Shown here: one piece after another, positions 1-64,000 of the stretch
Numbering within the stretch: position 1 is the stretch's first letter
How the letters are laid out: the number at the start of each line of letters is the position of its first letter
DNA from: Bacteroidales bacterium
Lineage (GTDB): Bacteria; Bacteroidota; Bacteroidia; Bacteroidales; VadinHA17
Reading direction: 5' to 3'
NCBI GenBank assembly: GCA_003141895.1
Contig: PLNT01000007.1
Span: 101,783-165,782, forward strand
DNA length: 64,000 bases
The notes under the pieces: generated by a model
Seen by the model: only the letters and a program-made list of their open reading frames with translations
Told to the model about the DNA's origin: nothing
Databases searched by the model: none
Program-made: the position numbers and the translations under genes

Positions 1-1222
1 TCATCCAGTAATAATTCATCTTAAACGTATAACTGGTAGCAGGTTTTTCATTTATATAAATTGTATTCCCGTCAACTCTCAGTTTATTATTTTCATAAAC
101 ATCAATTATACGTTCATAGAGACATAGATTTGAAGTGTCGAGCTTCACGGTTGACCCTTTTACTGGCATCCATATAGGGCCATAGTTATCTTCATTCCAT
201 CCATAAACAGGATTATATGGGAAAATATGGGGCGCGTATTCACCTTTACCTGAATAAACTGGTATTAAATCAGTAACATTTGTAAACTTCTTAATTATGT
301 CAGCATTTCCTCTGGTGAGAGGTAGAAGATACTGAGTTCCAGAAATCATTGATTGATCAGATTTGCTGATATCAAGACGCTCGAATGCTTTTGGATTGAT
401 TGTAGTGCCATTTGTACTGACAGCATATGTTGTTTGCTGCGTCCCATTATCCGACACAATTTTACCATTCACAAAGAGGACACCTTCCTTGATTGTTACG
501 GTGTCTCCCGGAATACCGATGCATCTTTTAACATAATTGTCGCGTCTGTCTACCGGTCTGTAAATTACAGTATACTTTGACCATATTTCTTTCCTCGCTG
601 ATAGCGTATAGTATTTATCTGGTTTTCGTTCTGCAGGACTGTCCATTTCTTTCAGCTCAGCTGCCCTCCTTCTTACAATCTCATAATAACTTGTAGTTTG
701 TTCTTCAACACATACCGTATCCCCGGCAGGAAAGTTGAAAACAATTGGGTCATTATTTCGTACTTTACCTGCTCCGGCGAGCCGTTTATAAGGCCATTCA
801 ATGAGATTTGACCATGACTTACCGCCGGTAAGTGGCATTGTATGCTGCGTAAACGGAAAAGCTATCGGTGTATTTGGCATCCTTGGCCCATAAGCAAGCT
901 TGCTTACAAAAAGATGATCACCAACAAGAAGTGACTTTTCCATTGATGGAGTCGGAATCCTGTAATTCTGAAAAAGAAAAATGTTTATAAGAGATACAGC
1001 AATAACAGCAAATATCAGGGCATCAAGCCATTCAATAAAAGCATTGTTCTTTGCATATCGTTTTTTCCAGAAAGTCCAGTTTACTTTTTCACTGATGTAC
1101 ATATCATAAACAACTGCCAAACCTATCAGGAACCAGTAATTACCAATCCAGATGACAACGAGAATATAAAGAAATGCAACAATTGCAAACCGTATATTTT
1201 TTTTCGTAAAAAGCTCATTCAT
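1..1222 (-). CDS. lepB: Signal peptidase I (C-terminal end beyond the window)
   Basis: Membrane serine protease that removes signal peptides from exported proteins. The frame is open from an ATG at 1222 down to the window edge, about 407 residues without a stop, so the C-terminus is missing. Two hydrophobic segments lie in the first 85 residues. The catalytic Ser is in RIPTPSMEKSLLVGD (Ser about 93) and the general-base Lys in RRDNYVKRCIGIPGD (Lys about 232). The roughly 140 residues between them are longer than in E. coli LepB, as is common in Bacteroidota. It lies 42 bp downstream of dapB on the same strand and is probably co-transcribed; dapB-lepB is a familiar gene order in this phylum. 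The identification is firm; the end is simply cut off. Confidence 0.93.
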   Translation of the reverse strand, partial: MNELFTKKNIRFAIVAFLYILVVIWIGNYWFLIGLAVVYDMYISEKVNWTFWKKRYAKNNAFIEWLDALIFAVIAVSLINIFLFQNYRIPTPSMEKSLLVGDHLFVSKLAYGPRMPNTPIAFPFTQHTMPLTGGKSWSNLIEWPYKRLAGAGKVRNNDPIVFNFPAGDTVCVEEQTTSYYEIVRRRAAELKEMDSPAERKPDKYYTLSARKEIWSKYTVIYRPVDRRDNYVKRCIGIPGDTVTIKEGVLFVNGKIVSDNGTQQTTYAVSTNGTTINPKAFERLDISKSDQSMISGTQYLLPLTRGNADIIKKFTNVTDLIPVYSGKGEYAPHIFPYNPVYGWNEDNYGPIWMPVKGSTVKLDTSNLCLYERIIDVYENNKLRVDGNTIYINEKPATSYTFKMNYYWM

Positions 1223-1264
1223 AACATAAAAATTTTATAGAACTGGTAAAAATATAAATAAATA

Positions 1265-1981
1265 TCAGAATCCCATTACATCATTCATCGTGAACACTCC
1301 TTTTCTGGAATAGATAAATTCAGCAGCTACAACTGCTCCTAATGCTAAACCCTTTCTGTTTTTTGCTTCGTGTTTAAGATTTATGGTATCAATTTCAGAA
1401 TCCCATGTTATAGTGTGAATTCCCGGAACCAAACCTTCTCTTACCGACCGAATGGGAATACATTTATCGGAGTTATCATTTTCAAAACACCATTTTTCAT
1501 ATTTCGGATTTTGATTAATGATACCTTCAGCAAGAGTTATTGCTGTTCCGCTTGGAGCATCAAGTTTTTTTACATGATGAATTTCTTCAATAGAGGCTTC
1601 ATAGTTGCCATAACGTTTCATAAGTTTTGCCAGTTCAGAATTAAGTCGGAAAAGCAGATTCACACCAATACTGAAATTTGATGAGTGAATAAAGGCCGTT
1701 TGATTTCTGTTACATTCCTTAACAACATCGTTATATTTATCAAGCCATCCTGTAGTGCCGGATACAACCGGGACTTTCTCGGCCAGACATTTTAATATAT
1801 TACTAAATGCGGCATCCGGTGATGAAAACTCAAATGCAGCATCTATATTAACCAGGTTAGATTTGTTAAGATCATCTTCATTGTACTGATCTACAATGAG
1901 TTTAATTAAATGTCCCCGTTTAAGGGCAATGGATTCAATTTCATGCCCCATTCTTCCATAACCGATTAAAGCAATATTCAT
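1265..1981 (-). CDS. dapB: 4-hydroxy-tetrahydrodipicolinate reductase
   Basis: Cytosolic NAD(P)H-dependent reductase of the lysine/diaminopimelate pathway. The 238-residue product starts MNIALIGYGRMG, the Rossmann nucleotide-binding motif, and contains the family signature IHHVKKLDAPSGTA with the catalytic His and Lys. The frame stays open upstream to 2182, but that extension is translated intergenic repeat DNA (it includes LPAGRQGRR from a 20-bp palindrome), so the ATG at 1981 is the start. The length fits the short form of DapB. lepB follows 42 bp downstream on the same strand. Confidence 0.95.
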   Translation of the reverse strand: MNIALIGYGRMGHEIESIALKRGHLIKLIVDQYNEDDLNKSNLVNIDAAFEFSSPDAAFSNILKCLAEKVPVVSGTTGWLDKYNDVVKECNRNQTAFIHSSNFSIGVNLLFRLNSELAKLMKRYGNYEASIEEIHHVKKLDAPSGTAITLAEGIINQNPKYEKWCFENDNSDKCIPIRSVREGLVPGIHTITWDSEIDTINLKHEAKNRKGLALGAVVAAEFIYSRKGVFTMNDVMGF

Positions 1982-2087
1982 AAGTAAATGTTTTTTTGCG
2001 AAATTACCTGTTTTGTAATAGCATACAGCATTAAAAATCAACAAAATTCTTAATGAGAAGTTAAAATTGTGGTGCTTGGTGCTGGGT

Positions 2088-2160
2088 GCTGGGTGAACTT
2101 TGTGAACTTTGCGTCTCCCCTGCCTGCCGGCAGGCAGGTTTGCGTTCTTTGCGGTTAGTG
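2088..2160. repeat. Intergenic word repeat with embedded 20-bp palindrome
   Basis: Short direct words (GTGCTGGGTGCTGGGTG, then GAACTTTGTGAACTTTGCG) are followed by a perfect palindrome at 2119-2138 (CCTGCCTGCC and its reverse complement) and then TTTGCGTTCTTTGCGG. A nearly identical palindrome occurs at 12969-12988. The palindrome appears to interrupt a CTTTGCGTCTTTGCG-type repeat. Confidence 0.8.
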
Positions 2161-2223
2161 GACTTCTATTTCGGATTTCCATCTTATCTTTATTAGTTGT
2201 TTCAAAACAGAAAGAATTAAAAT

Positions 2224-3912
2224 ATGGAAAAAATAATCATCTCATTATCAACAATACTCATGATAATAACCGGCGCATATGCTCAACAAGTGAAAGCTGA
2301 TCTGGTAATAATCAACGGAAAAGTCCTTACAATCGATAAAGACAATCCGGCAGTTGAAGCCATAGCAATTAAAGGTGAAAAAATTATCGCTGTTGGTAAA
2401 ACATCAGAAATATCTGCATTGATAGAAAAGGATTTCACAAAAGTGATTGATGCTGAAGGAAGACTGGTGCTTCCGGGTTTCAATGATGCCCATGTTCATT
2501 TCGGCCCGCTTGATCCTGATTATGTTGAACTAAGATATACTACCAATCCGGTTGTAATAGAACAAATGGTAAAAGCCCAGGTCGCAAAATCAAGACCAGG
2601 GGAGCTGATTAACGGTGGCCATTGGGAACACGAGATGTTCATTGACAAAAAATGGCCAACAAAAGAACTAATTGACAGTGTTTCACCAAATAATCCTGTT
2701 ATTCTCAGCAGGGCAGACGGACATTCTCTTCTTGTTAATTCTTATGTTCTGAAAGCTTCAGGCATTAACAAGAATACACCTGATCCCTATGGCGGGGTTA
2801 TACAGAAAGATCCTGTAACAGGAGAACCCACAGGTATTATTAAGGAAAATGCTGAGGAGCTCGTTAAATCAGGTGAAATTAAACCGAAGAGGACTACTGA
2901 GGAAGAGAAAACCAGATTATGGCTGGGATATCTTCAGGCACTTAAAGAAGCCCGTGAATATGGTGTTACCAGCATTCAGATTCCCGGAAGCGCCGATTTT
3001 GTTGCCTACGAAAAACTTCAGAAGGAAGGGGAACTGACCAGCAGGATTGATATAGGGGAATCTCTGACAGATGATTTTAAAAAATTGAATGGATACCTTG
3101 AACTGGAAAAGAAATATCCCATGGAAGGCAACTGGATAAGATTCGGCTATCTGAAGGCTTTTATTGACGGAACAATAGGATCGGGTACAGCTTTAATGTT
3201 TCAACCGTTTACAGATAATCTGTCAACCTCCGGTTTAGCCATGATGCCATATGAAGTGTTTGAAGATATGGTTCTTAAGGCTGATAAACTTGGGTTGCAG
3301 ATCGGCACACATGCTATTGGGGATAAAGGAAATAACTGGGTTCTGAATGCATATGAAAAAGCACAGAAGGTGAATGGCAAACGTGACAGTCGTCACAGGA
3401 TTGAACATGCCCAGACGCTTCAGGCTTCAGATATCCCCCGTTTTGCTGGTCTGGGTGTAATTGCTTCGATGCAACCAACCCATTGCATTTCCGATAAGAA
3501 ATTCTGTGATAAACGTATTGGTACAGATCGAGCAAAAGGCGCATATGCATGGAAAAGCCTGGCAGATGCTGGCGCCATCCTGGCATTTGGGACGGATTAT
3601 CAGGTGGAGCCGCTGAATCCGATGGAGGGCCTATATGCATCGGTAACCCGAAAAGACCGTCTTGGTGAAAACGGTGAAGGCTGGCATCCTGAACAAAAAA
3701 TCAAAATGGAAGATGCAATAAAATATTATACACTTGGTTCTGCATATTCTCAGTTCATGGAGGACCGTAAAGGAATGATCAAACCAGGTTTTCTCGCTGA
3801 TATTGTTATCGTCGACAAAGACCTTCTGACTATTCCTGAGAATGAGATAATGAAGACAAAAGTGGATTATACGATTGTCGGAGGGAAGGTGGTGTTTGCC
3901 TCGGGAAAATAA
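2224..3912 (+). CDS. Secreted metal-dependent amidohydrolase (YtcJ-like, Amidohydro_3)
   Basis: Probable periplasmic hydrolase of the amidohydrolase superfamily; the substrate is unknown. The 562-residue product has a signal peptide ending near TGAYAQQ. The N-terminal composite beta domain carries KVLTIDKDNPAVEAIAI, and the first metal motif is LPGFNDAHVHFGP. Later barrel motifs include the His in IGTHAIGDKG, the IEHAQTL strand and FGTDYQVEPLNP with the conserved Asp. The closing segment, MIKPGFLADIVIVDKD, returns to the beta domain. The length matches YtcJ-type proteins. It is divergent from dapB across a repeat-filled gap and appears monocistronic. The superfamily is certain; specific chemistry cannot be inferred. 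Confidence 0.88.
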   Translation: MEKIIISLSTILMIITGAYAQQVKADLVIINGKVLTIDKDNPAVEAIAIKGEKIIAVGKTSEISALIEKDFTKVIDAEGRLVLPGFNDAHVHFGPLDPDYVELRYTTNPVVIEQMVKAQVAKSRPGELINGGHWEHEMFIDKKWPTKELIDSVSPNNPVILSRADGHSLLVNSYVLKASGINKNTPDPYGGVIQKDPVTGEPTGIIKENAEELVKSGEIKPKRTTEEEKTRLWLGYLQALKEAREYGVTSIQIPGSADFVAYEKLQKEGELTSRIDIGESLTDDFKKLNGYLELEKKYPMEGNWIRFGYLKAFIDGTIGSGTALMFQPFTDNLSTSGLAMMPYEVFEDMVLKADKLGLQIGTHAIGDKGNNWVLNAYEKAQKVNGKRDSRHRIEHAQTLQASDIPRFAGLGVIASMQPTHCISDKKFCDKRIGTDRAKGAYAWKSLADAGAILAFGTDYQVEPLNPMEGLYASVTRKDRLGENGEGWHPEQKIKMEDAIKYYTLGSAYSQFMEDRKGMIKPGFLADIVIVDKDLLTIPENEIMKTKVDYTIVGGKVVFASGK

Positions 3913-3936
3913 GACAAAACTTTCTAAACTTGAAGA

Positions 3937-4053
3937 TTTTTTCCCCCTTTGGGGGGAATTAAAAGGGGGTTCATGGAGCGGGTATGAACTGGTTGAGATA
4001 CCCCTCTGTCGCTACGCGACATCTCCCCCAAGAGGGAGAAAATTCACTGCTCG
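3937..4053. repeat. GC-rich intergenic inverted repeats (TTTGGGG family)
   Basis: CCCCCTTTGGGGGG is followed by AAAAGGGGG, CCCCTCTGTCGCTACGCGAC and CTCCCCCAAGAGGGAG. Several imperfect hairpins lie between the convergent amidohydrolase and YkgJ-type genes. The block belongs to the dispersed family also seen at 5.36, 12.95, 19.56, 38.0, 40.1, 50.57 and 61.4 kb. Confidence 0.75.
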
Positions 4054-4060
4054 CTATGAG

Positions 4061-4306
4061 CTATTTCTCTGATAGCGACCCCAGGATCTTCATTGCTTCT
4101 TCCCTGTTAGATCCGCAAAAATCAGGCTCAGCGTTAAATCCACTACATGCTTTCGGCTTTGCAGGGTCATTATAAATTGCGCACCTGTGATCATCCTTAA
4201 GATGAATACATCTTACTCCTGCAGGTTTGCCTTCTGGCATCCCAGGTATCGGAGATGAAATTGAAAGTGCTATACAACAGGCGCCACAATTTTCTCTGCA
4301 ATTCAT
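4061..4306 (-). CDS. YkgJ-family cysteine-cluster protein
   Basis: Small (81-residue) putative metal-binding protein of unknown function. The N-terminal CRENCGACC has the CxxxCxxCC signature of the YkgJ/UPF0153 zinc- or iron-chelating family. Further Cys residues follow in RCIHLKDDHRCAIY, KACSGF and DFCGS, giving the usual eight-Cys pattern. It ends at a repeat block and is convergent with the amidohydrolase gene. No partner gene is adjacent. Confidence 0.85.
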   Translation of the reverse strand: MNCRENCGACCIALSISSPIPGMPEGKPAGVRCIHLKDDHRCAIYNDPAKPKACSGFNAEPDFCGSNREEAMKILGSLSEK

Positions 4307-4363
4307 CCCGTAAATATATCAAAAACTACCATCGAATTACACTTCGGTTTTTTCCGTCCTACT

Positions 4364-4466
4364 TTAGTGTACCTTTGTGACTTACCTTTGTGGACTTTGT
4401 GGTAAAAAAATCCATTAACCACAAAGGAACACGAAGGAAACACGAAGTAGCACAAAGGAAAAGAAG
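4364..4466. repeat. Imperfect inverted repeat of CTTTGTGG / CCACAAAGG words
   Basis: The left arm (about 4369-4402) repeats CCTTTGTG and ACTTTGTGG. The right arm (about 4415-4461) reads CCACAAAGGAACACGAAGG. The arms are complementary and flank an A-rich loop. The left arm carries two copies of TACCTTTG, which fits the Bacteroidota -7 consensus, 110-130 bp upstream of trmD. Whether it acts as a promoter is untested. Confidence 0.7.
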
Positions 4467-4509
4467 TTGAGAGGTAATTTATTCTTATTTTTACAAAAAA
4501 ATTTCTCAG

Positions 4510-5208
4510 ATGAGAATTGATATTCTTACTGTACAGCCGGAATTACTAGAAAGTCCTCTAAATTACTCAATCGTTAAAAGAGCTAAGGAAAAAGGCATTG
4601 TTGAGATAAACATTATCAATTTACGTGATTTTACGAATGATAAATATAAAAGTGTGGACGATTATGCTTTTGGCGGCGGGGCAGGAATGGTGATGATGAT
4701 CGAACCGGTCTATAAAGCGATCGAAAAACTCAAAAGTGAGCGGGAATATGATGAGATAATCTACACATCTCCCGATGGAGAGAAATTCAGTCAGAAAATG
4801 GCTAACCAGCTTTCACTTAAAAATAACATAATCATACTTGCAGGTCATTATAAGGGTGTTGATCAAAGGATCCGCGATTATCTTATAACCAGGGAAATAT
4901 CCATCGGTGATTATGTTCTTTCAGGAGGTGAGTTACCGGCAGCTGCAATTACCGATGCTATTGTAAGACTTATTCCGGGGGCCCTTTCCGATGAACAATC
5001 TGCCCTCTCCGATTCTTTTCAGGATGATCTTCTTGCTCCTCCTGTCTATACACGTCCGGCGGATTTCAATGGATGGAAAGTCCCGGAGATACTCCTGTCA
5101 GGTCATGCTGCAAAAATCGAGAACTGGAGACTTGAAAAGTCTGAGGAGCGCACGAGAAGGTTAAGGCCGGGATTGGGTGAAGAAGAGACTAAGAGACGAA
5201 GGGACTAA
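4510..5208 (+). CDS. trmD: tRNA (guanine-37-N1)-methyltransferase
   Basis: SPOUT methyltransferase that makes m1G37 in tRNAs reading CNN codons and so limits frameshifting. The 232-residue product begins [13 protein letters not shown] and shows FGGGAGMVM (about 54-62), GHYKGVDQR (112-120), the knot segment [13 protein letters not shown] (132-144) and [16 protein letters not shown] with the catalytic Asp. The body would normally end near RTRRLRPGL. The last residues, EEETKRRRD, and the stop codon come from a tandem GACTAAG/GACGAAG repeat that continues past the gene, so the C-terminus is repeat-derived. No rpsP, rimM or rplS is adjacent. Confidence 0.95.
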
Positions 5209-5222
5209 GGGACGAAGAGACA
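5185..5222. repeat. Tandem GACTAAG/GACGAAG repeat overlapping the trmD 3' end
   Basis: The units GACTAAGAGACGAAG and GGACTAAGGGACGAAG follow each other, then AGACAGAA. The repeat starts inside the trmD reading frame, supplies its stop codon at 5206-5208 and continues downstream. Confidence 0.7.
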
Positions 5223-5227
5223 GAATT

Positions 5228-5395
5228 TACAAGAGCTATACTCCGTATAACTCCGTAATAATTCCGTGTTACTCCGTGGTTAAGAAAAGGAATAAAGGAA
5301 AAAGATTTATACCCCACTTTTTTGAGGGTTTGTTTGTAATAAAACTATTCGAATAACGGAATAATAGCCCCCTTTAGGGGGTTGGGGGGTATTTT
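5228..5395. repeat. ACTCCGT word repeat and GC-rich CCTTTAGGGGG repeat
   Basis: Four ACTCCGT/ATTCCGT words (TATACTCCGTATAACTCCG and following) lie at 5230-5275. A GC-rich palindrome, AGCCCCCTTTAGGGGGTTGG, is near 5365-5393. The rest of the trmD-rocD gap is AT-rich with no further visible signal. Confidence 0.65.
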
Positions 5396-5466
5396 GAAAT
5401 ATTAAAAAGCTTTTGTAAGATTGTATGCACGTTTTATAATTTATTATCTATTTAATAATCAATAAT

Positions 5467-6678
5467 ATGAATACTCAGGATTACATTAATCGGGAAGACA
5501 AATTCGGTGCTCATAACTATCACCCGCTTCCTGTTGTTCTCGAAAGAGGGGAAGGACCATTTGTCTGGGATGTTGACGGGAAAAGATATTTCGATTTCTT
5601 ATCAGCTTATTCAGCAGTAAATCAGGGACATTGCCATCCGGCAATTATAAAGGCATTAACCGACCAGGCAAAAAGGCTGACTTTGACTTCAAGGGCATTT
5701 TATAATTCAGTTCTTGGTGAGTATGAAGAATATATAACAAAATATTTCAAATACGACAAAGTTCTACCTATGAATTCAGGGGCTGAAGCTGATGAAACAG
5801 CACTCAAGCTATGCCGTAAATGGGCATATATTAAAAAAGGAATCAAGCAGAACAATGCCAAGATAATTGCCTGTGAAGGAAACTTCCATGGACGGACTAT
5901 ATCTATTGTGTCAATGTCCACCGATCCTGATGCAAGGAATGACTATGGTCCATTTACTCCGGGCTTCATAATAATTCCTTACAATGATATAAAGGCTTTG
6001 GAAAATGCTCTTAAAGATCCTGACGTTGCAGGTTTCCTTGTTGAACCTATCCAGGGAGAAGCGGGGGTATTTGTACCGGATGATGGTTACCTGAAGAAGT
6101 CATACGATCTCTGCAAGGCAAAAAATGTATTGTTTATTGCTGACGAGGTCCAGACCGGAATTGCACGTACCGGGAAATTACTAGCCTGTGATCATGAAGG
6201 TGTTCGGCCCGACATTCTGATACTGGGGAAAGCACTTTCAGGTGGTGTACTGCCTGTATCCGCTGTACTTTGCGATGACGATATAATGCTAACTATCAAA
6301 CCAGGTGAACACGGTTCAACATTCGGTGGAAATCCATTGGCTGCAAAGGTTGCAGTTGCAGCTCTTGAAGTGGTTAAAAATGAAAAACTTGCTGAGAACG
6401 CTGAACGTCTTGGGAAAATTTTCCGTTCAGAATTCCAGAGCATCAAATCAGAGATGGTCGAGCTTGTTCGTGGAAAAGGTCTCCTGAATGCTGTCGTCAT
6501 TAAACCAAAGAATGGAAAAGAAGCATGGGATGTTTGTCTGGCTATGAAAGATAAAGGACTCATTGCAAAGCCAACACATAATCACATTATCCGCTTTGCT
6601 CCTCCTCTTATTATCACTGAAAAACAACTCAGAGAAGCTATTGGATTAATAAAAGAAGCATTCAAACTATTCGAATAA
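5467..6678 (+). CDS. rocD: Ornithine--oxo-acid aminotransferase
   Basis: PLP-dependent class III aminotransferase converting ornithine and 2-oxoglutarate to glutamate semialdehyde and glutamate, linking arginine and proline metabolism. The 403-residue length matches the bacterial enzyme. Motifs are [13 protein letters not shown] (cofactor phosphate contact), [27 protein letters not shown] with the PLP-pyridine Asp at about 226, and ILGKALSGG with the Schiff-base Lys at about 255. [12 protein letters not shown] follows. The ornithine-type N-terminus, [17 protein letters not shown], favours RocD over ArgD or GabT. A GTG-started peptidase gene follows after 31 bp. Confidence 0.93.
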
Positions 6679-6709
6679 AAATTCTTCTATATTAATTAAA
6701 AGTGATCCT

Positions 6710-8482
6710 GTGAAATCCATACTCCGAATTCTCCCTGTTTTTCTGGTATTGTTTATTTTTTCCTGCAAAGGTAACCGTGAAGTCACAGTAAATGAACTTC
6801 AGGGACATATTAAATATCTCTCTTCAGATTCTCTGAGAGGCAGACTTACAGGATCAACCGGGGATAGTCTGGCTGCTGAATACATAAAAGGCAAGCTTGT
6901 CTCTTATGGACTGGTTCCACTATCGGGAGATGGTCTGCAGAGGTTTAAGGTCACCAGTAGGATCGTTGAAGGCAAATCCAACTCACTCTCGGTTAATGGA
7001 ACAAACTTCGAAGCCGATAAAGACTTTATGGCTTTAGCATTCAGCTCAAATTCGGACCTCGATGCGGAAGTTGTTTTTGCGGGTTATGGATTCAATATAA
7101 ACAATGACAGTCTGAAATGGAACGATTACAATGGAGTTGATGTAAAAGGGAAATGGGTGTTGATACTTCGTGGTGATCCGGAACCTGATAATACCAAGAG
7201 TCCTTTTATCCCCGTCAGTGCCGACAGGGATAAAGCTCTTCTGGCTAAAGATATGGGAGCAGCCGGGGTACTTATGGTATCAGGTCAGGTATTTGATTCA
7301 CAGGATGCTTTTGAGACCCTCAGCTCAGAAGGTTATTCAGTTGACATTCCTGTTTTAAGAATTAAGAAAGAAGTAGCAGACGCCATACTTGCAAAATCGA
7401 AAAATACTGTTGTCACTCTTGAGAAAAAGCTTAACCAAACGAGAAAACCTTACTCCTTTTCTTCAAAGGTCACAGTAAATGGCAAAGCAGAAATCGAAAG
7501 AGAACTGGCAAATACAAGAAATGTTGTAATGTTACTACCCGGTGAAGACCCTAAGCTCAAAGATGAATATATTATTCTGGGTGCACATTTTGATCATCTT
7601 GGAATGGGGGGACCCGGTTCAGGAAGCCGCGCTCTCGACACAATTGGAATTCATTATGGAGCAGACGATAATGCCTCCGGAGTAGCCATGATGCTCGAAC
7701 TTGCTGAAAAATTTGCGAAAACTAAAGGAAGTCATAAAAGAAGCATTATTTGTCTGTCATTTAGCGGTGAAGAAGAAGGACTATTGGGTTCAAAACATTT
7801 TGTTGACGACCCTGGCATGGATCTTTCAAAAGTGAATGTGATGATTAATCTTGATATGGTAGGAAGACTGAATGAGACTAAAAATCTTCAGATCTCCGGA
7901 GTTGGAACTGCTGCCGGTTTAAAAGCCCTGGTTTATGCAAAAACCGACACTTCTGTAATTAAGCTCACACTTTCAGATGAAGGTTACGGACCCTCCGATC
8001 ACTCATCTTTCTACGGGAAAAATATACCTGTATTATTCTATTTTACTGGGGCACATATGGATTATCACACTCCTAAGGATACCTGGGAAAAAATTAACTA
8101 CAAAGGTATGGTTGAGATCTCGTGTTTGATTTTCAATATGGCTGAATATCTTGCATCTGACAATTCAAAACTGCAGTTTAAGGAAGCTGGTCCGAAAGTA
8201 GAAAATGGACGATACCCGAGGAGAAAAGGTGTTACACTTGGCATTATGCCCGACTTTGCCGGAGTAATTAAAAACGGTCTTCGTGCTGATTTTGTTACTC
8301 CGGGGAAACCAGCTGCGATTGGTGGAATGCAAAAAGGTGATATTATTAAAGTCATAAACGGGAAGACCGTGAATAATATACAGGATTATATGTTCAGAAT
8401 GGGCCAGCTCAAACACGGGCAGACAATAAGTGTTGAAGTCTTACGAAATGATAAAAAAGTAGTTTTATTGATACAATTATAG
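6710..8482 (+). CDS. M28-family metallopeptidase lipoprotein with PA and PDZ domains
   Basis: Probable periplasm-facing zinc aminopeptidase. The GTG-started, 590-residue product has a lipoprotein signal ending LFIFSCKGN. A PA-type insert (about 100-240) precedes the M28 domain. The two-zinc ligands are in GAHFDHLGMGG, GADDNASGVAMM, SFSGEEEGLLGS, NLDMVGR and YHTPKDTWEKI. The last 90 residues form a PDZ domain (GVIKNGLRADFV, GMQKGDIIKVINGKTV). The M28 plus PDZ layout is common in Bacteroidota. Its neighbours are rocD and a membrane protein 45 bp downstream; the substrate is unknown. Confidence 0.9.
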   Translation: MKSILRILPVFLVLFIFSCKGNREVTVNELQGHIKYLSSDSLRGRLTGSTGDSLAAEYIKGKLVSYGLVPLSGDGLQRFKVTSRIVEGKSNSLSVNGTNFEADKDFMALAFSSNSDLDAEVVFAGYGFNINNDSLKWNDYNGVDVKGKWVLILRGDPEPDNTKSPFIPVSADRDKALLAKDMGAAGVLMVSGQVFDSQDAFETLSSEGYSVDIPVLRIKKEVADAILAKSKNTVVTLEKKLNQTRKPYSFSSKVTVNGKAEIERELANTRNVVMLLPGEDPKLKDEYIILGAHFDHLGMGGPGSGSRALDTIGIHYGADDNASGVAMMLELAEKFAKTKGSHKRSIICLSFSGEEEGLLGSKHFVDDPGMDLSKVNVMINLDMVGRLNETKNLQISGVGTAAGLKALVYAKTDTSVIKLTLSDEGYGPSDHSSFYGKNIPVLFYFTGAHMDYHTPKDTWEKINYKGMVEISCLIFNMAEYLASDNSKLQFKEAGPKVENGRYPRRKGVTLGIMPDFAGVIKNGLRADFVTPGKPAAIGGMQKGDIIKVINGKTVNNIQDYMFRMGQLKHGQTISVEVLRNDKKVVLLIQL

Positions 8483-8527
8483 AGAAATTGCGTCTAAGGT
8501 TTTATCAGACATCAAATATTTCCTAAA

Positions 8528-9403
8528 ATGAAAAAAATTATTCTGTGGCTACTGGCATTTATTATTACTCTAGTTGCTGCTATTTACCAGCGGGAGACGG
8601 GACCAACCTATCCGAGACGTCTGAAAATACCTTTAAATAATACTATAAACGAACTCAAACTTGTACGGAGTCTTGGCCTTAATGAAAAACCCCAGGTAAG
8701 GTTAAACATTAACGATTCCACTATTAAGGCTCGTCTTTTCTATAAAAAATTTAAATCTGATGAAGAATACCAGGTTACTGATTTTTCATACAAGGTATAT
8801 CCTGTTCATTCTCCTTTCATGAATAAGGTTTTTAAGATTTATGAAGAAAAGGGGCTTTTTGCGACTGTTCCACAGCAGCCTCCTGCCGGTAAACTTCAGT
8901 ATTACTTTGAAATTACCGATTCAAAAGGAAGCAGAATATTTTTAAAAGATACACCAGTAGTGATAAGATTTAAGGGTGATGTACCGGCATTAGTACTCAT
9001 TCCACATATTCTCCTGATGTTTGTTGCAATGCTTTTTTCAACTCTTGCCGGATTTATGGCAATTTCAAAAGTTTCTTTTTATAAAAAATATGCGCTTTGG
9101 ACATTATTTCTTTTTATCATAGGTGGATTTATTCTAGGTCCCCTTGTTCAGTATTTTGCTTTTGGCGATTTATGGACAGGCGTTCCGTTTGGATGGGATC
9201 TCACAGATAATAAAACTCTCATTGCTTTAATATTCTGGATTTTAGCAGTGGTTATGAACAGACGGGGTGACAAACCTTTCTATACAATACTGGCGGCAAT
9301 AGTCCTCCTTGTGGTGTTCTCTATTCCTCACAGTCTGTTTGGTTCGGAACTGAATTATTCCAGCGGCCAGGTAACGACCGGAATAATTTTGAGCTTTTTC
9401 TGA
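8528..9403 (+). CDS. Conserved multi-pass membrane protein of unknown function
   Basis: This 291-residue protein has one N-terminal hydrophobic helix (about 4-19), an extracytoplasmic beta-rich domain of about 130 residues, and about five membrane helices from residue 155 onward. Distinct motifs are RETGPTYPRR near the N-terminus, QQPPAGKLQYYFEI, TPVVIRFKGDVPALVLIPH, YFAFGDLWTGVPFGWDLTD and SIPHSLFGSELNY. I recall similar blocks in uncharacterised membrane proteins from several phyla, which would suggest a conserved role, but I cannot name a function. It follows the M28 peptidase by 45 bp and may be co-transcribed. Confidence 0.8.
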   Translation: MKKIILWLLAFIITLVAAIYQRETGPTYPRRLKIPLNNTINELKLVRSLGLNEKPQVRLNINDSTIKARLFYKKFKSDEEYQVTDFSYKVYPVHSPFMNKVFKIYEEKGLFATVPQQPPAGKLQYYFEITDSKGSRIFLKDTPVVIRFKGDVPALVLIPHILLMFVAMLFSTLAGFMAISKVSFYKKYALWTLFLFIIGGFILGPLVQYFAFGDLWTGVPFGWDLTDNKTLIALIFWILAVVMNRRGDKPFYTILAAIVLLVVFSIPHSLFGSELNYSSGQVTTGIILSFF

Positions 9404-9523
9404 AAATTATTTTAAAAATTATTACATTGAGTGCAGCATTAAAAAAATTACCCCGTCTATTCATTAGAAATTTAATAGAAGGTGGGTGCAGCAACACATA
9501 TAAAAACTAGTCTTTACGTAAAG

Positions 9524-10084
9524 ATGGCAAATGTAGAAGCGGCATTCAGGAATCTACACCAGGATCTTTTGGACGGGTGTAAAGAGGGCGACCAAAAAGC
9601 ACAGTTTCAGATATACAAGTTGTACTACAAAGCAATGTACAATACAAGTCTGAGGATTGTAAATGACACGATGGAGGCCGAAGATATAATGCAGGAATCA
9701 TTCCTGTCCGCCTTTGAAAAAATTGATACATATTCAGGAACAGTAAGTTTCGGTGCATGGCTTAAAAAAATTGTGGTAAACCGTTCTCTCGATGTCCTGA
9801 ATAAACGAAAAGCGATCTTTGAAGATATTGAGTCACATGTTGGTATTAGAGATGATAGCGGTGAAGAAACAGCCAGATATGAAGATTTGGATGTAAGGGT
9901 TGAAGAGGTTAAAGAGGCAATTGAACGACTTCCCGATGGATACAGAGTAATACTCTCCCTTTACCTTCTCGAGGGTTATGATCACGACGAAATAGCAGAA
10001 ATACTTTCAATTAACAGCAGTACATCACGATCACAACTTTCGAGAGCGAAACAGAAACTCATTGCAGAATTAAAGGAAAAATGA
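9524..10084 (+). CDS. ECF-type RNA polymerase sigma factor
   Basis: Sigma-70 family extracytoplasmic-function sigma factor of 186 residues. Region 2 spans QFQIYKLYYKAMYN through MEAEDIMQESFLSAFEKI. Region 4 has the helix-turn-helix YDHDEIAEILSINSSTSRSQ and ends in SRAKQKLIAELKEK. An in-frame GTG at 9482 would add 14 residues (GAATHIKTSLYVK) that do not resemble the family, so the ATG at 9524 is preferred. Its stop overlaps the next start by four bases (ATGA), indicating translational coupling to a single-pass membrane protein that is a plausible anti-sigma factor. Confidence 0.9.
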   Translation: MANVEAAFRNLHQDLLDGCKEGDQKAQFQIYKLYYKAMYNTSLRIVNDTMEAEDIMQESFLSAFEKIDTYSGTVSFGAWLKKIVVNRSLDVLNKRKAIFEDIESHVGIRDDSGEETARYEDLDVRVEEVKEAIERLPDGYRVILSLYLLEGYDHDEIAEILSINSSTSRSQLSRAKQKLIAELKEK

Positions 10085-10659
10085 AAAATTCTATTGGTAT
10101 GAAAAATATAGAGGATATAATCAGCAGTAACAAGGATTTTTTCGAAGACGCAGAACCTTCGGAAGGTCACTTTGAAAGATTTAACCGTAAGCTTGAAATG
10201 AGATTTCAGGCCGCTACAGTTAAAAGGAGTATTGTACCTTACCTGTTAAAAGCAGCCGTAGTAACCCTGCTTATCACCCTTTCATCGCTCTGGACATGGG
10301 ATCATTTCATCCGCACCGGTAGCAGCAGAATGACTCTGGGACAGGTTTCTCCTCAATACAAAGAAGTTGAAAATTATTATGTCCACCAGGTCAACATGAT
10401 GGAAGGTGAAATAGTAAATGTTGATCTTAAAAATAATCCGGATCAAAAAGCACTGCTTCTGAAAGAGATGAAAAGCATGGATTCAACGTATGTTTCTCTT
10501 CAGAAAGAATTAAAAGCAAACCCCACCGACGAACGGATTATTAATGCAATGATCGAGCATTATCAAACGAAACTCGAAGTCATGACTTATATAGTAAATC
10601 AGCTAAAGACAATCAGGAATGATAACCAAATCAAGAAGGAAAATGAAAAAGTCAGATAA
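10081..10659 (+). CDS. Putative anti-sigma-like single-pass membrane protein
   Basis: This 192-residue protein has a charged N-terminal cytoplasmic part (about 1-52, with HFERFNRKLEMRF), one transmembrane helix (YLLKAAVVTLLITLSSLW, about 53-75) and a helical outer domain of about 110 residues. It overlaps the ECF sigma gene by ATGA and the next gene by 17 bp. I see no ZAS motif (HxxxCxxC), so it is not a classical zinc anti-sigma factor. Size, topology and position nevertheless fit a membrane partner of the sigma factor. The ATG at 10099 (MKNIED) is an alternative start. The role is inferred from context only. Confidence 0.7.
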   Translation: MKNSIGMKNIEDIISSNKDFFEDAEPSEGHFERFNRKLEMRFQAATVKRSIVPYLLKAAVVTLLITLSSLWTWDHFIRTGSSRMTLGQVSPQYKEVENYYVHQVNMMEGEIVNVDLKNNPDQKALLLKEMKSMDSTYVSLQKELKANPTDERIINAMIEHYQTKLEVMTYIVNQLKTIRNDNQIKKENEKVR

Positions 10660-11716
10660 GAAACCGGTAATGTTCTTCCTCATATTGCTCTTATTAACAT
10701 CTTCAACAATATTTGCTCAGGAAGTAACAAAGGAATATCATAAAGAGTATACAGCAGGATCAAAATCTCTAAACGTCAGTAACAGATATGGAGATGTAGT
10801 TATTGAAAGCTGGGATAAGGACCAGATCGTAATCGATGTTAAAGTAACTGTTGAAATGTCAAATAAAGAGAAAGCTCAAAGTTTCCTTGATAAAATTGAC
10901 GTCCAGTTTGCAGAAAGCTCCGATCAGATCTCTGCCAAAACTATTATTGACGACCATTTCAATTTCACCGGGTGGGGCGACCACAGAAGATTCAGTATTG
11001 ATTATCATGTTAAAATGCCGGTTGGAACTGAGCTCGCACTCGATAATAAATATGGAAATACAGAAATCGATGAGCTTCACGGATTACTTACTCTCGATAT
11101 TAAATACGGCAACATCACCGCCGGTAAACTTACCCGGGGAAATGTTAAACCACTGAACAAACTCAACATAGCATACGGAAAAGGCACAATTGATGAAGCC
11201 GGATGGCTCGATCTTACAGAAAGATATGTCGGAAGTATGGAGATAGCAAAAAGCCAGGCAATACTTCTCGATAGCAAATATTCAAAAATAATCCTTGGTG
11301 AAACAAGTTCTATTGTCGGCGAAAGTAAATATGACAATATCCGGATTGAAACAATTAAAAATCTTGTTCTTGAAAATGGCTATACAGAAGTCAACATTGG
11401 GGAACTTACAAACAAGCTTGATTATAGCGGCAGTTATGGATCCTTTTCAGTGGACCGCGTACCGGCAGGATTTGAATCACTCCAGGTAGAGACACATTAT
11501 ATGGGAGTTAAACTTGGAATCGAAGAATCAGCCAGCTATAAACTCGATGCAAAAGTATCGTATGGCGGATTGAAATATAATGAAGATAATTTCAGGAATA
11601 CAAGACGGATTGTTGAAAACAATTCACATGAGGTTTCAGGAACTGTAGGAAAAGAAGAGAATCCCACTTCAAAAGTTAGTGTGATTGCGTCATACGGATC
11701 GGTAAAACTCAACTAA
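10643..11716 (+). CDS. Secreted DUF4097-type beta-repeat protein, paralogue 1
   Basis: This 357-residue exported protein has a signal peptide (MFFLILLLLTSSTIFAQE). The body consists of repeating short beta units such as LNVSNRYGDVVIESWD, LALDNKYGNTEIDEL and YGNITAGKL, the pattern of the DUF4097/GIN-type putative adhesin fold (a beta-solenoid). The start at 10643 lies within the end of the upstream gene, and an in-frame start at 10619 is further back and less likely. The next gene is a diverged paralogue. It is probably a product of, or a signal source for, the sigma/anti-sigma pair; this is inferred from gene order. Confidence 0.8.
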   Translation: MKKSDKKPVMFFLILLLLTSSTIFAQEVTKEYHKEYTAGSKSLNVSNRYGDVVIESWDKDQIVIDVKVTVEMSNKEKAQSFLDKIDVQFAESSDQISAKTIIDDHFNFTGWGDHRRFSIDYHVKMPVGTELALDNKYGNTEIDELHGLLTLDIKYGNITAGKLTRGNVKPLNKLNIAYGKGTIDEAGWLDLTERYVGSMEIAKSQAILLDSKYSKIILGETSSIVGESKYDNIRIETIKNLVLENGYTEVNIGELTNKLDYSGSYGSFSVDRVPAGFESLQVETHYMGVKLGIEESASYKLDAKVSYGGLKYNEDNFRNTRRIVENNSHEVSGTVGKEENPTSKVSVIASYGSVKLN

Positions 11717-11744
11717 TCACTGTCTTACAACGAAATATCCTGGC

Positions 11745-11775
11745 GGGAATGTTTAAACATTCCCACTTTTTTTTT
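11745..11775 (+). terminator. Intrinsic terminator after the first DUF4097 gene
   Basis: The perfect 20-nt palindrome GGGAATGTTTAAACATTCCC is followed by AC and a run of nine T. It lies between the two paralogous genes, so readthrough into the second paralogue would be limited unless that gene has its own promoter. Confidence 0.7.
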
Positions 11776-11854
11776 GCAGCATTTTTTTTTTAAAGCTGTC
11801 TTTAATATGAAGAAATCTGGAATCAAAAAGTTTTTTAATTTAAGACAGCAGAAC

Positions 11855-12925
11855 ATGGAGCGTTACAGAATTATTTCAGGATTGATTATTTCAACATTAT
11901 TTACAGCTGCCCTCTCCGCTCAGGATAATAATTGCAATTTCAGAAAATCATTTCCGGTGAAAACCGGAAATGCACTCATACTTTCAAATAAGTATGGAGA
12001 TGTTAGTGTGATTACAGGGAAAGAAGATTCTATCATAATCTGTTCTACAGTTACAATTATTCAGGAGGATAAGAGTCTTCTTAAGAAAAGTATGAAGATG
12101 GTTACAGTTAAAATTGAAAAATTAAACGATACAATTAATGTGGCCACGGTATATGATAAGAAATTTTTTAATGAAGAAACCCGACAGGGCAGAACAAGTT
12201 TTAGTGTTGATTACCTTGTTAAAGTGCCGGTTTTCATGGACATCCGCATCGCCGACGAATTTGGCAATGTTTCTGTAGAAGAATTGTCGGGGTCTTTGAA
12301 TCTCAGACTTTCACAGGGAATTTTAAGTATCAAAAAGCTCTCAAGAGGCAACCTGAAACCGATAAATACAGTGTACGTTGACCATGGTAAAGTCACAATT
12401 GATGAATTTGACTGGCTGACATTAAATCTGATAAACTGCTCCTCGGTTAATCTGGGGAAAGCAAAAGCACTGAATCTGACTTCGGTTATCTCAAAAATTT
12501 ATATTGAAGATGTTAACTCGCTTGTGAATAGTTCCAAATCTGATAGTTACAGTATCAGTTCAGTAAATAACATGATATCCGAAAGCACTTACTCCGAATT
12601 TGAGATCGGAAATCTTAATAACCTGCTGAAATCAAAGATTACTTACGGTTCGTTGAGAATCCACGAGATTAATACAGGTTTCAGTGGCATTGATATTACT
12701 TCCACACAGGCCAGGGTAACTCTGTTAACGGGACAGTCAAGGTCATTCCTGACCGATATTAATGTAAATGATGCTCAGGTAGATTTCCCATCAGGAAAAT
12801 TTCCCCAGGTCATTAAAACAGATGCTAATTATTCAACGAATCTCATCGGAATTGCAGGACCTGATAAGCAAACCAAATCTCTTATCAAAATAAGAGCAAC
12901 CGGAGGAAGAGTAACGGTAGAATAA
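11855..12925 (+). CDS. Secreted DUF4097-type beta-repeat protein, paralogue 2
   Basis: This 356-residue exported paralogue of the preceding protein has a signal peptide (ISTLFTAALSAQDN). Shared landmarks include ILSNKYGDVSVITGKED, FSVDYLVKVPV, LSRGNLKPINTVYVDHGK and VTIDEFDWLTLNL, each matching a segment of paralogue 1 at the same relative position. Several YG repeat positions seen in paralogue 1 have changed, so it is the more diverged copy. The frame is open upstream to 11774, but ATG 11855 directly precedes the signal peptide. An intrinsic terminator separates it from paralogue 1. Function unknown; cell-surface or periplasmic location expected. Confidence 0.78.
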   Translation: MERYRIISGLIISTLFTAALSAQDNNCNFRKSFPVKTGNALILSNKYGDVSVITGKEDSIIICSTVTIIQEDKSLLKKSMKMVTVKIEKLNDTINVATVYDKKFFNEETRQGRTSFSVDYLVKVPVFMDIRIADEFGNVSVEELSGSLNLRLSQGILSIKKLSRGNLKPINTVYVDHGKVTIDEFDWLTLNLINCSSVNLGKAKALNLTSVISKIYIEDVNSLVNSSKSDSYSISSVNNMISESTYSEFEIGNLNNLLKSKITYGSLRIHEINTGFSGIDITSTQARVTLLTGQSRSFLTDINVNDAQVDFPSGKFPQVIKTDANYSTNLIGIAGPDKQTKSLIKIRATGGRVTVE

Positions 12926-12944
12926 TTCAATATTTACCTTTGCG

Positions 12945-13080
12945 ACTTGCCCCCCTGCCCCCCTAAAGCCTGCCTGCCGGTAGGCAGGGGGGGTAAATTC
13001 TCGATCCTTTAATAAATTCATTACGGAGACCGAATTAGTCCCCTTTTAGGGGGACAGCCGCGCAGCGGCAGGGGGTACTC
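12945..13080. repeat. GC-rich repeats, one with an embedded 20-bp palindrome
   Basis: The first block (12945-12997) reads GCCCCCCTGCCCCCCTAAAG, then CCTGCCTGCCGGTAGGCAGG (12969-12988), then GGGGGTAAATT. The second (13038-13080) is a GTCCCC/GGGGAC hairpin followed by CCGCGCAGCGG and CAGGGGG. The gap lies between convergent genes. Confidence 0.75.
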
Positions 13081-13094
13081 CTATTGTTCACTTT

Positions 13095-14090
13095 TTACTT
13101 TCCTTCATCTTTATATATAAATACCCCTTCCTTTCCATCCGCAGTCGAGAAAGCCCTGAACATTCCCGAAGAATTGAACACCATTGAGATATTTCCCGAT
13201 TTATCCACAGAAATAACTCCTCCGCTCCCTCCTGCCTTTACCAGCTTATCATTTATTACCAGCTCCGTGGCATCCTTCAGACTAAGCCCTTTGTACTCCA
13301 TTAGCGCAGAAATATCATGTGCTACGGTATATCTTATAAAGTATTCCCCATGACCTGTACCAGACACAGCACAAGTATTATTATTTGCATATGTACCGGC
13401 ACCGATGATTGGTGAGTCCCCTATCCGGTTATATCTTTTATTTGGCATTCCTCCGGTTGATGTCCCTGCAGCCAGGTTTCCATTTTTATCAAGAGCGACA
13501 CATCCAACCGTACCATTTTTTTCTTTCTTTAATATCTCTTCAAGTTCATGGAATCGTTTATCGGTATAAAAATAAGAAGGAGATACTATTTCAAGACCCT
13601 GTTCTTTAGCAAATTGAGAAGCTCCCGCACCTGAAAGCATTACATGAGGAGAATTTGTCATGACTTTTCTGGCAGCTGAAATCGGATTTTTAATGTCAGT
13701 CACACAGGTTACAGCTCCGGCTGCAAGGTTTGATCCGTCCATAATTGAGGCATCAAGCTCATTCTTTCCTTCATGAGTAAATACTGCTCCTTTGCCTGCA
13801 TTGAAAAGAGGATTATCTTCCATTACATTGATTGTCTTCTCAACCGCATCAAGAGCCGACCCTCCGTCAGCCAGAACCTTCTTTCCTACATTCATTGCTT
13901 CCAAAAGAGCTGCCCTGTATTCTTTATCCACTTCAGGAGTAGTGTTTTCTCTCGACATTCCTCCTGCACCACCGTGAATAACAATTGTCCATGCCTGCTT
14001 TTCCGGAACGATCTTCTTATCATTTTTATACGCAAAAAGAGCTAGTGCAATGATTAGCAATGATGAAAAAATAATCAGTTTCGTTTTCAT
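13095..14090 (-). CDS. Isoaspartyl peptidase / L-asparaginase (Ntn hydrolase)
   Basis: N-terminal-nucleophile hydrolase that cleaves isoaspartyl dipeptides or asparagine after self-cleavage. The 331-residue precursor has an N-terminal hydrophobic segment (LIIFSSLLIIALALFA), so it is probably exported. The plant-type asparaginase features are VIHGGAGG near the N-terminus, FNAGKGAVFT, and the cleavage site KNG|TVGCVALD with nucleophile Thr about 194. STGGMPNKRYNRIGDSPIIG forms the substrate loop and GTGHGEYFIRY lies near the end. It starts 30 bp after the mutS2 stop on the same strand, so the two may share a transcript. Confidence 0.92.
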   Translation of the reverse strand: MKTKLIIFSSLLIIALALFAYKNDKKIVPEKQAWTIVIHGGAGGMSRENTTPEVDKEYRAALLEAMNVGKKVLADGGSALDAVEKTINVMEDNPLFNAGKGAVFTHEGKNELDASIMDGSNLAAGAVTCVTDIKNPISAARKVMTNSPHVMLSGAGASQFAKEQGLEIVSPSYFYTDKRFHELEEILKKEKNGTVGCVALDKNGNLAAGTSTGGMPNKRYNRIGDSPIIGAGTYANNNTCAVSGTGHGEYFIRYTVAHDISALMEYKGLSLKDATELVINDKLVKAGGSGGVISVDKSGNISMVFNSSGMFRAFSTADGKEGVFIYKDEGK

Positions 14091-14120
14091 AGTACTAAGA
14101 ATTAAATTTTTCTCTGTGGT

Positions 14121-16601
14121 TCAAAAATCCATTTCAACAACAGTGATCCCCGACCCACCAAATTCCACATGTTCATCCCTGAAAGTTTTTACAACATCGA
14201 CCGTGGCGAGATATTCTCGTATCAGTTGACGCAGTATTCCATTTCCTTTGCCATGAAGGATACGTAAATTTCGATGCTGCACAATAAGCGCATTATCAAT
14301 CAAATCTCTAACCTGATTAATGGCTTCTTCACCCCTGACACCACGTAAGTCGATTTCAGGTTTAAAATTAATATTGCGTTGTACAATTGCAGGATCATTC
14401 TCCCTGAAAACCGGATTTGCACTTAGACTCTTCTTAAGCTCACCCCTACTTATCCTTTCTATTCTGTCTAATGGTACAAAAAACCTCAGACTGCCGGTTT
14501 CGACCTGAACCATCTTATCCTTGATCTCGATTATCTCCCCTGCGGCCTGGGTATCGACCATCCTCACTGCATCACCAGGTCTAAGAGGATGTTCTTTTGA
14601 AGCAGCAACAACAGGTTTTTCCCTGACCGGTTCCGGCTCCAGTTTGATCCTTTTTGCTCTTGCGCCCAGCTGTGCTATTTTTTCTTCCGATTCGGTCTCA
14701 ATTTGCATTGATTCTTCTTCAACTATACTTTTAAATTCTTCAAGTTGCTGACGCACGTCTTTAGTTTTCTCTTTTTCTGCCTGCGATTCTTTTATCTGCC
14801 GGATTGTATTCTCAATCATCCGGTTCGATTCTTTCAGCAGCTGTTGTGCCTCGTCCTTCGCTTTTGTTATGATCTCTTTTCGGAGTGTCTTGGCACCGGA
14901 CAGTTCCTTTTCATATTCTGCCATCAACTCTTCCAGTCTCTTTTCCTGCTGCCGGATACTCTGACGCTTTGTTTCCCAGTAACGTTTGTCGCGTGCGATA
15001 TCTTTCAGGTGTCTGTCGTAATTAATATTTTTAACTCCTGCTTTGCCTGAAGCTTCTTCAAGTATATTTTCTGGCAAGCCAATTTTCCGGGCGATCTCAA
15101 AAGCAAACGAACTGCCAGGTTTACCAATAGTCAGCTGGAATAGCGGCTGCATCAGATGATTATCAAACGCCATTGCACCATTAACAATACCATCTGTGAG
15201 AGATGCGAAGTGCTTCAGGTTAGTGTAATGAGTTGTTATCACACCGAAAACTTCTTTCCTGTTTAACTCACCAAGGATGGCTTCAGCAATTGAACCACCT
15301 AACATAGGTTCTGTTCCGGTACCAAATTCATCAATAAGGATAAGTGTTTTGTCGTTTCCATTTTTAACGAAGTACTTCATATTGATAAGATGGGAACTAT
15401 AAGTACTCAAATCATTATCAATACTTTGTTCGTCACCAATATCGATAAGTATATTCTTAAACATGCCTGTTTCAGTACCTTCAGCAACCGGTATTGTTAA
15501 TCCGCACTGAAGCATATATTGAAGCAGACCGACTGTTTTAAGACATACTGATTTTCCACCGGCGTTGGGCCCTGAAATCAGTAATATTCTGTCTTTCTCA
15601 TTGAGCTCGATTTCAAGAGGGACAACTTTTCTGCCGGCGGATTTCTCGAATGTAAGTGAGAGCAATGGATGGATCGCTCCTTTCCACATCAAAAATGGTT
15701 TTGGTGTAAGACCCGGTTTGATTGAATGAAGATGATTGCCAAGAAGTGCTTTTGATCTTATAAAATCGATCTCACCAAGGAATAAATTTGATTCGAGAAG
15801 GTCATCAATATAAGGTCTGACATTATCAGCAAAAGCTGTCAGTATTCTTACGATCTCCCTGCGTTCTTCATATTCCAGCTCAATTATATCATTATTTATC
15901 TCGACAATTTCCTCGGGTTCAATGAAAACTGTTTTTCCTGAAGCTGACTGATCGTGTATAAGTCCTTTTATTTTTCTTTTATCATATGAGCTAACGGGTA
16001 TGACTCCCCGTCCGTTTCTTACTGATACGGAAGTATCTGCATCTACTATTCCGTCAGACTGTGCCTGTTTGAGAATTGCATTCAGTCTTTTACTTACGTG
16101 AATACTTTTAGAAATAAGTTCCGACCTGATTTCTTTCAGATTTGAGGAGGCATTATCTTTAACGACCCCTCGTTTATCAACGATCCGGTCTATTGTCTCG
16201 AGTACATAAGGATAAGTTTTCACTGAGCTGCACATCGATCTCAGAACAGGATATTTCACTTCATTCTTACTTCTGAAGAAATTCAGGATCGTTTTAACTG
16301 TTTCAAGTGAGCGTTTAAGATCGAAGACTTCCTGAACCTCAGGAAAAGTACCTTCAATTCTTATCTTGTTCAGGCAATCGGAAATCTTATAGTAATTCTC
16401 AGAAGGAAAGAAATCTTCAAAGGTCAGTATCTCCTGAAACTCAAAGGTTGCAGATAAAATGCAGGATAGTCTTTCGTAGTCATCAATGAATTTAAGATTA
16501 TCCACCTTTTCAAGACCCATCGGGCTTAGGCATTTTTCTCTCAACAAACTCCGTATCCTGTCAAAACCAATCTTATTTTCAAAATTCTCAGGGTAAATCA
16601 T
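14121..16601 (-). CDS. mutS2: MutS2 family ATPase with Smr domain
   Basis: MutS-like ATPase without the mismatch-recognition domain. MutS2 proteins act in recombination suppression and, in some bacteria, in rescue of collided ribosomes. The 826-residue product has the core/clamp helices, an ATPase domain with Walker A (LISGPNAGGKSVCLKTVG) and Walker B (LILIDEFGTGTEP), a long charged coiled-coil (about 520-640), and a KOW-like segment. The C-terminal Smr nuclease domain contains IDLRGVRGEEAINQ and LRILHGKGNGILRQ. The length is normal for MutS2. The region directly upstream of the start is a tandem A/G-rich repeat. Confidence 0.95.
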   Translation of the reverse strand: MIYPENFENKIGFDRIRSLLREKCLSPMGLEKVDNLKFIDDYERLSCILSATFEFQEILTFEDFFPSENYYKISDCLNKIRIEGTFPEVQEVFDLKRSLETVKTILNFFRSKNEVKYPVLRSMCSSVKTYPYVLETIDRIVDKRGVVKDNASSNLKEIRSELISKSIHVSKRLNAILKQAQSDGIVDADTSVSVRNGRGVIPVSSYDKRKIKGLIHDQSASGKTVFIEPEEIVEINNDIIELEYEERREIVRILTAFADNVRPYIDDLLESNLFLGEIDFIRSKALLGNHLHSIKPGLTPKPFLMWKGAIHPLLSLTFEKSAGRKVVPLEIELNEKDRILLISGPNAGGKSVCLKTVGLLQYMLQCGLTIPVAEGTETGMFKNILIDIGDEQSIDNDLSTYSSHLINMKYFVKNGNDKTLILIDEFGTGTEPMLGGSIAEAILGELNRKEVFGVITTHYTNLKHFASLTDGIVNGAMAFDNHLMQPLFQLTIGKPGSSFAFEIARKIGLPENILEEASGKAGVKNINYDRHLKDIARDKRYWETKRQSIRQQEKRLEELMAEYEKELSGAKTLRKEIITKAKDEAQQLLKESNRMIENTIRQIKESQAEKEKTKDVRQQLEEFKSIVEEESMQIETESEEKIAQLGARAKRIKLEPEPVREKPVVAASKEHPLRPGDAVRMVDTQAAGEIIEIKDKMVQVETGSLRFFVPLDRIERISRGELKKSLSANPVFRENDPAIVQRNINFKPEIDLRGVRGEEAINQVRDLIDNALIVQHRNLRILHGKGNGILRQLIREYLATVDVVKTFRDEHVEFGGSGITVVEMDF

Positions 16602-16942
16602 AATTTAAGTCAAAAGTAAAAAGTAGAAAGGTAAAAGGTAAAGGTAAAAAGTAGAAAGTTGAAATTAAAAAATACCATTATCTCATTGTATATCCGATAC
16701 AAAAATACATTAAAAATCCTCTTTGTGTTACTCTGAGATTTTGAATCCAATTACTTTCAAAGTCATTGCGAAGAGCTTGCGATGAAGCAATCCTCCTCAA
16801 TTACTATTTACCTGGGGAAATTGCTTCGCTTTGCTCGCAATGACCCTCTAAATATTCAGGTGTGAATTATTGTTAAACTAAAATTTAGTTTTCATTTTTA
16901 TATATATTTGAACATATGTAAATCAACCTTAATATTAAATCA
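16602..16942. repeat. Gene-free stretch with a tandem A/G repeat and a TTGCGA inverted repeat
   Basis: Near the mutS2 start, the 14-mer TAAAAAGTAGAAAG occurs twice (about 16618 and 16645) within a run of GGTAAAAGG words. At 16762-16844 lies an imperfect inverted repeat: the left arm begins GTCATTGCGAAGAGC, and the right arm ends TTGCTCGCAATGAC. The rest is AT-rich and includes the promoter candidate listed separately. I see no gene. Confidence 0.7.
16903..16910 (+). promoter_or_regulatory. Candidate -7 promoter element
   Basis: TATATTTG matches the Bacteroidota TAnnTTTG -7 box, 33 bp upstream of the peptidase ATG. No TTTG-type -33 box is evident at 19-21 bp spacing, so support is partial. 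Confidence 0.35.
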
Positions 16943-18499
16943 ATGAAAATTAAGAAAATTTCAATCGCTTTACTCTTTTTGCTGATCATCCCGACATGGT
17001 TAATGTCGCAGAGTGAAAATGTCGACCTCTCAATGATTTATAAGATCAGACAGGAGGGATTTAAAAACTCAAATGTAGAGGATATTGCATTCTGGCTTAC
17101 CGATTTTGTAGGTCCTAGGCTTACAGCTTCAACAGGATTTAATCATGGTACCGAATGGGCAAAAAAGAAGATGGAAGAGTTCGGGCTACAGAATGTAAGA
17201 ATTGAAGCAGCAAAGGATTTTTCACAAGGCGGATGGGATAATATTAAAACATATGCAGCACTGACTGCTCCTTATTATGCAAACTTTGCCTGCAATCCGG
17301 TTGCATGGAGCGGAAGTACAAACGGTCTTATAAAAAGTGAAGTTATTTACCTCGATGTTAAAGCAGATTCTGATCTTAACAAGTTTAAAGGAAAACTAAC
17401 AGGGAAAATAATTCTGATGCCTTCCACAGCAACTTATGATGTCAGTTTTGATCCCCTTGCTAACCGTCTTACAGATGCACAACTAAAAGACCTTTCAATG
17501 GCTTTTTCAAGTACACCATCCAGAAGACCTCCTTTTGACCGTGTAGCCATGATGGCACAGAGGGCCCTGAGAATGAAAATTTCTGAATTCCTCAAAAACG
17601 AAGGTGCCGCCGTTATCCTGAATAGTTCAGGAACTTTCAATGTACCGAGATCAAATGGAGCTAATTATAAATCAGGTGACAAAGAACCCATTGCAGAACT
17701 TAATCTTCCGATTGAAGATCATGGCAGAATGGTCAGGCTGATCCAGCATAATGTTCCGGTTGAGATGGAAATTGAAATTCAGAATAAGTTCTTCGACAGT
17801 CCAACAGTTTATAATGTTATAGGAGAAATCCCCGGAACCGATAAACTTCTTAAAAATGAAGTGGTTCTGTTAGGCGCTCATATCGATTCATGGAACGGAG
17901 GTACTGGTGCTGCAGATAATGGATCAGGGGTTATTGTAATGCTTGAGGCCATGCGCATCCTTAAAAGTCTAGATGTTGCTCCACGACGTACAATCAGAAT
18001 TGCACTATGGGGCGGTGAAGAACAGGGTTTGTTTGGCTCATCAGGTTATGTAGATAAATATCTTGTAGATCCGGCAACCAAAGAACACAAACCAGACTAT
18101 GATAAATTTGCAGGCTATTTCAATATGGATAATGGTTCAGGCAAATATCGTGGAATTTATCTTCAGGAAAACGAACTTGTAAGACCGATTTTTGAAGAAT
18201 GGCTTAAACCATTTGAAGATCTGGGTTGCTCAACCATAACAATCAGAAATACCGGAGGCACTGATCATCTTTCATTTGACAGAGTAGGTTTGCCCGGATT
18301 CCAGTTTATCCAGGATGAGATTGAATATGACAGAGGTTATCATACCGTAATGGATACCTACGAAAGACTCGTTTTGTCAGACCTCAGGCAGAATGCTGTC
18401 ATTACCGCGTCATTTGTGTATAATGCATCCATGCGTAATGTGAAATTGCCCGGGAAACCTGTTATGAAACCGATGCCAAATCAGGGACAGAGATTCTGA
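16943..18499 (+). CDS. Secreted M28-family metallopeptidase (carboxypeptidase Q-like)
   Basis: Predicted exported dizinc peptidase of 518 residues with a signal peptide (LLFLLIIPTWLMSQS). An N-terminal region (WLTDFVGPRLTASTGF) and a PA-like insert (SEVIYLDVKADSDLNKFKG) precede the catalytic domain. Zinc-ligand motifs are LLGAHIDSWNGGTGAADNGS, LWGGEEQGLFGSSGYV, YFNMDNGSG and GYHTVMDTYERL. The arrangement resembles plasma glutamate carboxypeptidase (M28 family) more than the PDZ-bearing enzyme at 6.7 kb. It is likely to function in peptide scavenging. A GTAGGG palindrome follows the gene. Confidence 0.9.
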   Translation: MKIKKISIALLFLLIIPTWLMSQSENVDLSMIYKIRQEGFKNSNVEDIAFWLTDFVGPRLTASTGFNHGTEWAKKKMEEFGLQNVRIEAAKDFSQGGWDNIKTYAALTAPYYANFACNPVAWSGSTNGLIKSEVIYLDVKADSDLNKFKGKLTGKIILMPSTATYDVSFDPLANRLTDAQLKDLSMAFSSTPSRRPPFDRVAMMAQRALRMKISEFLKNEGAAVILNSSGTFNVPRSNGANYKSGDKEPIAELNLPIEDHGRMVRLIQHNVPVEMEIEIQNKFFDSPTVYNVIGEIPGTDKLLKNEVVLLGAHIDSWNGGTGAADNGSGVIVMLEAMRILKSLDVAPRRTIRIALWGGEEQGLFGSSGYVDKYLVDPATKEHKPDYDKFAGYFNMDNGSGKYRGIYLQENELVRPIFEEWLKPFEDLGCSTITIRNTGGTDHLSFDRVGLPGFQFIQDEIEYDRGYHTVMDTYERLVLSDLRQNAVITASFVYNASMRNVKLPGKPVMKPMPNQGQRF

Positions 18500-18533
18500 A
18501 AGAAATGTATTGAAACTAATAGGAATGAATTGT

Positions 18534-18561
18534 GTAGGGAATGGTCGCGACCATTCCCTAC
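18534..18561. repeat. 28-bp perfect palindrome (GTAGGG family)
   Basis: GTAGGGAATGGTCG is directly followed by its exact reverse complement. It lies 35 bp after the peptidase stop. No T-run follows, so it is not a typical intrinsic terminator. Related palindromes are at 32243-32270 and 61492-61515. Confidence 0.8.
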
Positions 18562-18691
18562 TGGTTATAAAAGGTTCCGGTTCAACATACAATTATTACA
18601 AATCCGCCACCCAATTATCCCATTCCGCAATTTTTATTTTTTAATTGTGCGTATTAAAGTGAATTTTACTTCATAATTAATAACGACTATT

Positions 18692-19558
18692 ATGAAAACC
18701 AGAAAATTCAACTATCACACAATGCGGCGGACAATATTAATGCTGATCATTGTTTCTATTTGCTCCATCTTTGCAAACGCACAGAAGAAAAACAAGATTG
18801 ATTACCTTTCTTTAAGGAAACTACCAGCCCTTACTCTTGAAGAAAAAACTCCCTACAGCTATGAAATGATAGCTGATTACTATAATCATGATATTTTAGG
18901 AAATTTTCTTGGCAAAATGCAGGTCAAAGGAACATATACTCGAGGATTGGAAAATGGAAAGGTAAGCTGGAAGGATGTTACAATTGCCCAGGCTTCAGGC
19001 CTGGACCAGTCTTATCCTGCGGGCGCAAAACAGACATACATGGAAAATTTTACTTATGATCCAAAAGATAACCTTATTGCGACGGATATCTTTAAGACTT
19101 TCCCTGCAGCTACTGGTGTATTTGCAAAAAACCTGGTCTGGGATGTTGTTAGTTTTGAGGTATTCGGATGGGTATACTACGATTCATTACAGCTAAATAT
19201 CCCTTTTACAGCCAGGAAAATGAACGGAAAAATGAATCTGCCCGAACTGGGCAGCTTTGAAAATAAAGATATCAAACTTACCTGGACAGGCATTTCAACG
19301 ATGAATAACAAAATTTGTGCTGTTATCGAATTCCTTGCAATGGATAATCCTCTTGATTTTAAAACCGATTTCATGCAGATGAAGGGTAGAAGCCATTACT
19401 GGGGGACTCTCTGGCTTTCATTGTCTGACAAACAGATTGAATATGGCATCCTTCATGAAGATGTAAATATGGAAATGAAACTACCAGGTCAGGAAAAAAA
19501 TCAACTTTTGAATACAACCAGAAAGATTGAATTCAAAAAAATTAAGAAACAAAATTAA
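18692..19558 (+). CDS. Exported protein of unknown function
   Basis: This 288-residue protein has a signal peptide (MLIIVSICSIFANAQKK). The mature part is rich in predicted beta strands and aromatic residues (YSYEMIADYYNHDILGNFLG, FEVFGWVYYDSLQLNIPF, GRSHYWGTLWLSLSDKQIEY). No catalytic motif or named domain is recognisable. The ATG at 18722 (MRRTILM) is an equally plausible start and gives a more compact signal peptide. It follows the M28 peptidase by 193 bp on the same strand and ends in a repeat-filled gap. A periplasmic or outer-membrane-associated location is likely. Confidence 0.7.
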   Translation: MKTRKFNYHTMRRTILMLIIVSICSIFANAQKKNKIDYLSLRKLPALTLEEKTPYSYEMIADYYNHDILGNFLGKMQVKGTYTRGLENGKVSWKDVTIAQASGLDQSYPAGAKQTYMENFTYDPKDNLIATDIFKTFPAATGVFAKNLVWDVVSFEVFGWVYYDSLQLNIPFTARKMNGKMNLPELGSFENKDIKLTWTGISTMNNKICAVIEFLAMDNPLDFKTDFMQMKGRSHYWGTLWLSLSDKQIEYGILHEDVNMEMKLPGQEKNQLLNTTRKIEFKKIKKQN

Positions 19559-19600
19559 CCAACACCCCCTCCCGCTTCGCGGGGTCCCCCAAAAGGGTGA
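19559..19600. repeat. GC-rich intergenic repeat
   Basis: CACCCCCTCCCGCTTCGCGG is followed by GGTCCCCCAAAAGGGTGAC. It belongs to the dispersed GC-rich family and lies immediately after the preceding stop codon. Confidence 0.65.
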
Positions 19601-19651
19601 CTAATTCAGTATCATTAATGGATCTAAATAAAATAATTAGAATTTACCCCC

Positions 19652-19751
19652 CTTTAGGGGCTAATCTTACATCACATTTATTTTATTATATTCCGGCAAT
19701 AAGAAGGAGATTGACTTAAATAAAGATGTGATGTAAGATTAGCTTTAGGGG
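19652..19751. mobile_element. 82-bp MITE-like element with 9-bp target duplication
   Basis: The element spans 19661-19742. Its ends are the inverted repeat CTAATCTTACATCACA and the exact reverse complement TGTGATGTAAGATTAG. It is flanked on both sides by the 9-bp direct repeat CTTTAGGGG (19652-19660 and 19743-19751). Removing the element and one flank restores an ordinary GC-rich intergenic repeat (TTTACCCCCCTTTAGGGGGG). This is the hallmark of a short non-autonomous transposable element. It has no coding capacity, and the transposase is not in the window. Confidence 0.75.
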
Positions 19752-19769
19752 GGGCAGGGGGGCAAAAAA

Positions 19770-21905
19770 TCAGGTATTCCCTATGTCTTTCATCGACAAT
19801 TGAATCCTCCTTCTTTCGATATCAACCGCAATAACCTTCACCTGCAAATGCTGATGCAGCTTCACCATAGTTGACGGGTCTGTAATGTAATTTTTGCTCA
19901 TATTTGAAATATGTACCAACCCGTCCTGCTTTATTCCGATATCCACAAACGCCCCGAATTTTGTAATATTTGTTACAATTCCCGGGACAACCATTCCCTC
20001 CTTAACATCTTCTATTGAGTGTATATCGGCAAAACTGAAAACCTGGATCTTAGACCTCGGATCACGGCCTGGTTTGGCAAGCTCATCTATAATATCTTTC
20101 AAGGTAGGTAAACCGGTTGACGGACTTACATATTTCTCAAGCTTGATCTCTTTTCGTTTGCTGTCATTTGTGATCAGCTCTTTTACATCTACTCCAAGGT
20201 CCTTTGACATTTTTTCAACAACGTGGTAACTCTCAGGATGTACAGCGCTTGAATCAAGAGGATTATCTGCATTACGGATCCTCAGGAATCCTGCACTCTG
20301 TTCAAAAGCCTTTTCTCCCATCCTCTTTACCTTTAAAAGCTCCTTACGTGCACTGAATGGTCCATTCTCGGCCCTGTAATCAACAATATTCTGGGCCAAT
20401 TGCGGACCGAGACCTGAAACATAAGTCAGCAGGTGCTTGCTTGCTGTGTTCACCTCGACTCCAACTGCATTCACACAACTCATTACAACATCATCAAGCG
20501 ATTTCTGCAATTTTTGCTGATCCACATCATGCTGATACTGACCAACTCCTATTGATTTGGGATCAATTTTTACAAGCTCGGCAAGCGGATCCATAAGTCT
20601 TCTCCCGATGGATATTGCACCCCGTACAGTTACATCATAATCAGGAAATTCATCACGGGCTGTCTTGGATGCAGAATAGATTGAAGCTCCTGCTTCACTT
20701 ACTACAAAGACCTGGATATCAGCATCAAACTTGATCCATTTTATAAAATCTTCTGTCTCGCGACTGGCAGTTCCGTTACCAATTGCAATAGCTTCAATCT
20801 TATACGCATTCACCAGAGACAAAATCTTCTTAATCGACATGGCAGTCTCATTCTGAGGTGGATGTGGATAGATAGTCTCATTATGAATGAAATTGCCCTG
20901 CCTGTCGAGACAAACTACTTTACACCCTGTTCTGAAACCGGGATCAATAGCAAGAACATTTTTCTCACCAAGTGGTGATCCGAGAAGCAGCTGACGAAGA
21001 TTATCTGCAAAAACATTTATTGCTTCAATGTCCGCCTTTTCCTTTGAAATATTCCTGAACTCAGTCTCCATTGAAGCTGAAAGCAATCGTTTCCAGCTAT
21101 CTTTGACTGCATCAGTAACAATATCAGAAGAAGCGTTCCTTCCCTTTATAAAAATCGATTTCAGCATGTCGAGTGCATGTGTTTCATCCGGTTCCACAGA
21201 CAGCCGTAAAAATCCTTCATCCTCACCTCTTCGCATTGCCATAAGCCGGTGTGAAGGACATTTTCTGAGCGGCTCAGACCAATCGTAATAATCACTGTAT
21301 TTTATTCCTTCTGATTCTTTTCCCTTAACGACTTTCGAGTAGATAACAGCTTCCTTATCAAATAAATATCTCAGTTGTTTCCTTACTTTTTCATCCTCAT
21401 TAATCCATTCGGCTATAATATCCGATGCACCTGAAATAGCATCTTCAACATTTTCAACATCATCATTTAGAAATGCCTCGGCTTTTAATGATGGATCATT
21501 CTCTTTCTGCTCCATTATAAGAATTGCCAATGGCTCAAGCCCTTTTTCCTTTGCAATAGTTGCACGTGTGCGTCTCTTAGGTCTGTATGGCAGATAAATA
21601 TCTTCAAGTTCCGACATTGTAACTGATGCATCAATTCTCTGCCTGAGCTCAGGTGTCATTTTTTCCTGTTCTTCGATAGATTTTATAACAGCTTCTTTTC
21701 TTGCATCAAGTTCTTTCAGACGCTCATATTCTTCTTTAATATGCATCAGTTGAACCTCATCGAGACTTCCGGTCATCTCTTTCCGGTACCTGCTGATAAA
21801 AGGAATTGTTGCTCCGCCATCCATCAGTCTGATTGTATTCTCAACCTGCCATTCATGAAGTCCGAGTTTTTTAGCAACGAGTAAGATGTTCCTGTTTGTG
21901 TTCAT
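19770..21905 (-). CDS. tex: Tex-family RNA-binding transcription accessory protein
   Basis: Conserved nucleic-acid-binding protein of 711 residues; Tex/Spt6-like proteins influence transcription and RNA turnover. Order: N-terminal helical region (NTIRLMDGGATIPFISRYRK), YqgF-like RNase H fold (LAIDPGFRTGCKVVCLDRQG), helix-hairpin-helix segment (YVSGLGPQLAQNIVDYRAEN), and a C-terminal S1 domain (GMVVPGIVTNITKFGAFVDI). The ATG at 21905 is preferred over a TTG at 21920 that would overlap the upstream methyltransferase gene. It follows that gene closely on the same strand and is likely the last gene of a four-gene run from 24.3 kb. Confidence 0.95.
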   Translation of the reverse strand: MNTNRNILLVAKKLGLHEWQVENTIRLMDGGATIPFISRYRKEMTGSLDEVQLMHIKEEYERLKELDARKEAVIKSIEEQEKMTPELRQRIDASVTMSELEDIYLPYRPKRRTRATIAKEKGLEPLAILIMEQKENDPSLKAEAFLNDDVENVEDAISGASDIIAEWINEDEKVRKQLRYLFDKEAVIYSKVVKGKESEGIKYSDYYDWSEPLRKCPSHRLMAMRRGEDEGFLRLSVEPDETHALDMLKSIFIKGRNASSDIVTDAVKDSWKRLLSASMETEFRNISKEKADIEAINVFADNLRQLLLGSPLGEKNVLAIDPGFRTGCKVVCLDRQGNFIHNETIYPHPPQNETAMSIKKILSLVNAYKIEAIAIGNGTASRETEDFIKWIKFDADIQVFVVSEAGASIYSASKTARDEFPDYDVTVRGAISIGRRLMDPLAELVKIDPKSIGVGQYQHDVDQQKLQKSLDDVVMSCVNAVGVEVNTASKHLLTYVSGLGPQLAQNIVDYRAENGPFSARKELLKVKRMGEKAFEQSAGFLRIRNADNPLDSSAVHPESYHVVEKMSKDLGVDVKELITNDSKRKEIKLEKYVSPSTGLPTLKDIIDELAKPGRDPRSKIQVFSFADIHSIEDVKEGMVVPGIVTNITKFGAFVDIGIKQDGLVHISNMSKNYITDPSTMVKLHQHLQVKVIAVDIERRRIQLSMKDIGNT

Positions 21906-21912
21906 AAGCGTA

Positions 21913-23097
21913 TTATTCAACGTAAATAACCAGACCTTTAAGATACTCGCTTTCAGGATGATAAATATTCACTGGATGATCAGCAGGTTGACTCATCTGA
22001 TGCAAAATCCTTACTGATCTGCCGGTATTGGCAGCTGCAGCAAATACTGATTTTCTGAAATTCTCCCTTGTAACGACCTGCGAGCATGAGAAAGTGAAAA
22101 TAATTCCACCTGGTCTGATCTGTTCAATTGCTTTAATATTCAGTCTTTTATATCCCTGAAGGGCGTTTGCTAGAACATCGTTATGTTTTGCAAATGCGGG
22201 AGGATCGAGAATTATCAGGTCATACTGATCTTTAATATGATTCATATATTCGAATGCATCAAGCTGGAATGCCTCATGCCGCTTATCCTCTCCATAATTG
22301 AGTCTTACGTTTTCATTTGCCAATTCAATAGCCGGAAATGAGCTGTCGACCGTATGAACGAGATTTGCATTTTTCATTGCATACACAGAAAATCCTCCTG
22401 TATAGCCAAACATATTCAGTACTGTTTTACCCTCGGTATATTTCTCGAGAAGTTTCCTGTTCTCTCTCTGATCTATAAAAAATCCGGTCTTCTGACCAGT
22501 TGTCCAATCGATTTTAAATTTATAACCGTTTTCAGTCACAATAACGGGCCCTGAATTTCCGACAAGAAACTCATTTGTTGCCTTTATGGACGCCATATGC
22601 GGAATTGTACCCTCACTCTTATCGTAAACAGCGGTAATACGATTATCAAGAAGCTCTGCCAGTATTGATGCAATTTCCTGCCTTATCCGGTAGAAACCAA
22701 TAGAATGCATCTGCATAACAGCTACACCATTGTAAAAATCAACAATAAGACCCGGCAATCCGTCTCCCTCCCCATGGATAAGACGGAATACGTTTATCTG
22801 GGGGTTGTCGATTATGCCGACAGCTCTTCTGTAATTTATTGCCTGTTTAATCTTTTCCCTGAAAAAGTCAATATCCGGAGTTTCCTGTTTAAACGATAGG
22901 ACCCTCACAGCAATAGAACTTGGCTGATAATGTCCTACGGCAAGGAACTCATTTTTATTGTCATACACATCAACCAGGTCGCCTTCTACCGGCTCTCCAT
23001 AGGTTTTTTTTATCGCTCCGGAAAACACCCACGGATGGAACCGGCGAAGAGATTGTTCCTTACCGGATTTAAGGACTATTTTTACTCGTTCCTGCAT
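21913..23097 (-). CDS. Class I SAM-dependent rRNA methyltransferase (RlmI-like)
   Basis: Predicted 23S rRNA cytosine-C5 methyltransferase of the RlmI/YccW type, 394 residues. An N-terminal PUA domain (EQSLRRFHPWVFSGAIKKTY) precedes the Rossmann methyltransferase domain with SAM motif VLNMFGYTGGFSVYA, DLIILDPPAFAKH and a Cys in FTFSCSQVVTRENF. The length agrees with RlmI. The start is 20 bp downstream of the 3'-5' exonuclease stop, and Tex follows within 7 bp, so the genes are very likely co-transcribed. Substrate position is inferred from the family only. Confidence 0.9.
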   Translation of the reverse strand: MQERVKIVLKSGKEQSLRRFHPWVFSGAIKKTYGEPVEGDLVDVYDNKNEFLAVGHYQPSSIAVRVLSFKQETPDIDFFREKIKQAINYRRAVGIIDNPQINVFRLIHGEGDGLPGLIVDFYNGVAVMQMHSIGFYRIRQEIASILAELLDNRITAVYDKSEGTIPHMASIKATNEFLVGNSGPVIVTENGYKFKIDWTTGQKTGFFIDQRENRKLLEKYTEGKTVLNMFGYTGGFSVYAMKNANLVHTVDSSFPAIELANENVRLNYGEDKRHEAFQLDAFEYMNHIKDQYDLIILDPPAFAKHNDVLANALQGYKRLNIKAIEQIRPGGIIFTFSCSQVVTRENFRKSVFAAAANTGRSVRILHQMSQPADHPVNIYHPESEYLKGLVIYVE

Positions 23098-23117
23098 TTC
23101 TTATTTTTGGGCTCTTA

Positions 23118-23717
23118 TCATTTGGTTTTCACTTCAGTCCCATTTCTCAGTTTCCTGTAAATCTGATAACATACCCAGGCATCAGTAGCGGCATAGATCA
23201 TCTGCGCCTCACTAAGCTTTTCCGCCTCCCAGTCTGTTACCTGTTGCCTCTTTGAAATCCTGAATCCAAGGACAATTGCAGAAAGCTTCTTCAATCCCGC
23301 GCTTTGGATCCCGAAATCTTTTACCACATTCTGCAGATCAACAAAACCTTCAGGATTAAACTTCTTCACATTCTTTAGAAATTTAATATCATCATGCACT
23401 GCAACTCCCGCTTTTAACACCCTTGGATCTGAAAGTAATGCAGCCAATTCATCGGGAATACCGATTTTGTTGATCCTTATCAGACAGGCCAGAAATTCTG
23501 TTGAAAGCTGTATAAGTGAAACAGTGTTCCTTTTGCCTTTTTTGAAAGTAGGTCGGGTCTCGGTATCGAAACCCAGAAGGTCAGATCCCATGAGTCTTGG
23601 AAAGACCTCATAAAATGTTTTAAGGTTATCTATTAAAACTATTTCACCTTTAAACCACGACACCTCATGTCCCGCCAGTTCCTCGACTGTTAAGTTCTCC
23701 TTATAAATATTATTCAT
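23118..23717 (-). CDS. 3'-5' exonuclease domain protein (RNase D-like fold)
   Basis: Stand-alone DEDD-type exonuclease domain of 199 residues. It shows Exo I (LLGFDTETRPTFKKG with DxE), Exo II (AGVAVHDDIKFLKN) and Exo III (QMIYAATDAWVCYQIY, YxxxD), the DEDDy set of RNase D and WRN-type nucleases. There is no HRDC domain, so it is shorter than E. coli RNase D. Its start overlaps the DUF5063 gene by eight bases, and the rRNA methyltransferase starts 20 bp downstream, which suggests an RNA rather than DNA substrate. That inference is from context. Confidence 0.9.
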   Translation of the reverse strand: MNNIYKENLTVEELAGHEVSWFKGEIVLIDNLKTFYEVFPRLMGSDLLGFDTETRPTFKKGKRNTVSLIQLSTEFLACLIRINKIGIPDELAALLSDPRVLKAGVAVHDDIKFLKNVKKFNPEGFVDLQNVVKDFGIQSAGLKKLSAIVLGFRISKRQQVTDWEAEKLSEAQMIYAATDAWVCYQIYRKLRNGTEVKTK

Positions 23718-24333
23718 CTCCTCTTAAATCCTTTTGTCGTCTGGTAATGAACCAGTCAGACGTGTTTCTGTTTTCATCAATCTCTTCAGCATCCTGTTTT
23801 TCAACCTTACCGATCTCTTCTCCGGAATAAATGAACTTATGAATTGCTCTCATAGAATTTACCAGTTTCTGTCCCCAGAAATTTTCAAAATTCATTCGGC
23901 ATTCCCAAACCGCATCGTTCATCACTTCATCAGTACCTGTCTGGTAGAGAAGAAGAAAGTCTTTTAGGTCCTGGTAAATATCAGCCATGTTTTCTGAAAG
24001 TGAAGATACTACCGGTCCTTCTGCATCATTTATTTTTTCATCGAATACCTCGAGGTAATCGTTTGCTGTTCCGAATTTTTCAGTAAGTGCATTATTAATG
24101 ATGGTCCAGGCTGCTTCTGTTACAAATTTCTCATTGCCATCTTCAAAGAATGGTTCAAGCTTTGGCAAAAGGGAAGCTTTCAGGTACATGAGAGGCAGTA
24201 TACGCTGTAGAATTTTTAGTAATTCATCCCCTTTAAGTTCCGAAGCATGTTCCGCGTATTTGCAGAATTCATTTGCAACAGCAACAAATTCGACAACATT
24301 CCTTGAATATACCGGATCCTGATTAGTATCCAT
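23710..24333 (-). CDS. DUF5063 family protein
   Basis: All-helical cytoplasmic protein of 207 residues matching the DUF5063 pattern as I recall it: an N-terminal NVVEFVAVANEFCKYAEHA, then LLKILQRILPLMYLKASLLP, a middle DIYQDLKDFLLLYQTG, and ECRMNFENFWGQKLVNSMRA near the end. The frame is open upstream to 24426, but the extra residues do not resemble the family, and ATG 24333 (MDTNQDP) is preferred. It overlaps the exonuclease gene by eight bases and heads the methyltransferase-Tex run. Function unknown; conserved linkage suggests an RNA-related role. Confidence 0.85.
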   Translation of the reverse strand: MDTNQDPVYSRNVVEFVAVANEFCKYAEHASELKGDELLKILQRILPLMYLKASLLPKLEPFFEDGNEKFVTEAAWTIINNALTEKFGTANDYLEVFDEKINDAEGPVVSSLSENMADIYQDLKDFLLLYQTGTDEVMNDAVWECRMNFENFWGQKLVNSMRAIHKFIYSGEEIGKVEKQDAEEIDENRNTSDWFITRRQKDLRGDE

Positions 24334-24631
24334 ACCATTATTAGTTTTCCAAAGCCCAAAAGTAATAAAAAAAGGCGTAAAGAATGTACTATGTATTATA
24401 GAGCATGGATCAAACAAGAACGCCACAACCGGATAAAGGAATTCAAAAATTAGCCGATATTAAATCTATTGATTTTAAAAAAAGTTTGGATTAATAAGAA
24501 AATAAACTTTTATCAAAAAATAATCAGCAAAATAAGAATACTCTTTCAGGAATATTTGTTAACCAGTATTGATTGACTCATAAAATTAGGTAAACAAGCT
24601 ATATATTTGTCCATTAAATAATCTTCATCAG
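24334..24631. other. Divergent intergenic region
   Basis: This 298-bp AT-rich gap separates the minus-strand DUF5063 gene from a plus-strand membrane protein. Apart from one promoter-like box at 24602 I see no gene, strong hairpin or dispersed repeat in it. Confidence 0.6.
24602..24609 (+). promoter_or_regulatory. Candidate -7 promoter element
   Basis: TATATTTG, in the same TATATATTTG context as at 16901, lies 23 bp upstream of the ATG at 24632. It fits the Bacteroidota TAnnTTTG box. A TTG occurs further upstream but at too long a spacing, so support rests on the -7 box alone. Confidence 0.35.
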
Positions 24632-25321
24632 ATGATTACGACTAAAGGACAAATAATTGAAATCAACGACAAAACAGAGTGGTTACTTTTTCACCGGCTT
24701 TCAAAGAAGATTAATCCAGTTGATTTTTTAACTCTTACAGACAGTATAATACAATTGCCAAATTTCCTGTTTACAGTATCCTTTTTAATACTGATTTTCC
24801 TGAAAGTTGATTTACAGATAAAGTTTATAGTACTAGCCAGCCTTTATTTTTGCGGACAAATAATAATCAATCTCCGGTTAGGTGTGGTCTTTATTAAACT
24901 TCTGAATGTGCCTTTGTTGGTTTTCCAGAAATTTAGTTTCATTATAATGCCCGGAACAATTGTGGCAGCCTTTTTCTTTCTCGGCTGGTGGACACTTATG
25001 GTGATACCATCGTACATACTTGCGGCTTTTTTGTCAATAATGATTCTGACCACAAATGAGAAGAGGTATTACCGTCAACACTGGAATAAAGAGATCGGAA
25101 ATTATCAGATCTTTAAAAACAATTCATTTCTTCTCGCATATAAATATTATGCAACATCAAATAATTTGCCTGTCAGCACCTCACCGACAGAGGAAGAAAT
25201 TAAGAACGAGGACTGGTTGAAACCATATATATTTATGCGTGTCCACTGGAACGAGATTGAGGACCACTTTAACAAAAAAGCCAGACTCTACTGGCGAATG
25301 TACTTGCACCTGGATAAATAA
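24632..25321 (+). CDS. Hypothetical membrane protein
   Basis: This 229-residue protein has about four hydrophobic segments between residues 47 and 140 (LPNFLFTVSFLILIFL, FIVLASLYFCGQIII, FIIMPGTIVAAFFFLG, IPSYILAAFLSIMIL). They are followed by a charged, Trp-rich cytoplasmic tail of about 85 residues (KRYYRQHWNKEIGNYQIF, EEEIKNEDWLKPYIF). No known domain is recognised. It is preceded by a promoter-like TATATATTTG and followed by an NAD(P)-binding protein gene 68 bp downstream. Confidence 0.65.
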   Translation: MITTKGQIIEINDKTEWLLFHRLSKKINPVDFLTLTDSIIQLPNFLFTVSFLILIFLKVDLQIKFIVLASLYFCGQIIINLRLGVVFIKLLNVPLLVFQKFSFIIMPGTIVAAFFFLGWWTLMVIPSYILAAFLSIMILTTNEKRYYRQHWNKEIGNYQIFKNNSFLLAYKYYATSNNLPVSTSPTEEEIKNEDWLKPYIFMRVHWNEIEDHFNKKARLYWRMYLHLDK

Positions 25322-25389
25322 CCATTCCGGATTAAAACTTGCGAAACCAAGATTTTAGTCCGGTTTCATTAAATAAATCTCTCTATAAT

Positions 25390-26043
25390 ATGAAAAAAGC
25401 TATTCTCTTTGGATCAAGCGGCTTTGTTGGCTCTTATCTTCTTGATGAATTGTTGAATAATAATGATTATGAACAGGTAATAGTTGTTGTAAGGAAAAAC
25501 CTGATTATCAATCACCCAAAGCTCAAAACGCTGATAGGTGACTATAATTCCTTGCCTGAAATGAAAGATGCAGTAATAGCAGATGATGTTTTCATCACTC
25601 TTGGAACCACAAAAAAAAATACTCCTGATCAGGTTGAATATTATCATGTCGATCACGATTACCCGGTTTTAGCTTCAAAAATTGCCAGGGAGAATGGAGC
25701 AAAATCTGTTTTCCTTCTTACAGCAGTTGGGGCAAATGTGAATTCTGGTATTTTTTATGTAAAAACTAAGGGTGAAACCGAGAGGGATATTATTTCACTC
25801 GATTTTGAACATACTCACATATTCCGTCCATCGATGCTAATGGGAAGTCGTAAGGAAAACCGCCCGATGGAAAAAGTTTTTATTAATATATGGTCTGTAA
25901 TAAATCCGCTCTTTATTGGAAAACTGAGCAAAAATAAAGGGATAAACGGGAAAGATGTTGCCAGGGCAATGAATAATTCAGCGAAAAATCAAACTGAAAA
26001 AGTAAAGATTTATCATTGGAGAGAGATGAATGATCTGTTATAA
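25390..26043 (+). CDS. NAD(P)-binding Rossmann-fold oxidoreductase (HTATIP2-like)
   Basis: Atypical short-chain dehydrogenase of 217 residues. The N-terminus, KKAILFGSSGFVGSYLLDEL, is a GxxGxxG dinucleotide-binding motif. DVFITLGTTKKNTPDQ and FLLTAVGANVNSGIFYVKTK carry the Ser/Tyr-Lys region expected in the extended or atypical SDR group; IFRPSMLMGSRKENRP follows. The frame is open back to 25339, but ATG 25390 begins directly at the Rossmann strand. The substrate is unknown; relatives are annotated as NAD-dependent epimerases or HTATIP2-like redox regulators. Confidence 0.82.
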   Translation: MKKAILFGSSGFVGSYLLDELLNNNDYEQVIVVVRKNLIINHPKLKTLIGDYNSLPEMKDAVIADDVFITLGTTKKNTPDQVEYYHVDHDYPVLASKIARENGAKSVFLLTAVGANVNSGIFYVKTKGETERDIISLDFEHTHIFRPSMLMGSRKENRPMEKVFINIWSVINPLFIGKLSKNKGINGKDVARAMNNSAKNQTEKVKIYHWREMNDLL

Positions 26044-26063
26044 AAACACACGAAACATCCATC

Positions 26064-26077
26064 GATAAACCATAAAC
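26064..26077. repeat. Two heptamers upstream of the serine hydrolase gene
   Basis: GATAAAC is directly followed by CATAAAC, 10-23 bp before the ATG at 26087. A five-copy array of the same heptamer precedes the next gene at 27713. Confidence 0.5.
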
Positions 26078-26086
26078 ATTTATACT

Positions 26087-27658
26087 ATGAAAAAAATCAG
26101 TTCATTAAATAAAGTAGTTCTGTTAGTCTTTTTGATTCTGAGCACAATTTCCATTTCTGCTCAGACATTATCTTCCGTTGAAATTGATAGTCTGGTTGAA
26201 AAAACGATGAGAACTTTCGACGTTCCGGGTATTGCTGTAGCTATAGTTAAAGATGATAATGTTATTCATTCAAAAGGATACGGTGTCCGTTCCCTTAATA
26301 CAAAACAGAAAGTCGATTCAAATACATTATTCGGTATCGCCTCGAATAGTAAGGCATTTACAACAGCAGCTTTAGGGATATTGATTGATGAGAAAAAATT
26401 GTCATGGGATGATAAGGTCATTGATTATATTCCTGAATTCCGGCTTTACAGTCCCTATGTAACCGAGGAATTTACAATCAGGGATCTGTTGACCCACAGG
26501 AGTGGTCTTGGGTTAGGTGCAGGAGATCTTATGATATGGCCCGGATCGAATGATTTTACTTTGAAAGATATCATTCACAACCTTAGGTTCCTTAAGCCTG
26601 TCTCAGGATTCAGGACAAAATATGATTATGATAATCTGATGTATATAGTTGCTGGTGAAATTGTTGCAAGAGTCTCCGGAATAAGCTGGGAAGAATTTAT
26701 TGAAAAGCGTATTATGCAACCATTGAATATGACCGGTAGTGCTGCAGCTTACAGCAGACTAAAAAATAAAACAAATGTAATAGACCCTCATGTACCCATT
26801 GATGGTAAAGTACAGGTTATTGAAAGAGAATTCAGTGAAGTAGGCGACGCTGCAGGAGGTATTTACAGTAATCTTACTGATATGTGCAAATGGATAATTA
26901 TGCAAATGAATAATGGGAGTTATGGAGAAGGATTAAAAAACCAACTTTTTAGCAAAGAAGTACATGATGCAATGTGGTCACCACAAACAATCATTCAAAC
27001 AGGTGGATCTTCTCCATATAATACTCATTTTGCCAGTTATGGTCTGGGCTGGGGTTTAAGCGATGTAAAAGGGTACAAACAAGTAACTCATACCGGAGGG
27101 CTTTCCGGAATAGTAACTCAGGTAACACTTATTCCAGAACTGAAACTTGGTATTATCGTACTCACTAACCAGCAATCAGGTGCGGCCTTTACTGCAATTA
27201 CAAATACTATAAAAGACAGTTATTTCGGTATTAAGGGTGTTGACAGGATAAAACAGTATAGTGAGGCTTCACTAAGAAGCGAATCAAGAGCAAAAGTTAT
27301 AATAGATGCAATCTGGAAAGATATTGAATTACAGCAAAAGAGCTCCCAGACAAAACCAGTTGACAGTCTTTATACCGGAACATATTCTGACAAATGGCTG
27401 GGAGAAGCGATAATCTCTGTTAAAAACGGGAAGTTATGGTTCGATTCAAAAAGATCTCCAAAACTCACTGGCGAATTAATATTTTATAGAGCTAATACAT
27501 TCATTATAAAGTGGAACGACAGAAGTATGGATGCTGACGCATTTGCAATGTTTGATCTTGATGAAACCGGCAAAGCATCTGGAATAAAAATGAGACCAAT
27601 ATCTCCGCTGACTGATTTCAGTTATGATTTCCAGGATTTGGAGTTTACTAAAAATTGA
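26087..27658 (+). CDS. Exported serine hydrolase (class C beta-lactamase / esterase fold)
   Basis: Penicillin-binding-protein-like serine hydrolase of 523 residues with a signal peptide (FLILSTISISAQTL). The nucleophile motif SxxK is ASNSKAFTTA (Ser about 86, Lys about 89). The YxN box is in TKYDYDNLMYIVAGE, and the third-box equivalent is HTGGLSG. The C-terminal 130 residues (YTGTYSDKWLGEAIISVKNG) form the beta domain often attached to such esterases (DUF3471-like). Members act as D-aminopeptidases, esterases or beta-lactamases, and resistance activity should not be assumed. The SnoaL-like gene follows 54 bp downstream. Confidence 0.9.
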   Translation: MKKISSLNKVVLLVFLILSTISISAQTLSSVEIDSLVEKTMRTFDVPGIAVAIVKDDNVIHSKGYGVRSLNTKQKVDSNTLFGIASNSKAFTTAALGILIDEKKLSWDDKVIDYIPEFRLYSPYVTEEFTIRDLLTHRSGLGLGAGDLMIWPGSNDFTLKDIIHNLRFLKPVSGFRTKYDYDNLMYIVAGEIVARVSGISWEEFIEKRIMQPLNMTGSAAAYSRLKNKTNVIDPHVPIDGKVQVIEREFSEVGDAAGGIYSNLTDMCKWIIMQMNNGSYGEGLKNQLFSKEVHDAMWSPQTIIQTGGSSPYNTHFASYGLGWGLSDVKGYKQVTHTGGLSGIVTQVTLIPELKLGIIVLTNQQSGAAFTAITNTIKDSYFGIKGVDRIKQYSEASLRSESRAKVIIDAIWKDIELQQKSSQTKPVDSLYTGTYSDKWLGEAIISVKNGKLWFDSKRSPKLTGELIFYRANTFIIKWNDRSMDADAFAMFDLDETGKASGIKMRPISPLTDFSYDFQDLEFTKN

Positions 27659-27660
27659 AC

Positions 27661-27695
27661 GATAAACGATAAACTATAAACGACAAACGATAAAC
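27661..27695. repeat. Five tandem heptamers (GATAAAC)
   Basis: The order is GATAAAC, GATAAAC, TATAAAC, GACAAAC, GATAAAC, ending 17 bp before the ATG at 27713. It starts right after the stop codon of the serine hydrolase. Two copies of the same heptamer precede that hydrolase gene. Confidence 0.8.
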
Positions 27696-27712
27696 TCTGT
27701 AATTTTAAAGCA

Positions 27713-28159
27713 ATGAAACCGCTAATTTTTATTCTATTGGTTATGACTTTCAATTCTGCTTACTCTCAGGAAAGTGATTCCATTTCACAAGTGATTATCA
27801 AAATCGAAAAATCAGCATTGGAAAGATGGAATAAGGGAGATCCTTCAGGATTTCTTGAAATCTCGGCTAAGGATGTAGTCTATTTTGATCCTTTTACAGA
27901 ACAGCGATTAGATGGACTTGATAAACTGGCAAACCTGTATAACAGTATACGCGGACAAATCAAGGTTGATAAATATGACATGATTAACCCCAATGTTCAG
28001 TCAGTTAAAAATATGGCTGTTTTAACCTATAACCTCATTTCTGTTTCAGGAGACAGTATCCATAAATGGAATTGCACTGAAGTTTACAGGATTGATCATA
28101 AAAAATGGAAAATCATTCAAACTCACTGGTCACTGACAAAACCTGAGATGAAAAACTGA
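27713..28159 (+). CDS. Exported SnoaL/DUF4440-like protein
   Basis: This 148-residue protein has a signal peptide (PLIFILLVMTFNSAYSQES) and an NTF2-like fold: ALERWNKGDPSGFLEISAKD, VVYFDPFTEQRLDGLDKL, the central strands around MAVLTYNLISVSGD and the closing WKIIQTHWSLTKP. Such folds serve as small-molecule enzymes or as binding domains, so no activity can be assigned. A tandem heptamer array is immediately upstream. It follows the serine hydrolase and may share its transcript. Confidence 0.8.
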   Translation: MKPLIFILLVMTFNSAYSQESDSISQVIIKIEKSALERWNKGDPSGFLEISAKDVVYFDPFTEQRLDGLDKLANLYNSIRGQIKVDKYDMINPNVQSVKNMAVLTYNLISVSGDSIHKWNCTEVYRIDHKKWKIIQTHWSLTKPEMKN

Positions 28160-28240
28160 GAGTAGGACTTCACTTCTCGCATCTTCAGCGATTTAAATTT
28201 ATGTTCGTCTTTACTTACCGGTCAGCCTCAGACGCGCACC

Positions 28241-28579
28241 ATGAATCCTTTTCCTGCAAATGATGAACTGGTAACATGGTTTGCAACTTCAAGAACCAGC
28301 AGGAAAGTAAGAGAACTTAAAGCTAACCCGAATGTTTGTGTTTATTATGCTGACCATGTTAATGCAAAAGGTTATGTAAGTATTACCGGAACAGCTGAAG
28401 TAATTGATGATAAAGAATTATTGTTGAAAATGAAACGTGACTATTGGAGCAGTATCCCCGACTGGCAAAACAAGTTTGTCCTTATTAAAATTGTGCCAAA
28501 AACTCTTGATGTGATCAATTATAAACATGGGCTTAATAACGATCCCAATACATTCAGGGCTCCGTCGATTGTTTTCTAA
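28241..28579 (+). CDS. N-terminally truncated PPOX-fold (general stress protein 26-like) protein, probable gene remnant
   Basis: This 112-residue product begins MNPFPANDELVTWFATSRTS and continues with KVRELKANPNVCVYYAD, GYVSITGTAEVIDD and the C-terminal NYKHGLNNDPNTF, the usual body of a flavin- or PLP-binding split-barrel protein. In Bacteroidota relatives, MNPFP lies some 50 residues in, after a signal peptide and helix. Here the same frame upstream still reads TGQPQTRT before MNPFP, as expected of the family. It then degrades and hits a stop (28163-28165) only 4 bp after the preceding gene. No good start codon serves the missing part. A deletion or decayed pseudogene is likely. Confidence 0.7.
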   Translation: MNPFPANDELVTWFATSRTSRKVRELKANPNVCVYYADHVNAKGYVSITGTAEVIDDKELLLKMKRDYWSSIPDWQNKFVLIKIVPKTLDVINYKHGLNNDPNTFRAPSIVF

Positions 28580-28613
28580 AACGGTACAGGTACGAGGTAT
28601 GCTTTGCAGACAC

Positions 28614-28647
28614 CCCCCTGGTATACTCCATGGGGTTTTTCTTTTTT
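28614..28647 (+). terminator. Intrinsic terminator after the PPOX-like remnant
   Basis: The stem CCCCCTGG pairs with CCATGGGG (one mismatch) around loop TATACT and is followed by TTTTTCTTTTTT. It lies 35 bp after the stop and 99 bp before the next start, isolating the LytTR regulator gene from upstream transcription. Confidence 0.65.
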
Positions 28648-28745
28648 AGAGAAGATATTTTTTAACTATCATGAGTTAGATTATTACGATGATTCCTGTA
28701 ACTTTAAGCTTTTAATAGGGAAGATATTTTGAGATTTTATTCCAG

Positions 28746-29612
28746 ATGAATAGCATAATTCATAAATTGTTTACCATAAAATATCCGCAAAATTATATAA
28801 TAAAGAACCCTTTACAGGGTGCTTTAATAATTGCTCTTTTTTGCTTTGGGTTCGTCAATCTGTACAAACCTCTTGATTTCCATGCATCCAGAGTTTTTAG
28901 TTACGAAGTTACAATGGCATTTTATAGTTGTATTGGCGGTGTTACTGTTTTCTTATTTGCTAAAATTTTAAAATCATTCAGGTTCTTTTCAAATCTTAAG
29001 GACTGGATTGTCATCAAAGAAATCTTATCTGTCCTGCTTATTCTGATTGGACTTGGTATTATTATTTTTTTAATCGGACAACTTATTGAACCGGTTGGAC
29101 ATAGATCTAAAATTGCAACTTTACTGAATTCCTGCAAATATGGTTTTTTAGTGGGAATTATGCCATTCACCTTCTTCTCAGCGATGAATTATCGCTATTT
29201 GTTCCCCCAACATGATGATGAATATATCCCCATTCAAAGTCAGGGCATGGCCACGGAAAATTTAATAAAAATCAGTTCCCAGCTTAAGAAAGAAGAATTA
29301 AAGTTTTACCCGAGTGAATTCCTGTATGCAGAATCAGACAGTAATTACGTGGTTTTTTATTTATTCAGGGATGAATTGGTAAAAAAAGAAGTAATCCGGA
29401 ATTCAATAAATAACGTTGAGCAGCAATTATCAGAGATCCCTTATTTCTTAAGAATACACCGGGCATTTATCGTGAATCTGAAAAAAGTAAGAAGCAAACA
29501 TGGCAACACTCTGGGCTACCAGATAAAATTATCGGGAATAGATTCTAAAATTCCTGTTTCACGAAGTAATACAAGCAATTTTAATAAGCTGTTTGCAGAA
29601 TATTATAAATAG
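28746..29612 (+). CDS. Membrane-bound LytTR-domain transcription regulator
   Basis: One-component regulator of 288 residues. Four hydrophobic helices lie in the first 150 residues (about 23-40, 53-75, 90-112, 128-148; for example LLILIGLGIIIFLIG). The C-terminal LytTR DNA-binding domain (about 190-285) contains FLYAESDSNYVVFYLF, LRIHRAFIVNLKKVR and IPVSRSN. There is no receiver domain, so it probably senses a membrane signal directly or through a partner. It is the gene just upstream of an outer-membrane receptor (168 bp away, same strand), suggesting it regulates that gene. An intrinsic terminator lies upstream. Confidence 0.88.
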   Translation: MNSIIHKLFTIKYPQNYIIKNPLQGALIIALFCFGFVNLYKPLDFHASRVFSYEVTMAFYSCIGGVTVFLFAKILKSFRFFSNLKDWIVIKEILSVLLILIGLGIIIFLIGQLIEPVGHRSKIATLLNSCKYGFLVGIMPFTFFSAMNYRYLFPQHDDEYIPIQSQGMATENLIKISSQLKKEELKFYPSEFLYAESDSNYVVFYLFRDELVKKEVIRNSINNVEQQLSEIPYFLRIHRAFIVNLKKVRSKHGNTLGYQIKLSGIDSKIPVSRSNTSNFNKLFAEYYK

Positions 29613-29718
29613 AAATTTACCGTCCGTCCCAAATAATTACAACTCGTAACAGTTTCCTTTCACGCACTAGCCACAGGTAACAAATCTTTACCAAGTATCC
29701 CAGTTATTTGCAGCGAAA

Positions 29719-29774
29719 CGTCTTATTGCCTCAATTTGCATCAACAAACGATATGCAATTAATTTAATAAGACG
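29719..29774 (+). promoter_or_regulatory. Nested inverted repeat upstream of the outer-membrane receptor
   Basis: The outer arms CGTCTTATT (29719-29727) and AATAAGACG (29766-29774) are exact complements. Inside, AATTTGCAT (29733-29741) pairs with ATGCAATT (29753-29760), one base shorter. The structure ends 5 bp before the receptor ATG. It could be an operator or an mRNA leader hairpin controlling translation. Confidence 0.5.
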
Positions 29775-29779
29775 AACCT

Positions 29780-32161
29780 ATGAAATCAATTCTTAGAAAA
29801 AGAGAAAACAAAAAATGTATCCTTTTAATTTTTGCTTTTGCAGCCAGTCTGGGTGTTTTATATGGCCAGGGTCAACAAAAGTTTTATATAAAAGGACAGT
29901 TAAAAGACAAGCAAAATATGCAGGCTATGGCTTTTACCACAGTTGCCTTACGCAAATCGTCAGATTCTACTCTGATTACAGGTGTGTCAAGCAATATTGA
30001 CGGCGAATTTAGTTTCGAATCCATACCAGCAGGAAACTACTGCCTTATAATCAGTGCTATAGGATATAACCGCGAAGTAAAAAACATTGAATTGAAAGAC
30101 AATTATACCTGCAGTACAATTCTGATGTCGGAGAAATCTGTGACGCTTGGTGAGGTAGTTGTCGTCAGTGACAGAATCAAAGCAAAAACTGAGGCAGACA
30201 AGACTACATATTTTGTGAATAAGAAAATGTTTGAAGCTTCAGAAACAGGGGCAGATGTTCTGACATATATCCCCGGTGTTCAGATGGATCTGATGAAAAC
30301 CATTTCTCTTAATGGCAGTAATAACGTAGTAATTCAGGTAGAGGGAAAGGAACGCGACAGGAATTATTTGAGTCAGCTTAGCCCAGATCAGATTGATAAA
30401 GTGGAAGTTATCAGTTCACCTGATTCCAGGTATGAAGCAGGAGTGACTGGTGTTATCAATGTAATTCTTAAAAAAAGTAAAGAACCCGGAATAAGCGGGC
30501 ACATTCATGCAGAAGTTCCAACCTCTGAATCAGTTATTTATCTTAATCCTGATTACAGCCTTAATTATAGTATCAACAAGCTTAATCTGTATACCTCTTA
30601 CGATGGCAACTTAAGTTACTTTGATATTATTGAAAGCAGCAATCGTAATTTCAAGAATGAACAGGGAACCACTGAAATTATTACTAACCAGATTGTACGT
30701 CAAAAGTACTGGTCACACAGATTTCATTACGGGCTTGATTATGAATTTAACGAAAAGAATAAATTCAGCTTTTACGGTTTTTATAATCCCTATTCAAGTG
30801 AACACAACGGTAATGTTGAGTTACAGTCTATTGGAGATATGTCGGGTGATAAATACTGGTCAGCAATCAAAAAGGATAATGACATAAACCGATCATCTTT
30901 TTATTCAATGTATTACAAACATATTTTTAATAATCCGGGCAGAGAGATTGCATTTGATTTAAGTTATTCCAATTTTAATGCTATAAACAGTACAACTTAC
31001 ACATCAACACTTACTATACCCGAAAATTTTGTAACAAATCAGATAAACACTGTTAAACCAAAACAAAATTCGGTGAATTTTAAAGTTGATTACTCTTCGC
31101 CAATTAACGACAAGATAAAATTTGATGCTGGTTTCAAAACGAAAATTCAATCATTTCAGGACAGACAATCGCAAGGATTTAAATACAGCCAGAACATTTT
31201 CGCCCTTTACGGTCAAATGACCTATGCTTATTCCAGGTATACCTTTAGTGCGGGCATCAGGGGGGAAGAATCAATGTCAAAATTAACAAATAGTTTTAAT
31301 TATAATCTTGCCTCCATATTGCCAAATGCTTCATTAAGTTATAAAGTCACGCCAAAACAAATCATAAAATTATATATAAAACGTACAGTTTATCGTCCGA
31401 ACATATATGAATTAAATCCATATACTTCTGAAGATGATCCTTTTTCCACAGAGAGCGGAAATCCAAATCTGAAACCGGAACTGCAACAGGATATTTCTGT
31501 CGATTACTCGAACACCATTGGGAATAATTATGTTTCATTCCAGTTATTCTATAAAAACAGGGCTAATGCCATTAACCATTATATGTTTATTAACGATACA
31601 AATATTTTTGAAACACGCATTGGAAATCTCGGCACTGTTCATGAGTATGGATTTCAATTATCAGGAGCATTAAAGTTAAATAATGCCATAGCATTGAATC
31701 CTTATTTCAAATTATTCAACATTTCGACGATAGCGAATAACCTTGCAAATCAATACAATATTTCCAACAGACAAAAAATTGCATACGAAACAGGCATTTC
31801 AGCAATTGTAACCTTTAAATACGATATCACAGCCTCGATGCAATTTCAATATAGCAGTCCTAATATACAAATTCAGGAAAAGTCCTTTTCTGATGCGCTT
31901 TATTTTATTGCAGTTGAAAAAACATTTAACAAGAAATTCAAAATTGGTATTAAAAGCGCCCTTACTTTTTCAAAATCATTTACTTACCATGGTAGTGAAT
32001 TCAACGGAAATAATTTCTATAGTCACTCCCAGGGAGATGTGAAGTTGTCAGCGTTCCCTGCCTGGCTTTCTTTTACATATAACTTTAACTCTGGCAAATC
32101 ATCTTCTCAGAGTAATAGTACCAAAGAAGATATTTATGATATGCCAAAGAAGGGTTTCTAG
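29780..32161 (+). CDS. Outer-membrane beta-barrel receptor with carboxypeptidase-like domain (OMP_b-brl_3 type)
   Basis: TonB-dependent-receptor-like outer-membrane protein of 793 residues. Order: signal peptide (IFAFAASLGVLYGQGQQ), CarboxypepD_reg-like domain (about 35-120, FTTVALRKSSDSTLI, SIPAGNYCLIISAIGY), plug region (GADVLTYIPGVQMD, QIDKVEVISSPDSRYEAG) and a long beta-barrel with YELNPYTSEDDPFSTESGNP and PNLKPELQQDISVDY. Proteins of this kind import ligands or act in surface signalling; the ligand is unknown. No SusD partner is present, so it is not a classical SusCD pair. It probably pairs with the upstream LytTR regulator. Confidence 0.88.
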   Translation: MKSILRKRENKKCILLIFAFAASLGVLYGQGQQKFYIKGQLKDKQNMQAMAFTTVALRKSSDSTLITGVSSNIDGEFSFESIPAGNYCLIISAIGYNREVKNIELKDNYTCSTILMSEKSVTLGEVVVVSDRIKAKTEADKTTYFVNKKMFEASETGADVLTYIPGVQMDLMKTISLNGSNNVVIQVEGKERDRNYLSQLSPDQIDKVEVISSPDSRYEAGVTGVINVILKKSKEPGISGHIHAEVPTSESVIYLNPDYSLNYSINKLNLYTSYDGNLSYFDIIESSNRNFKNEQGTTEIITNQIVRQKYWSHRFHYGLDYEFNEKNKFSFYGFYNPYSSEHNGNVELQSIGDMSGDKYWSAIKKDNDINRSSFYSMYYKHIFNNPGREIAFDLSYSNFNAINSTTYTSTLTIPENFVTNQINTVKPKQNSVNFKVDYSSPINDKIKFDAGFKTKIQSFQDRQSQGFKYSQNIFALYGQMTYAYSRYTFSAGIRGEESMSKLTNSFNYNLASILPNASLSYKVTPKQIIKLYIKRTVYRPNIYELNPYTSEDDPFSTESGNPNLKPELQQDISVDYSNTIGNNYVSFQLFYKNRANAINHYMFINDTNIFETRIGNLGTVHEYGFQLSGALKLNNAIALNPYFKLFNISTIANNLANQYNISNRQKIAYETGISAIVTFKYDITASMQFQYSSPNIQIQEKSFSDALYFIAVEKTFNKKFKIGIKSALTFSKSFTYHGSEFNGNNFYSHSQGDVKLSAFPAWLSFTYNFNSGKSSSQSNSTKEDIYDMPKKGF

Positions 32162-32169
32162 AATCAAGT

Positions 32170-32310
32170 CAAAATAACCGCAAAGAACGCAAAGGTTCAA
32201 GAACTCACTTCTCAGATTGAAGAATTTCACTTGATTTTCATTGTAGGGACGTTTCATGCAACGTCCCTACTTGCCACTGGGTCTTGGTGGCAAAAAGAGT
32301 TAATTTTCAG
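32170..32310. repeat. Intergenic repeats including a 28-bp palindrome
   Basis: ACCGCAAAGAACGCAAAGG words at 32178-32197 are followed by GTAGGGACGTT, loop TCATGC and AACGTCCCTAC (32243-32270), then GTCTTGGTGGCAAAA (about 32281). Three dispersed families are thus represented within 140 bp. Confidence 0.75.
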
Positions 32311-32401
32311 CATATCACCCACTCTCCTGTCAAACAAAGAATTGACTGTTCTCTCATTAAACTTTGTCTGAGTGAACATATTGCACTGGTATGCTGTTGT
32401 A

Positions 32402-33460
32402 ATGAAAAAAAGTTATATGATTGAGACAAAAGGTTATGCTGCGCAGGATGCTAAAACGCCTCTTGCGCCCTGGAGCTTCCAGCGAAGAGAAGTTGGAGAC
32501 CATGATGTTAAACTAGACATACTATATTGCGGTGTTTGCCACTCTGACCTTCATCAGATACGTAATGAGTGGGGAGGATCAATTTTTCCAATGGTACCCG
32601 GACATGAAATCATCGGACGTGTAAGCAAGGTTGGAAATCATGTACATAAATTCAAACTCGGCGAACTTGTTGGTGTCGGTTGTCTGGTTGATTCCTGCAG
32701 GCAGTGTGATAATTGCAAGCACGGCTTACAACAGTATTGCACAGGTGGTTCCTCTTTTACTTATAACAGCTATGAACAGGACCATACGACCCTTACTTAC
32801 GGAGGATATTCAAAAATGGTAGTGGTCAATGAAGATTTTGTTCTGCATGTGTCGGAAAAACTTCCGATTACGGGAGTTGCACCACTTCTGTGTGCCGGAA
32901 TTACTACATACTCTCCATTACGACATTGGAAAATTGGCAAAGGACATAAGGTAGGTATTCTTGGTTTGGGAGGTTTGGGACATATGGCTGTCAAGTTTGC
33001 TTCTTCATTTGGAGCTGAAGTAACCATGCTAAGCACATCAAGGTCGAAGGAAGCTGATGCTAAAAAGCTCGGTGCTCATAAATTTGTTCTGACAACAAAT
33101 GATGAATATGTGAACAAAGTAAAAGGGTATTTCGATTTTATTATAGATACAGTTTCTGCTCCTCACGATTACAATCTCTACCTGTCCTTGCTGAAGACAG
33201 ATGGAATACAGATTTGTGTAGGAGTACCTCCTACTCCCGCCGAAATAAATGGATTCAGTCTTCTCGGAGGCAGGAAAAGTCTCGCAGGTTCAACAATCGG
33301 CGGTTTGCCTGAAACGCAGGAAATGCTCGATTACTGTGCAGAACATAATATTATTTCCGACGTGGAGGTAATTGCTATTAAAGATATCAATAAAGCATAT
33401 GACAGAATGCTGAAGGGTGATGTTCATTATCGTTTTGTCATTGATATGGCATCCCTTTAA
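32402..33460 (+). CDS. Zinc-dependent NAD(P) alcohol dehydrogenase (YahK/cinnamyl-type)
   Basis: Medium-chain dehydrogenase of 352 residues that interconverts aldehydes and alcohols, most likely with NADPH. Catalytic zinc ligands are in YCGVCHSDLHQIRNEWGG and VPGHEIIGRV. The structural zinc Cys cluster is DSCRQCDNCKHGLQQYC. The nucleotide motif is VGILGLGGLGHMAVKFA, followed by MLSTSRSKEADAKKLGAH, where the Ser-Arg pair is typical of NADPH users. The frame is open to a GTG at 32372, but ATG 32402 (MKKSYMIETKGYAAQD) fits family N-termini. It stands alone between repeat blocks. Confidence 0.9.
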   Translation: MKKSYMIETKGYAAQDAKTPLAPWSFQRREVGDHDVKLDILYCGVCHSDLHQIRNEWGGSIFPMVPGHEIIGRVSKVGNHVHKFKLGELVGVGCLVDSCRQCDNCKHGLQQYCTGGSSFTYNSYEQDHTTLTYGGYSKMVVVNEDFVLHVSEKLPITGVAPLLCAGITTYSPLRHWKIGKGHKVGILGLGGLGHMAVKFASSFGAEVTMLSTSRSKEADAKKLGAHKFVLTTNDEYVNKVKGYFDFIIDTVSAPHDYNLYLSLLKTDGIQICVGVPPTPAEINGFSLLGGRKSLAGSTIGGLPETQEMLDYCAEHNIISDVEVIAIKDINKAYDRMLKGDVHYRFVIDMASL

Positions 33461-33538
33461 AATTAAAACCAATCAATACAATCTGGTTTAAGCACCTGGC
33501 TGAAACCGGAAACTTTAAAAAGAAGGATTTTATGTAAA

Positions 33539-33628
33539 ATGCCACCAAAGCTTTAAGGCACTAAGAATCACCAAGATTGTTATTAAACTTTGTTGGTGTA
33601 ACCTGGTGTCTTGGTGTCTTGGTGGCAT
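33539..33628. repeat. Inverted repeat of CCACCAA / TTGGTGG words
   Basis: The left arm begins ATGCCACCAAAGCTTTAAGG and the right arm ends CTTGGTGTCTTGGTGGCAT. The ends are exactly complementary over ten bases. The remainder of the 246-bp gap before the dehydrogenase is AT-rich. Confidence 0.7.
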
Positions 33629-33706
33629 ATTTTTCTCCCCTCCTCCCTATCATTTCTAAATAGCCAGTAACACATAATAAATCTATTAATTTCTTTACTT
33701 TGCATC

Positions 33707-36559
33707 ATGCTGACCGGAAAATATAAAATCCTGTATGATCGAGTTATCGGAACAATAGATAAGAACAGGATTTTCCATGATCCATTGCATACACTTGCTT
33801 ATGGAGCTGATGCGAGCTTTTACCGGCTTATTCCAAAAATGGTAATCAGAGCAAATAATGAAAATGAAGTTTCATTAATATTAAAAGAAAGTTCTAAGTT
33901 AAATATTCCTGTAACATTCCGTGCTGCAGGCACCAGTCTGTCAGGGCAGGCAATAACAGATTCGGTTCTGCTAATTGCTGGAAGCGACTGGAAGAAATTC
34001 CAGATAAATGAAAATGGGTCAGAGATCCGTCTTCAACCGGGTATTACCGGCGGGCATGTGAATTTACTTCTTGCTCCCTATGGTCGCAAGATTGGTCCTG
34101 ATCCGGCATCAATAAATGCTGCCATGATCGGAGGCATTGCCTCAAATAATGCCAGCGGAATGTGCTGTGGCACTGCGCAGAATTCATATAGAACGGTTGC
34201 CGGATTGAGGATTATAATGGCAGACGGAAGTATACTGGATACCAGGAATCAGGCAAATAAACTGGCCTTCAGAAAGTCCCATTCGAATTTTATTGCAGAA
34301 ATTGAAAATCTTGCAAGATCAGCTTCAGAGAATTCTCTCCTGTCTGAAAAAATCAGGAAGAAATATAAAATAAAGAATACCACCGGTTACAGCCTGAATG
34401 CTCTGATCGATTTCAAAGATGTCTTCGATATCATTGAACACCTCATGATTGGATCGGAAGGCACTTTAGGTTTTATTTCTGAAATTAACTACAAAACAGT
34501 CACTGAACAACCTTACAAGGCAAGTTCACTTATGATCTTTCCCGACATTGAAAAAGCATGTAATGCAGTTATGTTTTTAAAGTCAGAACCTGTTTCCGCT
34601 GTCGAACTGATTGACCGTGCAGGATTGCGTTCTGTAGAGAATGAAAAAGGTATTCCTGCATTCTTGAAAAACCTTAATGACAATGCATGTGCATTGCTTG
34701 TTGAAACCGTGGGCGGAAATAAGGTTGAAATAAATAGAAATATTGAAATAATAAAAGCTGCTATAAAAAGCGTTCCGGTTAAAACAACTGTTACGTTTAC
34801 TGATATTCCATCAGAGTATGAACAACTCTGGAAAATAAGAAAAGGACTTTTCCCTACAGTCGGAGCTATGCGCAAGACAGGAACAACTGTCATCATAGAA
34901 GATGTGGCGTTTCGGATAGAATCGCTGGCTGAGGCCACTCTCGATCTTCAGCGGATTCTGAAAAAATTCGGATACAATGAAGCTGTGATCTTCGGACATG
35001 CCCTGGAAGGGAATCTACATTTTGTTTTTACACAGGATTTCGGTTCACAGGAAGAAATAGACAGGTATTCCAGACTAATGTCTGAAATCTCAGAGCTTGT
35101 CGTCCAAAAATACGACGGTTCACTTAAGGCAGAACATGGAACCGGGCGTAATATGGCGCCATTTGTTGAACTGGAATGGGGAAATGAAGCTTACACTCTT
35201 ATGAAGCAAATCAAAAAGATCTTTGATCCTTTGAATATCCTTAACCCAGGTGTGATACTGAATACTGACAAAGAAGTTCATTTAAGAAACCTGAAGCCCC
35301 TTCCACCTGCTAACGAGATCATTGATAAGTGTACCGAATGCGGTTTCTGCGAACCATCATGTGTGTCAGCAGGACTCACGCTTACTCCTCGTCAGAGAAT
35401 CGTGATCTGCAGGGAAATGGCATCTCTTAACAGATCCGGGCATGAGCCTCATATTTCAGCATCCCTTGCACAAGCTTATGATTATTCAGGAAATGAAACC
35501 TGTGCCACTGACGGGTTATGTGCTATTAGTTGTCCGGTGAAAATAGATACCGGGAAGCTGATAAAGAACCTGCGCTCAGAAAAAATTGCTGCCCACGATC
35601 ACAGCGCAACGTGGATAGCCAATCACATGAGTTTTGTAACTGCCTCAGCAAGACGTGGCTTATCAATGGTAAGTTTCTTTCATACTGTATTAGGGACCAC
35701 ATTAATGAGCAAATTAGCAGGAGGGATCCGAAGGATATCGGGTAACAGAATCCCTTCGTGGAACCCCTATATGCCAGATGGAGCCAGGGTAACAAAACCT
35801 GAAAAGTCTCTGAATCAATCAAATGCACGGAAAGTTGTGTACTTCCCGTCGTGTATTAACCGTTCAATGGGGGTCTCTCACGATCATAAAAAAGACATTC
35901 AGTTGACAGAAAAAATGGTGAGACTGCTGAATAAAGGTGGTTATGAAGTTATTTATCCTGAAAAGCTAAATGATCTATGCTGTGGAATGGCATTCTTGAG
36001 TAAGGGATATTTAAAAGCCGGTGAAAAAAAATCGGTGGAACTGGAAGCTGCTCTTATGAAAGCAAGTCAAAACGGAAAATATCCTGTTCTCTGCGATATG
36101 AGTCCTTGTCTCTATACAATGAAAGAAAACATGAGGTCTGATCTTAAACTCTATGAACCGGTTGAGTTTATATTGGAATGGCTTCTGTCCTACCTCACAA
36201 TAACACCGGTGGAAGAAGTCATAACCGTTTTCCCTGTTTGCAGCATGAAGAAAATGGAATTAGACGGAAAGCTGGCTGATCTGGCAAGGATTTGTGCACG
36301 AGACGTAATCGTTCCTGAAGCAAATTGCTGCGGATTTGCAGGGGATCGTGGCTTCACCTTTCCGGAATTGAACAGGCATGGGTTGAGTAATCTGAAGAGT
36401 CAATTGCCAGCAGATGTAAAGGAAGGATATTCAACCAGCCGGACCTGCGAGATTGGATTGAGTTTGCATAGCGAAATTTCTCATAAATCGATAGTATATT
36501 TGGTGGATCGGGTTAGTGAACCAAAAATAATTAAAGATGGACCAGATCAAAAAATTTAA
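33707..36559 (+). CDS. FAD-binding and 4Fe-4S dehydrogenase fusion (D-lactate-dehydrogenase-like)
   Basis: Large peripheral oxidoreductase of 950 residues likely to oxidise a 2-hydroxy acid such as D-lactate or glycolate and pass electrons to the quinone pool. Order: FAD-binding domain (VTFRAAGTSLSGQAITDSVL, GGIASNNASGMCCGT), FAD-oxidase C domain (FGHALEGNLHFVFTQDFG), ferredoxin-like domain (CTECGFCEPSC about 542, CATDGLCAISCPV about 599) and two CCG-type blocks (LCCGMAFLSKGY about 757, NCCGFAGDRGF about 873). It thus combines the GlcD-like and GlpC-like parts in one chain. The next gene overlaps its end by 23 bp. Confidence 0.9.
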   Translation: MLTGKYKILYDRVIGTIDKNRIFHDPLHTLAYGADASFYRLIPKMVIRANNENEVSLILKESSKLNIPVTFRAAGTSLSGQAITDSVLLIAGSDWKKFQINENGSEIRLQPGITGGHVNLLLAPYGRKIGPDPASINAAMIGGIASNNASGMCCGTAQNSYRTVAGLRIIMADGSILDTRNQANKLAFRKSHSNFIAEIENLARSASENSLLSEKIRKKYKIKNTTGYSLNALIDFKDVFDIIEHLMIGSEGTLGFISEINYKTVTEQPYKASSLMIFPDIEKACNAVMFLKSEPVSAVELIDRAGLRSVENEKGIPAFLKNLNDNACALLVETVGGNKVEINRNIEIIKAAIKSVPVKTTVTFTDIPSEYEQLWKIRKGLFPTVGAMRKTGTTVIIEDVAFRIESLAEATLDLQRILKKFGYNEAVIFGHALEGNLHFVFTQDFGSQEEIDRYSRLMSEISELVVQKYDGSLKAEHGTGRNMAPFVELEWGNEAYTLMKQIKKIFDPLNILNPGVILNTDKEVHLRNLKPLPPANEIIDKCTECGFCEPSCVSAGLTLTPRQRIVICREMASLNRSGHEPHISASLAQAYDYSGNETCATDGLCAISCPVKIDTGKLIKNLRSEKIAAHDHSATWIANHMSFVTASARRGLSMVSFFHTVLGTTLMSKLAGGIRRISGNRIPSWNPYMPDGARVTKPEKSLNQSNARKVVYFPSCINRSMGVSHDHKKDIQLTEKMVRLLNKGGYEVIYPEKLNDLCCGMAFLSKGYLKAGEKKSVELEAALMKASQNGKYPVLCDMSPCLYTMKENMRSDLKLYEPVEFILEWLLSYLTITPVEEVITVFPVCSMKKMELDGKLADLARICARDVIVPEANCCGFAGDRGFTFPELNRHGLSNLKSQLPADVKEGYSTSRTCEIGLSLHSEISHKSIVYLVDRVSEPKIIKDGPDQKI

Positions 36560-37997
36560 ATGGATATTGATTCCAGTAGTCTTTTTCGGATGCTGCGCAT
36601 TTCTGTTCGTGTCACATGTGAACAGGACAGATAATGAGAGCAGATTCAGTCTTACGCTGATACCTCCTTCTCCAATCACAAACAAGGTAAAACTTGATAT
36701 AAGGGGAGCAATATGTAATAATTCCTCAAAAACTGTCGCTTATAAGATATCTCTTTATATTGATAAAGCCCAGACAGACTTTTGTGTTTACACTAAAAAC
36801 ATCACATTACAACCTGGGAAAAATGGCGGAATTCAGTTCATGCTTAACACTGAAAAATATGCGGGTGACAGGAAAATTATTATGACTGCAGAGTCAGCTT
36901 CAGGTATACATTCATCAATTGAGCCTGTTAAAATAATCGATTCAAAAATCAGGTCCACCGAAAGAATTGATGGAAGCTGGTTTGAGTTTTACCACTGGAG
37001 CGAAGATGAAGGCAGATTCTGGAATAAAGACATCATAAAATTATCCAACAATCAATGGGGTGAACTTATTAAAGGAATGCACGATATAGAAATGAATATT
37101 GTTGTAATTCAGGAGCTCTTCAGGAATCAAAAATATGTAGGACAGCACACAATGGAGTCAACAGGATATACCGGGATACCATACTATAGGTCGGAGCTTT
37201 ATCCTCGTAAACCTGATCAGTCTTTACTGAATAATGTTCAGAATGGAAAATCTTCAGAAAACTATCCTCAGTGGAAAAATATCGCTGCCGATTCTGCCCT
37301 TGAATCTGTTCTTACTGAAGCTGATAAAGACGGGATGAAAGTATTCCTTGGTGTTGGGATGTATGCATGGTTCGACTTCACTGAAGGATCACTTGAATGG
37401 TCAAAGAAAATAGCCAGGGAATTATGGGATAAGTACGGATCGCACAAGTCATTCTACGGCTGGTATATATCAGGTGAAATTGCCGGTAACCTGGGGGATA
37501 ATGATAACAGGAAAAAAGAGCTTGTACATTTTTTTGAAGAATTTACTCCTTATGTAAAAACGCTTGCCCCTGATAAACCGGTGATGCTTGCCACAAATTG
37601 CCATGATATAAAGAATTCAAACGGATATTACCCGGCATTACTCAAAAATCTCGATATTCTCTGCCCATTTGGTTTTCACAGAATGCCGGCAAATGATTAT
37701 TCGGGAAGTGAAGCTGCAAGGATCCTTCAGGATTATTGCGATCAGGCAGGTTCTCATCTCTGGATGGACCTTGAGGTATTTTTATTTGAGGAAAACAATG
37801 CACTCTATCCCCGACCGATTGACCAGGTAATAAAAGATTTGCTGATGTTTGATAATTTTGAGAAAATCTGCTGCTATTCATACACCGGTCTGATGAATGC
37901 AGGCTGGCAAACGGCAAAGCCAGGTGGAGAAAGAACTGTAAAACTTTATGACGATTATAAAAAATACCTGGAGAGCATTTCATCCGGAAATAAATAA
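36537..37997 (+). CDS. DUF4434-like TIM-barrel protein (putative glycoside hydrolase)
   Basis: Exported or membrane-anchored protein of 486 residues with an N-terminal hydrophobic helix (WILIPVVFFGCCAFLFVS). A beta-sandwich of about 100 residues (TLIPPSPITNKVKLDIRGAI) precedes a barrel domain with GSWFEFYHWSEDEGRFWN, GMKVFLGVGMYAWFDF, FYGWYISGEIAGNLGDNDNR and HLWMDLEVFLFEENNALYP. The pattern resembles DUF4434 proteins; Glu in ISGEI and Glu/Asp in WMDLEVF are candidate acid residues. It overlaps the upstream dehydrogenase by 23 bp, so it is probably co-translated. Substrate unknown. Confidence 0.78.
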   Translation: MDQIKKFKWILIPVVFFGCCAFLFVSHVNRTDNESRFSLTLIPPSPITNKVKLDIRGAICNNSSKTVAYKISLYIDKAQTDFCVYTKNITLQPGKNGGIQFMLNTEKYAGDRKIIMTAESASGIHSSIEPVKIIDSKIRSTERIDGSWFEFYHWSEDEGRFWNKDIIKLSNNQWGELIKGMHDIEMNIVVIQELFRNQKYVGQHTMESTGYTGIPYYRSELYPRKPDQSLLNNVQNGKSSENYPQWKNIAADSALESVLTEADKDGMKVFLGVGMYAWFDFTEGSLEWSKKIARELWDKYGSHKSFYGWYISGEIAGNLGDNDNRKKELVHFFEEFTPYVKTLAPDKPVMLATNCHDIKNSNGYYPALLKNLDILCPFGFHRMPANDYSGSEAARILQDYCDQAGSHLWMDLEVFLFEENNALYPRPIDQVIKDLLMFDNFEKICCYSYTGLMNAGWQTAKPGGERTVKLYDDYKKYLESISSGNK

Positions 37998-38012
37998 TAG
38001 AACCACCACTAG

Positions 38013-38040
38013 ACAACCCCCCCTTTAGGAGGCAGGGAGG
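38013..38040. repeat. GC-rich repeat between convergent genes
   Basis: CAACCCCCCCTTTAGGAGGC followed by AGGGAGG, a diverged member of the CCTTTAGGGG family between the DUF4434 and recQ stops. Confidence 0.6.
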
Positions 38041-39951
38041 CTAGCTTTTCCAGGTAAGTTTATGATTCCCGTCGGGAATTAACTTATTATGATCCAACAA
38101 CCAGCGTATCACTTTAATTACCTTATCTTCAGGATAATCAATTAGTTTGACGAGTTCCTCTGCATCAGGATTATTATCAGCCAGCAAGCATTTAATTTCT
38201 TCAAGTATAATATCGAATTCATACTTGCTCAGATCAAGCTCATTTCTTTCACGGCAAACATCACATATCCCGCACCTGTCAGATTCTTCGCCAAAATAAT
38301 TAAGCAGATATACCGACCTGCAATGATTATCCGAATCTGCATATTCGATCATTTTATCCAGACGTATTTCATATTTTTCCTTAACATGAAGATAATTATC
38401 GGGCGAGATCATCAGGGCTTTCCTTACAAGTCTTTCTTCCGTGAATATTACAAGAGCCGTCTTTTTACCGGGGATATAACGAATGATATTAAAGGCCGAC
38501 AATTTAACGAGATATTGATAGACCGTGTCACGTGTGGCAGCCGATTTCCGTGAGAGCGCATCTTCATTTATCGGGACAAATTCGCTGAACATTCCTGTGT
38601 ACGATCTGAGAAGAAGTTTGATAAACCCGTCAAATGATTCATTTGCTACCTGGAACTTGTACAGGTCATCGCGGCTTACTATAAAATGTACTCTTGAAGG
38701 ATTATTTATTTCTTCTGTAAATTCCATGTATCCTTCTCTCTGAAGGAACTGGAGACTGTTATAAGTTTCAATTACCGGCAGTCTGTATTTTGATACAAAA
38801 TCATACATATTAAAATCAAATACACTGTCTTTCCCTGAACCAAGTGGAACCTGAAGATAATTGCATAATGCCTCGTATGTGTCTTTGATTTTATCAATTG
38901 TTGGAAACTTCTTTCTGATTGTGTCATGCAAACGGGCTTTGTCTGACGGCGAGTATAAAAGAACAGCAAAAGCCTGTTTCCCATCACGGCCTGCCCTGCC
39001 GCTCTCCTGAAAATAACTTTCAATGGAATCCGGAACATCCCAGTGAATTACAAAACGCACTTCAGATTTGTCAATTCCCATTCCGAAAGCATTTGTCGCA
39101 ATAATAACACGGGTCTCTCCTGTTGTCCATTCAGCTTGCTTTTTATCTCGTAATTCATCTGATAACCCGGCATGATAGAAATCAGCGCTGATTCCATTTG
39201 CCACGAGCAGTTCAGCTACCTCCTTGCATCGTTTTCTGCTTCTTACATATACAATTCCGCTTCCTTTTGATTTTAGAATCGTTTTTACCAGGTAAGCGCC
39301 TTTCTCTTCGACTTTTCGCACCAGGTAGGAAATATTTTTTCTGTCGAAACTTGTTTTGAGAACATTCTTCTCTCTGAAAGCAAGTTTCTTCATGATATCC
39401 TCAACAACCTGAGGTGTAGCTGATGCAGTAAGGGCGAGAAATGGAACCTTATCTGATATATGGTCCCTTAGTGAAGCAATTTTCAGATATGAGGGTCTAA
39501 AATCATATCCCCATTGTGAAATGCAATGTGCTTCATCTATTGCAACCAGTGAAAGGTTTAGTCTCGTTACCTTCGCCTCAAAAAGTCTTGTTGAAATTCT
39601 TTCAGGTGAAATGTACAGGAACTTATAATTTCCATAAATACAGTTCTCAAGTGCATTATCTATCTCTTCACCCGACATTCCCGAATGAATTGCTATTGAT
39701 TTTATTTCCAGATTATTGAGTCTGTTTACCTGGTCTTTCATCAGGGCAATCAGCGGAGTTATTACCAGACAAATACCCTCATGCGCCAGCGCCGGAACCT
39801 GGAACGTTATTGATTTTCCGCCGCCTGTCGGCATAAGTGCAAGGGTGTCCTTCCCTTCGGCAACAGACATTATAATCTCCTCCTGTAATGGCTTGAAGGA
39901 GGTATATCCCCAGTATTTTATTAAAATCTGTTTGTATTGTTCGATATTCAT
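38041..39951 (-). CDS. recQ: RecQ-family ATP-dependent DNA helicase
   Basis: 3'-5' SF2 helicase for recombination and repair, 636 residues. Order: N-terminal WGYTSFKPLQEEII; Walker A MPTGGGKSITFQVPA (Lys about 47); DEAH box AIDEAHCISQWGYDFRPSY; helicase C domain with IIATNAFGMGIDKSEVRFVI and QESGRAGRDGK; and the RecQ zinc-binding cluster CRSVYLLNYFGEES plus RCGICDVCRERN. There is no clear HRDC domain, which makes it the shorter RecQ form. The frame is open to 39993, but ATG 39951 begins MNIEQYKQIL, the expected N-terminus. It is convergent with the DUF4434 gene and divergent from guaB. Confidence 0.92.
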   Translation of the reverse strand: MNIEQYKQILIKYWGYTSFKPLQEEIIMSVAEGKDTLALMPTGGGKSITFQVPALAHEGICLVITPLIALMKDQVNRLNNLEIKSIAIHSGMSGEEIDNALENCIYGNYKFLYISPERISTRLFEAKVTRLNLSLVAIDEAHCISQWGYDFRPSYLKIASLRDHISDKVPFLALTASATPQVVEDIMKKLAFREKNVLKTSFDRKNISYLVRKVEEKGAYLVKTILKSKGSGIVYVRSRKRCKEVAELLVANGISADFYHAGLSDELRDKKQAEWTTGETRVIIATNAFGMGIDKSEVRFVIHWDVPDSIESYFQESGRAGRDGKQAFAVLLYSPSDKARLHDTIRKKFPTIDKIKDTYEALCNYLQVPLGSGKDSVFDFNMYDFVSKYRLPVIETYNSLQFLQREGYMEFTEEINNPSRVHFIVSRDDLYKFQVANESFDGFIKLLLRSYTGMFSEFVPINEDALSRKSAATRDTVYQYLVKLSAFNIIRYIPGKKTALVIFTEERLVRKALMISPDNYLHVKEKYEIRLDKMIEYADSDNHCRSVYLLNYFGEESDRCGICDVCRERNELDLSKYEFDIILEEIKCLLADNNPDAEELVKLIDYPEDKVIKVIRWLLDHNKLIPDGNHKLTWKS

Positions 39952-40265
39952 TCCGGGTGGCACTATCTGCAAATGTACGAAAATCTCACGCAAAGACCTT
40001 CACGAACGAAAATGGCACAAACTTCAAAATTAATAACTTTATAAACGACGATGATGTGAATTGACCATCTCTCTTTTATATGATTACCCCCTTTCTTATT
40101 TCCCCCAAGGGGGAAAGGATAGCTAGCTCCTTCCCCCCTTGGGGGAAGGTTGGGAAGGGGGTTAAAAGTTTGGAACAGTCTTCGATCGCCTATAATACAT
40201 AATACATTTCACTACTTCTGTTTTTTTTCGTAATTTGCGCCATCAAAAACTTAAAATCTCATCTG
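39952..40265. repeat. Divergent intergenic region with 82-bp paired inverted repeat
   Basis: At 40084-40165, ACCCCCTTTCTTATTTCCCC, then AAGGGGGAAA, a middle with TAGCTAGC, then TTCCCCCCTTGGGGGAAGG and GGGGGTTAAAAG. It contains two adjacent hairpins and outer complementary ends. A near-identical copy lies at 61376-61454. The remaining sequence is AT-rich, with no clear promoter box for guaB and no gene. Confidence 0.7.
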
Positions 40266-41747
40266 ATGTCATTTATAAAAGATAAGATACTTTATGAAGG
40301 TTTAACATTTGACGATGTTCTTCTGGTTCCTTCATATTCTGAGATACTACCTAGAGAAGTTGAACTCAGCTCCATGTTCACACGAAACATCCGTATCAAT
40401 ACGCCCATTGTCTCTGCTGCCATGGATACAGTCACAGAAGATGAGCTTGCTATTGCAATTGCAAGAGAAGGCGGCATTGGCGTGATCCACAAAAACATGA
40501 CAATTGAAAAACAGGCTGCAATGGTCAAGCGTGTTAAGAGGGCTGAAAATGTTATGATCTTTGATCCGATAACGATCAACCTCGAAGCCACAGTAGCTGA
40601 AGCCATGAACCTGATGAGCGAATATAAAATAGGTGGAATTCCGGTTATTGATAAGGACGGCATTCTAAAAGGAATAGTCACCAACCGTGACCTCAGGTTT
40701 GAAAATAACAGGTCACGTAAGATAACTGAAGTGATGACTACAAGCCTGATTACCACTAATCATCAAACTAATCTTGAAGCTGCAGCACGAATACTTCAGA
40801 AACATAAAATCGAAAAGCTTCCTATGATTGATGATTCAGGCAAACTGATGGGCCTGATCACCTATAAAGACATTACAAAAACAAAGGACCGTCCAAACTC
40901 GTGTAAGGATGATAAGGGACGACTCAGGGTAGCTGGCGCCGTTGGAATAGCATCTGATACTCTTCAGAGAGTTGAAGCACTGATAAATGCAAGTGTAGAT
41001 GCTGTAGCAATCGACACTGCTCATGCCCATACTAAGAGCGTTATTAATATTCTTAAAGAAATAAAACGAAATTTCCCCACTCTGGATGTAATCGCAGGAA
41101 ATATAGGTACAGCTGAAGCAGCGAAGAAACTGGTTGACGAAGGAGCAGATGCGGTAAAAGTGGGTATCGGCCCGGGATCTATCTGCACAACGCGGATTAT
41201 AGCAGGTGTCGGAATACCTCAGTTATCAGCCATTTATAATGTTGCAAAGGCCATAGAAGGTTCTGGTATTCCAGTAATCGCTGACGGGGGCATAAGGTAC
41301 TCAGGTGATATTATAAAAGCAATCGCAGCTGGCGCAGATTCGATTATGGCAGGATCACTTTTTGCTGGTGTGGAAGAATCACCTGGTGACACAATAATCT
41401 ATAATGGCCGAAAATTCAAAGCATATCGCGGAATGGGGTCTATTGATGCAATGCAGCAGGGCTCCAAAGACAGATATTTCCAGGATATGGAAGACGATAT
41501 AAAAAAACTTGTCCCGGAAGGCATTGAAGCCAGAGTCCCGTATAAAGGATCAATAGCTGAAGTAATATACCAGATGACCGGAGGGTTAAGAGCCGGAATG
41601 GGATATCTCGGAGCTAAAAATATAGCCATGCTCAAAAAAAATGGCAAATTCGTAAGAATTACAAACTCAGGAATAATTGAAAGTCATCCTCATGATGTTT
41701 CCATAACCAGGGAGGCTCCAAATTACAGCAGAAAATCATTTGAATAA
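40266..41747 (+). CDS. guaB: IMP dehydrogenase
   Basis: NAD-dependent enzyme converting IMP to XMP, the committed step of GMP synthesis. The 493-residue length is standard. The N-terminal barrel begins [17 protein letters not shown], two CBS domains occupy about 95-205 ([35 protein letters not shown]), and the catalytic loop is [11 protein letters not shown] with Cys about 307. The flap and K+ site follow ([17 protein letters not shown]). A SurA-like gene begins 19 bp later on the same strand, so guaB may head the 40-48 kb transcript. Confidence 0.97.
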
Positions 41748-41766
41748 AAGGTATCAGCAAATCCTG

Positions 41767-43731
41767 ATGAAAATCAGATCATTTTATTTAATCATTTTGT
41801 TATGCCTGCTCCCGCTTGCTTGTCAGGCGCAGGATCTGAATTCTAAAATTCTGATGAGTGTTGGAGAAAAAAAGATTGAGGCAGGAGAATTTATAAGGAT
41901 GTATAAAAAAAGCGCTGAACCTCAAAGCAATCTGGATATCGACAGCTATGTTCAGGAATTTGTAAATTTCAAGCTCAAAGTTGCGGATGCCATAAGTGAA
42001 GGTGATGATACAACCAGATCATTCAGAAATGAGCTCTATGTGTACAGGAATCAGCTTGCTGAAAACTATCTCACCGATACTCAGGCAAAGGAAAAACTTC
42101 TTGAGAAGGCCTACAAAAGATCACTTACTGAAATAAAAGTGCGGCACATTCTGATTGCAATACCAGAGAATCCTTCTCCTGATGATACATTGAAAGCCTG
42201 GAAAAAAGCTATTGATATCAGGGAAAGAATAATAACCGGAGAGCCTTTTGAAAGTGTTGCAAGGGGTACTTCCGATGATATATCGGTTAAGATAAACGGA
42301 GGAAATCTTGGCTATATTTCAGCTTTTCAAATGATTATGCCATTCGAAGATGCTGCATACTCGATGAAACCCGGAACAATATCAATGCCTGTAAGAACGC
42401 CTTTCGGATATCATATTATAACAGTTTCAGACAGACGTCCCTCAAAAGGCAGGATAAAAGTCGCCCATATAATGAAATCAGTTCCTCCGGGAACAAGCGA
42501 TGCAGAAGCCAGACAGGCAGAAACAGACATAAACAATATTTATAAAATGCTGACTGAGGGTGCTCCATTTTCTGAACTTGCAAAAAAGTACTCTGACCAT
42601 AAAGAATCTGCTGTAAGAGGAGGCGAACTCGACTGGTTCGGAACAGGTGAAATAGTCAGCGATTTTTCAGAACCGGCATTTGCTCTTACAGATACAGGTA
42701 AGTACACTAAACCGGTCCGCACCCTTTACGGATGGCATATAATTAAGCTTTTAGGAAGGAAAACACCCGTGACATTTGAAGAATACAAACCATTCCTCGA
42801 AAACAAAATTGACCAGTCATATCTTAATTCATTGAGTAAAAAATCCTTTGTTGAAAAACTTAAAAAAGAGTATAACTTCAATATAAATCAGGACGCACTT
42901 AACTGGTTTGTTAGTAATACCGATACCCTTATTATACAGGGATTGAAGAAATATGACCCGGTTACAATTCCCGAAGGGAATTTTTATTCATTTGCTAATC
43001 AGAATATTACTACAAATGATTTTGCAAATTATATCGAAAGCAGAGGTTTTATGGTAGTAACGAAAGATTCCTCTGTTTTTATTAACCGGTTAATCGTTAT
43101 CAAAGTTACTGACGATTTTATAAATTATGAGAACTCGCGTCTGGAAAAGAAATATCCTGAATTCAGGTATCTCATGGATGAATTTCATGATGGAATACTT
43201 TTATTCGAAATTTCCGGTAAAAAAGTTTGGAACAAGGTTAGCTGTGATACATCTGGTCTTCGCACATATTATGAAGAGAATAAAAATAAATGGCTTTCCC
43301 GAAAGAGTATAGAAGCTAAGCTCTATACTCTGAAAGTAACCGATGGAGATAATTTATTACAGCCGGCATTTAAAAAATATTCTGATAAACCAGATTTTGA
43401 TGATCTCCTCCTGAAAAAATTTAATAAGAAAAATGATACCCTTCTATTAATAAGTGAGGGCAGGTGGTTTCAGGGCGGCAATTCTGAAATTGATAAAATT
43501 GATTGGGAAACTGGTCTGCATTCATTTATCAAGGACGGCTTTCCATCTATTATCGTCATAAAAAAAGTAATTGAACCATCACCATTGAAATTTAATGAAG
43601 TTCAGAGTGAAGTGTTAACAGGATACCAGGAGACTCTTGAGAGGGAATGGATCAGACAATTAAATAAAAAATATAACGTTAAGATTGATAATATGGTACT
43701 TGAAGAGGTGAAGAAGAAGTTAAAAAAATGA
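41767..43731 (+). CDS. Periplasmic peptidyl-prolyl isomerase with two parvulin domains (SurA-like)
   Basis: Exported chaperone of 654 residues, probably helping outer-membrane protein folding. The signal peptide is LIILLCLLPLACQAQD; the Cys in LACQAQ could make it a lipoprotein. A SurA_N-like region (MSVGEKKIEAGEFIRMYKK) precedes two parvulin domains: KVRHILIAIPENPS to PFGYHIITVSDRRP, and KVAHIMKSVPPGTS to TLYGWHIIKLLGRK. A 240-residue C-terminal region follows. ATG 41767 is preferred over a TTG at 41740. It overlaps the next gene by ATGA (43728), indicating coupled translation. Confidence 0.88.
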   Translation: MKIRSFYLIILLCLLPLACQAQDLNSKILMSVGEKKIEAGEFIRMYKKSAEPQSNLDIDSYVQEFVNFKLKVADAISEGDDTTRSFRNELYVYRNQLAENYLTDTQAKEKLLEKAYKRSLTEIKVRHILIAIPENPSPDDTLKAWKKAIDIRERIITGEPFESVARGTSDDISVKINGGNLGYISAFQMIMPFEDAAYSMKPGTISMPVRTPFGYHIITVSDRRPSKGRIKVAHIMKSVPPGTSDAEARQAETDINNIYKMLTEGAPFSELAKKYSDHKESAVRGGELDWFGTGEIVSDFSEPAFALTDTGKYTKPVRTLYGWHIIKLLGRKTPVTFEEYKPFLENKIDQSYLNSLSKKSFVEKLKKEYNFNINQDALNWFVSNTDTLIIQGLKKYDPVTIPEGNFYSFANQNITTNDFANYIESRGFMVVTKDSSVFINRLIVIKVTDDFINYENSRLEKKYPEFRYLMDEFHDGILLFEISGKKVWNKVSCDTSGLRTYYEENKNKWLSRKSIEAKLYTLKVTDGDNLLQPAFKKYSDKPDFDDLLLKKFNKKNDTLLLISEGRWFQGGNSEIDKIDWETGLHSFIKDGFPSIIVIKKVIEPSPLKFNEVQSEVLTGYQETLEREWIRQLNKKYNVKIDNMVLEEVKKKLKK

Positions 43732-44576
43732 ACAAAGCAATAATCATAATTTGTGGTATCCTTATTTTGACTGGTTGTAATAGTAAGCATAACCTGACTA
43801 AAAGAACTGCTGTTGCTGAGGTCGGTAATACAATTCTCTATTATGATGAAATGCCTAAGCTTATTCAACGTGGTGTGAATGAGGTAGATTCGGTTGCTTT
43901 AATTCAGAATTATATTAACAAATGGGCCAAAAGACAACTTCTGTTACAGAAAGCTGAAGACAATTTATCTCCGGCATTAAAGGATGAAATAGACAAGCAG
44001 TTGGATGAGACACGTTCGAACCTGGTAATTTACCAGTACCAGCAACAGATGATTATGGAAAAACTGGATACGTTATTAACTGATACAGAACTAGAAAATT
44101 ATTACACATCAAACGAAAATAGTTTTGTTCTGACATCAAATATTGTAAAAGCTCTTTTCATAAAATTACCTCTCGAAACTCCCGATCTGAACAAAATAAG
44201 AGTCCTGGCACGTTCAAACGATCAGAAAGAACTGCAGAAGCTTGAAAGCATTTGTTACCAGTTTGCTGAAAAGTTCGACGATTTCAATGAGGATTGGATT
44301 CCTATGAACCGTCTTTCTGTTGAGCTCAACCAGAACATTGATAATGAGGAAGACTTCCTTAAAAGAAATACTTTTATTGAGTCAAGTGATTCTGCTTCAA
44401 CTTATCTGGTCTCCATCAGGGATTACAGATTAAGATCCTCCCTTGCTCCTTTCGAATATGTTAAGGATGATATAAAAAGAATTATACTTAATTCAAGGAG
44501 ATTTGAGTTTATCCAATCACTTGAAAATGGAATTTATAATGATGCACTTAAAAAGAATAGTTTCAAGATATATTGA
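43728..44576 (+). CDS. SurA-like lipoprotein without a parvulin domain
   Basis: Lipoprotein of 282 residues (signal IIIICGILILTGCNSK). VAEVGNTILYYDEMPKLIQR and SVALIQNYINKWAKRQLLLQ resemble the SurA N-terminal chaperone region, while no HIL...GWHI parvulin pair is visible. KYFDDF-type C-terminal helices end at NDALKKNSFKIY. It sits between two parvulin-bearing SurA-like genes and overlaps the first by four bases. It is presumably a chaperone-only member of an outer-membrane assembly operon. Role inferred from position and N-terminal similarity. Confidence 0.7.
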   Translation: MNKAIIIICGILILTGCNSKHNLTKRTAVAEVGNTILYYDEMPKLIQRGVNEVDSVALIQNYINKWAKRQLLLQKAEDNLSPALKDEIDKQLDETRSNLVIYQYQQQMIMEKLDTLLTDTELENYYTSNENSFVLTSNIVKALFIKLPLETPDLNKIRVLARSNDQKELQKLESICYQFAEKFDDFNEDWIPMNRLSVELNQNIDNEEDFLKRNTFIESSDSASTYLVSIRDYRLRSSLAPFEYVKDDIKRIILNSRRFEFIQSLENGIYNDALKKNSFKIY

Positions 44577-44652
44577 TAATTTTGAAAACCTTTTCTCAAG
44601 ATGATCTTCGTCTATGGAGGTAGTCGCGAAAAGGGGCAATTTTCATTACAAA

Positions 44653-44660
44653 TATATTTG
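44653..44660 (+). promoter_or_regulatory. Candidate -7 promoter element
   Basis: TATATTTG (in AATATATTTGC) lies 30 bp before the SurA ATG at 44690, within the only long gap (113 bp) of the chaperone cluster. No good -33 box is seen. Confidence 0.35.
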
Positions 44661-44689
44661 CAGATACAAAAAATTAATCGACTCATATA

Positions 44690-46051
44690 ATGAAGAAAAG
44701 AAACTTAAAATTTTGTCTGACACTGATTTGCATGTTTGTGCCCGGAGTTTTTGTTGCTAATTCTCAGGTCCTCGTAGAATCAGTAGCAGCTGTTGTGGGG
44801 AACGAGGTCATTTATCTTTCTGATCTTGAAAATACAATTGCTGATGTCAAAAGAAACGGGAATAAAACTCCTGACGATGAGCTTACATGCAGAGTATTTC
44901 AGCAAATGCTTGTTTCTAAACTCTTCATGGATCAGGCCAGAATAGATAGTATAACTGTTACGGATGATGCAGTGGAAAGCGATCTTAACATGAGAATGAA
45001 CGATGCCATCAGGACTGCTGGCAGCGAAGAAGCTCTTGTAGCATACTTTAAAAAAAGTATGCTCGAAATCAGAAGAGATATAAAGAAAACCCTTCTGGAA
45101 CAAAACATTGTTAGTGAAGTTCAGAGTAAAATATCGAAAAATATCACCATCACCCCTGCTGCATTAAAAAAGTTCTACAACTCTATTCCGAAAGATAGCA
45201 TTCCTGTTGTTCCTGCAAAATATGCAATCAGTCTGATCCAGCTTGATCCTCCTGATAATGAAGATAATAAAGCGGAAGCACGTCAGAAGCTTCTTGACAT
45301 AAGAAGTCAGATACTTGCCGGAAAAAGCTTTAATGTTCTGGCTATCATGTACTCTGAAGATACGGAATCCGCAAAAAAAGGAGGAGAAATCGGATACATG
45401 GTAAAAGGTGAACTCGAGAAACCGTATGCTGAAGCGGCCTTCAGTCTTACTAAAAACACTGTTTCGAAAATTGTTGAGTCAAAATACGGGTTTCATCTTA
45501 TTCAGCTTATCGACAGGAAAGGTGATATGGTAAATACCCGCCACATTCTTATAAGACCTAAGGTAAAACCCGATCAGGCAGCACAGGCGATTTCAAAACT
45601 CGACAGCATCGCTAATCTTATCAGAACTGACAGCCTTAAGTTTGAAAATGCCGCTCTAAGATTTTCAACTCATAAGGATAGCAGGATCAATGGCGGAAAA
45701 TTCGTCAGCTCCAACCCTTCATCAAGAATAACATGGTTTACTCTTGAGGAATTGAATCCTGAAATGTACATGAAAATAAGGGACATGAAGGCAGGTGAGA
45801 TATCAACTGCTTTTAAAACAACCGATGAAAACAACAATGAAGTTTTCAGAATTGTTAAACTTGATAATGAGCTCCCGGCACATGCTGCAAATCTGAAAGA
45901 TGATTATCAAACAATCTATGATGCTGCCCTTAACAAAGAAAGGGTCAAGGTTTTTGACATATGGGTTAAAAATAAAATTGCAATCACTTACGTCAAAATA
46001 AGCGATGAATTCAAAGAATGTGAATTTTTGAAGACAGGATGGCTGAAATAG
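44690..46051 (+). CDS. surA: Periplasmic chaperone / peptidyl-prolyl isomerase SurA
   Basis: Exported folding factor of 453 residues for outer-membrane proteins, close to the E. coli SurA length. Signal peptide FVPGVFVANSQVLV; SurA N-domain (VESVAAVVGNEVIYLSDLEN, QMLVSKLFMDQARIDSI); two parvulin domains (YAISLIQLDPPDNED to KYGFHLIQLIDRKG, then NTRHILIRPKVKPD through EVFRIVKLDNELP). It overlaps the OstA-like gene by 13 bp. A promoter-like TATATTTG precedes it, so it may be expressed both from the upstream genes and independently. Confidence 0.92.
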   Translation: MKKRNLKFCLTLICMFVPGVFVANSQVLVESVAAVVGNEVIYLSDLENTIADVKRNGNKTPDDELTCRVFQQMLVSKLFMDQARIDSITVTDDAVESDLNMRMNDAIRTAGSEEALVAYFKKSMLEIRRDIKKTLLEQNIVSEVQSKISKNITITPAALKKFYNSIPKDSIPVVPAKYAISLIQLDPPDNEDNKAEARQKLLDIRSQILAGKSFNVLAIMYSEDTESAKKGGEIGYMVKGELEKPYAEAAFSLTKNTVSKIVESKYGFHLIQLIDRKGDMVNTRHILIRPKVKPDQAAQAISKLDSIANLIRTDSLKFENAALRFSTHKDSRINGGKFVSSNPSSRITWFTLEELNPEMYMKIRDMKAGEISTAFKTTDENNNEVFRIVKLDNELPAHAANLKDDYQTIYDAALNKERVKVFDIWVKNKIAITYVKISDEFKECEFLKTGWLK

Positions 46052-47997
46052 CATATTTAAAAGGCCCTTCAGGCAGTTATATCATTTCAAGATATGTACT
46101 GTATGTCTTGATTTTCCTTTTATCTGGTCAGATGCTTTCCGCGCAGCAACCAAAAACCCAACCGGTAAGGAAGAAAATTGTACTTAAAAATGCTGACTCT
46201 GATGAAAGTTTTCGCAGTGACCCTGTTACCGGTCTGGAAATCCATCATCTCAAAGGAAATGTCAGACTTGTTGACAATGAGACAACGATGACGTGCGATA
46301 GCGCACTGTTCTATCCTGGTATTAATCAGGTTGTCGCATTCAGCAAAATTCATATTACGCAGGGAGATTCCCTTAATCTTTTTGGCAATCATCTTTTTTA
46401 TGATGGAAAACAAGCTTCTGCTTTTGTAAAGGGCAATGTGGAGTTGATTGATAAAGAGACTCATCTTTACACTGATTCAATCCATTATGATGTAAAAAAC
46501 AGGATCGCAAAATATACTGAAAGAGGACGGATAAAAAATGCTGACAATACGCTGACGAGTATTATCGGAGTATACTATGTTGCTGAAAAACTTTTTCATT
46601 TTAAGGACAGCGTGAAAATTGTAAATCCAAAATATGTAATGACTGCGGACACAATGGATTATAATTCGCAGTCTGAAATTGCTTATTTTACGGGGCCTAC
46701 TGAAGTGAAAGGTGATAGTATATATCTCTATTGTGAGAAGGGCTGGTATGACACAAAAAAGGAAGTCACATCTGTCTGGAAAAATGCCATGATCGACAAC
46801 AGGCATCAGATTATTCATGGTGATTCATTATACTTTAATAATAACACGGGATTTGGAGAATCATTCAGAAATGTTATCATTCAGGACACCGTCAACAATC
46901 TCGCGATAGAGGGTAACTATGCCTGGATCTATAAAGAACCCGAAAGATTTTTAGTAACTGATAAGGCCGTCTTTATACAGATCTCAAACAAAGATTCTTT
47001 GTTCCTCCATGCCGATACTATTAACTCCATTTCGAAACTAATTAAAATCGATAAAAAAAGTTCAGAAACCAGCAAATCAACTACGCCAGGCACTGTAATA
47101 AACAATCCAACTTCCTCCAGTTCAGTGATCAACAAAACAGGTGAAACTAATATAGTAATAAGTACAATGAACGCCATAAAGGCAGTAACAAGCAAATTGG
47201 ATACAATCAAGTCTGCAGCGAAAAATACGGATGCTATAAAGGCTGCGAACAACAAACCGGATACAATAAAACCTTTAGCCAGCAAAACGGATACTTTAAA
47301 GACTGTGTCCAACAAAGCGGATACACTAAAGACTATAACCAACAAAATTGAATCGATAAGAACTGTAAACAATAAACCGGATACAATAAAACCTGATACA
47401 AAAGCTATTATAACAATAAAAAAACCGATTACAAGTTACAGGCTGATGAGGGCTTTTCACCATGTCAGGATATTCAGTAAAGACCTGCAAGCCAAATGCG
47501 ATTCTATGTCGTATTCTTTCCAGGATTCGGTCATCAGACTCTACCATGCACCGGTAATCTGGTCAACTGAGAATCAGCTGACTTCCGATTCAATGGCATT
47601 ATTTACGAAAAACCGCCAGTCTGATCGTCTGGAACTATATAATGACGCGTTTATCATAGGCCTTGTAGATACAATAAGGTATAACCAGATTAAAGGAAGA
47701 TCTCTCACAGGTTATTTCAAGAATAATGAGCTATTCAAGATTAACATTAAAGGCAATGGCGAATCGGTCTACTACATTCCGGATGGAGAAAATGTGGCTG
47801 GTAGAAATCAATCGAAATGTGCAAATATTGAAATTTTGCTTGAGAAAGGTAAAATCTCTGAAATTTATGAATATGAAAATCCAGATGGGTTTATTGATCC
47901 CCCTCTGCCTGCGAATCCTGTAAAGCTTGTAGGATTTAAATGGCTCGACCTTATCAGACCTAAGAAAAAGGCAGATATATTCATTAAAACGAAATAG
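46039..47997 (+). CDS. OstA/LptA-like lipopolysaccharide-transport protein with decapeptide repeats
   Basis: Exported protein of 652 residues with OstA-like beta-jellyroll repeats, the fold that bridges LPS from inner to outer membrane. The signal peptide is YVLYVLIFLLSGQMLSAQQ. The N-terminal OstA region (about 50-310) includes LEIHHLKGNVRLVDNETTMT, MTCDSALFYPGINQ and YDGKQASAFVKGN. A second jellyroll section follows from about residue 462 (FHHVRIFSKDLQAKCDSMSY). Between them, about residues 378-457, eight decapeptide units of the form D-T-I-K-x-x-x-N-K-x form a flexible linker. It overlaps surA by 13 bp, placing LPS transport and OMP folding in one operon. Confidence 0.88.
   Translation: MAEIAYLKGPSGSYIISRYVLYVLIFLLSGQMLSAQQPKTQPVRKKIVLKNADSDESFRSDPVTGLEIHHLKGNVRLVDNETTMTCDSALFYPGINQVVAFSKIHITQGDSLNLFGNHLFYDGKQASAFVKGNVELIDKETHLYTDSIHYDVKNRIAKYTERGRIKNADNTLTSIIGVYYVAEKLFHFKDSVKIVNPKYVMTADTMDYNSQSEIAYFTGPTEVKGDSIYLYCEKGWYDTKKEVTSVWKNAMIDNRHQIIHGDSLYFNNNTGFGESFRNVIIQDTVNNLAIEGNYAWIYKEPERFLVTDKAVFIQISNKDSLFLHADTINSISKLIKIDKKSSETSKSTTPGTVINNPTSSSSVINKTGETNIVISTMNAIKAVTSKLDTIKSAAKNTDAIKAANNKPDTIKPLASKTDTLKTVSNKADTLKTITNKIESIRTVNNKPDTIKPDTKAIITIKKPITSYRLMRAFHHVRIFSKDLQAKCDSMSYSFQDSVIRLYHAPVIWSTENQLTSDSMALFTKNRQSDRLELYNDAFIIGLVDTIRYNQIKGRSLTGYFKNNELFKINIKGNGESVYYIPDGENVAGRNQSKCANIEILLEKGKISEIYEYENPDGFIDPPLPANPVKLVGFKWLDLIRPKKKADIFIKTK
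47170..47409 (+). repeat. 30-bp tandem repeats coding for decapeptides
   Basis: Eight in-frame 30-nt units: NAIKAVTSKL, DTIKSAAKNT, DAIKAANNKP, DTIKPLASKT, DTLKTVSNKA, DTLKTITNKI, ESIRTVNNKP, then DTIKPDTKAI. The 15-mer GATACAATAAAACCT is repeated exactly in two units. It lies in the linker between two jellyroll regions of the OstA-like protein. Confidence 0.85.
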
Positions 47998-48027
47998 AGG
48001 CTGATCTTTCGGGAACAGCCTCTATTT
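47992..48027. terminator. Bidirectional intrinsic terminator between convergent genes
   Basis: AAATAGAGGCTG (47992-48003) and CAGCCTCTATTT (48016-48027) form a 12-bp perfect stem with loop ATCTTTCGGGAA. The A/T ends give T-runs in both directions. It includes the TAG stop of the OstA-like gene and reaches the first base of the DUF2795 TAA stop. Confidence 0.75.
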
Positions 48028-48248
48028 TAATATTCATCTTCATTAAAAAAGAAATCATCTTTACTAGGATAGTCGGGCCAGATATCTTCGATACTCTCAT
48101 AAATATCTCCTTCATCCTCAATCTCTTGCAGATTTTCAATTACTTCCATCGGGGCACCTGACCTAATGGCGAAATCAATCAGCTCATCTTTGGTGGCAGG
48201 CCATGGAGCATCCTCAAGTTTTGATGCTAATTCAAGTGTCCAGTACAT
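48027..48248 (-). CDS. DUF2795 protein
   Basis: Small acidic protein of 73 residues matching the DUF2795 pattern as I recall it: the N-terminal MYWTLELASKLEDAPWPATK, then KDELIDFAIRSGAPMEVIEN and LQEIEDEGDIYESIEDIWPD. The function is unknown; the fold is thought to be a small helical domain. The start is preceded by a good Bacteroidota promoter candidate, and its stop is inside a bidirectional terminator. It is therefore probably a monocistronic unit. Confidence 0.85.
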   Translation of the reverse strand: MYWTLELASKLEDAPWPATKDELIDFAIRSGAPMEVIENLQEIEDEGDIYESIEDIWPDYPSKDDFFFNEDEY

Positions 48249-48283
48249 ATTTTCCTGATTAGTATTGCTTAATTCAAAGTTTG

Positions 48284-48315
48284 CAAATATATATATTATT
48301 TTATTTAAATAACAA
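48284..48315 (-). promoter_or_regulatory. Candidate promoter for the DUF2795 gene
   Basis: On the minus strand, TTG (48315-48313), a 21-bp spacer and TATATTTG (48291-48284) match the Bacteroidota TTTG/TAnnTTTG layout. The -7 box is 35 bp from the ATG at 48248. Confidence 0.5.
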
Positions 48316-48340
48316 TACCAATTTTAAGTTTTTTAACATT

Positions 48341-48883
48341 TCAAACTGACCACTTAATCTCCTCTATATCAAGTTCTAAGGCTATTTTACGAGCCAATAG
48401 GAATAAAAAATCGGAAAGGCGGTTAATAAATTTATTAACAATTTCAGGCGTTTCTTCAGTCTCATTTAACCTGGAAATTGCTCTTTCAGCCCTTCGGCAT
48501 ACACATCGGGCTATATGACAATATGATATGAGTACATTTCCACCCGGGAGAATGAAATTCTTCAGGGTAGGAAGAGATTCTTCCATCTTGTCAATTTCTT
48601 CTTCAACAATTGAAATACAGTCGCTATCAGGGAGGATCATTCTGCTCTTGCTGTTCTTGCTATCATAAGCAAGAGCAGCTGCACATTTCATAAGCTGGTT
48701 CTGTATATAAATCAAAAGATTTTTCCGGTTAACATTTTCTTTATGATCCCTTAAAAGACCTATCCATGCAATGAGCTCATCTACAGAGCCATATGCTTCA
48801 ACTCGAATAGAGTGTTTCGGAACTCTTCTGCCTCCCGACAATGAAGTTGTTCCATCATCACCTGTAAGGGTATAAATCTTCAT
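48341..48883 (-). CDS. Cob(I)yrinic acid a,c-diamide adenosyltransferase (PduO type)
   Basis: Transfers adenosyl from ATP to Co(I) corrinoid to make adenosylcobalamin. The 180-residue product has the PduO-type N-terminal ATP motif YTLTGDDGTTSLSGGRRVPK, then VEAYGSVDELIAWIGLLRD, and the C-terminal CRRAERAISRL with conserved Arg. The length is typical for a single-domain PduO. Other cobalamin genes are absent from the window, so it may serve B12 salvage. The upstream ABC ATPase gene ends 29 bp before its start on the same strand. Confidence 0.93.
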   Translation of the reverse strand: MKIYTLTGDDGTTSLSGGRRVPKHSIRVEAYGSVDELIAWIGLLRDHKENVNRKNLLIYIQNQLMKCAAALAYDSKNSKSRMILPDSDCISIVEEEIDKMEESLPTLKNFILPGGNVLISYCHIARCVCRRAERAISRLNETEETPEIVNKFINRLSDFLFLLARKIALELDIEEIKWSV

Positions 48884-48912
48884 GATACAAAAGCAGGAAA
48901 AAAAGCAAAAAA

Positions 48913-49614
48913 TTATACTTTTTTATAGTTCTCATTGCGGTAATCCTGAGCAATCTCACCGTCAAATAGCCTGATTATCCGGGCAGCATGTTTAGCTATG
49001 TCTTCTTCGTGTGTAACAACAATTACCGTATTTCCTTTTTTATGAATATCATCGAGCAGTCCCATGATATCAATGGATGTTTTACTATCGAGGTTCCCGG
49101 TGGGCTCATCTGCTAGAATGATTGACGGTTTATTCACCAGCGCACGGGCTATTGCCACACGCTGACGCTGTCCGCCTGATAATTCATTAGGTTTGTGTGT
49201 CATTCTGTCTTCAAGACCCACCTGTACAAGAGTTTCACGGGCAACTGTTTCCCTGTCGACTTTGGATACTCCGGCATATATTAAAGGTAATGTAACATTT
49301 TCAAGAGCGGAATATCTTGGTAGAAGGTTAAAAGTCTGGAATACAAATCCAATCTCCTTATTTCTGATTTCTGCGAGGTAATCGTCTTCCATCTTGCTGA
49401 CATCTGTACCATTTAAAATATAGGTCCCGCTTGAAGGTGTATCGAGACATCCGAGCAGGTTCATCAGGGTAGATTTTCCCGAACCGGAAGGTCCCATAAT
49501 TGCAACATATTCGTTCTTTTCAATATTGATTGTGACGGAGCGCAACGCCCTTACTATTACAGATCCAACCTGATAGTTTTTGACAATATCATGAATCTCG
49601 ATTACTTTCTCCAT
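48913..49614 (-). CDS. ABC transporter ATP-binding protein (MacB/LolD type)
   Basis: Cytoplasmic ATPase of an export or lipoprotein-release type ABC system, 233 residues. It carries Walker [21 protein letters not shown], the Q-loop [18 protein letters not shown], signature [17 protein letters not shown], Walker [16 protein letters not shown] and the H-switch [14 protein letters not shown]. The conserved MacB/LolD N-terminus is [20 protein letters not shown]. No FtsX-like permease gene is adjacent in the window, so the partner must lie elsewhere. The MacB-type permease is expected by family, not seen. Confidence 0.93.
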
Positions 49615-49687
49615 AACGATTAGATTTTTAAATTTCCGAAATTAGATTAAATATGTCAGATTATAAATTATAAATACTTAATTTTTG

Positions 49688-50476
49688 TTAATACCTGATT
49701 ACATAGTTATTATGATTAATTCCTTCTCTGAAAAACAGTATTCCCATTCTGAAAATATCGACGCTGACAGAAACTTTTTTATGAAGTTTTAACTCGTTCC
49801 ATGCCTCTGCCATTCCTCTTGAATAGTTTATGTCGTCAATGATGAAAACTGTTTTGTTATCGGACATCTCGGATAACAGATTAAAGTATTTTATCACTGC
49901 TTCTTTCCGATGGTTTCCATCAATAAAAATCAATCCGGGTTTAACGTTATGGTATGGGAACTCCGTCAGAATTTCGTCAAAAGATCCTTCTAAAATGTTA
50001 ATATTATTAAGTCCAGCTTCAACAAAATTTTGTCTTGCTAACGCAGCTGTTTCTTTACACCCTTCAACTGTAATGATATTTGTTTCTTCACATGATGCAG
50101 CCATATAAAGTGTACTTATTCCCAGTGAAGTACCCAGCTCAATTATAAGTGGCTTGCCGAATTCAACTGCCATATTTGATAACAGTCTTCCGTATTTTGC
50201 TGTCACTGGCGAATGCCGTGCTATATTTGATACTTTTCTTATTTCCCTTTTTAACTGATCCGATTTTGAACCAAGATCATTAACCAGAATGGATCGACTG
50301 TCAGATTTCATTTTTTTTCTGATCTTTTCAACTTTGAGGACCAGAGATTTATCAATTTTATTTCTGAATACTCTGGATACAAGGTCAAATATAAATGGAC
50401 TATGAATTCCGTGCCCTCTGCCATGCCGCGATAAAAATATATATTTCAGATACTTCAATGTCCTGGAAAAAATCAT
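49688..50476 (-). CDS. Class I SAM-dependent methyltransferase (O-methyltransferase-like)
   Basis: Methyltransferase of 262 residues with a Rossmann core. The SAM-binding strand is GKPLIIELGTSLGISTLYMA, followed by NIITVEGCKETAALARQNFV, LEGSFDEILTEF and the acidic LIFIDGNHRKEA motif, with FIIDDINYSRGMAEAWNEL downstream. The layout resembles catechol/caffeoyl-CoA-type O-methyltransferases. The N-terminus (FLSRHGRGHGIHSPFIFDLV) is a typical feature of a Bacteroidota group. Substrate unknown. It has its own promoter candidate and is divergent from recG. Confidence 0.88.
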   Translation of the reverse strand: MIFSRTLKYLKYIFLSRHGRGHGIHSPFIFDLVSRVFRNKIDKSLVLKVEKIRKKMKSDSRSILVNDLGSKSDQLKREIRKVSNIARHSPVTAKYGRLLSNMAVEFGKPLIIELGTSLGISTLYMAASCEETNIITVEGCKETAALARQNFVEAGLNNINILEGSFDEILTEFPYHNVKPGLIFIDGNHRKEAVIKYFNLLSEMSDNKTVFIIDDINYSRGMAEAWNELKLHKKVSVSVDIFRMGILFFREGINHNNYVIRY

Positions 50477-50509
50477 CTTACTACTAATATTATAATTAGG
50501 TCAGGTTTT

Positions 50510-50542
50510 CAAATTTACTTATTTTCGGACAATGAAATCAAT
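50510..50542 (-). promoter_or_regulatory. Candidate promoter for the methyltransferase gene
   Basis: On the minus strand, ATTG (50542-50539), a 21-bp spacer and TAAATTTG (50517-50510) match the Bacteroidota layout, with the same 21-bp spacing as the DUF2795 promoter candidate. It is 34 bp upstream of the ATG. Confidence 0.45.
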
Positions 50543-50568
50543 TAACAGCATACGTTGCACAGTTTTTT

Positions 50569-50636
50569 TGCCCCCCTGCCCCCCTAAAGGGGGACATCCC
50601 GATAGCTATCGGGAGCGAAGCGGCAGGGGGCATCCT
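50569..50636. repeat. GC-rich repeat with embedded CCCGATAG palindrome
   Basis: GCCCCCCTGCCCCCCTAAAG then GGGGACAT, the 16-bp perfect palindrome CCCGATAGCTATCGGG (50598-50613), and AGCGAAGCGGCAGGGGGC. It resembles the block at 13038-13080, where the same position holds CCGCGCAGCGG instead. Confidence 0.8.
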
Positions 50637-50691
50637 AATCTTGTTCACTTTGCTGTTGAAAGGGTTTCTTTGTGAGTTGAATATACTTTTT

Positions 50692-52803
50692 ATGATTAAA
50701 CAGGAATTTTTAGATACTGAGATTACTTACCTGCAGGGAGTCGGTCCGAAAAGAGCCGAACTTCTTAATAAAGAGCTTGGTATATTAACATTCCGCGATC
50801 TGTTATACTATTTTCCATTCAAATACATCGACAGGACACGTTTCTATAAAATTGAAGAACTCGATCCGGAACTTCCTTTTGTTCAGGTAAAAGGCATTAT
50901 AAAAGGATATTACACAGAAGGACATGGTCCAGGGAAGCGGCTGGCGGCTGACTTTCAGGATGAAACCGGCACAATAAAATTAGTATGGTTCAAAGGTGGA
51001 AAATGGATCACCGGGAGCTTTACTCCTGGGGTTGAATATATTGTATTCGGGAAACCCGGAGTATTCAATGGAATTGTGAATATTATCCATCCCGAAATAG
51101 AAGCCGTTGATAAACTGGCAGAAAGGATCAATTCTGCACTTCAGGCACAATATAATACCACCGAGCGGCTTAAAAATCAGTTTGTTACATCTAAAACACT
51201 AAGCAAGCTGATAGGCAACATGCTGAAGCAGATAAAAGTAAAACTTCCTGAAACGCTGCCATCATACCTGGTTACAAGATACAAGCTCATAGAACTTCAT
51301 GAAGCACTCCACAAAATACATTTTCCGGCAAATCCCGATGAACTTGAAAAAGCACGTCGCCGACTTAAATTCGAAGAGCTATTTTATATTCAGCTAAATC
51401 TTCTGCGATTTAAAACAAACCGGAATCTTAAATTAAAGGGATTTGTTTTCGCAAGCGTGGGGGATAACTTTAATAACTTCTATTATAACAATTTACCATT
51501 CACTCTGACCAACGCGCAAAAACGAGTCATGAAAGAGATAAGGAAAGACCTTGGTTCCGGAAAGCAGATGAATCGTTTGCTGCAGGGTGATGTGGGAAGC
51601 GGCAAGACACTGGTTGCCTTGATGAGCATGCTAATTGCACTTGATAACGGGTATCAGGCATGCATCATGGCTCCTACTGAAATTTTAGCTAATCAGCACT
51701 ATCAGACGATATCCAAATTGCTGGCAGGGATCGATATTAAAATTCATATGCTAACCGGTTCATCAAAGAAATCCTCACGAAAAATAATCTCAGAGTCACT
51801 GCTTGACAAATCATTAAATATTCTCATTGGGACTCATGCTCTTCTTGAGGAAAATGTTCAGTTTGCAAATCTTGGCCTGGTAATAATTGATGAACAACAC
51901 AGGTTTGGTGTTGCACAACGAGCAAGGCTATGGCAAAAAAATCTTAATCCGCCACACATCCTTGTTATGACGGCCACACCAATACCAAGAACTCTTGCAA
52001 TGACAGTTTACGGAGATCTCGATGTTTCAGTTATAGATGAATTACCTCCCGGGCGTGTTCCTATAAAAACTATGCACTTTACCGATTCTGAAAGAAATAA
52101 GGTTTTTGGATTTATCAGGAATCAGATATCAGAAAAACGTCAGATATATATTGTGTATCCTCTCATCAAAGAATCTGAAACAATGGATTATAAAGATCTT
52201 GAAGATGGTTGGGATACTATTTCCAGAGTCTTTCCTGCTCCAAAATATTGCCTAAGCATAGTTCATGGAAAAATGACCCCGCAAAACAAGGAGATGTCAA
52301 TGAAGCTGTTTAAAGACGGAATAGCTCAAATTCTGATAGCAACCACAGTTATTGAAGTCGGCGTTGATATTCCAAACGCAACGGTAATGGTTATCGAAAG
52401 TGCAGAACGATTTGGTCTGTCACAGTTGCATCAGCTAAGAGGGCGTGTCGGCAGAGGAGCGGATCAGTCGTACTGTATATTAATGACATCAGATAAACTG
52501 TCAAAAGAAGCTGCCAGAAGAATAGAAGTAATGATCAGTACAAATGATGGTTTTGAAATTGCTGAAACCGATCTTCAGCTAAGAGGTCCGGGTGATATTG
52601 AAGGAACTCTTCAGAGTGGTATTCCTTTTGATCTGAAGATTGCCGACCTGGGAAAAGACGGTCAACTAATTGAATATGTCAGACATATCGCTGAAGAGAT
52701 TTTAAACCTTGATCCGCTGCTTGAGAACAGCCAGAACCTTGTCATGAGGGCTGAGTTAAAACGACTCTTCAACCAGAAGCAAAGCTGGAGCAATATCAGC
52801 TAA
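50692..52803 (+). CDS. recG: ATP-dependent DNA helicase RecG
   Basis: Monomeric helicase that remodels stalled replication forks and Holliday junctions. The 703-residue length is normal. Order: N-terminal ITYLQGVGPKRAELL, wedge/OB domain (about 60-150, FVQVKGIIKGYYTEG), Walker A LLQGDVGSGKTLVALMSML, DEQH box VIIDEQHRFGVAQRARLW, VMTATPIPRTLA, and helicase motif VI HQLRGRVGRGADQSYCIL, with the C-terminal LRGPGDIEGTLQSG. The frame is open to 50641, but ATG 50692 (MIKQEFLDTEI) is preferred. A GC-rich repeat lies upstream. Confidence 0.96.
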   Translation: MIKQEFLDTEITYLQGVGPKRAELLNKELGILTFRDLLYYFPFKYIDRTRFYKIEELDPELPFVQVKGIIKGYYTEGHGPGKRLAADFQDETGTIKLVWFKGGKWITGSFTPGVEYIVFGKPGVFNGIVNIIHPEIEAVDKLAERINSALQAQYNTTERLKNQFVTSKTLSKLIGNMLKQIKVKLPETLPSYLVTRYKLIELHEALHKIHFPANPDELEKARRRLKFEELFYIQLNLLRFKTNRNLKLKGFVFASVGDNFNNFYYNNLPFTLTNAQKRVMKEIRKDLGSGKQMNRLLQGDVGSGKTLVALMSMLIALDNGYQACIMAPTEILANQHYQTISKLLAGIDIKIHMLTGSSKKSSRKIISESLLDKSLNILIGTHALLEENVQFANLGLVIIDEQHRFGVAQRARLWQKNLNPPHILVMTATPIPRTLAMTVYGDLDVSVIDELPPGRVPIKTMHFTDSERNKVFGFIRNQISEKRQIYIVYPLIKESETMDYKDLEDGWDTISRVFPAPKYCLSIVHGKMTPQNKEMSMKLFKDGIAQILIATTVIEVGVDIPNATVMVIESAERFGLSQLHQLRGRVGRGADQSYCILMTSDKLSKEAARRIEVMISTNDGFEIAETDLQLRGPGDIEGTLQSGIPFDLKIADLGKDGQLIEYVRHIAEEILNLDPLLENSQNLVMRAELKRLFNQKQSWSNIS

Positions 52804-52948
52804 ATAGTATGTATAATGTATAATAGGCGAAATGCGATGTAAGATTTTACCTGACGAATGGGGATTTCTCTGTGTAAGTTCTTCATATTATACTTAATAA
52901 TCCGGAAATTTATTCCGTAATTGTACTAAGAATCTTCCAGATGTAACT
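52804..52948. other. Intergenic region with a possible MITE end fragment
   Basis: GATGTAAGATT at 52836-52846 is identical to 11 bases of the terminal repeat of the element at 19661-19742. No partner arm or target duplication is visible, so it may be a decayed end or chance. Confidence 0.35.
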
Positions 52949-53512
52949 ATGACTCTCACCAATTACTACGAAATCCTGGGGCTGCCAGTTAATTCCTCAA
53001 TAGATGAAATAAAAAAGGCATACAGAAAAAAAGCCCGGCTTTATCATCCTGATATCAATCCTGCGCCTGATGCCAAAGATCATTTTATAAGTATCACCGA
53101 AGCCTATGAATTTCTGATTGCAAATCACAACAATATCATCTCAGATGATCAGGCTTACCAGCAGGCAATGAAAGACTGGAGAAAGTACCGCCAGGACAGG
53201 TCACGAAAAAGAGCCAATGTATATGCACATGCATCATACGGAACATTTAAAAATACAAAATTTTACAAAACGACCAGGATTTTTGATGGTACAACAATAA
53301 TTTTTAGTTTCATTATTTCCATAATGGTACTGAGTTATACAATCTATGGTTATTTTTTCCGACTTAACCATCCAATACCAGGATTGGAAAAACCATCAGT
53401 TTTTGCTTTTGTAATGCTTCTTGCTCTCGGCATGGTCTTTTTTATTGTTTCATTCATCTATCTCAGGGCATACCAGGAGACATCTAAAAAAAACAAAAGT
53501 AAATCTGTTTGA
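52949..53512 (+). CDS. J-domain membrane protein
   Basis: Hsp40-like co-chaperone fragment of 187 residues that would stimulate DnaK at the membrane. The N-terminal J domain (about 5-65) has [20 protein letters not shown], the HPD motif at 33-35 ([11 protein letters not shown]) and [12 protein letters not shown] linker ([18 protein letters not shown]) is followed by two hydrophobic helices ([20 protein letters not shown] and [20 protein letters not shown]). No zinc-finger or substrate domain is present. It stands alone downstream of recG. The J domain is unmistakable; the client is unknown. Confidence 0.9.
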
Positions 53513-53520
53513 AATTGTTT

Positions 53521-53565
53521 TTTGTTTTCTTTGCGTCTCAGCGTCTTTGCGTAAAGAATGTAGAA
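53521..53565. repeat. TTTGCGT word repeat
   Basis: TTTGCGTCTCAGCGTCTTTG followed by CGTAAAG, a member of the CTTTGCG family, between convergent genes. Confidence 0.6.
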
Positions 53566-53600
53566 TCTATGCTTTTTGATAAACGACCCCGAACAGGCAT

Positions 53601-53984
53601 TTAATCGGTTAGCTTCATCTTTATGAAATTGAACTTTACATCAAGTACAGAAGCAAAGTATTCGCCTCTTTCCAGGATATCGTCATCTCCATCCTCATAA
53701 TACCAGTTAAAGATAAATTTCTTATGTTTTAAAGTGACATAAGTGATCTTTTGCAAAATGTGAATGAATACTTTGGCACTTTCACTATTGAAATACTCAA
53801 GATTCAAATCGACAACTGTAAGTTCAGCCGGATCAATAATATATTCACTAACCCACTCTTCAACAGGTTCGAAAAAATCGGTAACATTTTCATGTATTGA
53901 TCGTCCCTTGATTCGAATTACCCCTTCAGGATTTAATATTATCTCAGGGGTATTCTTTGTCGGCGAAATCTTCAACTCCTCCAT
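53601..53984 (-). CDS. DUF1987 / SiaC-family regulatory phosphoprotein
   Basis: Small protein of 127 residues resembling SiaC, which in Pseudomonas controls a diguanylate cyclase through Ser/Thr phosphorylation. The N-terminal LKISPTKNTPEIILNPEG fits the family. LEYFNSESAKVFIHI aligns with the SiaC phosphorylation segment (LYLNTSS), so Ser about 67 is the likely phosphosite. WYYEDGDDDILERGEYF is the expected C-terminal block. No SiaA, SiaB or SiaD homologue is adjacent; a partner kinase/phosphatase elsewhere is expected from the family. The function here is inferred. Confidence 0.82.
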   Translation of the reverse strand: MEELKISPTKNTPEIILNPEGVIRIKGRSIHENVTDFFEPVEEWVSEYIIDPAELTVVDLNLEYFNSESAKVFIHILQKITYVTLKHKKFIFNWYYEDGDDDILERGEYFASVLDVKFNFIKMKLTD

Positions 53985-54131
53985 CTATAATAATTTGTCC
54001 CGAAATTAACAATTTTATCACATAAAACATATTTCATCATCTTTTTCATCGCTCACCTGTGAAACGGACGCGCACGATGAGTTTAAACAGAAATATCAAA
54101 TCTTTTTTTCATTTTATATAGTGAACAAAAC

Positions 54132-55145
54132 TTAATACCTGGCAAGCGGAGTTACATCATGACCTGAAAATTCCCCTCTCAGGTATTTATAGTAGCCGGT
54201 TATACCAATCATTGCAGCATTATCTGTTGTATATCTGAATTCCGGAATAAAAAGATTCCAGTTTCTTTTTTCAGCTTCTTTTATCATCTCATTCCGTAAG
54301 CCTGAATTTGCTGACACTCCTCCTGCAATGCCAATTTCACTTATCCCTGTTTGCAGAGAGGCGCTGATTACTTTTCCGATCAGAATACTGATTATTGTAT
54401 GCTGAAGTGATGCACATAAATCTGCTTTATTGTTCTGTATGAAATGGGGATCTTCTTTCAGTCTGTCACGTAAAAAATAAAGAAAACTCGTTTTTAATCC
54501 GCTGAAACTAAAATCGAGACCCTTAACATGTGGTTTTGAAAACCTGAATGCATCAATATTTCCTTCACTTGCCAGTTTATCTATTTGTGGCCCTGCCGGA
54601 TAATTCATACCCATAACTTTTCCACACTTGTCAAAAGCCTCACCTGCAGCATCATCAATCGTATTTCCGATTACTTCCATTTCGAGCAGTTTTTTCATAA
54701 CAATTATTCTGGTATGTCCGCCTGAAACCAGTAGACATAAGAACGGGAAAGAAGGCAACCTGTTGTTCTTGTCTTTCTCAAGAATAAAATGTGCCAGGAC
54801 ATGTGCCTGAAGATGGTTAACTTCGATTAATGGAATTTGTCGGGCGAGTGCAAATCCTTTAGCAAAGGATGTACCTACCAGTAAAGAACCAAGCAATCCG
54901 GGCCCACGTGTAAATGCAACTGCATTAATATCTTCAATCTTTATTCCTGCTTTTAACATTGCCTGATGGGTAACCGGAACAATATTAGCCTGATGAGCCC
55001 GGGATGCAAGTTCCGGCACCACTCCGCCATACGACATATGAATATCCTGATTTGCAATAAGGTTGGAAAGGACATACCCATCCCTTATGATAGCAACCGA
55101 TGTATCATCACATGAAGATTCTATAGCTAATATTGTAACTGACAT
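54132..55145 (-). CDS. tsaD: tRNA N6-adenosine threonylcarbamoyltransferase
   Basis: Catalytic subunit of the t6A37 tRNA-modification complex (with TsaB and TsaE). The 337-residue product has the ASKHA ATPase-like motifs ILAIESSCDDTSVAI, GVVPELASRAHQANI and TRGPGLLGSLLVG, the metal-binding HLQAHVLAHF (His 111 and 115) and LVSGGHTRII. It ends IGITGYYKYLRGE. The length is standard. It is divergent from the tamB-like gene. A TAAATTTG box (55164-55171, minus strand) is a possible promoter element 19 bp upstream of the start. Confidence 0.96.
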   Translation of the reverse strand: MSVTILAIESSCDDTSVAIIRDGYVLSNLIANQDIHMSYGGVVPELASRAHQANIVPVTHQAMLKAGIKIEDINAVAFTRGPGLLGSLLVGTSFAKGFALARQIPLIEVNHLQAHVLAHFILEKDKNNRLPSFPFLCLLVSGGHTRIIVMKKLLEMEVIGNTIDDAAGEAFDKCGKVMGMNYPAGPQIDKLASEGNIDAFRFSKPHVKGLDFSFSGLKTSFLYFLRDRLKEDPHFIQNNKADLCASLQHTIISILIGKVISASLQTGISEIGIAGGVSANSGLRNEMIKEAEKRNWNLFIPEFRYTTDNAAMIGITGYYKYLRGEFSGHDVTPLARY

Positions 55146-55398
55146 CTCTCAAAATTCAAACGACAAATTTACTTCTTTCCCACTATTAAAAATCGCCTGA
55201 AGCGCTATAGTCTCTTTTTTTTTCAAAAATTCCAATTCTGCTTCGTAATGATACAGAGTTAGCACCTCTATGGTTAAACATAAACATCATAATATTTGTG
55301 TGATTTTAATCTCGGCAATTCATCTGAGTTTCATTATCTTTAGGCCTTGATATTTTCTAATATTAAGAAAAGGATATTCATAGACTTTCTGCATAGCA

Positions 55399-58300
55399 AT
55401 GCTTGATAAAATTAGAAGATCACTTAAATATTTTATAATAGTTATCGGAACAGTAATACTACTTCCTACGGTCCTTTATCTGTTATTACAGACTGCGTCG
55501 GTTCAGACTTTTCTTGTTAAAAGGATATCAAAACACTTCTCGGATGAAATCAAATCTACAATTTCAATTGGCTCTGTTGAATACAAATTTTTCAATAAAC
55601 TTTCCTTCCACACAATACTCATCAAAGATAAGAACAATGATACCCTGTTGTATACCAACTCAATTACTGCAGGCATCAGGCGTCTTGATTTTGAGAATAA
55701 ATCCTTCAGGTTCGGAACAGTAACCCTTATTAAACCCATTATCGGATTAATAACTGACTCTACAGGTCAGATGAATCTTACATGGTTGCTTAGCCAACTT
55801 AAAAGCAGCGGTGATACAACAAAAAAAATATCAGCTAATTTCTTAGTTGATAGGGTTGATATTTTTGATGGAAGATTTTCTCTCATTAAACGAAATGGAG
55901 TTAAAAGTAAATCCAGGATCGATCCAAATAATTTGAATCTCTCGAATATTAACGGGAGAATCGAAAATATAAAGACTCTGAATGATATAACTTCATTCAG
56001 GATCTCTGATCTTAACTTCAGAGAATCTTCCGGTTTCATAATGAATAAAATAAGTAGTTCCGTCCGCCTGGCAAAACAGAATATTAACATCACATCAACA
56101 TTTATCAGTAGTGGCAATAGCGAACTGAATATCGCCAGATTCGGATTAACCGGAGATTCAATAAACTCATTTAAAAACTTTACTGAGAAAGTTAAGATTG
56201 ATCTCCTGCTTGATAAATCGACGATCAGTACAAATGAACTGGGATATTTTATACCATTTGCCGATAGTTTAAACGAAACCGTCTCATTATCAGGAAAAAT
56301 TATGGGTACAATTTCGGAACTGAGAGGACGAAATATCAAACTGGCTTACCGCAACTTCACCTCCCTTGATTGTGATTTTGATTTCTCAGGCTTGCCGAAA
56401 ATAGAAAATGCTTACATGTATTTCGGTGTAAACAGCCTTAAAACTGATGCAAAAGATCTGGGACAAATCAGGTTACATAAAGGCTTAATTATTATCCCCG
56501 ATGCAATAAAAAAACTTGGAAATATTTCATTTAATGGAAGTTTCAACGGATTTACAACCGATTTTGTAACCTATGGAGAAATCAGAACAAGTAACGGGAA
56601 TTTCATAACTGATATTTCATTACGGCCTGAAAAAGGAAACAGGTACAGGGTAAAGGGTCTGCTTACAGGTAATAATATTAACCTGGGAGAATTGACCGGC
56701 AAACCTGAATTGCTAGGCAATATCACTGTGCATACTAATGTTGACGGATACGCATATTCTTTTAAAAAATTTGAAGCAAATCTTACCGGGAAAGTCGACA
56801 GTATAGAGTTTAACAAATACGTGTATCGTAATATTTCTTTAAATGGTTTTTTTACGGAGAAGACATGGGATGGTAGCATAAATATTGAAGATAAGAATGT
56901 TAAGCTTAACCTTCTCGGTCTTCTTAATTTCAAAAATAAGTTACCTGAATTTGATTTTACGTTGAATGTATCAAATGCAAATCTTTACAAATTAAACATC
57001 GATAAACTCGATACAGCATCGAATGTTACCATGCTACTCACATCAAATTTTAAAGGAAGTAATATTGATAACATTGATGGTGAGATAAAATTGATTAATG
57101 CAAATTTCAGGAAATATAACAATAGCTTTGAAATCTACAACTTATCTATAAGAACCTATAAAGAAAATAATAATCCTGTTTTAAGTTTGAGAACCGATTT
57201 TGTAGATGCTGACATTAAAGGCTATTATAACTTTGCCACACTAAGCGATCTCGTCAAATCAACACTCAACAGGCTCATGCCATCCCAGTTTAATTTCAAG
57301 ATCATTCAAAATGACCCTAAGAAAAATAATTTCACATTTAATATTAATTTTAAAAATACTGATAAAATCAATATTTTTTTCAAGACGGGGATATTGATTT
57401 CTGATAAAAGCTATCTGAAAGGAGTCATTCTTGCGGACAGTGTTATAAACATCAGCGGAAAAGCTGACTTAGTTACAATTAAAAAAAATGTCTTTAATAA
57501 TTTATCATTTGATACGAAAGTTTCAGGATCTGCATCAAGGTTTGACCTGAAAAGTACGTCTGTTTCTGTGATGGGGCAATCGGAGCTAAAAGATTTTTCG
57601 GTCGGGCTGAATACAAAGCCTGATAATTTTATCTTTAAGGTAAACTGGGATAATAAAGAACAGGTGCTAAATCAGGGTAATCTCATAGCACGTGGAGCGG
57701 TAGCAAAGAACTCAGGAGGAAAAAGAAATGCTATTCTGAATGTTGATATTGATTCCTCACACGTGTACTCTGATGGAAACCTCTGGAAACTAAGCAAATC
57801 CTCGGTTCTCATAGATTCAAGCTCAATAAATATCCATGACCTGTCTGTAAAAAATAAAGATCGCTATTACCTTGTGGATGGTACGGTTTCAGAAAATCCC
57901 GCAGATACCTTGTATCTTGAATTTAAAGGAATCGACATTGCCCCTCTGAACATTTGGTTAAACAGGAAAAAGGCTAATGATCCAAATGTTATGCCATTTG
58001 ATTTCAAAGGACTGCTCAGTGGAAAAATAGTTCTATCTAACGTTTATAAAAACTTATTGCTTGCAGGTATTATAAAAATTGACAATTTCTCAGTATTCGG
58101 CAGTACATTCGGGAATATTTCAATCAATTCGGTATTGAATAATACAAAAAAAATTGTTGAAATAACAGCAAGCAACGATCTTAATTCTATAAAAATGTTT
58201 GATATTTCAGGTATGTATGAACCTGCTACAAAAAAAATAGATCTTACTGCCAGAACCTTAAAATTACCCATAACATTTCTTAATCCGCTGCTAAAAACTT

Positions 58301-59907
58301 TTGCCTCAGATATATCCGGTTTTGCTTCCGGAAAGGTGAACCTGACTGGTCAAACAGATGATTTTGTATTCCAGGGTGCAGAATTTGTTGAAAACGCCTC
58401 CATGAAGATCAATTATCTTCAGACTAAATACTCCATGAACGATTCAATCAGGTTCGACAAAGAAGGAATAAAATTTAATAATATAAAAATTACAGATGTA
58501 AAAGGAAATGGAGCAATTCTTTCAGGTTTTGTTGACCATAAAAATTTCCGAGATTATGTGGCTGATCTGACAATTACTATAAATTCAACCTCTTTCCAGG
58601 TACTGAATACTCTTTCAAGGGACAATCCGCTTTTTTATGGGACTGCTTACGCATCAGGTGTTGCAAGGATAAGAAGCGATCCGAATTTGCTTTCTTTTGA
58701 TGTCTCGGCCAAAACAGGAAAAAACTCAAAACTATCAATACCTCTCAGCAAAGGTCTCTCTGTATCAGAATACTCATATATTTCTTTCGAAGATACGAGT
58801 AAGCTAAAAAAGGTAAATCCTGGCATATCCAAAGTAGCTTCAGGAAAACAAATTCCTATGGAACTTAATATGAATCTTGAGGTAACTCCTGACGCAGAGG
58901 TACAGATAATTTTTGATTCAAAAGTGGGAGACGTTATGAAAGGACACGGCTCAAGCGAGAATCTGAATGTAAATCTTAATAAAAAGGGCGACTTTAAAAT
59001 ATCTGGTGATTATATAATTGAAGACGGGGAATACATGTTTACTTTCAGTAATTTCTTTAACAAGCCGTTCAGTGTCGAAAGTGGTGGTAAGATTATGTTT
59101 AACGGGAATCTTAAAGATGCGGAAATTGATCTGAAGGCCAGTTATTTAAATCTAAAAACCACATTATCTACTATTCTTGGCAATGGTGAAGCGAAATATA
59201 CTGAAAGGGTACGTGTGCAGCCTCAATTGAACTTATCAGGCAAACTGTTTAATCCAATTGTCGTATTTGATATTTATCTTCCTGATTCTGATGAGGAAAC
59301 CAGAACTCTGTTACGGAATTATATTTCAAGTGAAGAGGAAATGACAAAACAGGTTTTTTCACTGCTTTTGATGAACAGTTTTATTTCGCAGGGGAATACT
59401 AATAACGTAGCCGGCTCAAACCCAATAGGATCCAGCACAAACCCAACAGGGTCATCAGCAATTTCAGCTACAACCTTTGAGATGGTTTCAAGCCAGATCA
59501 GCAACTGGTTGTCGCAAATAAGTAAAACAGTTGATATAGGTCTTAATATCAGACCAGGATATAATGCTGTAAGTCCACAGGAGGCTCAGCTGGCATTATC
59601 GACCCAGATCCTTAATGATAAAGTGGTCCTGAATGGCAATTTTGATGTAAGAGGAGCCGGGGCAACCATAAGCCCTACAAATCAGCTCACGGGTGATTTC
59701 GATGTGGAACTGAAACTCACTGAAAAATTCAGGTTTAAAGTATTCAGCAGATATAATGAAACCAATGCTGGTACAGGATTAAGCCCCTATACCCAGGGTG
59801 TGGGTGTACTCTATAAACAGGATTTTGACAAGTTCCGCGATTTATTCAGGAAAAAAAGGAAATCTGATATGAAAAAAGAAGACGAAACTAAAATAAAAAA
59901 CAAATAA
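55399..59907 (+). CDS. tamB: TamB-like translocation and assembly protein
   Basis: Very large envelope protein of 1502 residues. TamB proteins span the periplasm and move lipids or assist outer-membrane protein insertion. The N-terminus has one membrane helix (YFIIVIGTVILLPTVLYLLL, about 12-32), then a long series of AsmA/TamB-like beta strands. The C-terminal DUF490/TamB domain begins near residue 1150 (LEVTPDAEVQIIFDSKVGD) and includes YIIEDGEYMFTFSNFFNKPF and SEEEMTKQVFSLLLMNSF. It ends in a lysine-rich tail. It is divergent from tsaD. No TamA gene is adjacent. The family is confident, details of cargo are not. Confidence 0.9.
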   Translation: MLDKIRRSLKYFIIVIGTVILLPTVLYLLLQTASVQTFLVKRISKHFSDEIKSTISIGSVEYKFFNKLSFHTILIKDKNNDTLLYTNSITAGIRRLDFENKSFRFGTVTLIKPIIGLITDSTGQMNLTWLLSQLKSSGDTTKKISANFLVDRVDIFDGRFSLIKRNGVKSKSRIDPNNLNLSNINGRIENIKTLNDITSFRISDLNFRESSGFIMNKISSSVRLAKQNINITSTFISSGNSELNIARFGLTGDSINSFKNFTEKVKIDLLLDKSTISTNELGYFIPFADSLNETVSLSGKIMGTISELRGRNIKLAYRNFTSLDCDFDFSGLPKIENAYMYFGVNSLKTDAKDLGQIRLHKGLIIIPDAIKKLGNISFNGSFNGFTTDFVTYGEIRTSNGNFITDISLRPEKGNRYRVKGLLTGNNINLGELTGKPELLGNITVHTNVDGYAYSFKKFEANLTGKVDSIEFNKYVYRNISLNGFFTEKTWDGSINIEDKNVKLNLLGLLNFKNKLPEFDFTLNVSNANLYKLNIDKLDTASNVTMLLTSNFKGSNIDNIDGEIKLINANFRKYNNSFEIYNLSIRTYKENNNPVLSLRTDFVDADIKGYYNFATLSDLVKSTLNRLMPSQFNFKIIQNDPKKNNFTFNINFKNTDKINIFFKTGILISDKSYLKGVILADSVINISGKADLVTIKKNVFNNLSFDTKVSGSASRFDLKSTSVSVMGQSELKDFSVGLNTKPDNFIFKVNWDNKEQVLNQGNLIARGAVAKNSGGKRNAILNVDIDSSHVYSDGNLWKLSKSSVLIDSSSINIHDLSVKNKDRYYLVDGTVSENPADTLYLEFKGIDIAPLNIWLNRKKANDPNVMPFDFKGLLSGKIVLSNVYKNLLLAGIIKIDNFSVFGSTFGNISINSVLNNTKKIVEITASNDLNSIKMFDISGMYEPATKKIDLTARTLKLPITFLNPLLKTFASDISGFASGKVNLTGQTDDFVFQGAEFVENASMKINYLQTKYSMNDSIRFDKEGIKFNNIKITDVKGNGAILSGFVDHKNFRDYVADLTITINSTSFQVLNTLSRDNPLFYGTAYASGVARIRSDPNLLSFDVSAKTGKNSKLSIPLSKGLSVSEYSYISFEDTSKLKKVNPGISKVASGKQIPMELNMNLEVTPDAEVQIIFDSKVGDVMKGHGSSENLNVNLNKKGDFKISGDYIIEDGEYMFTFSNFFNKPFSVESGGKIMFNGNLKDAEIDLKASYLNLKTTLSTILGNGEAKYTERVRVQPQLNLSGKLFNPIVVFDIYLPDSDEETRTLLRNYISSEEEMTKQVFSLLLMNSFISQGNTNNVAGSNPIGSSTNPTGSSAISATTFEMVSSQISNWLSQISKTVDIGLNIRPGYNAVSPQEAQLALSTQILNDKVVLNGNFDVRGAGATISPTNQLTGDFDVELKLTEKFRFKVFSRYNETNAGTGLSPYTQGVGVLYKQDFDKFRDLFRKKRKSDMKKEDETKIKNK

Positions 59908-60094
59908 TCAGGTTAATTCAATGAACAGCAGACGTCATTAGTTAATAATTTATTTATCAATGTTATTAACCGTGCATAATAGAACACTATATCACTTCGT
60001 TTATTCATAACTTTGAGTCGGATAATGTAAATCCGGTTAGAACTTGGCTAAAATTATTTAATTAATTAAACATCACTCTATTATAAACGTATAA
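59908..60094. other. Intergenic region between tamB and tonB
   Basis: AT-rich 187 bp with no hairpin, repeat family or promoter box that I can recognise. A separate promoter for tonB is likely but not visible. Confidence 0.5.
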
Positions 60095-61060
60095 TTGCAA
60101 AATAAATCAAATAATGATATCCGGAAATCAGCAGCCGTGAAGAAAAATGGGTTACTGGGAACCATATTGATACATTCAATACTTTTCAGTCTTCTCATTC
60201 TTGTAGGTTTCTCTTCTCCTCCACCTCCTGATACTGAAGAAGGAATTCTGGTAAATTTCGGTACGGATGAGACTGGCACAGGACTGATCGAGCCATCTCC
60301 ACCTGCTGGTTTGAAAGAGGCCACAACTCCTGCAGCTCATGAAGCCACATCTCCACCTGTAATACCGAAAACCACAGTAAAGACTAAAGATGAAGCCCTT
60401 CTGACGCAAAATACCGAAGAGGCACCTTCTGTTAAAAAAGTCGAGCCTGCTTTAAAGAAACCCGATTCGGAAGCTGAGAAAAGAAAACTGGAGAAAAGAG
60501 AAGCCGACAAGAAAATAAAGGAACAACTTGAAGCTGATAAATTAAGGATCAGGGAAGAAGAAAATGAAAAAAAGAAGATCGCCGCTGAGCAGCAACGCGA
60601 GTCGGATATTATGAACAAGACTAAAAATGCGCTGGCTAATTCAAAGAATACTGGTACCAGTTCTACAAGTGAAGGAGTTGCCGGAGGAGCAGGTAACCAG
60701 GGTGATCCGAGAGGATCGATAGATTCCAAAGTTCGTGGGGTTGGAGGCGGACTCGGAGATTCAGGAAATGGTAATGGTGGAGGTAAAGGTATTTCATATG
60801 ATCTTAAAGGTCGCGGTTTCCAGTCTCTCCCGTCTCCGAAGTATGATGTCCAGGAAGGAGGACGGGTTGTTGTGGAGGTTAGTGTAGATCCTGACGGAAA
60901 AGTTGTTCAGGCAAATCCAGGAGCAAAAGGAACGACAACGCTCGATGAAAATTTATTGAAAGTAGCAAAGGTAGCAGCTCTGGCAGCCAGGTTCGAGGTC
61001 AAAAAGGATGCCCCGCCTATACAGAAAGGCACTATTACTTATAACTTCATATTGAAATAG
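60095..61060 (+). CDS. Energy transducer TonB-like protein
   Basis: Inner-membrane-anchored periplasm-spanning protein of 321 residues. An N-terminal helix (LLGTILIHSILFSLLILVGF) is followed by a Pro- and Lys/Glu-rich region and a charged coiled coil (about 125-180, KRKLEKREADKKIKEQLEAD). A Gly-rich stretch (GVGGGLGDSGNGNGGGKG) leads to the C-terminal TonB-like domain (VQEGGRVVVEVSVDPDGKVV). The mixture is TolA/TonB-like, as usual in Bacteroidota. The chosen start is a TTG; an in-frame GTG at 60137 (VKKNGLLGT) is a good alternative. ExbB and ExbD genes are not adjacent. Confidence 0.82.
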   Translation: MQNKSNNDIRKSAAVKKNGLLGTILIHSILFSLLILVGFSSPPPPDTEEGILVNFGTDETGTGLIEPSPPAGLKEATTPAAHEATSPPVIPKTTVKTKDEALLTQNTEEAPSVKKVEPALKKPDSEAEKRKLEKREADKKIKEQLEADKLRIREEENEKKKIAAEQQRESDIMNKTKNALANSKNTGTSSTSEGVAGGAGNQGDPRGSIDSKVRGVGGGLGDSGNGNGGGKGISYDLKGRGFQSLPSPKYDVQEGGRVVVEVSVDPDGKVVQANPGAKGTTTLDENLLKVAKVAALAARFEVKKDAPPIQKGTITYNFILK

Positions 61061-61537
61061 AAAAGTGGTAGAGTTGGCGATTTGCTGATGAGGATATTTC
61101 CAAATTTAAGTTGAAAGCTTTTCTTGAACGCTGTTCTGGCCCTGTGGAGATCCCTCACTTCGTTCGGGATGACAATTGTTGTGGTTTAATTAATGGGGAA
61201 GAGTTGGCGATTTGCTGAGCAAATCGCCAACTCTTCCCCATTTCCCATCACAATTACCTGTCATCCTGAGCGATAGCGAAGGATCTCCCCGTGCATCTAC
61301 TAAAAAAAGGACCTAGCATGTCTATGTCCCTACTTAAATATAAATCACCTTAAATTCTACACTTTCTCTCCTTTTACCCCCTTTCTTATTTCCCCCAGGG
61401 GGGAAATGGTGGATTCACTCCTTCCCCCTTGGGGGAAGGTTGAGAAGGGGGTAATCAGACTCAAATATATCATAACGAAGCTTATAAAAAAAGGGACGTA
61501 AAATGCTACGTCCCTAATGAATATAAATCACAATATC
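61061..61537. repeat. Gene-free stretch packed with nested inverted repeats
   Basis: No gene is visible. GAGTTGGCGATTTGCTGA occurs at 61071 and again at 61201. Outer arms GGAGATCCCTCACTTCG (61147 on) and AGCGAAGGATCTCC (to about 61289) are imperfect complements. They enclose a 51-bp near-perfect hairpin (61192-61242) of 25-bp arms with a 1-base loop. A GC-rich paired repeat follows at 61376-61454, then a terminator at 61486-61515. Confidence 0.8.
61486..61515 (-). terminator. Intrinsic terminator of the response-regulator gene
   Basis: Read on the minus strand, AGGGACGTA, loop GCATTT, then TACGTCCCT and a run of seven T. It lies 22 bp after the response-regulator stop. The stem belongs to the GTAGGG palindrome family, here doubling as a terminator. 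Confidence 0.65.
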
Positions 61538-61924
61538 CTATTCCCTCTCAAACAATTCACCTATTGCGACATTCAGGTTATCAATGAGATTATTATCCTT
61601 AATGATGTAGTCATCAATGCCTTTCCGTGCAAGCTCAAGAACAATTTCTCCTTTATCCTGACCTGATAACATTATTACAGGAGTTTCAGGTTTCAATTCC
61701 TTTATTTTATCGAAGACTTCCATTCCATTCATGACCTTATGATCCTTATTGACAAAAAAGTAGTCAAGGATTATCAGATCTGGGTTTTTATTCAATGCAC
61801 TGATACAATCTTCTCCAAATCCGAAAGCTTCAATTCGGTAACCTTCAGACGTAAATCTCTTAACAACCAGCATGTTAATAAAGGGATCATCGTCAACGAT
61901 AAAAATAAGCTTCTGAGTATTCAT
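61538..61924 (-). CDS. Single-domain response regulator (CheY-like)
   Basis: Receiver domain of 128 residues with no output domain. KLIFIVDDDPFINMLVVKRF supplies the acidic pocket (Asp 11-13), the phospho-acceptor is Asp 54 in LIILDYFFVNKD, and PVIMLSGQDKGE and IDDYIIKDNN carry the conserved Ser and Lys. No histidine kinase is adjacent, so it is an orphan. A TAACTTTG box (61948-61955, minus strand) 24 bp upstream may be its promoter, and a clear terminator follows. It probably acts by protein-protein contact. Confidence 0.92.
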   Translation of the reverse strand: MNTQKLIFIVDDDPFINMLVVKRFTSEGYRIEAFGFGEDCISALNKNPDLIILDYFFVNKDHKVMNGMEVFDKIKELKPETPVIMLSGQDKGEIVLELARKGIDDYIIKDNNLIDNLNVAIGELFERE

Positions 61925-61947
61925 TGATGGGTAATATGATATTTACA

Positions 61948-61955
61948 AAGTTAAA
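61948..61955 (-). promoter_or_regulatory. Candidate -7 promoter element
   Basis: TAACTTTG on the minus strand fits TAnnTTTG, 24 bp upstream of the response-regulator ATG. No matching -33 box is seen. Confidence 0.35.
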
Positions 61956-61989
61956 ATAAAAAACTAGATCAGACAGATTAAATTTCTGA

Positions 61990-63270
61990 TCACATTGAAA
62001 ACAGAGGGTACGATGACATCATTTTAATAACCTTCTCTCCTACTCTTGCTATAACAGTTTCATTTTCAATATTTGAAATAACCTCATCAATAAGTTCCAC
62101 AATTAACCCCATGTGTTCTTCTTTAAGTCCCCTTGTAGTTATAGCGGGTGTCCCAACCCTTAATCCTGAAGTCAGAAATGGAGATCGGCTGTCAAAAGGT
62201 ACCATATTTTTGTTAACAGTAATATGCGATAAAACCAGTGTATTTTCAACCTTTTTCCCTGAGATTTCCGGAAATTTTGTTCTCAGATCTATAAGCATAA
62301 GATGATTATCAGTACCGTCAGAAACGACTTTGTAACCCTTATCCATAAAGGCTTTTGCCATAACCACAGCATTTTTCTTAACCCTCGACTGATATTCGTT
62401 GAATTCAGGCGAGAGCGCCTCACTGAATGAAACGGCTTTTGATGCAATAACATGCTCAAGCGGGCCGCCCTGAATTCCGGGAAATACGGCAGAGTTCAAA
62501 AGAGCTGACATCATTTTTATTTCACCTTTTGGAGTTTTAATACCCCATGGATTAACAAAATCCTTACCCATCAGTATGATTCCACCTCTTGGTCCGCGAA
62601 GCGTTTTATGAGTAGTTGAAGTAACCACATGAGCATATTTCAGCGGATTATTGAGTAACCTGGCTGCAATTAAACCGGCAGGATGTGCCATGTCAATCAT
62701 CAGAATAGCCCCGATCATGTCAGCAATTTTCCTCATCCGCTCATAATCCCATTCACGTGAATAAGCTGAAGCACCACCAACGATCAACTTTGGTTTCTCC
62801 TGCAGAGCGATCTTTTCCATCATATCATAATCAACCAATCCGTCATCCTCTTTAACACTGTAAGCTACAGGTCTGTATAAGATGCCTGACGAGTTTACAG
62901 GAGACCCGTGAGAGAGATGTCCTCCATGCGCAAGATTCAACCCCATGAATGTATCGCCTGGTTTCAGCACTGTCATAAAAACGGCCATATTAGCCTGAGC
63001 ACCGGAATGTGGCTGAACATTCGCATATTCAGCATCAAAAAGCTTTTTAAGCCTGTCAATGGCAATTTGTTCTGACTGGTCAACAATCTCGCAACCCCCA
63101 TAATATCTATTTCCCGGATATCCTTCTGCATATTTATTTGTCATTACTGATCCCATAGCTTCAAGTACCTGCGGACTTACAAAATTTTCTGAAGCAATCA
63201 GCTCAATACCATTTATCTCACGTTGCCGTTCTTTTTCAATAAGGTCAAAAATTAAAGCATCTCTTTTCAT
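61990..63270 (-). CDS. glyA: Serine hydroxymethyltransferase
   Basis: PLP enzyme interconverting serine plus tetrahydrofolate and glycine plus methylene-tetrahydrofolate, the main one-carbon source. The 426-residue product shows [60 protein letters not shown] and the PLP-lysine motif [15 protein letters not shown] (Lys about 222). The length is standard. It starts 21 bp downstream of the ClC channel stop on the same strand, so the two are probably co-transcribed. Confidence 0.97.
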
Positions 63271-63291
63271 ATAATATTATTTTTAAAACAT

Positions 63292-64000
63292 TTATTCTTC
63301 TGAAAATTCAACCAGCATTTCGCGGTATGTTGAAAAAATCCTTGATTTGGAGATAAAACCAACATAATATCCCTTATCAAGAACAGGTAAATTCCATGCT
63401 CCCGTATTTCTGAAGGCTTCCATTACAGATTCGATATTTTCCTTTTTATCTATATACGAAGGCGGAATCGTCATCAGATCCCTGACAAGTGTAGTATCAT
63501 ATAGTTCCTGCTTAAACATAATCTCCCTTACATCATCAAGATAAACCACTCCTTCCAGTATATTAAATTCGTCCACTACCGGAAAAATATTCCTTTTTGA
63601 CCTGGTTATCACATTCACCAGCCTTTTCAGGCTATCTGACGGTTTAACACTTAAAAGATCTGTTTCAATTTCTTTTCTCCAGTTCATCCTCATTAAGACA
63701 GCCTTATCTTTATCGTGGGTTATCAGATCGCCTTGCTTTGCGAGTTGAACATGATAAATTGAATGTTTTTCAAAACTTCGGGTAGTGATAAATGCTGCTG
63801 TAGAGGTAATTATAAGCGGAATAAGAAGGTTATACCCTCCAGTTATTTCTGCTATCAGGAAAATGGCGGTAAGAGGCGCATGCATAACTCCTGCCATCAT
63901 ACCGGCCATTCCGACAAGAACAAACCTGTTATCAGGAAGGTCAATATGAACGAATTTTTTTAATATGCTGGCAACAAGATATCCGTTTATACCTCCTAAA
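63292..64000 (-). CDS. ClC-family chloride channel with CBS domains (N-terminal part beyond the window)
   Basis: C-terminal 235 residues or so of a ClC chloride channel or chloride/proton antiporter; the frame is open to the window edge and the start lies outside. The membrane part includes FVLVGMAGMMAGVMHAPLTA, with the ClC helix motif HAPLTAIFLIAEITGGYNLL. It is followed by a cytoplasmic CBS pair (SVKPSDSLKRLVNVITRSKR, FPVVDEFNILEGVVYLDD; SYIDKKENIESVMEAF, LPVLDKGYYVGFISKSRIF) that usually senses nucleotides. glyA starts 21 bp downstream. The part N-terminal to the window edge would contain the remaining ion-coordinating motifs. Confidence 0.9.
   Translation of the reverse strand, partial: LGGINGYLVASILKKFVHIDLPDNRFVLVGMAGMMAGVMHAPLTAIFLIAEITGGYNLLIPLIITSTAAFITTRSFEKHSIYHVQLAKQGDLITHDKDKAVLMRMNWRKEIETDLLSVKPSDSLKRLVNVITRSKRNIFPVVDEFNILEGVVYLDDVREIMFKQELYDTTLVRDLMTIPPSYIDKKENIESVMEAFRNTGAWNLPVLDKGYYVGFISKSRIFSTYREMLVEFSEE

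Follow-up and report, generated by a model that had tools for sequence, protein, structure and literature searches.

The stretch of DNA analysed here (the window, 64,000 nt) spans positions 101783-165782 of contig C26 in a genome of 4.01 Mb that is 96% complete and assembled in 46 contigs. Two convergent genes, located at 18692-19558 (+) and 19770-21920 (-), border a 211-bp gap that contains an 82-bp element with terminal inverted repeats, set between the two copies of an exact 9-bp direct repeat (Table 1). The genes at this gap encode a Tex protein and a 288-aa product that matched no Pfam or NCBIfam entry. Since the element sits between two convergent genes, its effect on the host is likely neutral, and no host function needs to be invoked for it.

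Table 1. Features of the intergenic gap, in window coordinates.
Feature	Position	Strand	Basis
Host GC-rich intergenic repeat, split by the element	19561..19763	+	79-81% own-genome matches and core copies; end set by eye
Left target-duplication copy CTTTAGGGG, 9 bp	19652..19660	+	Sequence read
Non-autonomous MITE-type element, 82 bp	19661..19742	+	Sequence, inverted repeat, pattern search
Left terminal inverted repeat CTAATCTTACATCACAT	19661..19677	+	First 19 nt of the element agree at 18/19 with the G005 left end
Homology to longer relatives, left end	19661..19711	+	Own-genome copy C37, 47/51 nt
Homology to longer relatives, other end	19710..19742	+	G058 copies, 29 and 30 of 33 nt
Right terminal inverted repeat, CTAATCTTACATCACAT on the - strand	19726..19742	-	Sequence read
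Right target-duplication copy CTTTAGGGG, 9 bp	19743..19751	+	Sequence read

An 82-bp element nested in a GC-rich repeat

The element interrupts a GC-rich intergenic repeat whose left portion (19561-19660) matches other places in the same genome at 79-81%. The core of this repeat, CCCCCTTTAGGGGG, is matched exactly at 63 places genome-wide, 37 on the forward and 26 on the reverse strand, compared to none for the reversed control. The window holds this GC-rich host repeat (TTTAGGGG/CCCCTAAA) again at 5373, 12960, 13045 and 50581. Joining the two flanks minus one copy of the duplication yields TTTACCCCCCTTTAGGGGGGGCAGGGGGGC, which by eye corresponds to host-repeat copies (e.g. L076 and L097) plus one G. 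A previous sequence-only reading of the window had described an 82-bp element with a 9-bp duplication inside a GC-rich repeat, and had stated that removal of the element with one flank regenerates the host repeat. Our analysis bears out the first statement, and the second holds save for the additional G. The exact terminal inverted repeats, given as 16 nt in that reading, extend over 17 nt, or 18 counting the G and C of the duplication, and continue imperfectly to 25 nt at 88% identity.

An inverted repeat of this length is not explained by chance. No 16-nt inverted repeat within 160 nt arose in 20 first-order Markov windows of 64 kb, whereas the real window contains such repeats at two places (19660-19662 and 61192-61199), the first of which is the sole one with an abutting 9-nt repeat.

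A diverged relative of the element lies on contig C37 of the same genome. It is 309 bp long, and its left end, identical to that of the 82-mer at 47/51 nt, is followed by a palindromic interior. The genome also contains three exact 19-nt ends of the wider family described below. In contrast, a strict pattern search of 117 family genomes for copies with both ends and a total length of 57-87 bp returned none other than the window copy. Near-matches to the window end were found at 4 places in the same genome at 2 mismatches (control, 1) and were left out of the copy counts. Separately, locus L139 (G000:C36:41500-42200) of this genome holds an element with CTACCC ends inside a GC-rich repeat, with TGCCCCACTAA (11 nt) on both sides.

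Comparison with the longer relatives revealed that positions 1-51 of the 82-mer resemble the left end, and positions 50-82 the other end, of elements of approximately 300 bp. The two segments overlap by 2 nt (AT, 19710-19711), the presumed deletion joint. Furthermore, the 82-mer keeps the motif GGAGAT, which forms the edge of the palindromic unit found in the interior of the longer relatives. This unit is also present in the window without Tn5-like ends at 61146-61290, where it reads GGAGATCCCTC ... GGGGAAGAGTTGGCGATTTGC / GCAAATCGCCAACTCTTCCCC ... AGGATCTCC, and it seems to circulate on its own. Because the GGAGAT edge was kept and the unit also occurs without such ends, loss of the interior would be simpler than its gain. 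Hence, judging from these alignments, the 82-mer appears to derive from a ~300-bp element by internal deletion, with 51 nt remaining from one end and 33 nt from the other.

Tn5-like insertion sequences with related ends

An insertion sequence with matching ends, which the sequence-only reading had advised looking for, was found in a congeneric genome, that of Bacteroidales bacterium UBA5621 (G005). This element is 1857 bp long (contig DIKJ01000125.1, locus L042) and is bounded by CTAATCTTTCATCACATTT on the left and CTAATCTTTATACACATCT on the right. Its left end agrees with the left and right ends of the window element at 18/19 and 17/19 positions, respectively. An N gap cuts its left flank and makes it unreadable for a duplication; in this flank, only the last 3 nt (AAG) agree with the right flank CTTGAAAAG. 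In the same genome (L026 3-1106, minus strand, G005:C65), an open frame that may encode a group II intron reverse transcriptase lies beside the IS50-type element, with an NN gap between the two.

The G005 transposase matched the IS4-family model NF033590 (E 9.5e-99) and, in the PDB, chains of the Tn5 transposase (best E 1.1e-25). Its DDE residues are D87, D192 and E333, separated by 104 and 140 residues, both inside the ranges published for the IS4 family (60-110 and 100-150 residues, PMC2266710). The protein also carries the Y(2)R(3)E(6)K signature (Y326-R329-E333-K340, YREK), and it has this signature, D87 and D192 in common with a relative from genome G463. On its sequence, the G005 transposase is thus assigned to the IS4 family, IS50 subgroup (Tn5-like). 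Both G005 ends fit by eye the published IS50 end pattern CW------Y---CA-A--W- (PMC2266710), and the window ends fit it save for position 9, where they have A instead of Y. IS50-subgroup elements generate 8-9 bp direct repeats and typically measure 1350-1550 bp (PMC2266710); the G005 element falls outside this size, which is not a strict criterion, and the G463 relative, at 1522 bp, falls inside.

We also compared the ends with the 19-bp mosaic end of Tn5, using 100000 letter shuffles. The G005 right end agrees at 14/19 positions (19 shuffles as good) and the commonest end of the genus, CTACCCTTTATACACATCT, at 15/19 (4 shuffles as good). The window ends agree at 9 and 10 of 19 positions (12806 and 5009 shuffles as good) and the G005 left end at 10/19 (6605 shuffles as good). 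As these last values are within chance, the link of the window element to Tn5 is indirect, through the G005 protein and right end. The likeness of the family ends to the Tn5 mosaic end of library kits led us to consider contamination by Nextera adapters. This was rejected, as the commonest genus end differs from the mosaic end at 4/19 positions, the G005 right end at 5/19 and the window ends at 9-10/19, family-specific sequence follows the ends, and many ends lie inside contigs.

The G463 relative comes from another family of the same order. It is a complete insertion sequence with identical 19-nt ends, and it has an exact 10-bp duplication, CTGCCAGCAG, between CCCCCTCC and GGAGGGGG, in a GC palindrome. 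A 1433-bp Tn5-like element in G485 (L200, G485:C15, 1442-2874) differs in its ends, CTACCGTGTGGACACATYT, and its flanks show no target duplication. For an IS50-type gene with a stop in G206, no ends were found. The intact IS50-type genes found with ends of the window kind number two, those of G005 and G463.

Searches of the genome that holds the window returned no IS50-type transposase, either by protein at E 1e-10 or by NF033590 at 1e-5. Protein searches found the transposase in 2/60 genus genomes (G005, plus a stop-containing fragment in G044), and the same two were recovered at 1e-20 in 117 family genomes. NF033590 had matches in 6/62 genus genomes at E 1e-5, with G005 alone over the cut-off. 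Among 393 genomes drawn from the order, 3 had the transposase at 1e-40, including one whose gene contains a stop. The source of transposase in the window genome may have been lost, may be unassembled, or may have come and gone.

Taken together, the 82-mer is short and lacks a transposase gene, and it has terminal inverted repeats, a target duplication that agrees at 9/9 nt, and ends in common with an autonomous element from another genome of the same genus. Its length leaves no coding room, in support of the earlier claim that a transposase must be supplied in trans. In all likelihood, the 82-mer is a MITE-type member of the IS4 family, IS50 subgroup (Tn5-like), that was inserted in trans and derives by internal deletion from a ~300-bp element. 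A transposase supplied in trans, probably of IS50 type and acting by cut and paste, would recognise the ~19-bp element ends. Staggered cuts 9 bp apart would then join the element into the middle of the GC-rich repeat, and gap repair would produce the two copies of CTTTAGGGG. The interior palindromic unit would have been lost by an internal deletion, leaving terminal segments of 51 and 33 nt joined at the 2-nt overlap.

This explanation could be refined by supposing that a ~300-bp element inserted first and lost its palindromic middle in place, such that the 82-mer never moved as such. Long palindromes are prone to deletion, and what is missing from the 82-mer is a long palindrome in its relatives. 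The make-up of the 82-mer, in which both ends of the long form overlap by 2 nt, and its being the sole copy with these ends at 57-87 bp in 117 genomes also favor such a deletion. Conversely, two-ended relatives of 128 bp (exact 9-bp duplication) and 137 bp (10 bp, 1 mismatch) suggest that short forms may well move, and a second event would have had little time to occur, given that the ends and the duplication are perfect. We give deletion in place slightly less than an even chance of being correct, and consider deletion after insertion and a mobile 82-mer about as likely as each other. Consequently, the very short mobile unit of the sequence-only reading stands as a transposon-type insertion, whereas the 82-mer itself may or may not have moved, in view of its two halves and its uniqueness. 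The refuting condition of that reading, absence of any other genomic copy, is countered by the diverged relative on C37, although not by a second copy of 82 bp.

Related elements and their GC-rich targets

An exact 19-nt end, CTAMYCTTTATACACATCT, was found in 29/62 genus genomes, compared to none for the control. A sequence search of the genus, the one that led to the G005 end, gave weak matches in 15/62 genomes at E 0.01, likely with chance hits among them. A long-form query matched 26/62 genomes, mostly through the interior that also occurs without these ends, and this figure is no count of elements. Several family copies in G058, G059 and G061 lie at most about 200 nt from contig ends (e.g. 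L014, L029, L033, L035 and L041). These repeats thus seem to break assemblies, which makes copy numbers lower bounds.

To collect two-ended elements, ends located 60-1000 bp apart in the fetched loci were paired, giving 39 rows of which 35 were used. The dropped rows were the window itself, L045 (regarded as chance), an L167 row that paired one right end for a second time, and L149, which had been found with flank letters in the query. The set is not random, as 13/18 stretches of one batch had been picked because both ends showed, and a few of the 35 elements had up to 3 flank letters in their search query. The 35 elements measure 112-927 bp, and three of them (L002, L195 and L196) belong to the window genome.

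Direct repeats of 9-11 nt flank 12/35 elements exactly, 19/35 with at most 1 mismatch and 25/35 with at most 2 mismatches, compared to means of 0.03, 0.10 and 0.42, respectively, with shuffled partners. The remaining 10/35 have no recognisable duplication. Among the 25 duplications, 14 are of 9 nt, 9 of 10 nt and 2 of 11 nt; hence 11/25 are outside the 8-9 bp published for IS50. A 451-bp element of G016, which contains an N gap, also lies at the target CTTTAGGGG, in a host repeat of the kind seen in the window; because the query that retrieved it included flank letters, it was kept out of these counts.

Most of the 35 elements lie between a C-run and a G-run. CCC within 22 nt on the left together with GGG within 22 nt on the right was observed for 26/35 elements, compared to 119/1992 nearby control positions (6%), which were taken 40-300 nt away where the stretch allowed and often nearer than 100. 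Likewise, in a set that partly overlaps the 35 elements, CCC was found at most 22 nt outside the end for 24/31 exact ends with full flanks (30 loci), compared to 17% of random positions in the same loci. The joined flanks fold back on themselves with a mean of 7.44 of 10, against 5.69 at control positions and 6.72 when left arms were combined with the right arms of other elements; fold-back of 8 or more was seen at 36% of sites and at 23% with swapped partners. Because swapped partners already reach 6.72, the flank signal is mostly one of C-run and G-run composition and only in part, modestly above swapped partners, one of pair-by-pair complementarity. The preference for GC palindromes seems to belong to the transposase lineage, and survival between genes could add to the pattern.

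We considered whether mobilisation could instead be due to a transposase from a different IS4 subgroup, or to some other element with similar ends that is missing from the assembly of this genome. The lack of an IS50-type gene in the assembly favors this view, as do the duplications of 9, 10 and 11 nt in the wider set, given that published lengths are 8-9 bp for IS50 and 10-13 bp for subgroup IS4 (PMC2266710). Against it, the two intact IS50-type genes found with ends of the window kind are those of G005 and G463, the intact one of G485 having other ends, and the published table gives other starting letters for the ends of the remaining IS4 subgroups, except for IS10 and ISPepr1 (PMC2266710). 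Such a mover is improbable.

We then turned to the corresponding region in relatives. The wider region has matches in 58/62 genus genomes, almost all through the Tex gene alone. In 19 relative Tex loci, we found neither the host-repeat core (at most 1 mismatch), nor the ends (at most 3 mismatches), nor a match to the 288-aa neighbor; an M28 gene directly adjoins Tex in 9/19 of these loci. The relative loci show absence of both the element and the host repeat, and so do not show a clean empty repeat of the sort that the sequence-only reading had proposed to compare. The order of events, repeat first and element second, hence follows from the nesting and not from an orthologous empty repeat. The nesting sustains the earlier description of an insertion into an older repeat, and its being recent is suggested by the perfect duplication and ends.

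Finally, the strong predicted folds (DNA, 82 nt, z -7.1; RNA, 121 nt, z -7.9) would suit a reading of the 82-mer as a structural hairpin fixed at this place, whether RNA gene, attenuator or terminator, instead of a mobile element. This reading is nevertheless highly implausible given the exact 9-bp duplication, the two-ended relatives at many unrelated places and the absence of the ends from the 19 relative Tex loci. The five matches from Rfam were weak and fell far short of gathering scores, four being to microRNA families, and no terminator-like site was found in 19500-19900; both an RNA gene and a terminator were rejected.

Comparison with known systems and implications

Porphyromonas gingivalis belongs to the same order as the window organism. 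Its MITEs resemble the 82-mer in being short, intergenic and devoid of transposase, with inverted-repeat ends in common with full insertion sequences; those insertion sequences belong to the IS5 family (PMC4596501), unlike the IS4 family, IS50 subgroup, found here. The copies described here also differ from them by nesting in GC-rich repeats. The target of IS231A is a GGG(N5)CCC palindrome, whereas here the left arm is a C-run and the right arm a G-run. IS231A is likewise an IS4-family element with some insertion specificity, but it belongs to another subgroup, its ends begin with CAT, and it generates 10-12-bp duplications (PMC2266710).

With IS50/Tn5, the family shares the end pattern (save for position 9 of the window ends) and, in the genus, a transposase homologous to that of Tn5 that carries the YREK signature. 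Tn5 is the workhorse of sequencing libraries, valued for inserting nearly anywhere. On a large scale its insertion is described as random, with a preference for certain 9-bp sites, and its duplication is of 9 bp, as in the window (PMC2229646). Unlike Tn5, the 82-mer has no transposase and its ends agree poorly with the mosaic end (9-10 of 19), and its relatives have 9-11-bp duplications and prefer GC-rich palindromic sites. IS1111 belongs to another transposase class and is without Tn5-like ends. Its insertion into QMITE2 is comparable in that a mobile element entered a repeated intergenic palindrome (PMC10969869).

Insertion specificity has precedents in the IS4 family (PMC2266710). A literature search on palindrome- or terminator-targeting insertion sequences and IS50-type MITEs, with subscription papers outside its scope, found no report of this Tn5-like Bacteroidales family. 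The element is of an already known kind, a MITE-type IS50 derivative, and the unusual part is the preference for GC palindromes at the level of the family.

A broader scenario, which in our view could equally well hold or fail, is that a Tn5-like transposase lineage of Bacteroidales came to favor intergenic palindromes rich in GC (DNA resembling hairpins, cruciforms or terminators) as a "safe haven" strategy. Deletion derivatives of this lineage, the smallest of 82 bp, would have spread genus-wide by nesting in older palindromic repeats, many of them with another palindromic unit taken up as interior. The set of elements suggests a path from full insertion sequence to ~300-bp forms and then to the 82-bp remnant. 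If the relatives do choose GC-rich palindromes, they would provide a natural system in which to study how an IS50-type transposase picks its target. Furthermore, this family of elements explains part of the layered GC-rich intergenic repeats in these bacteria.
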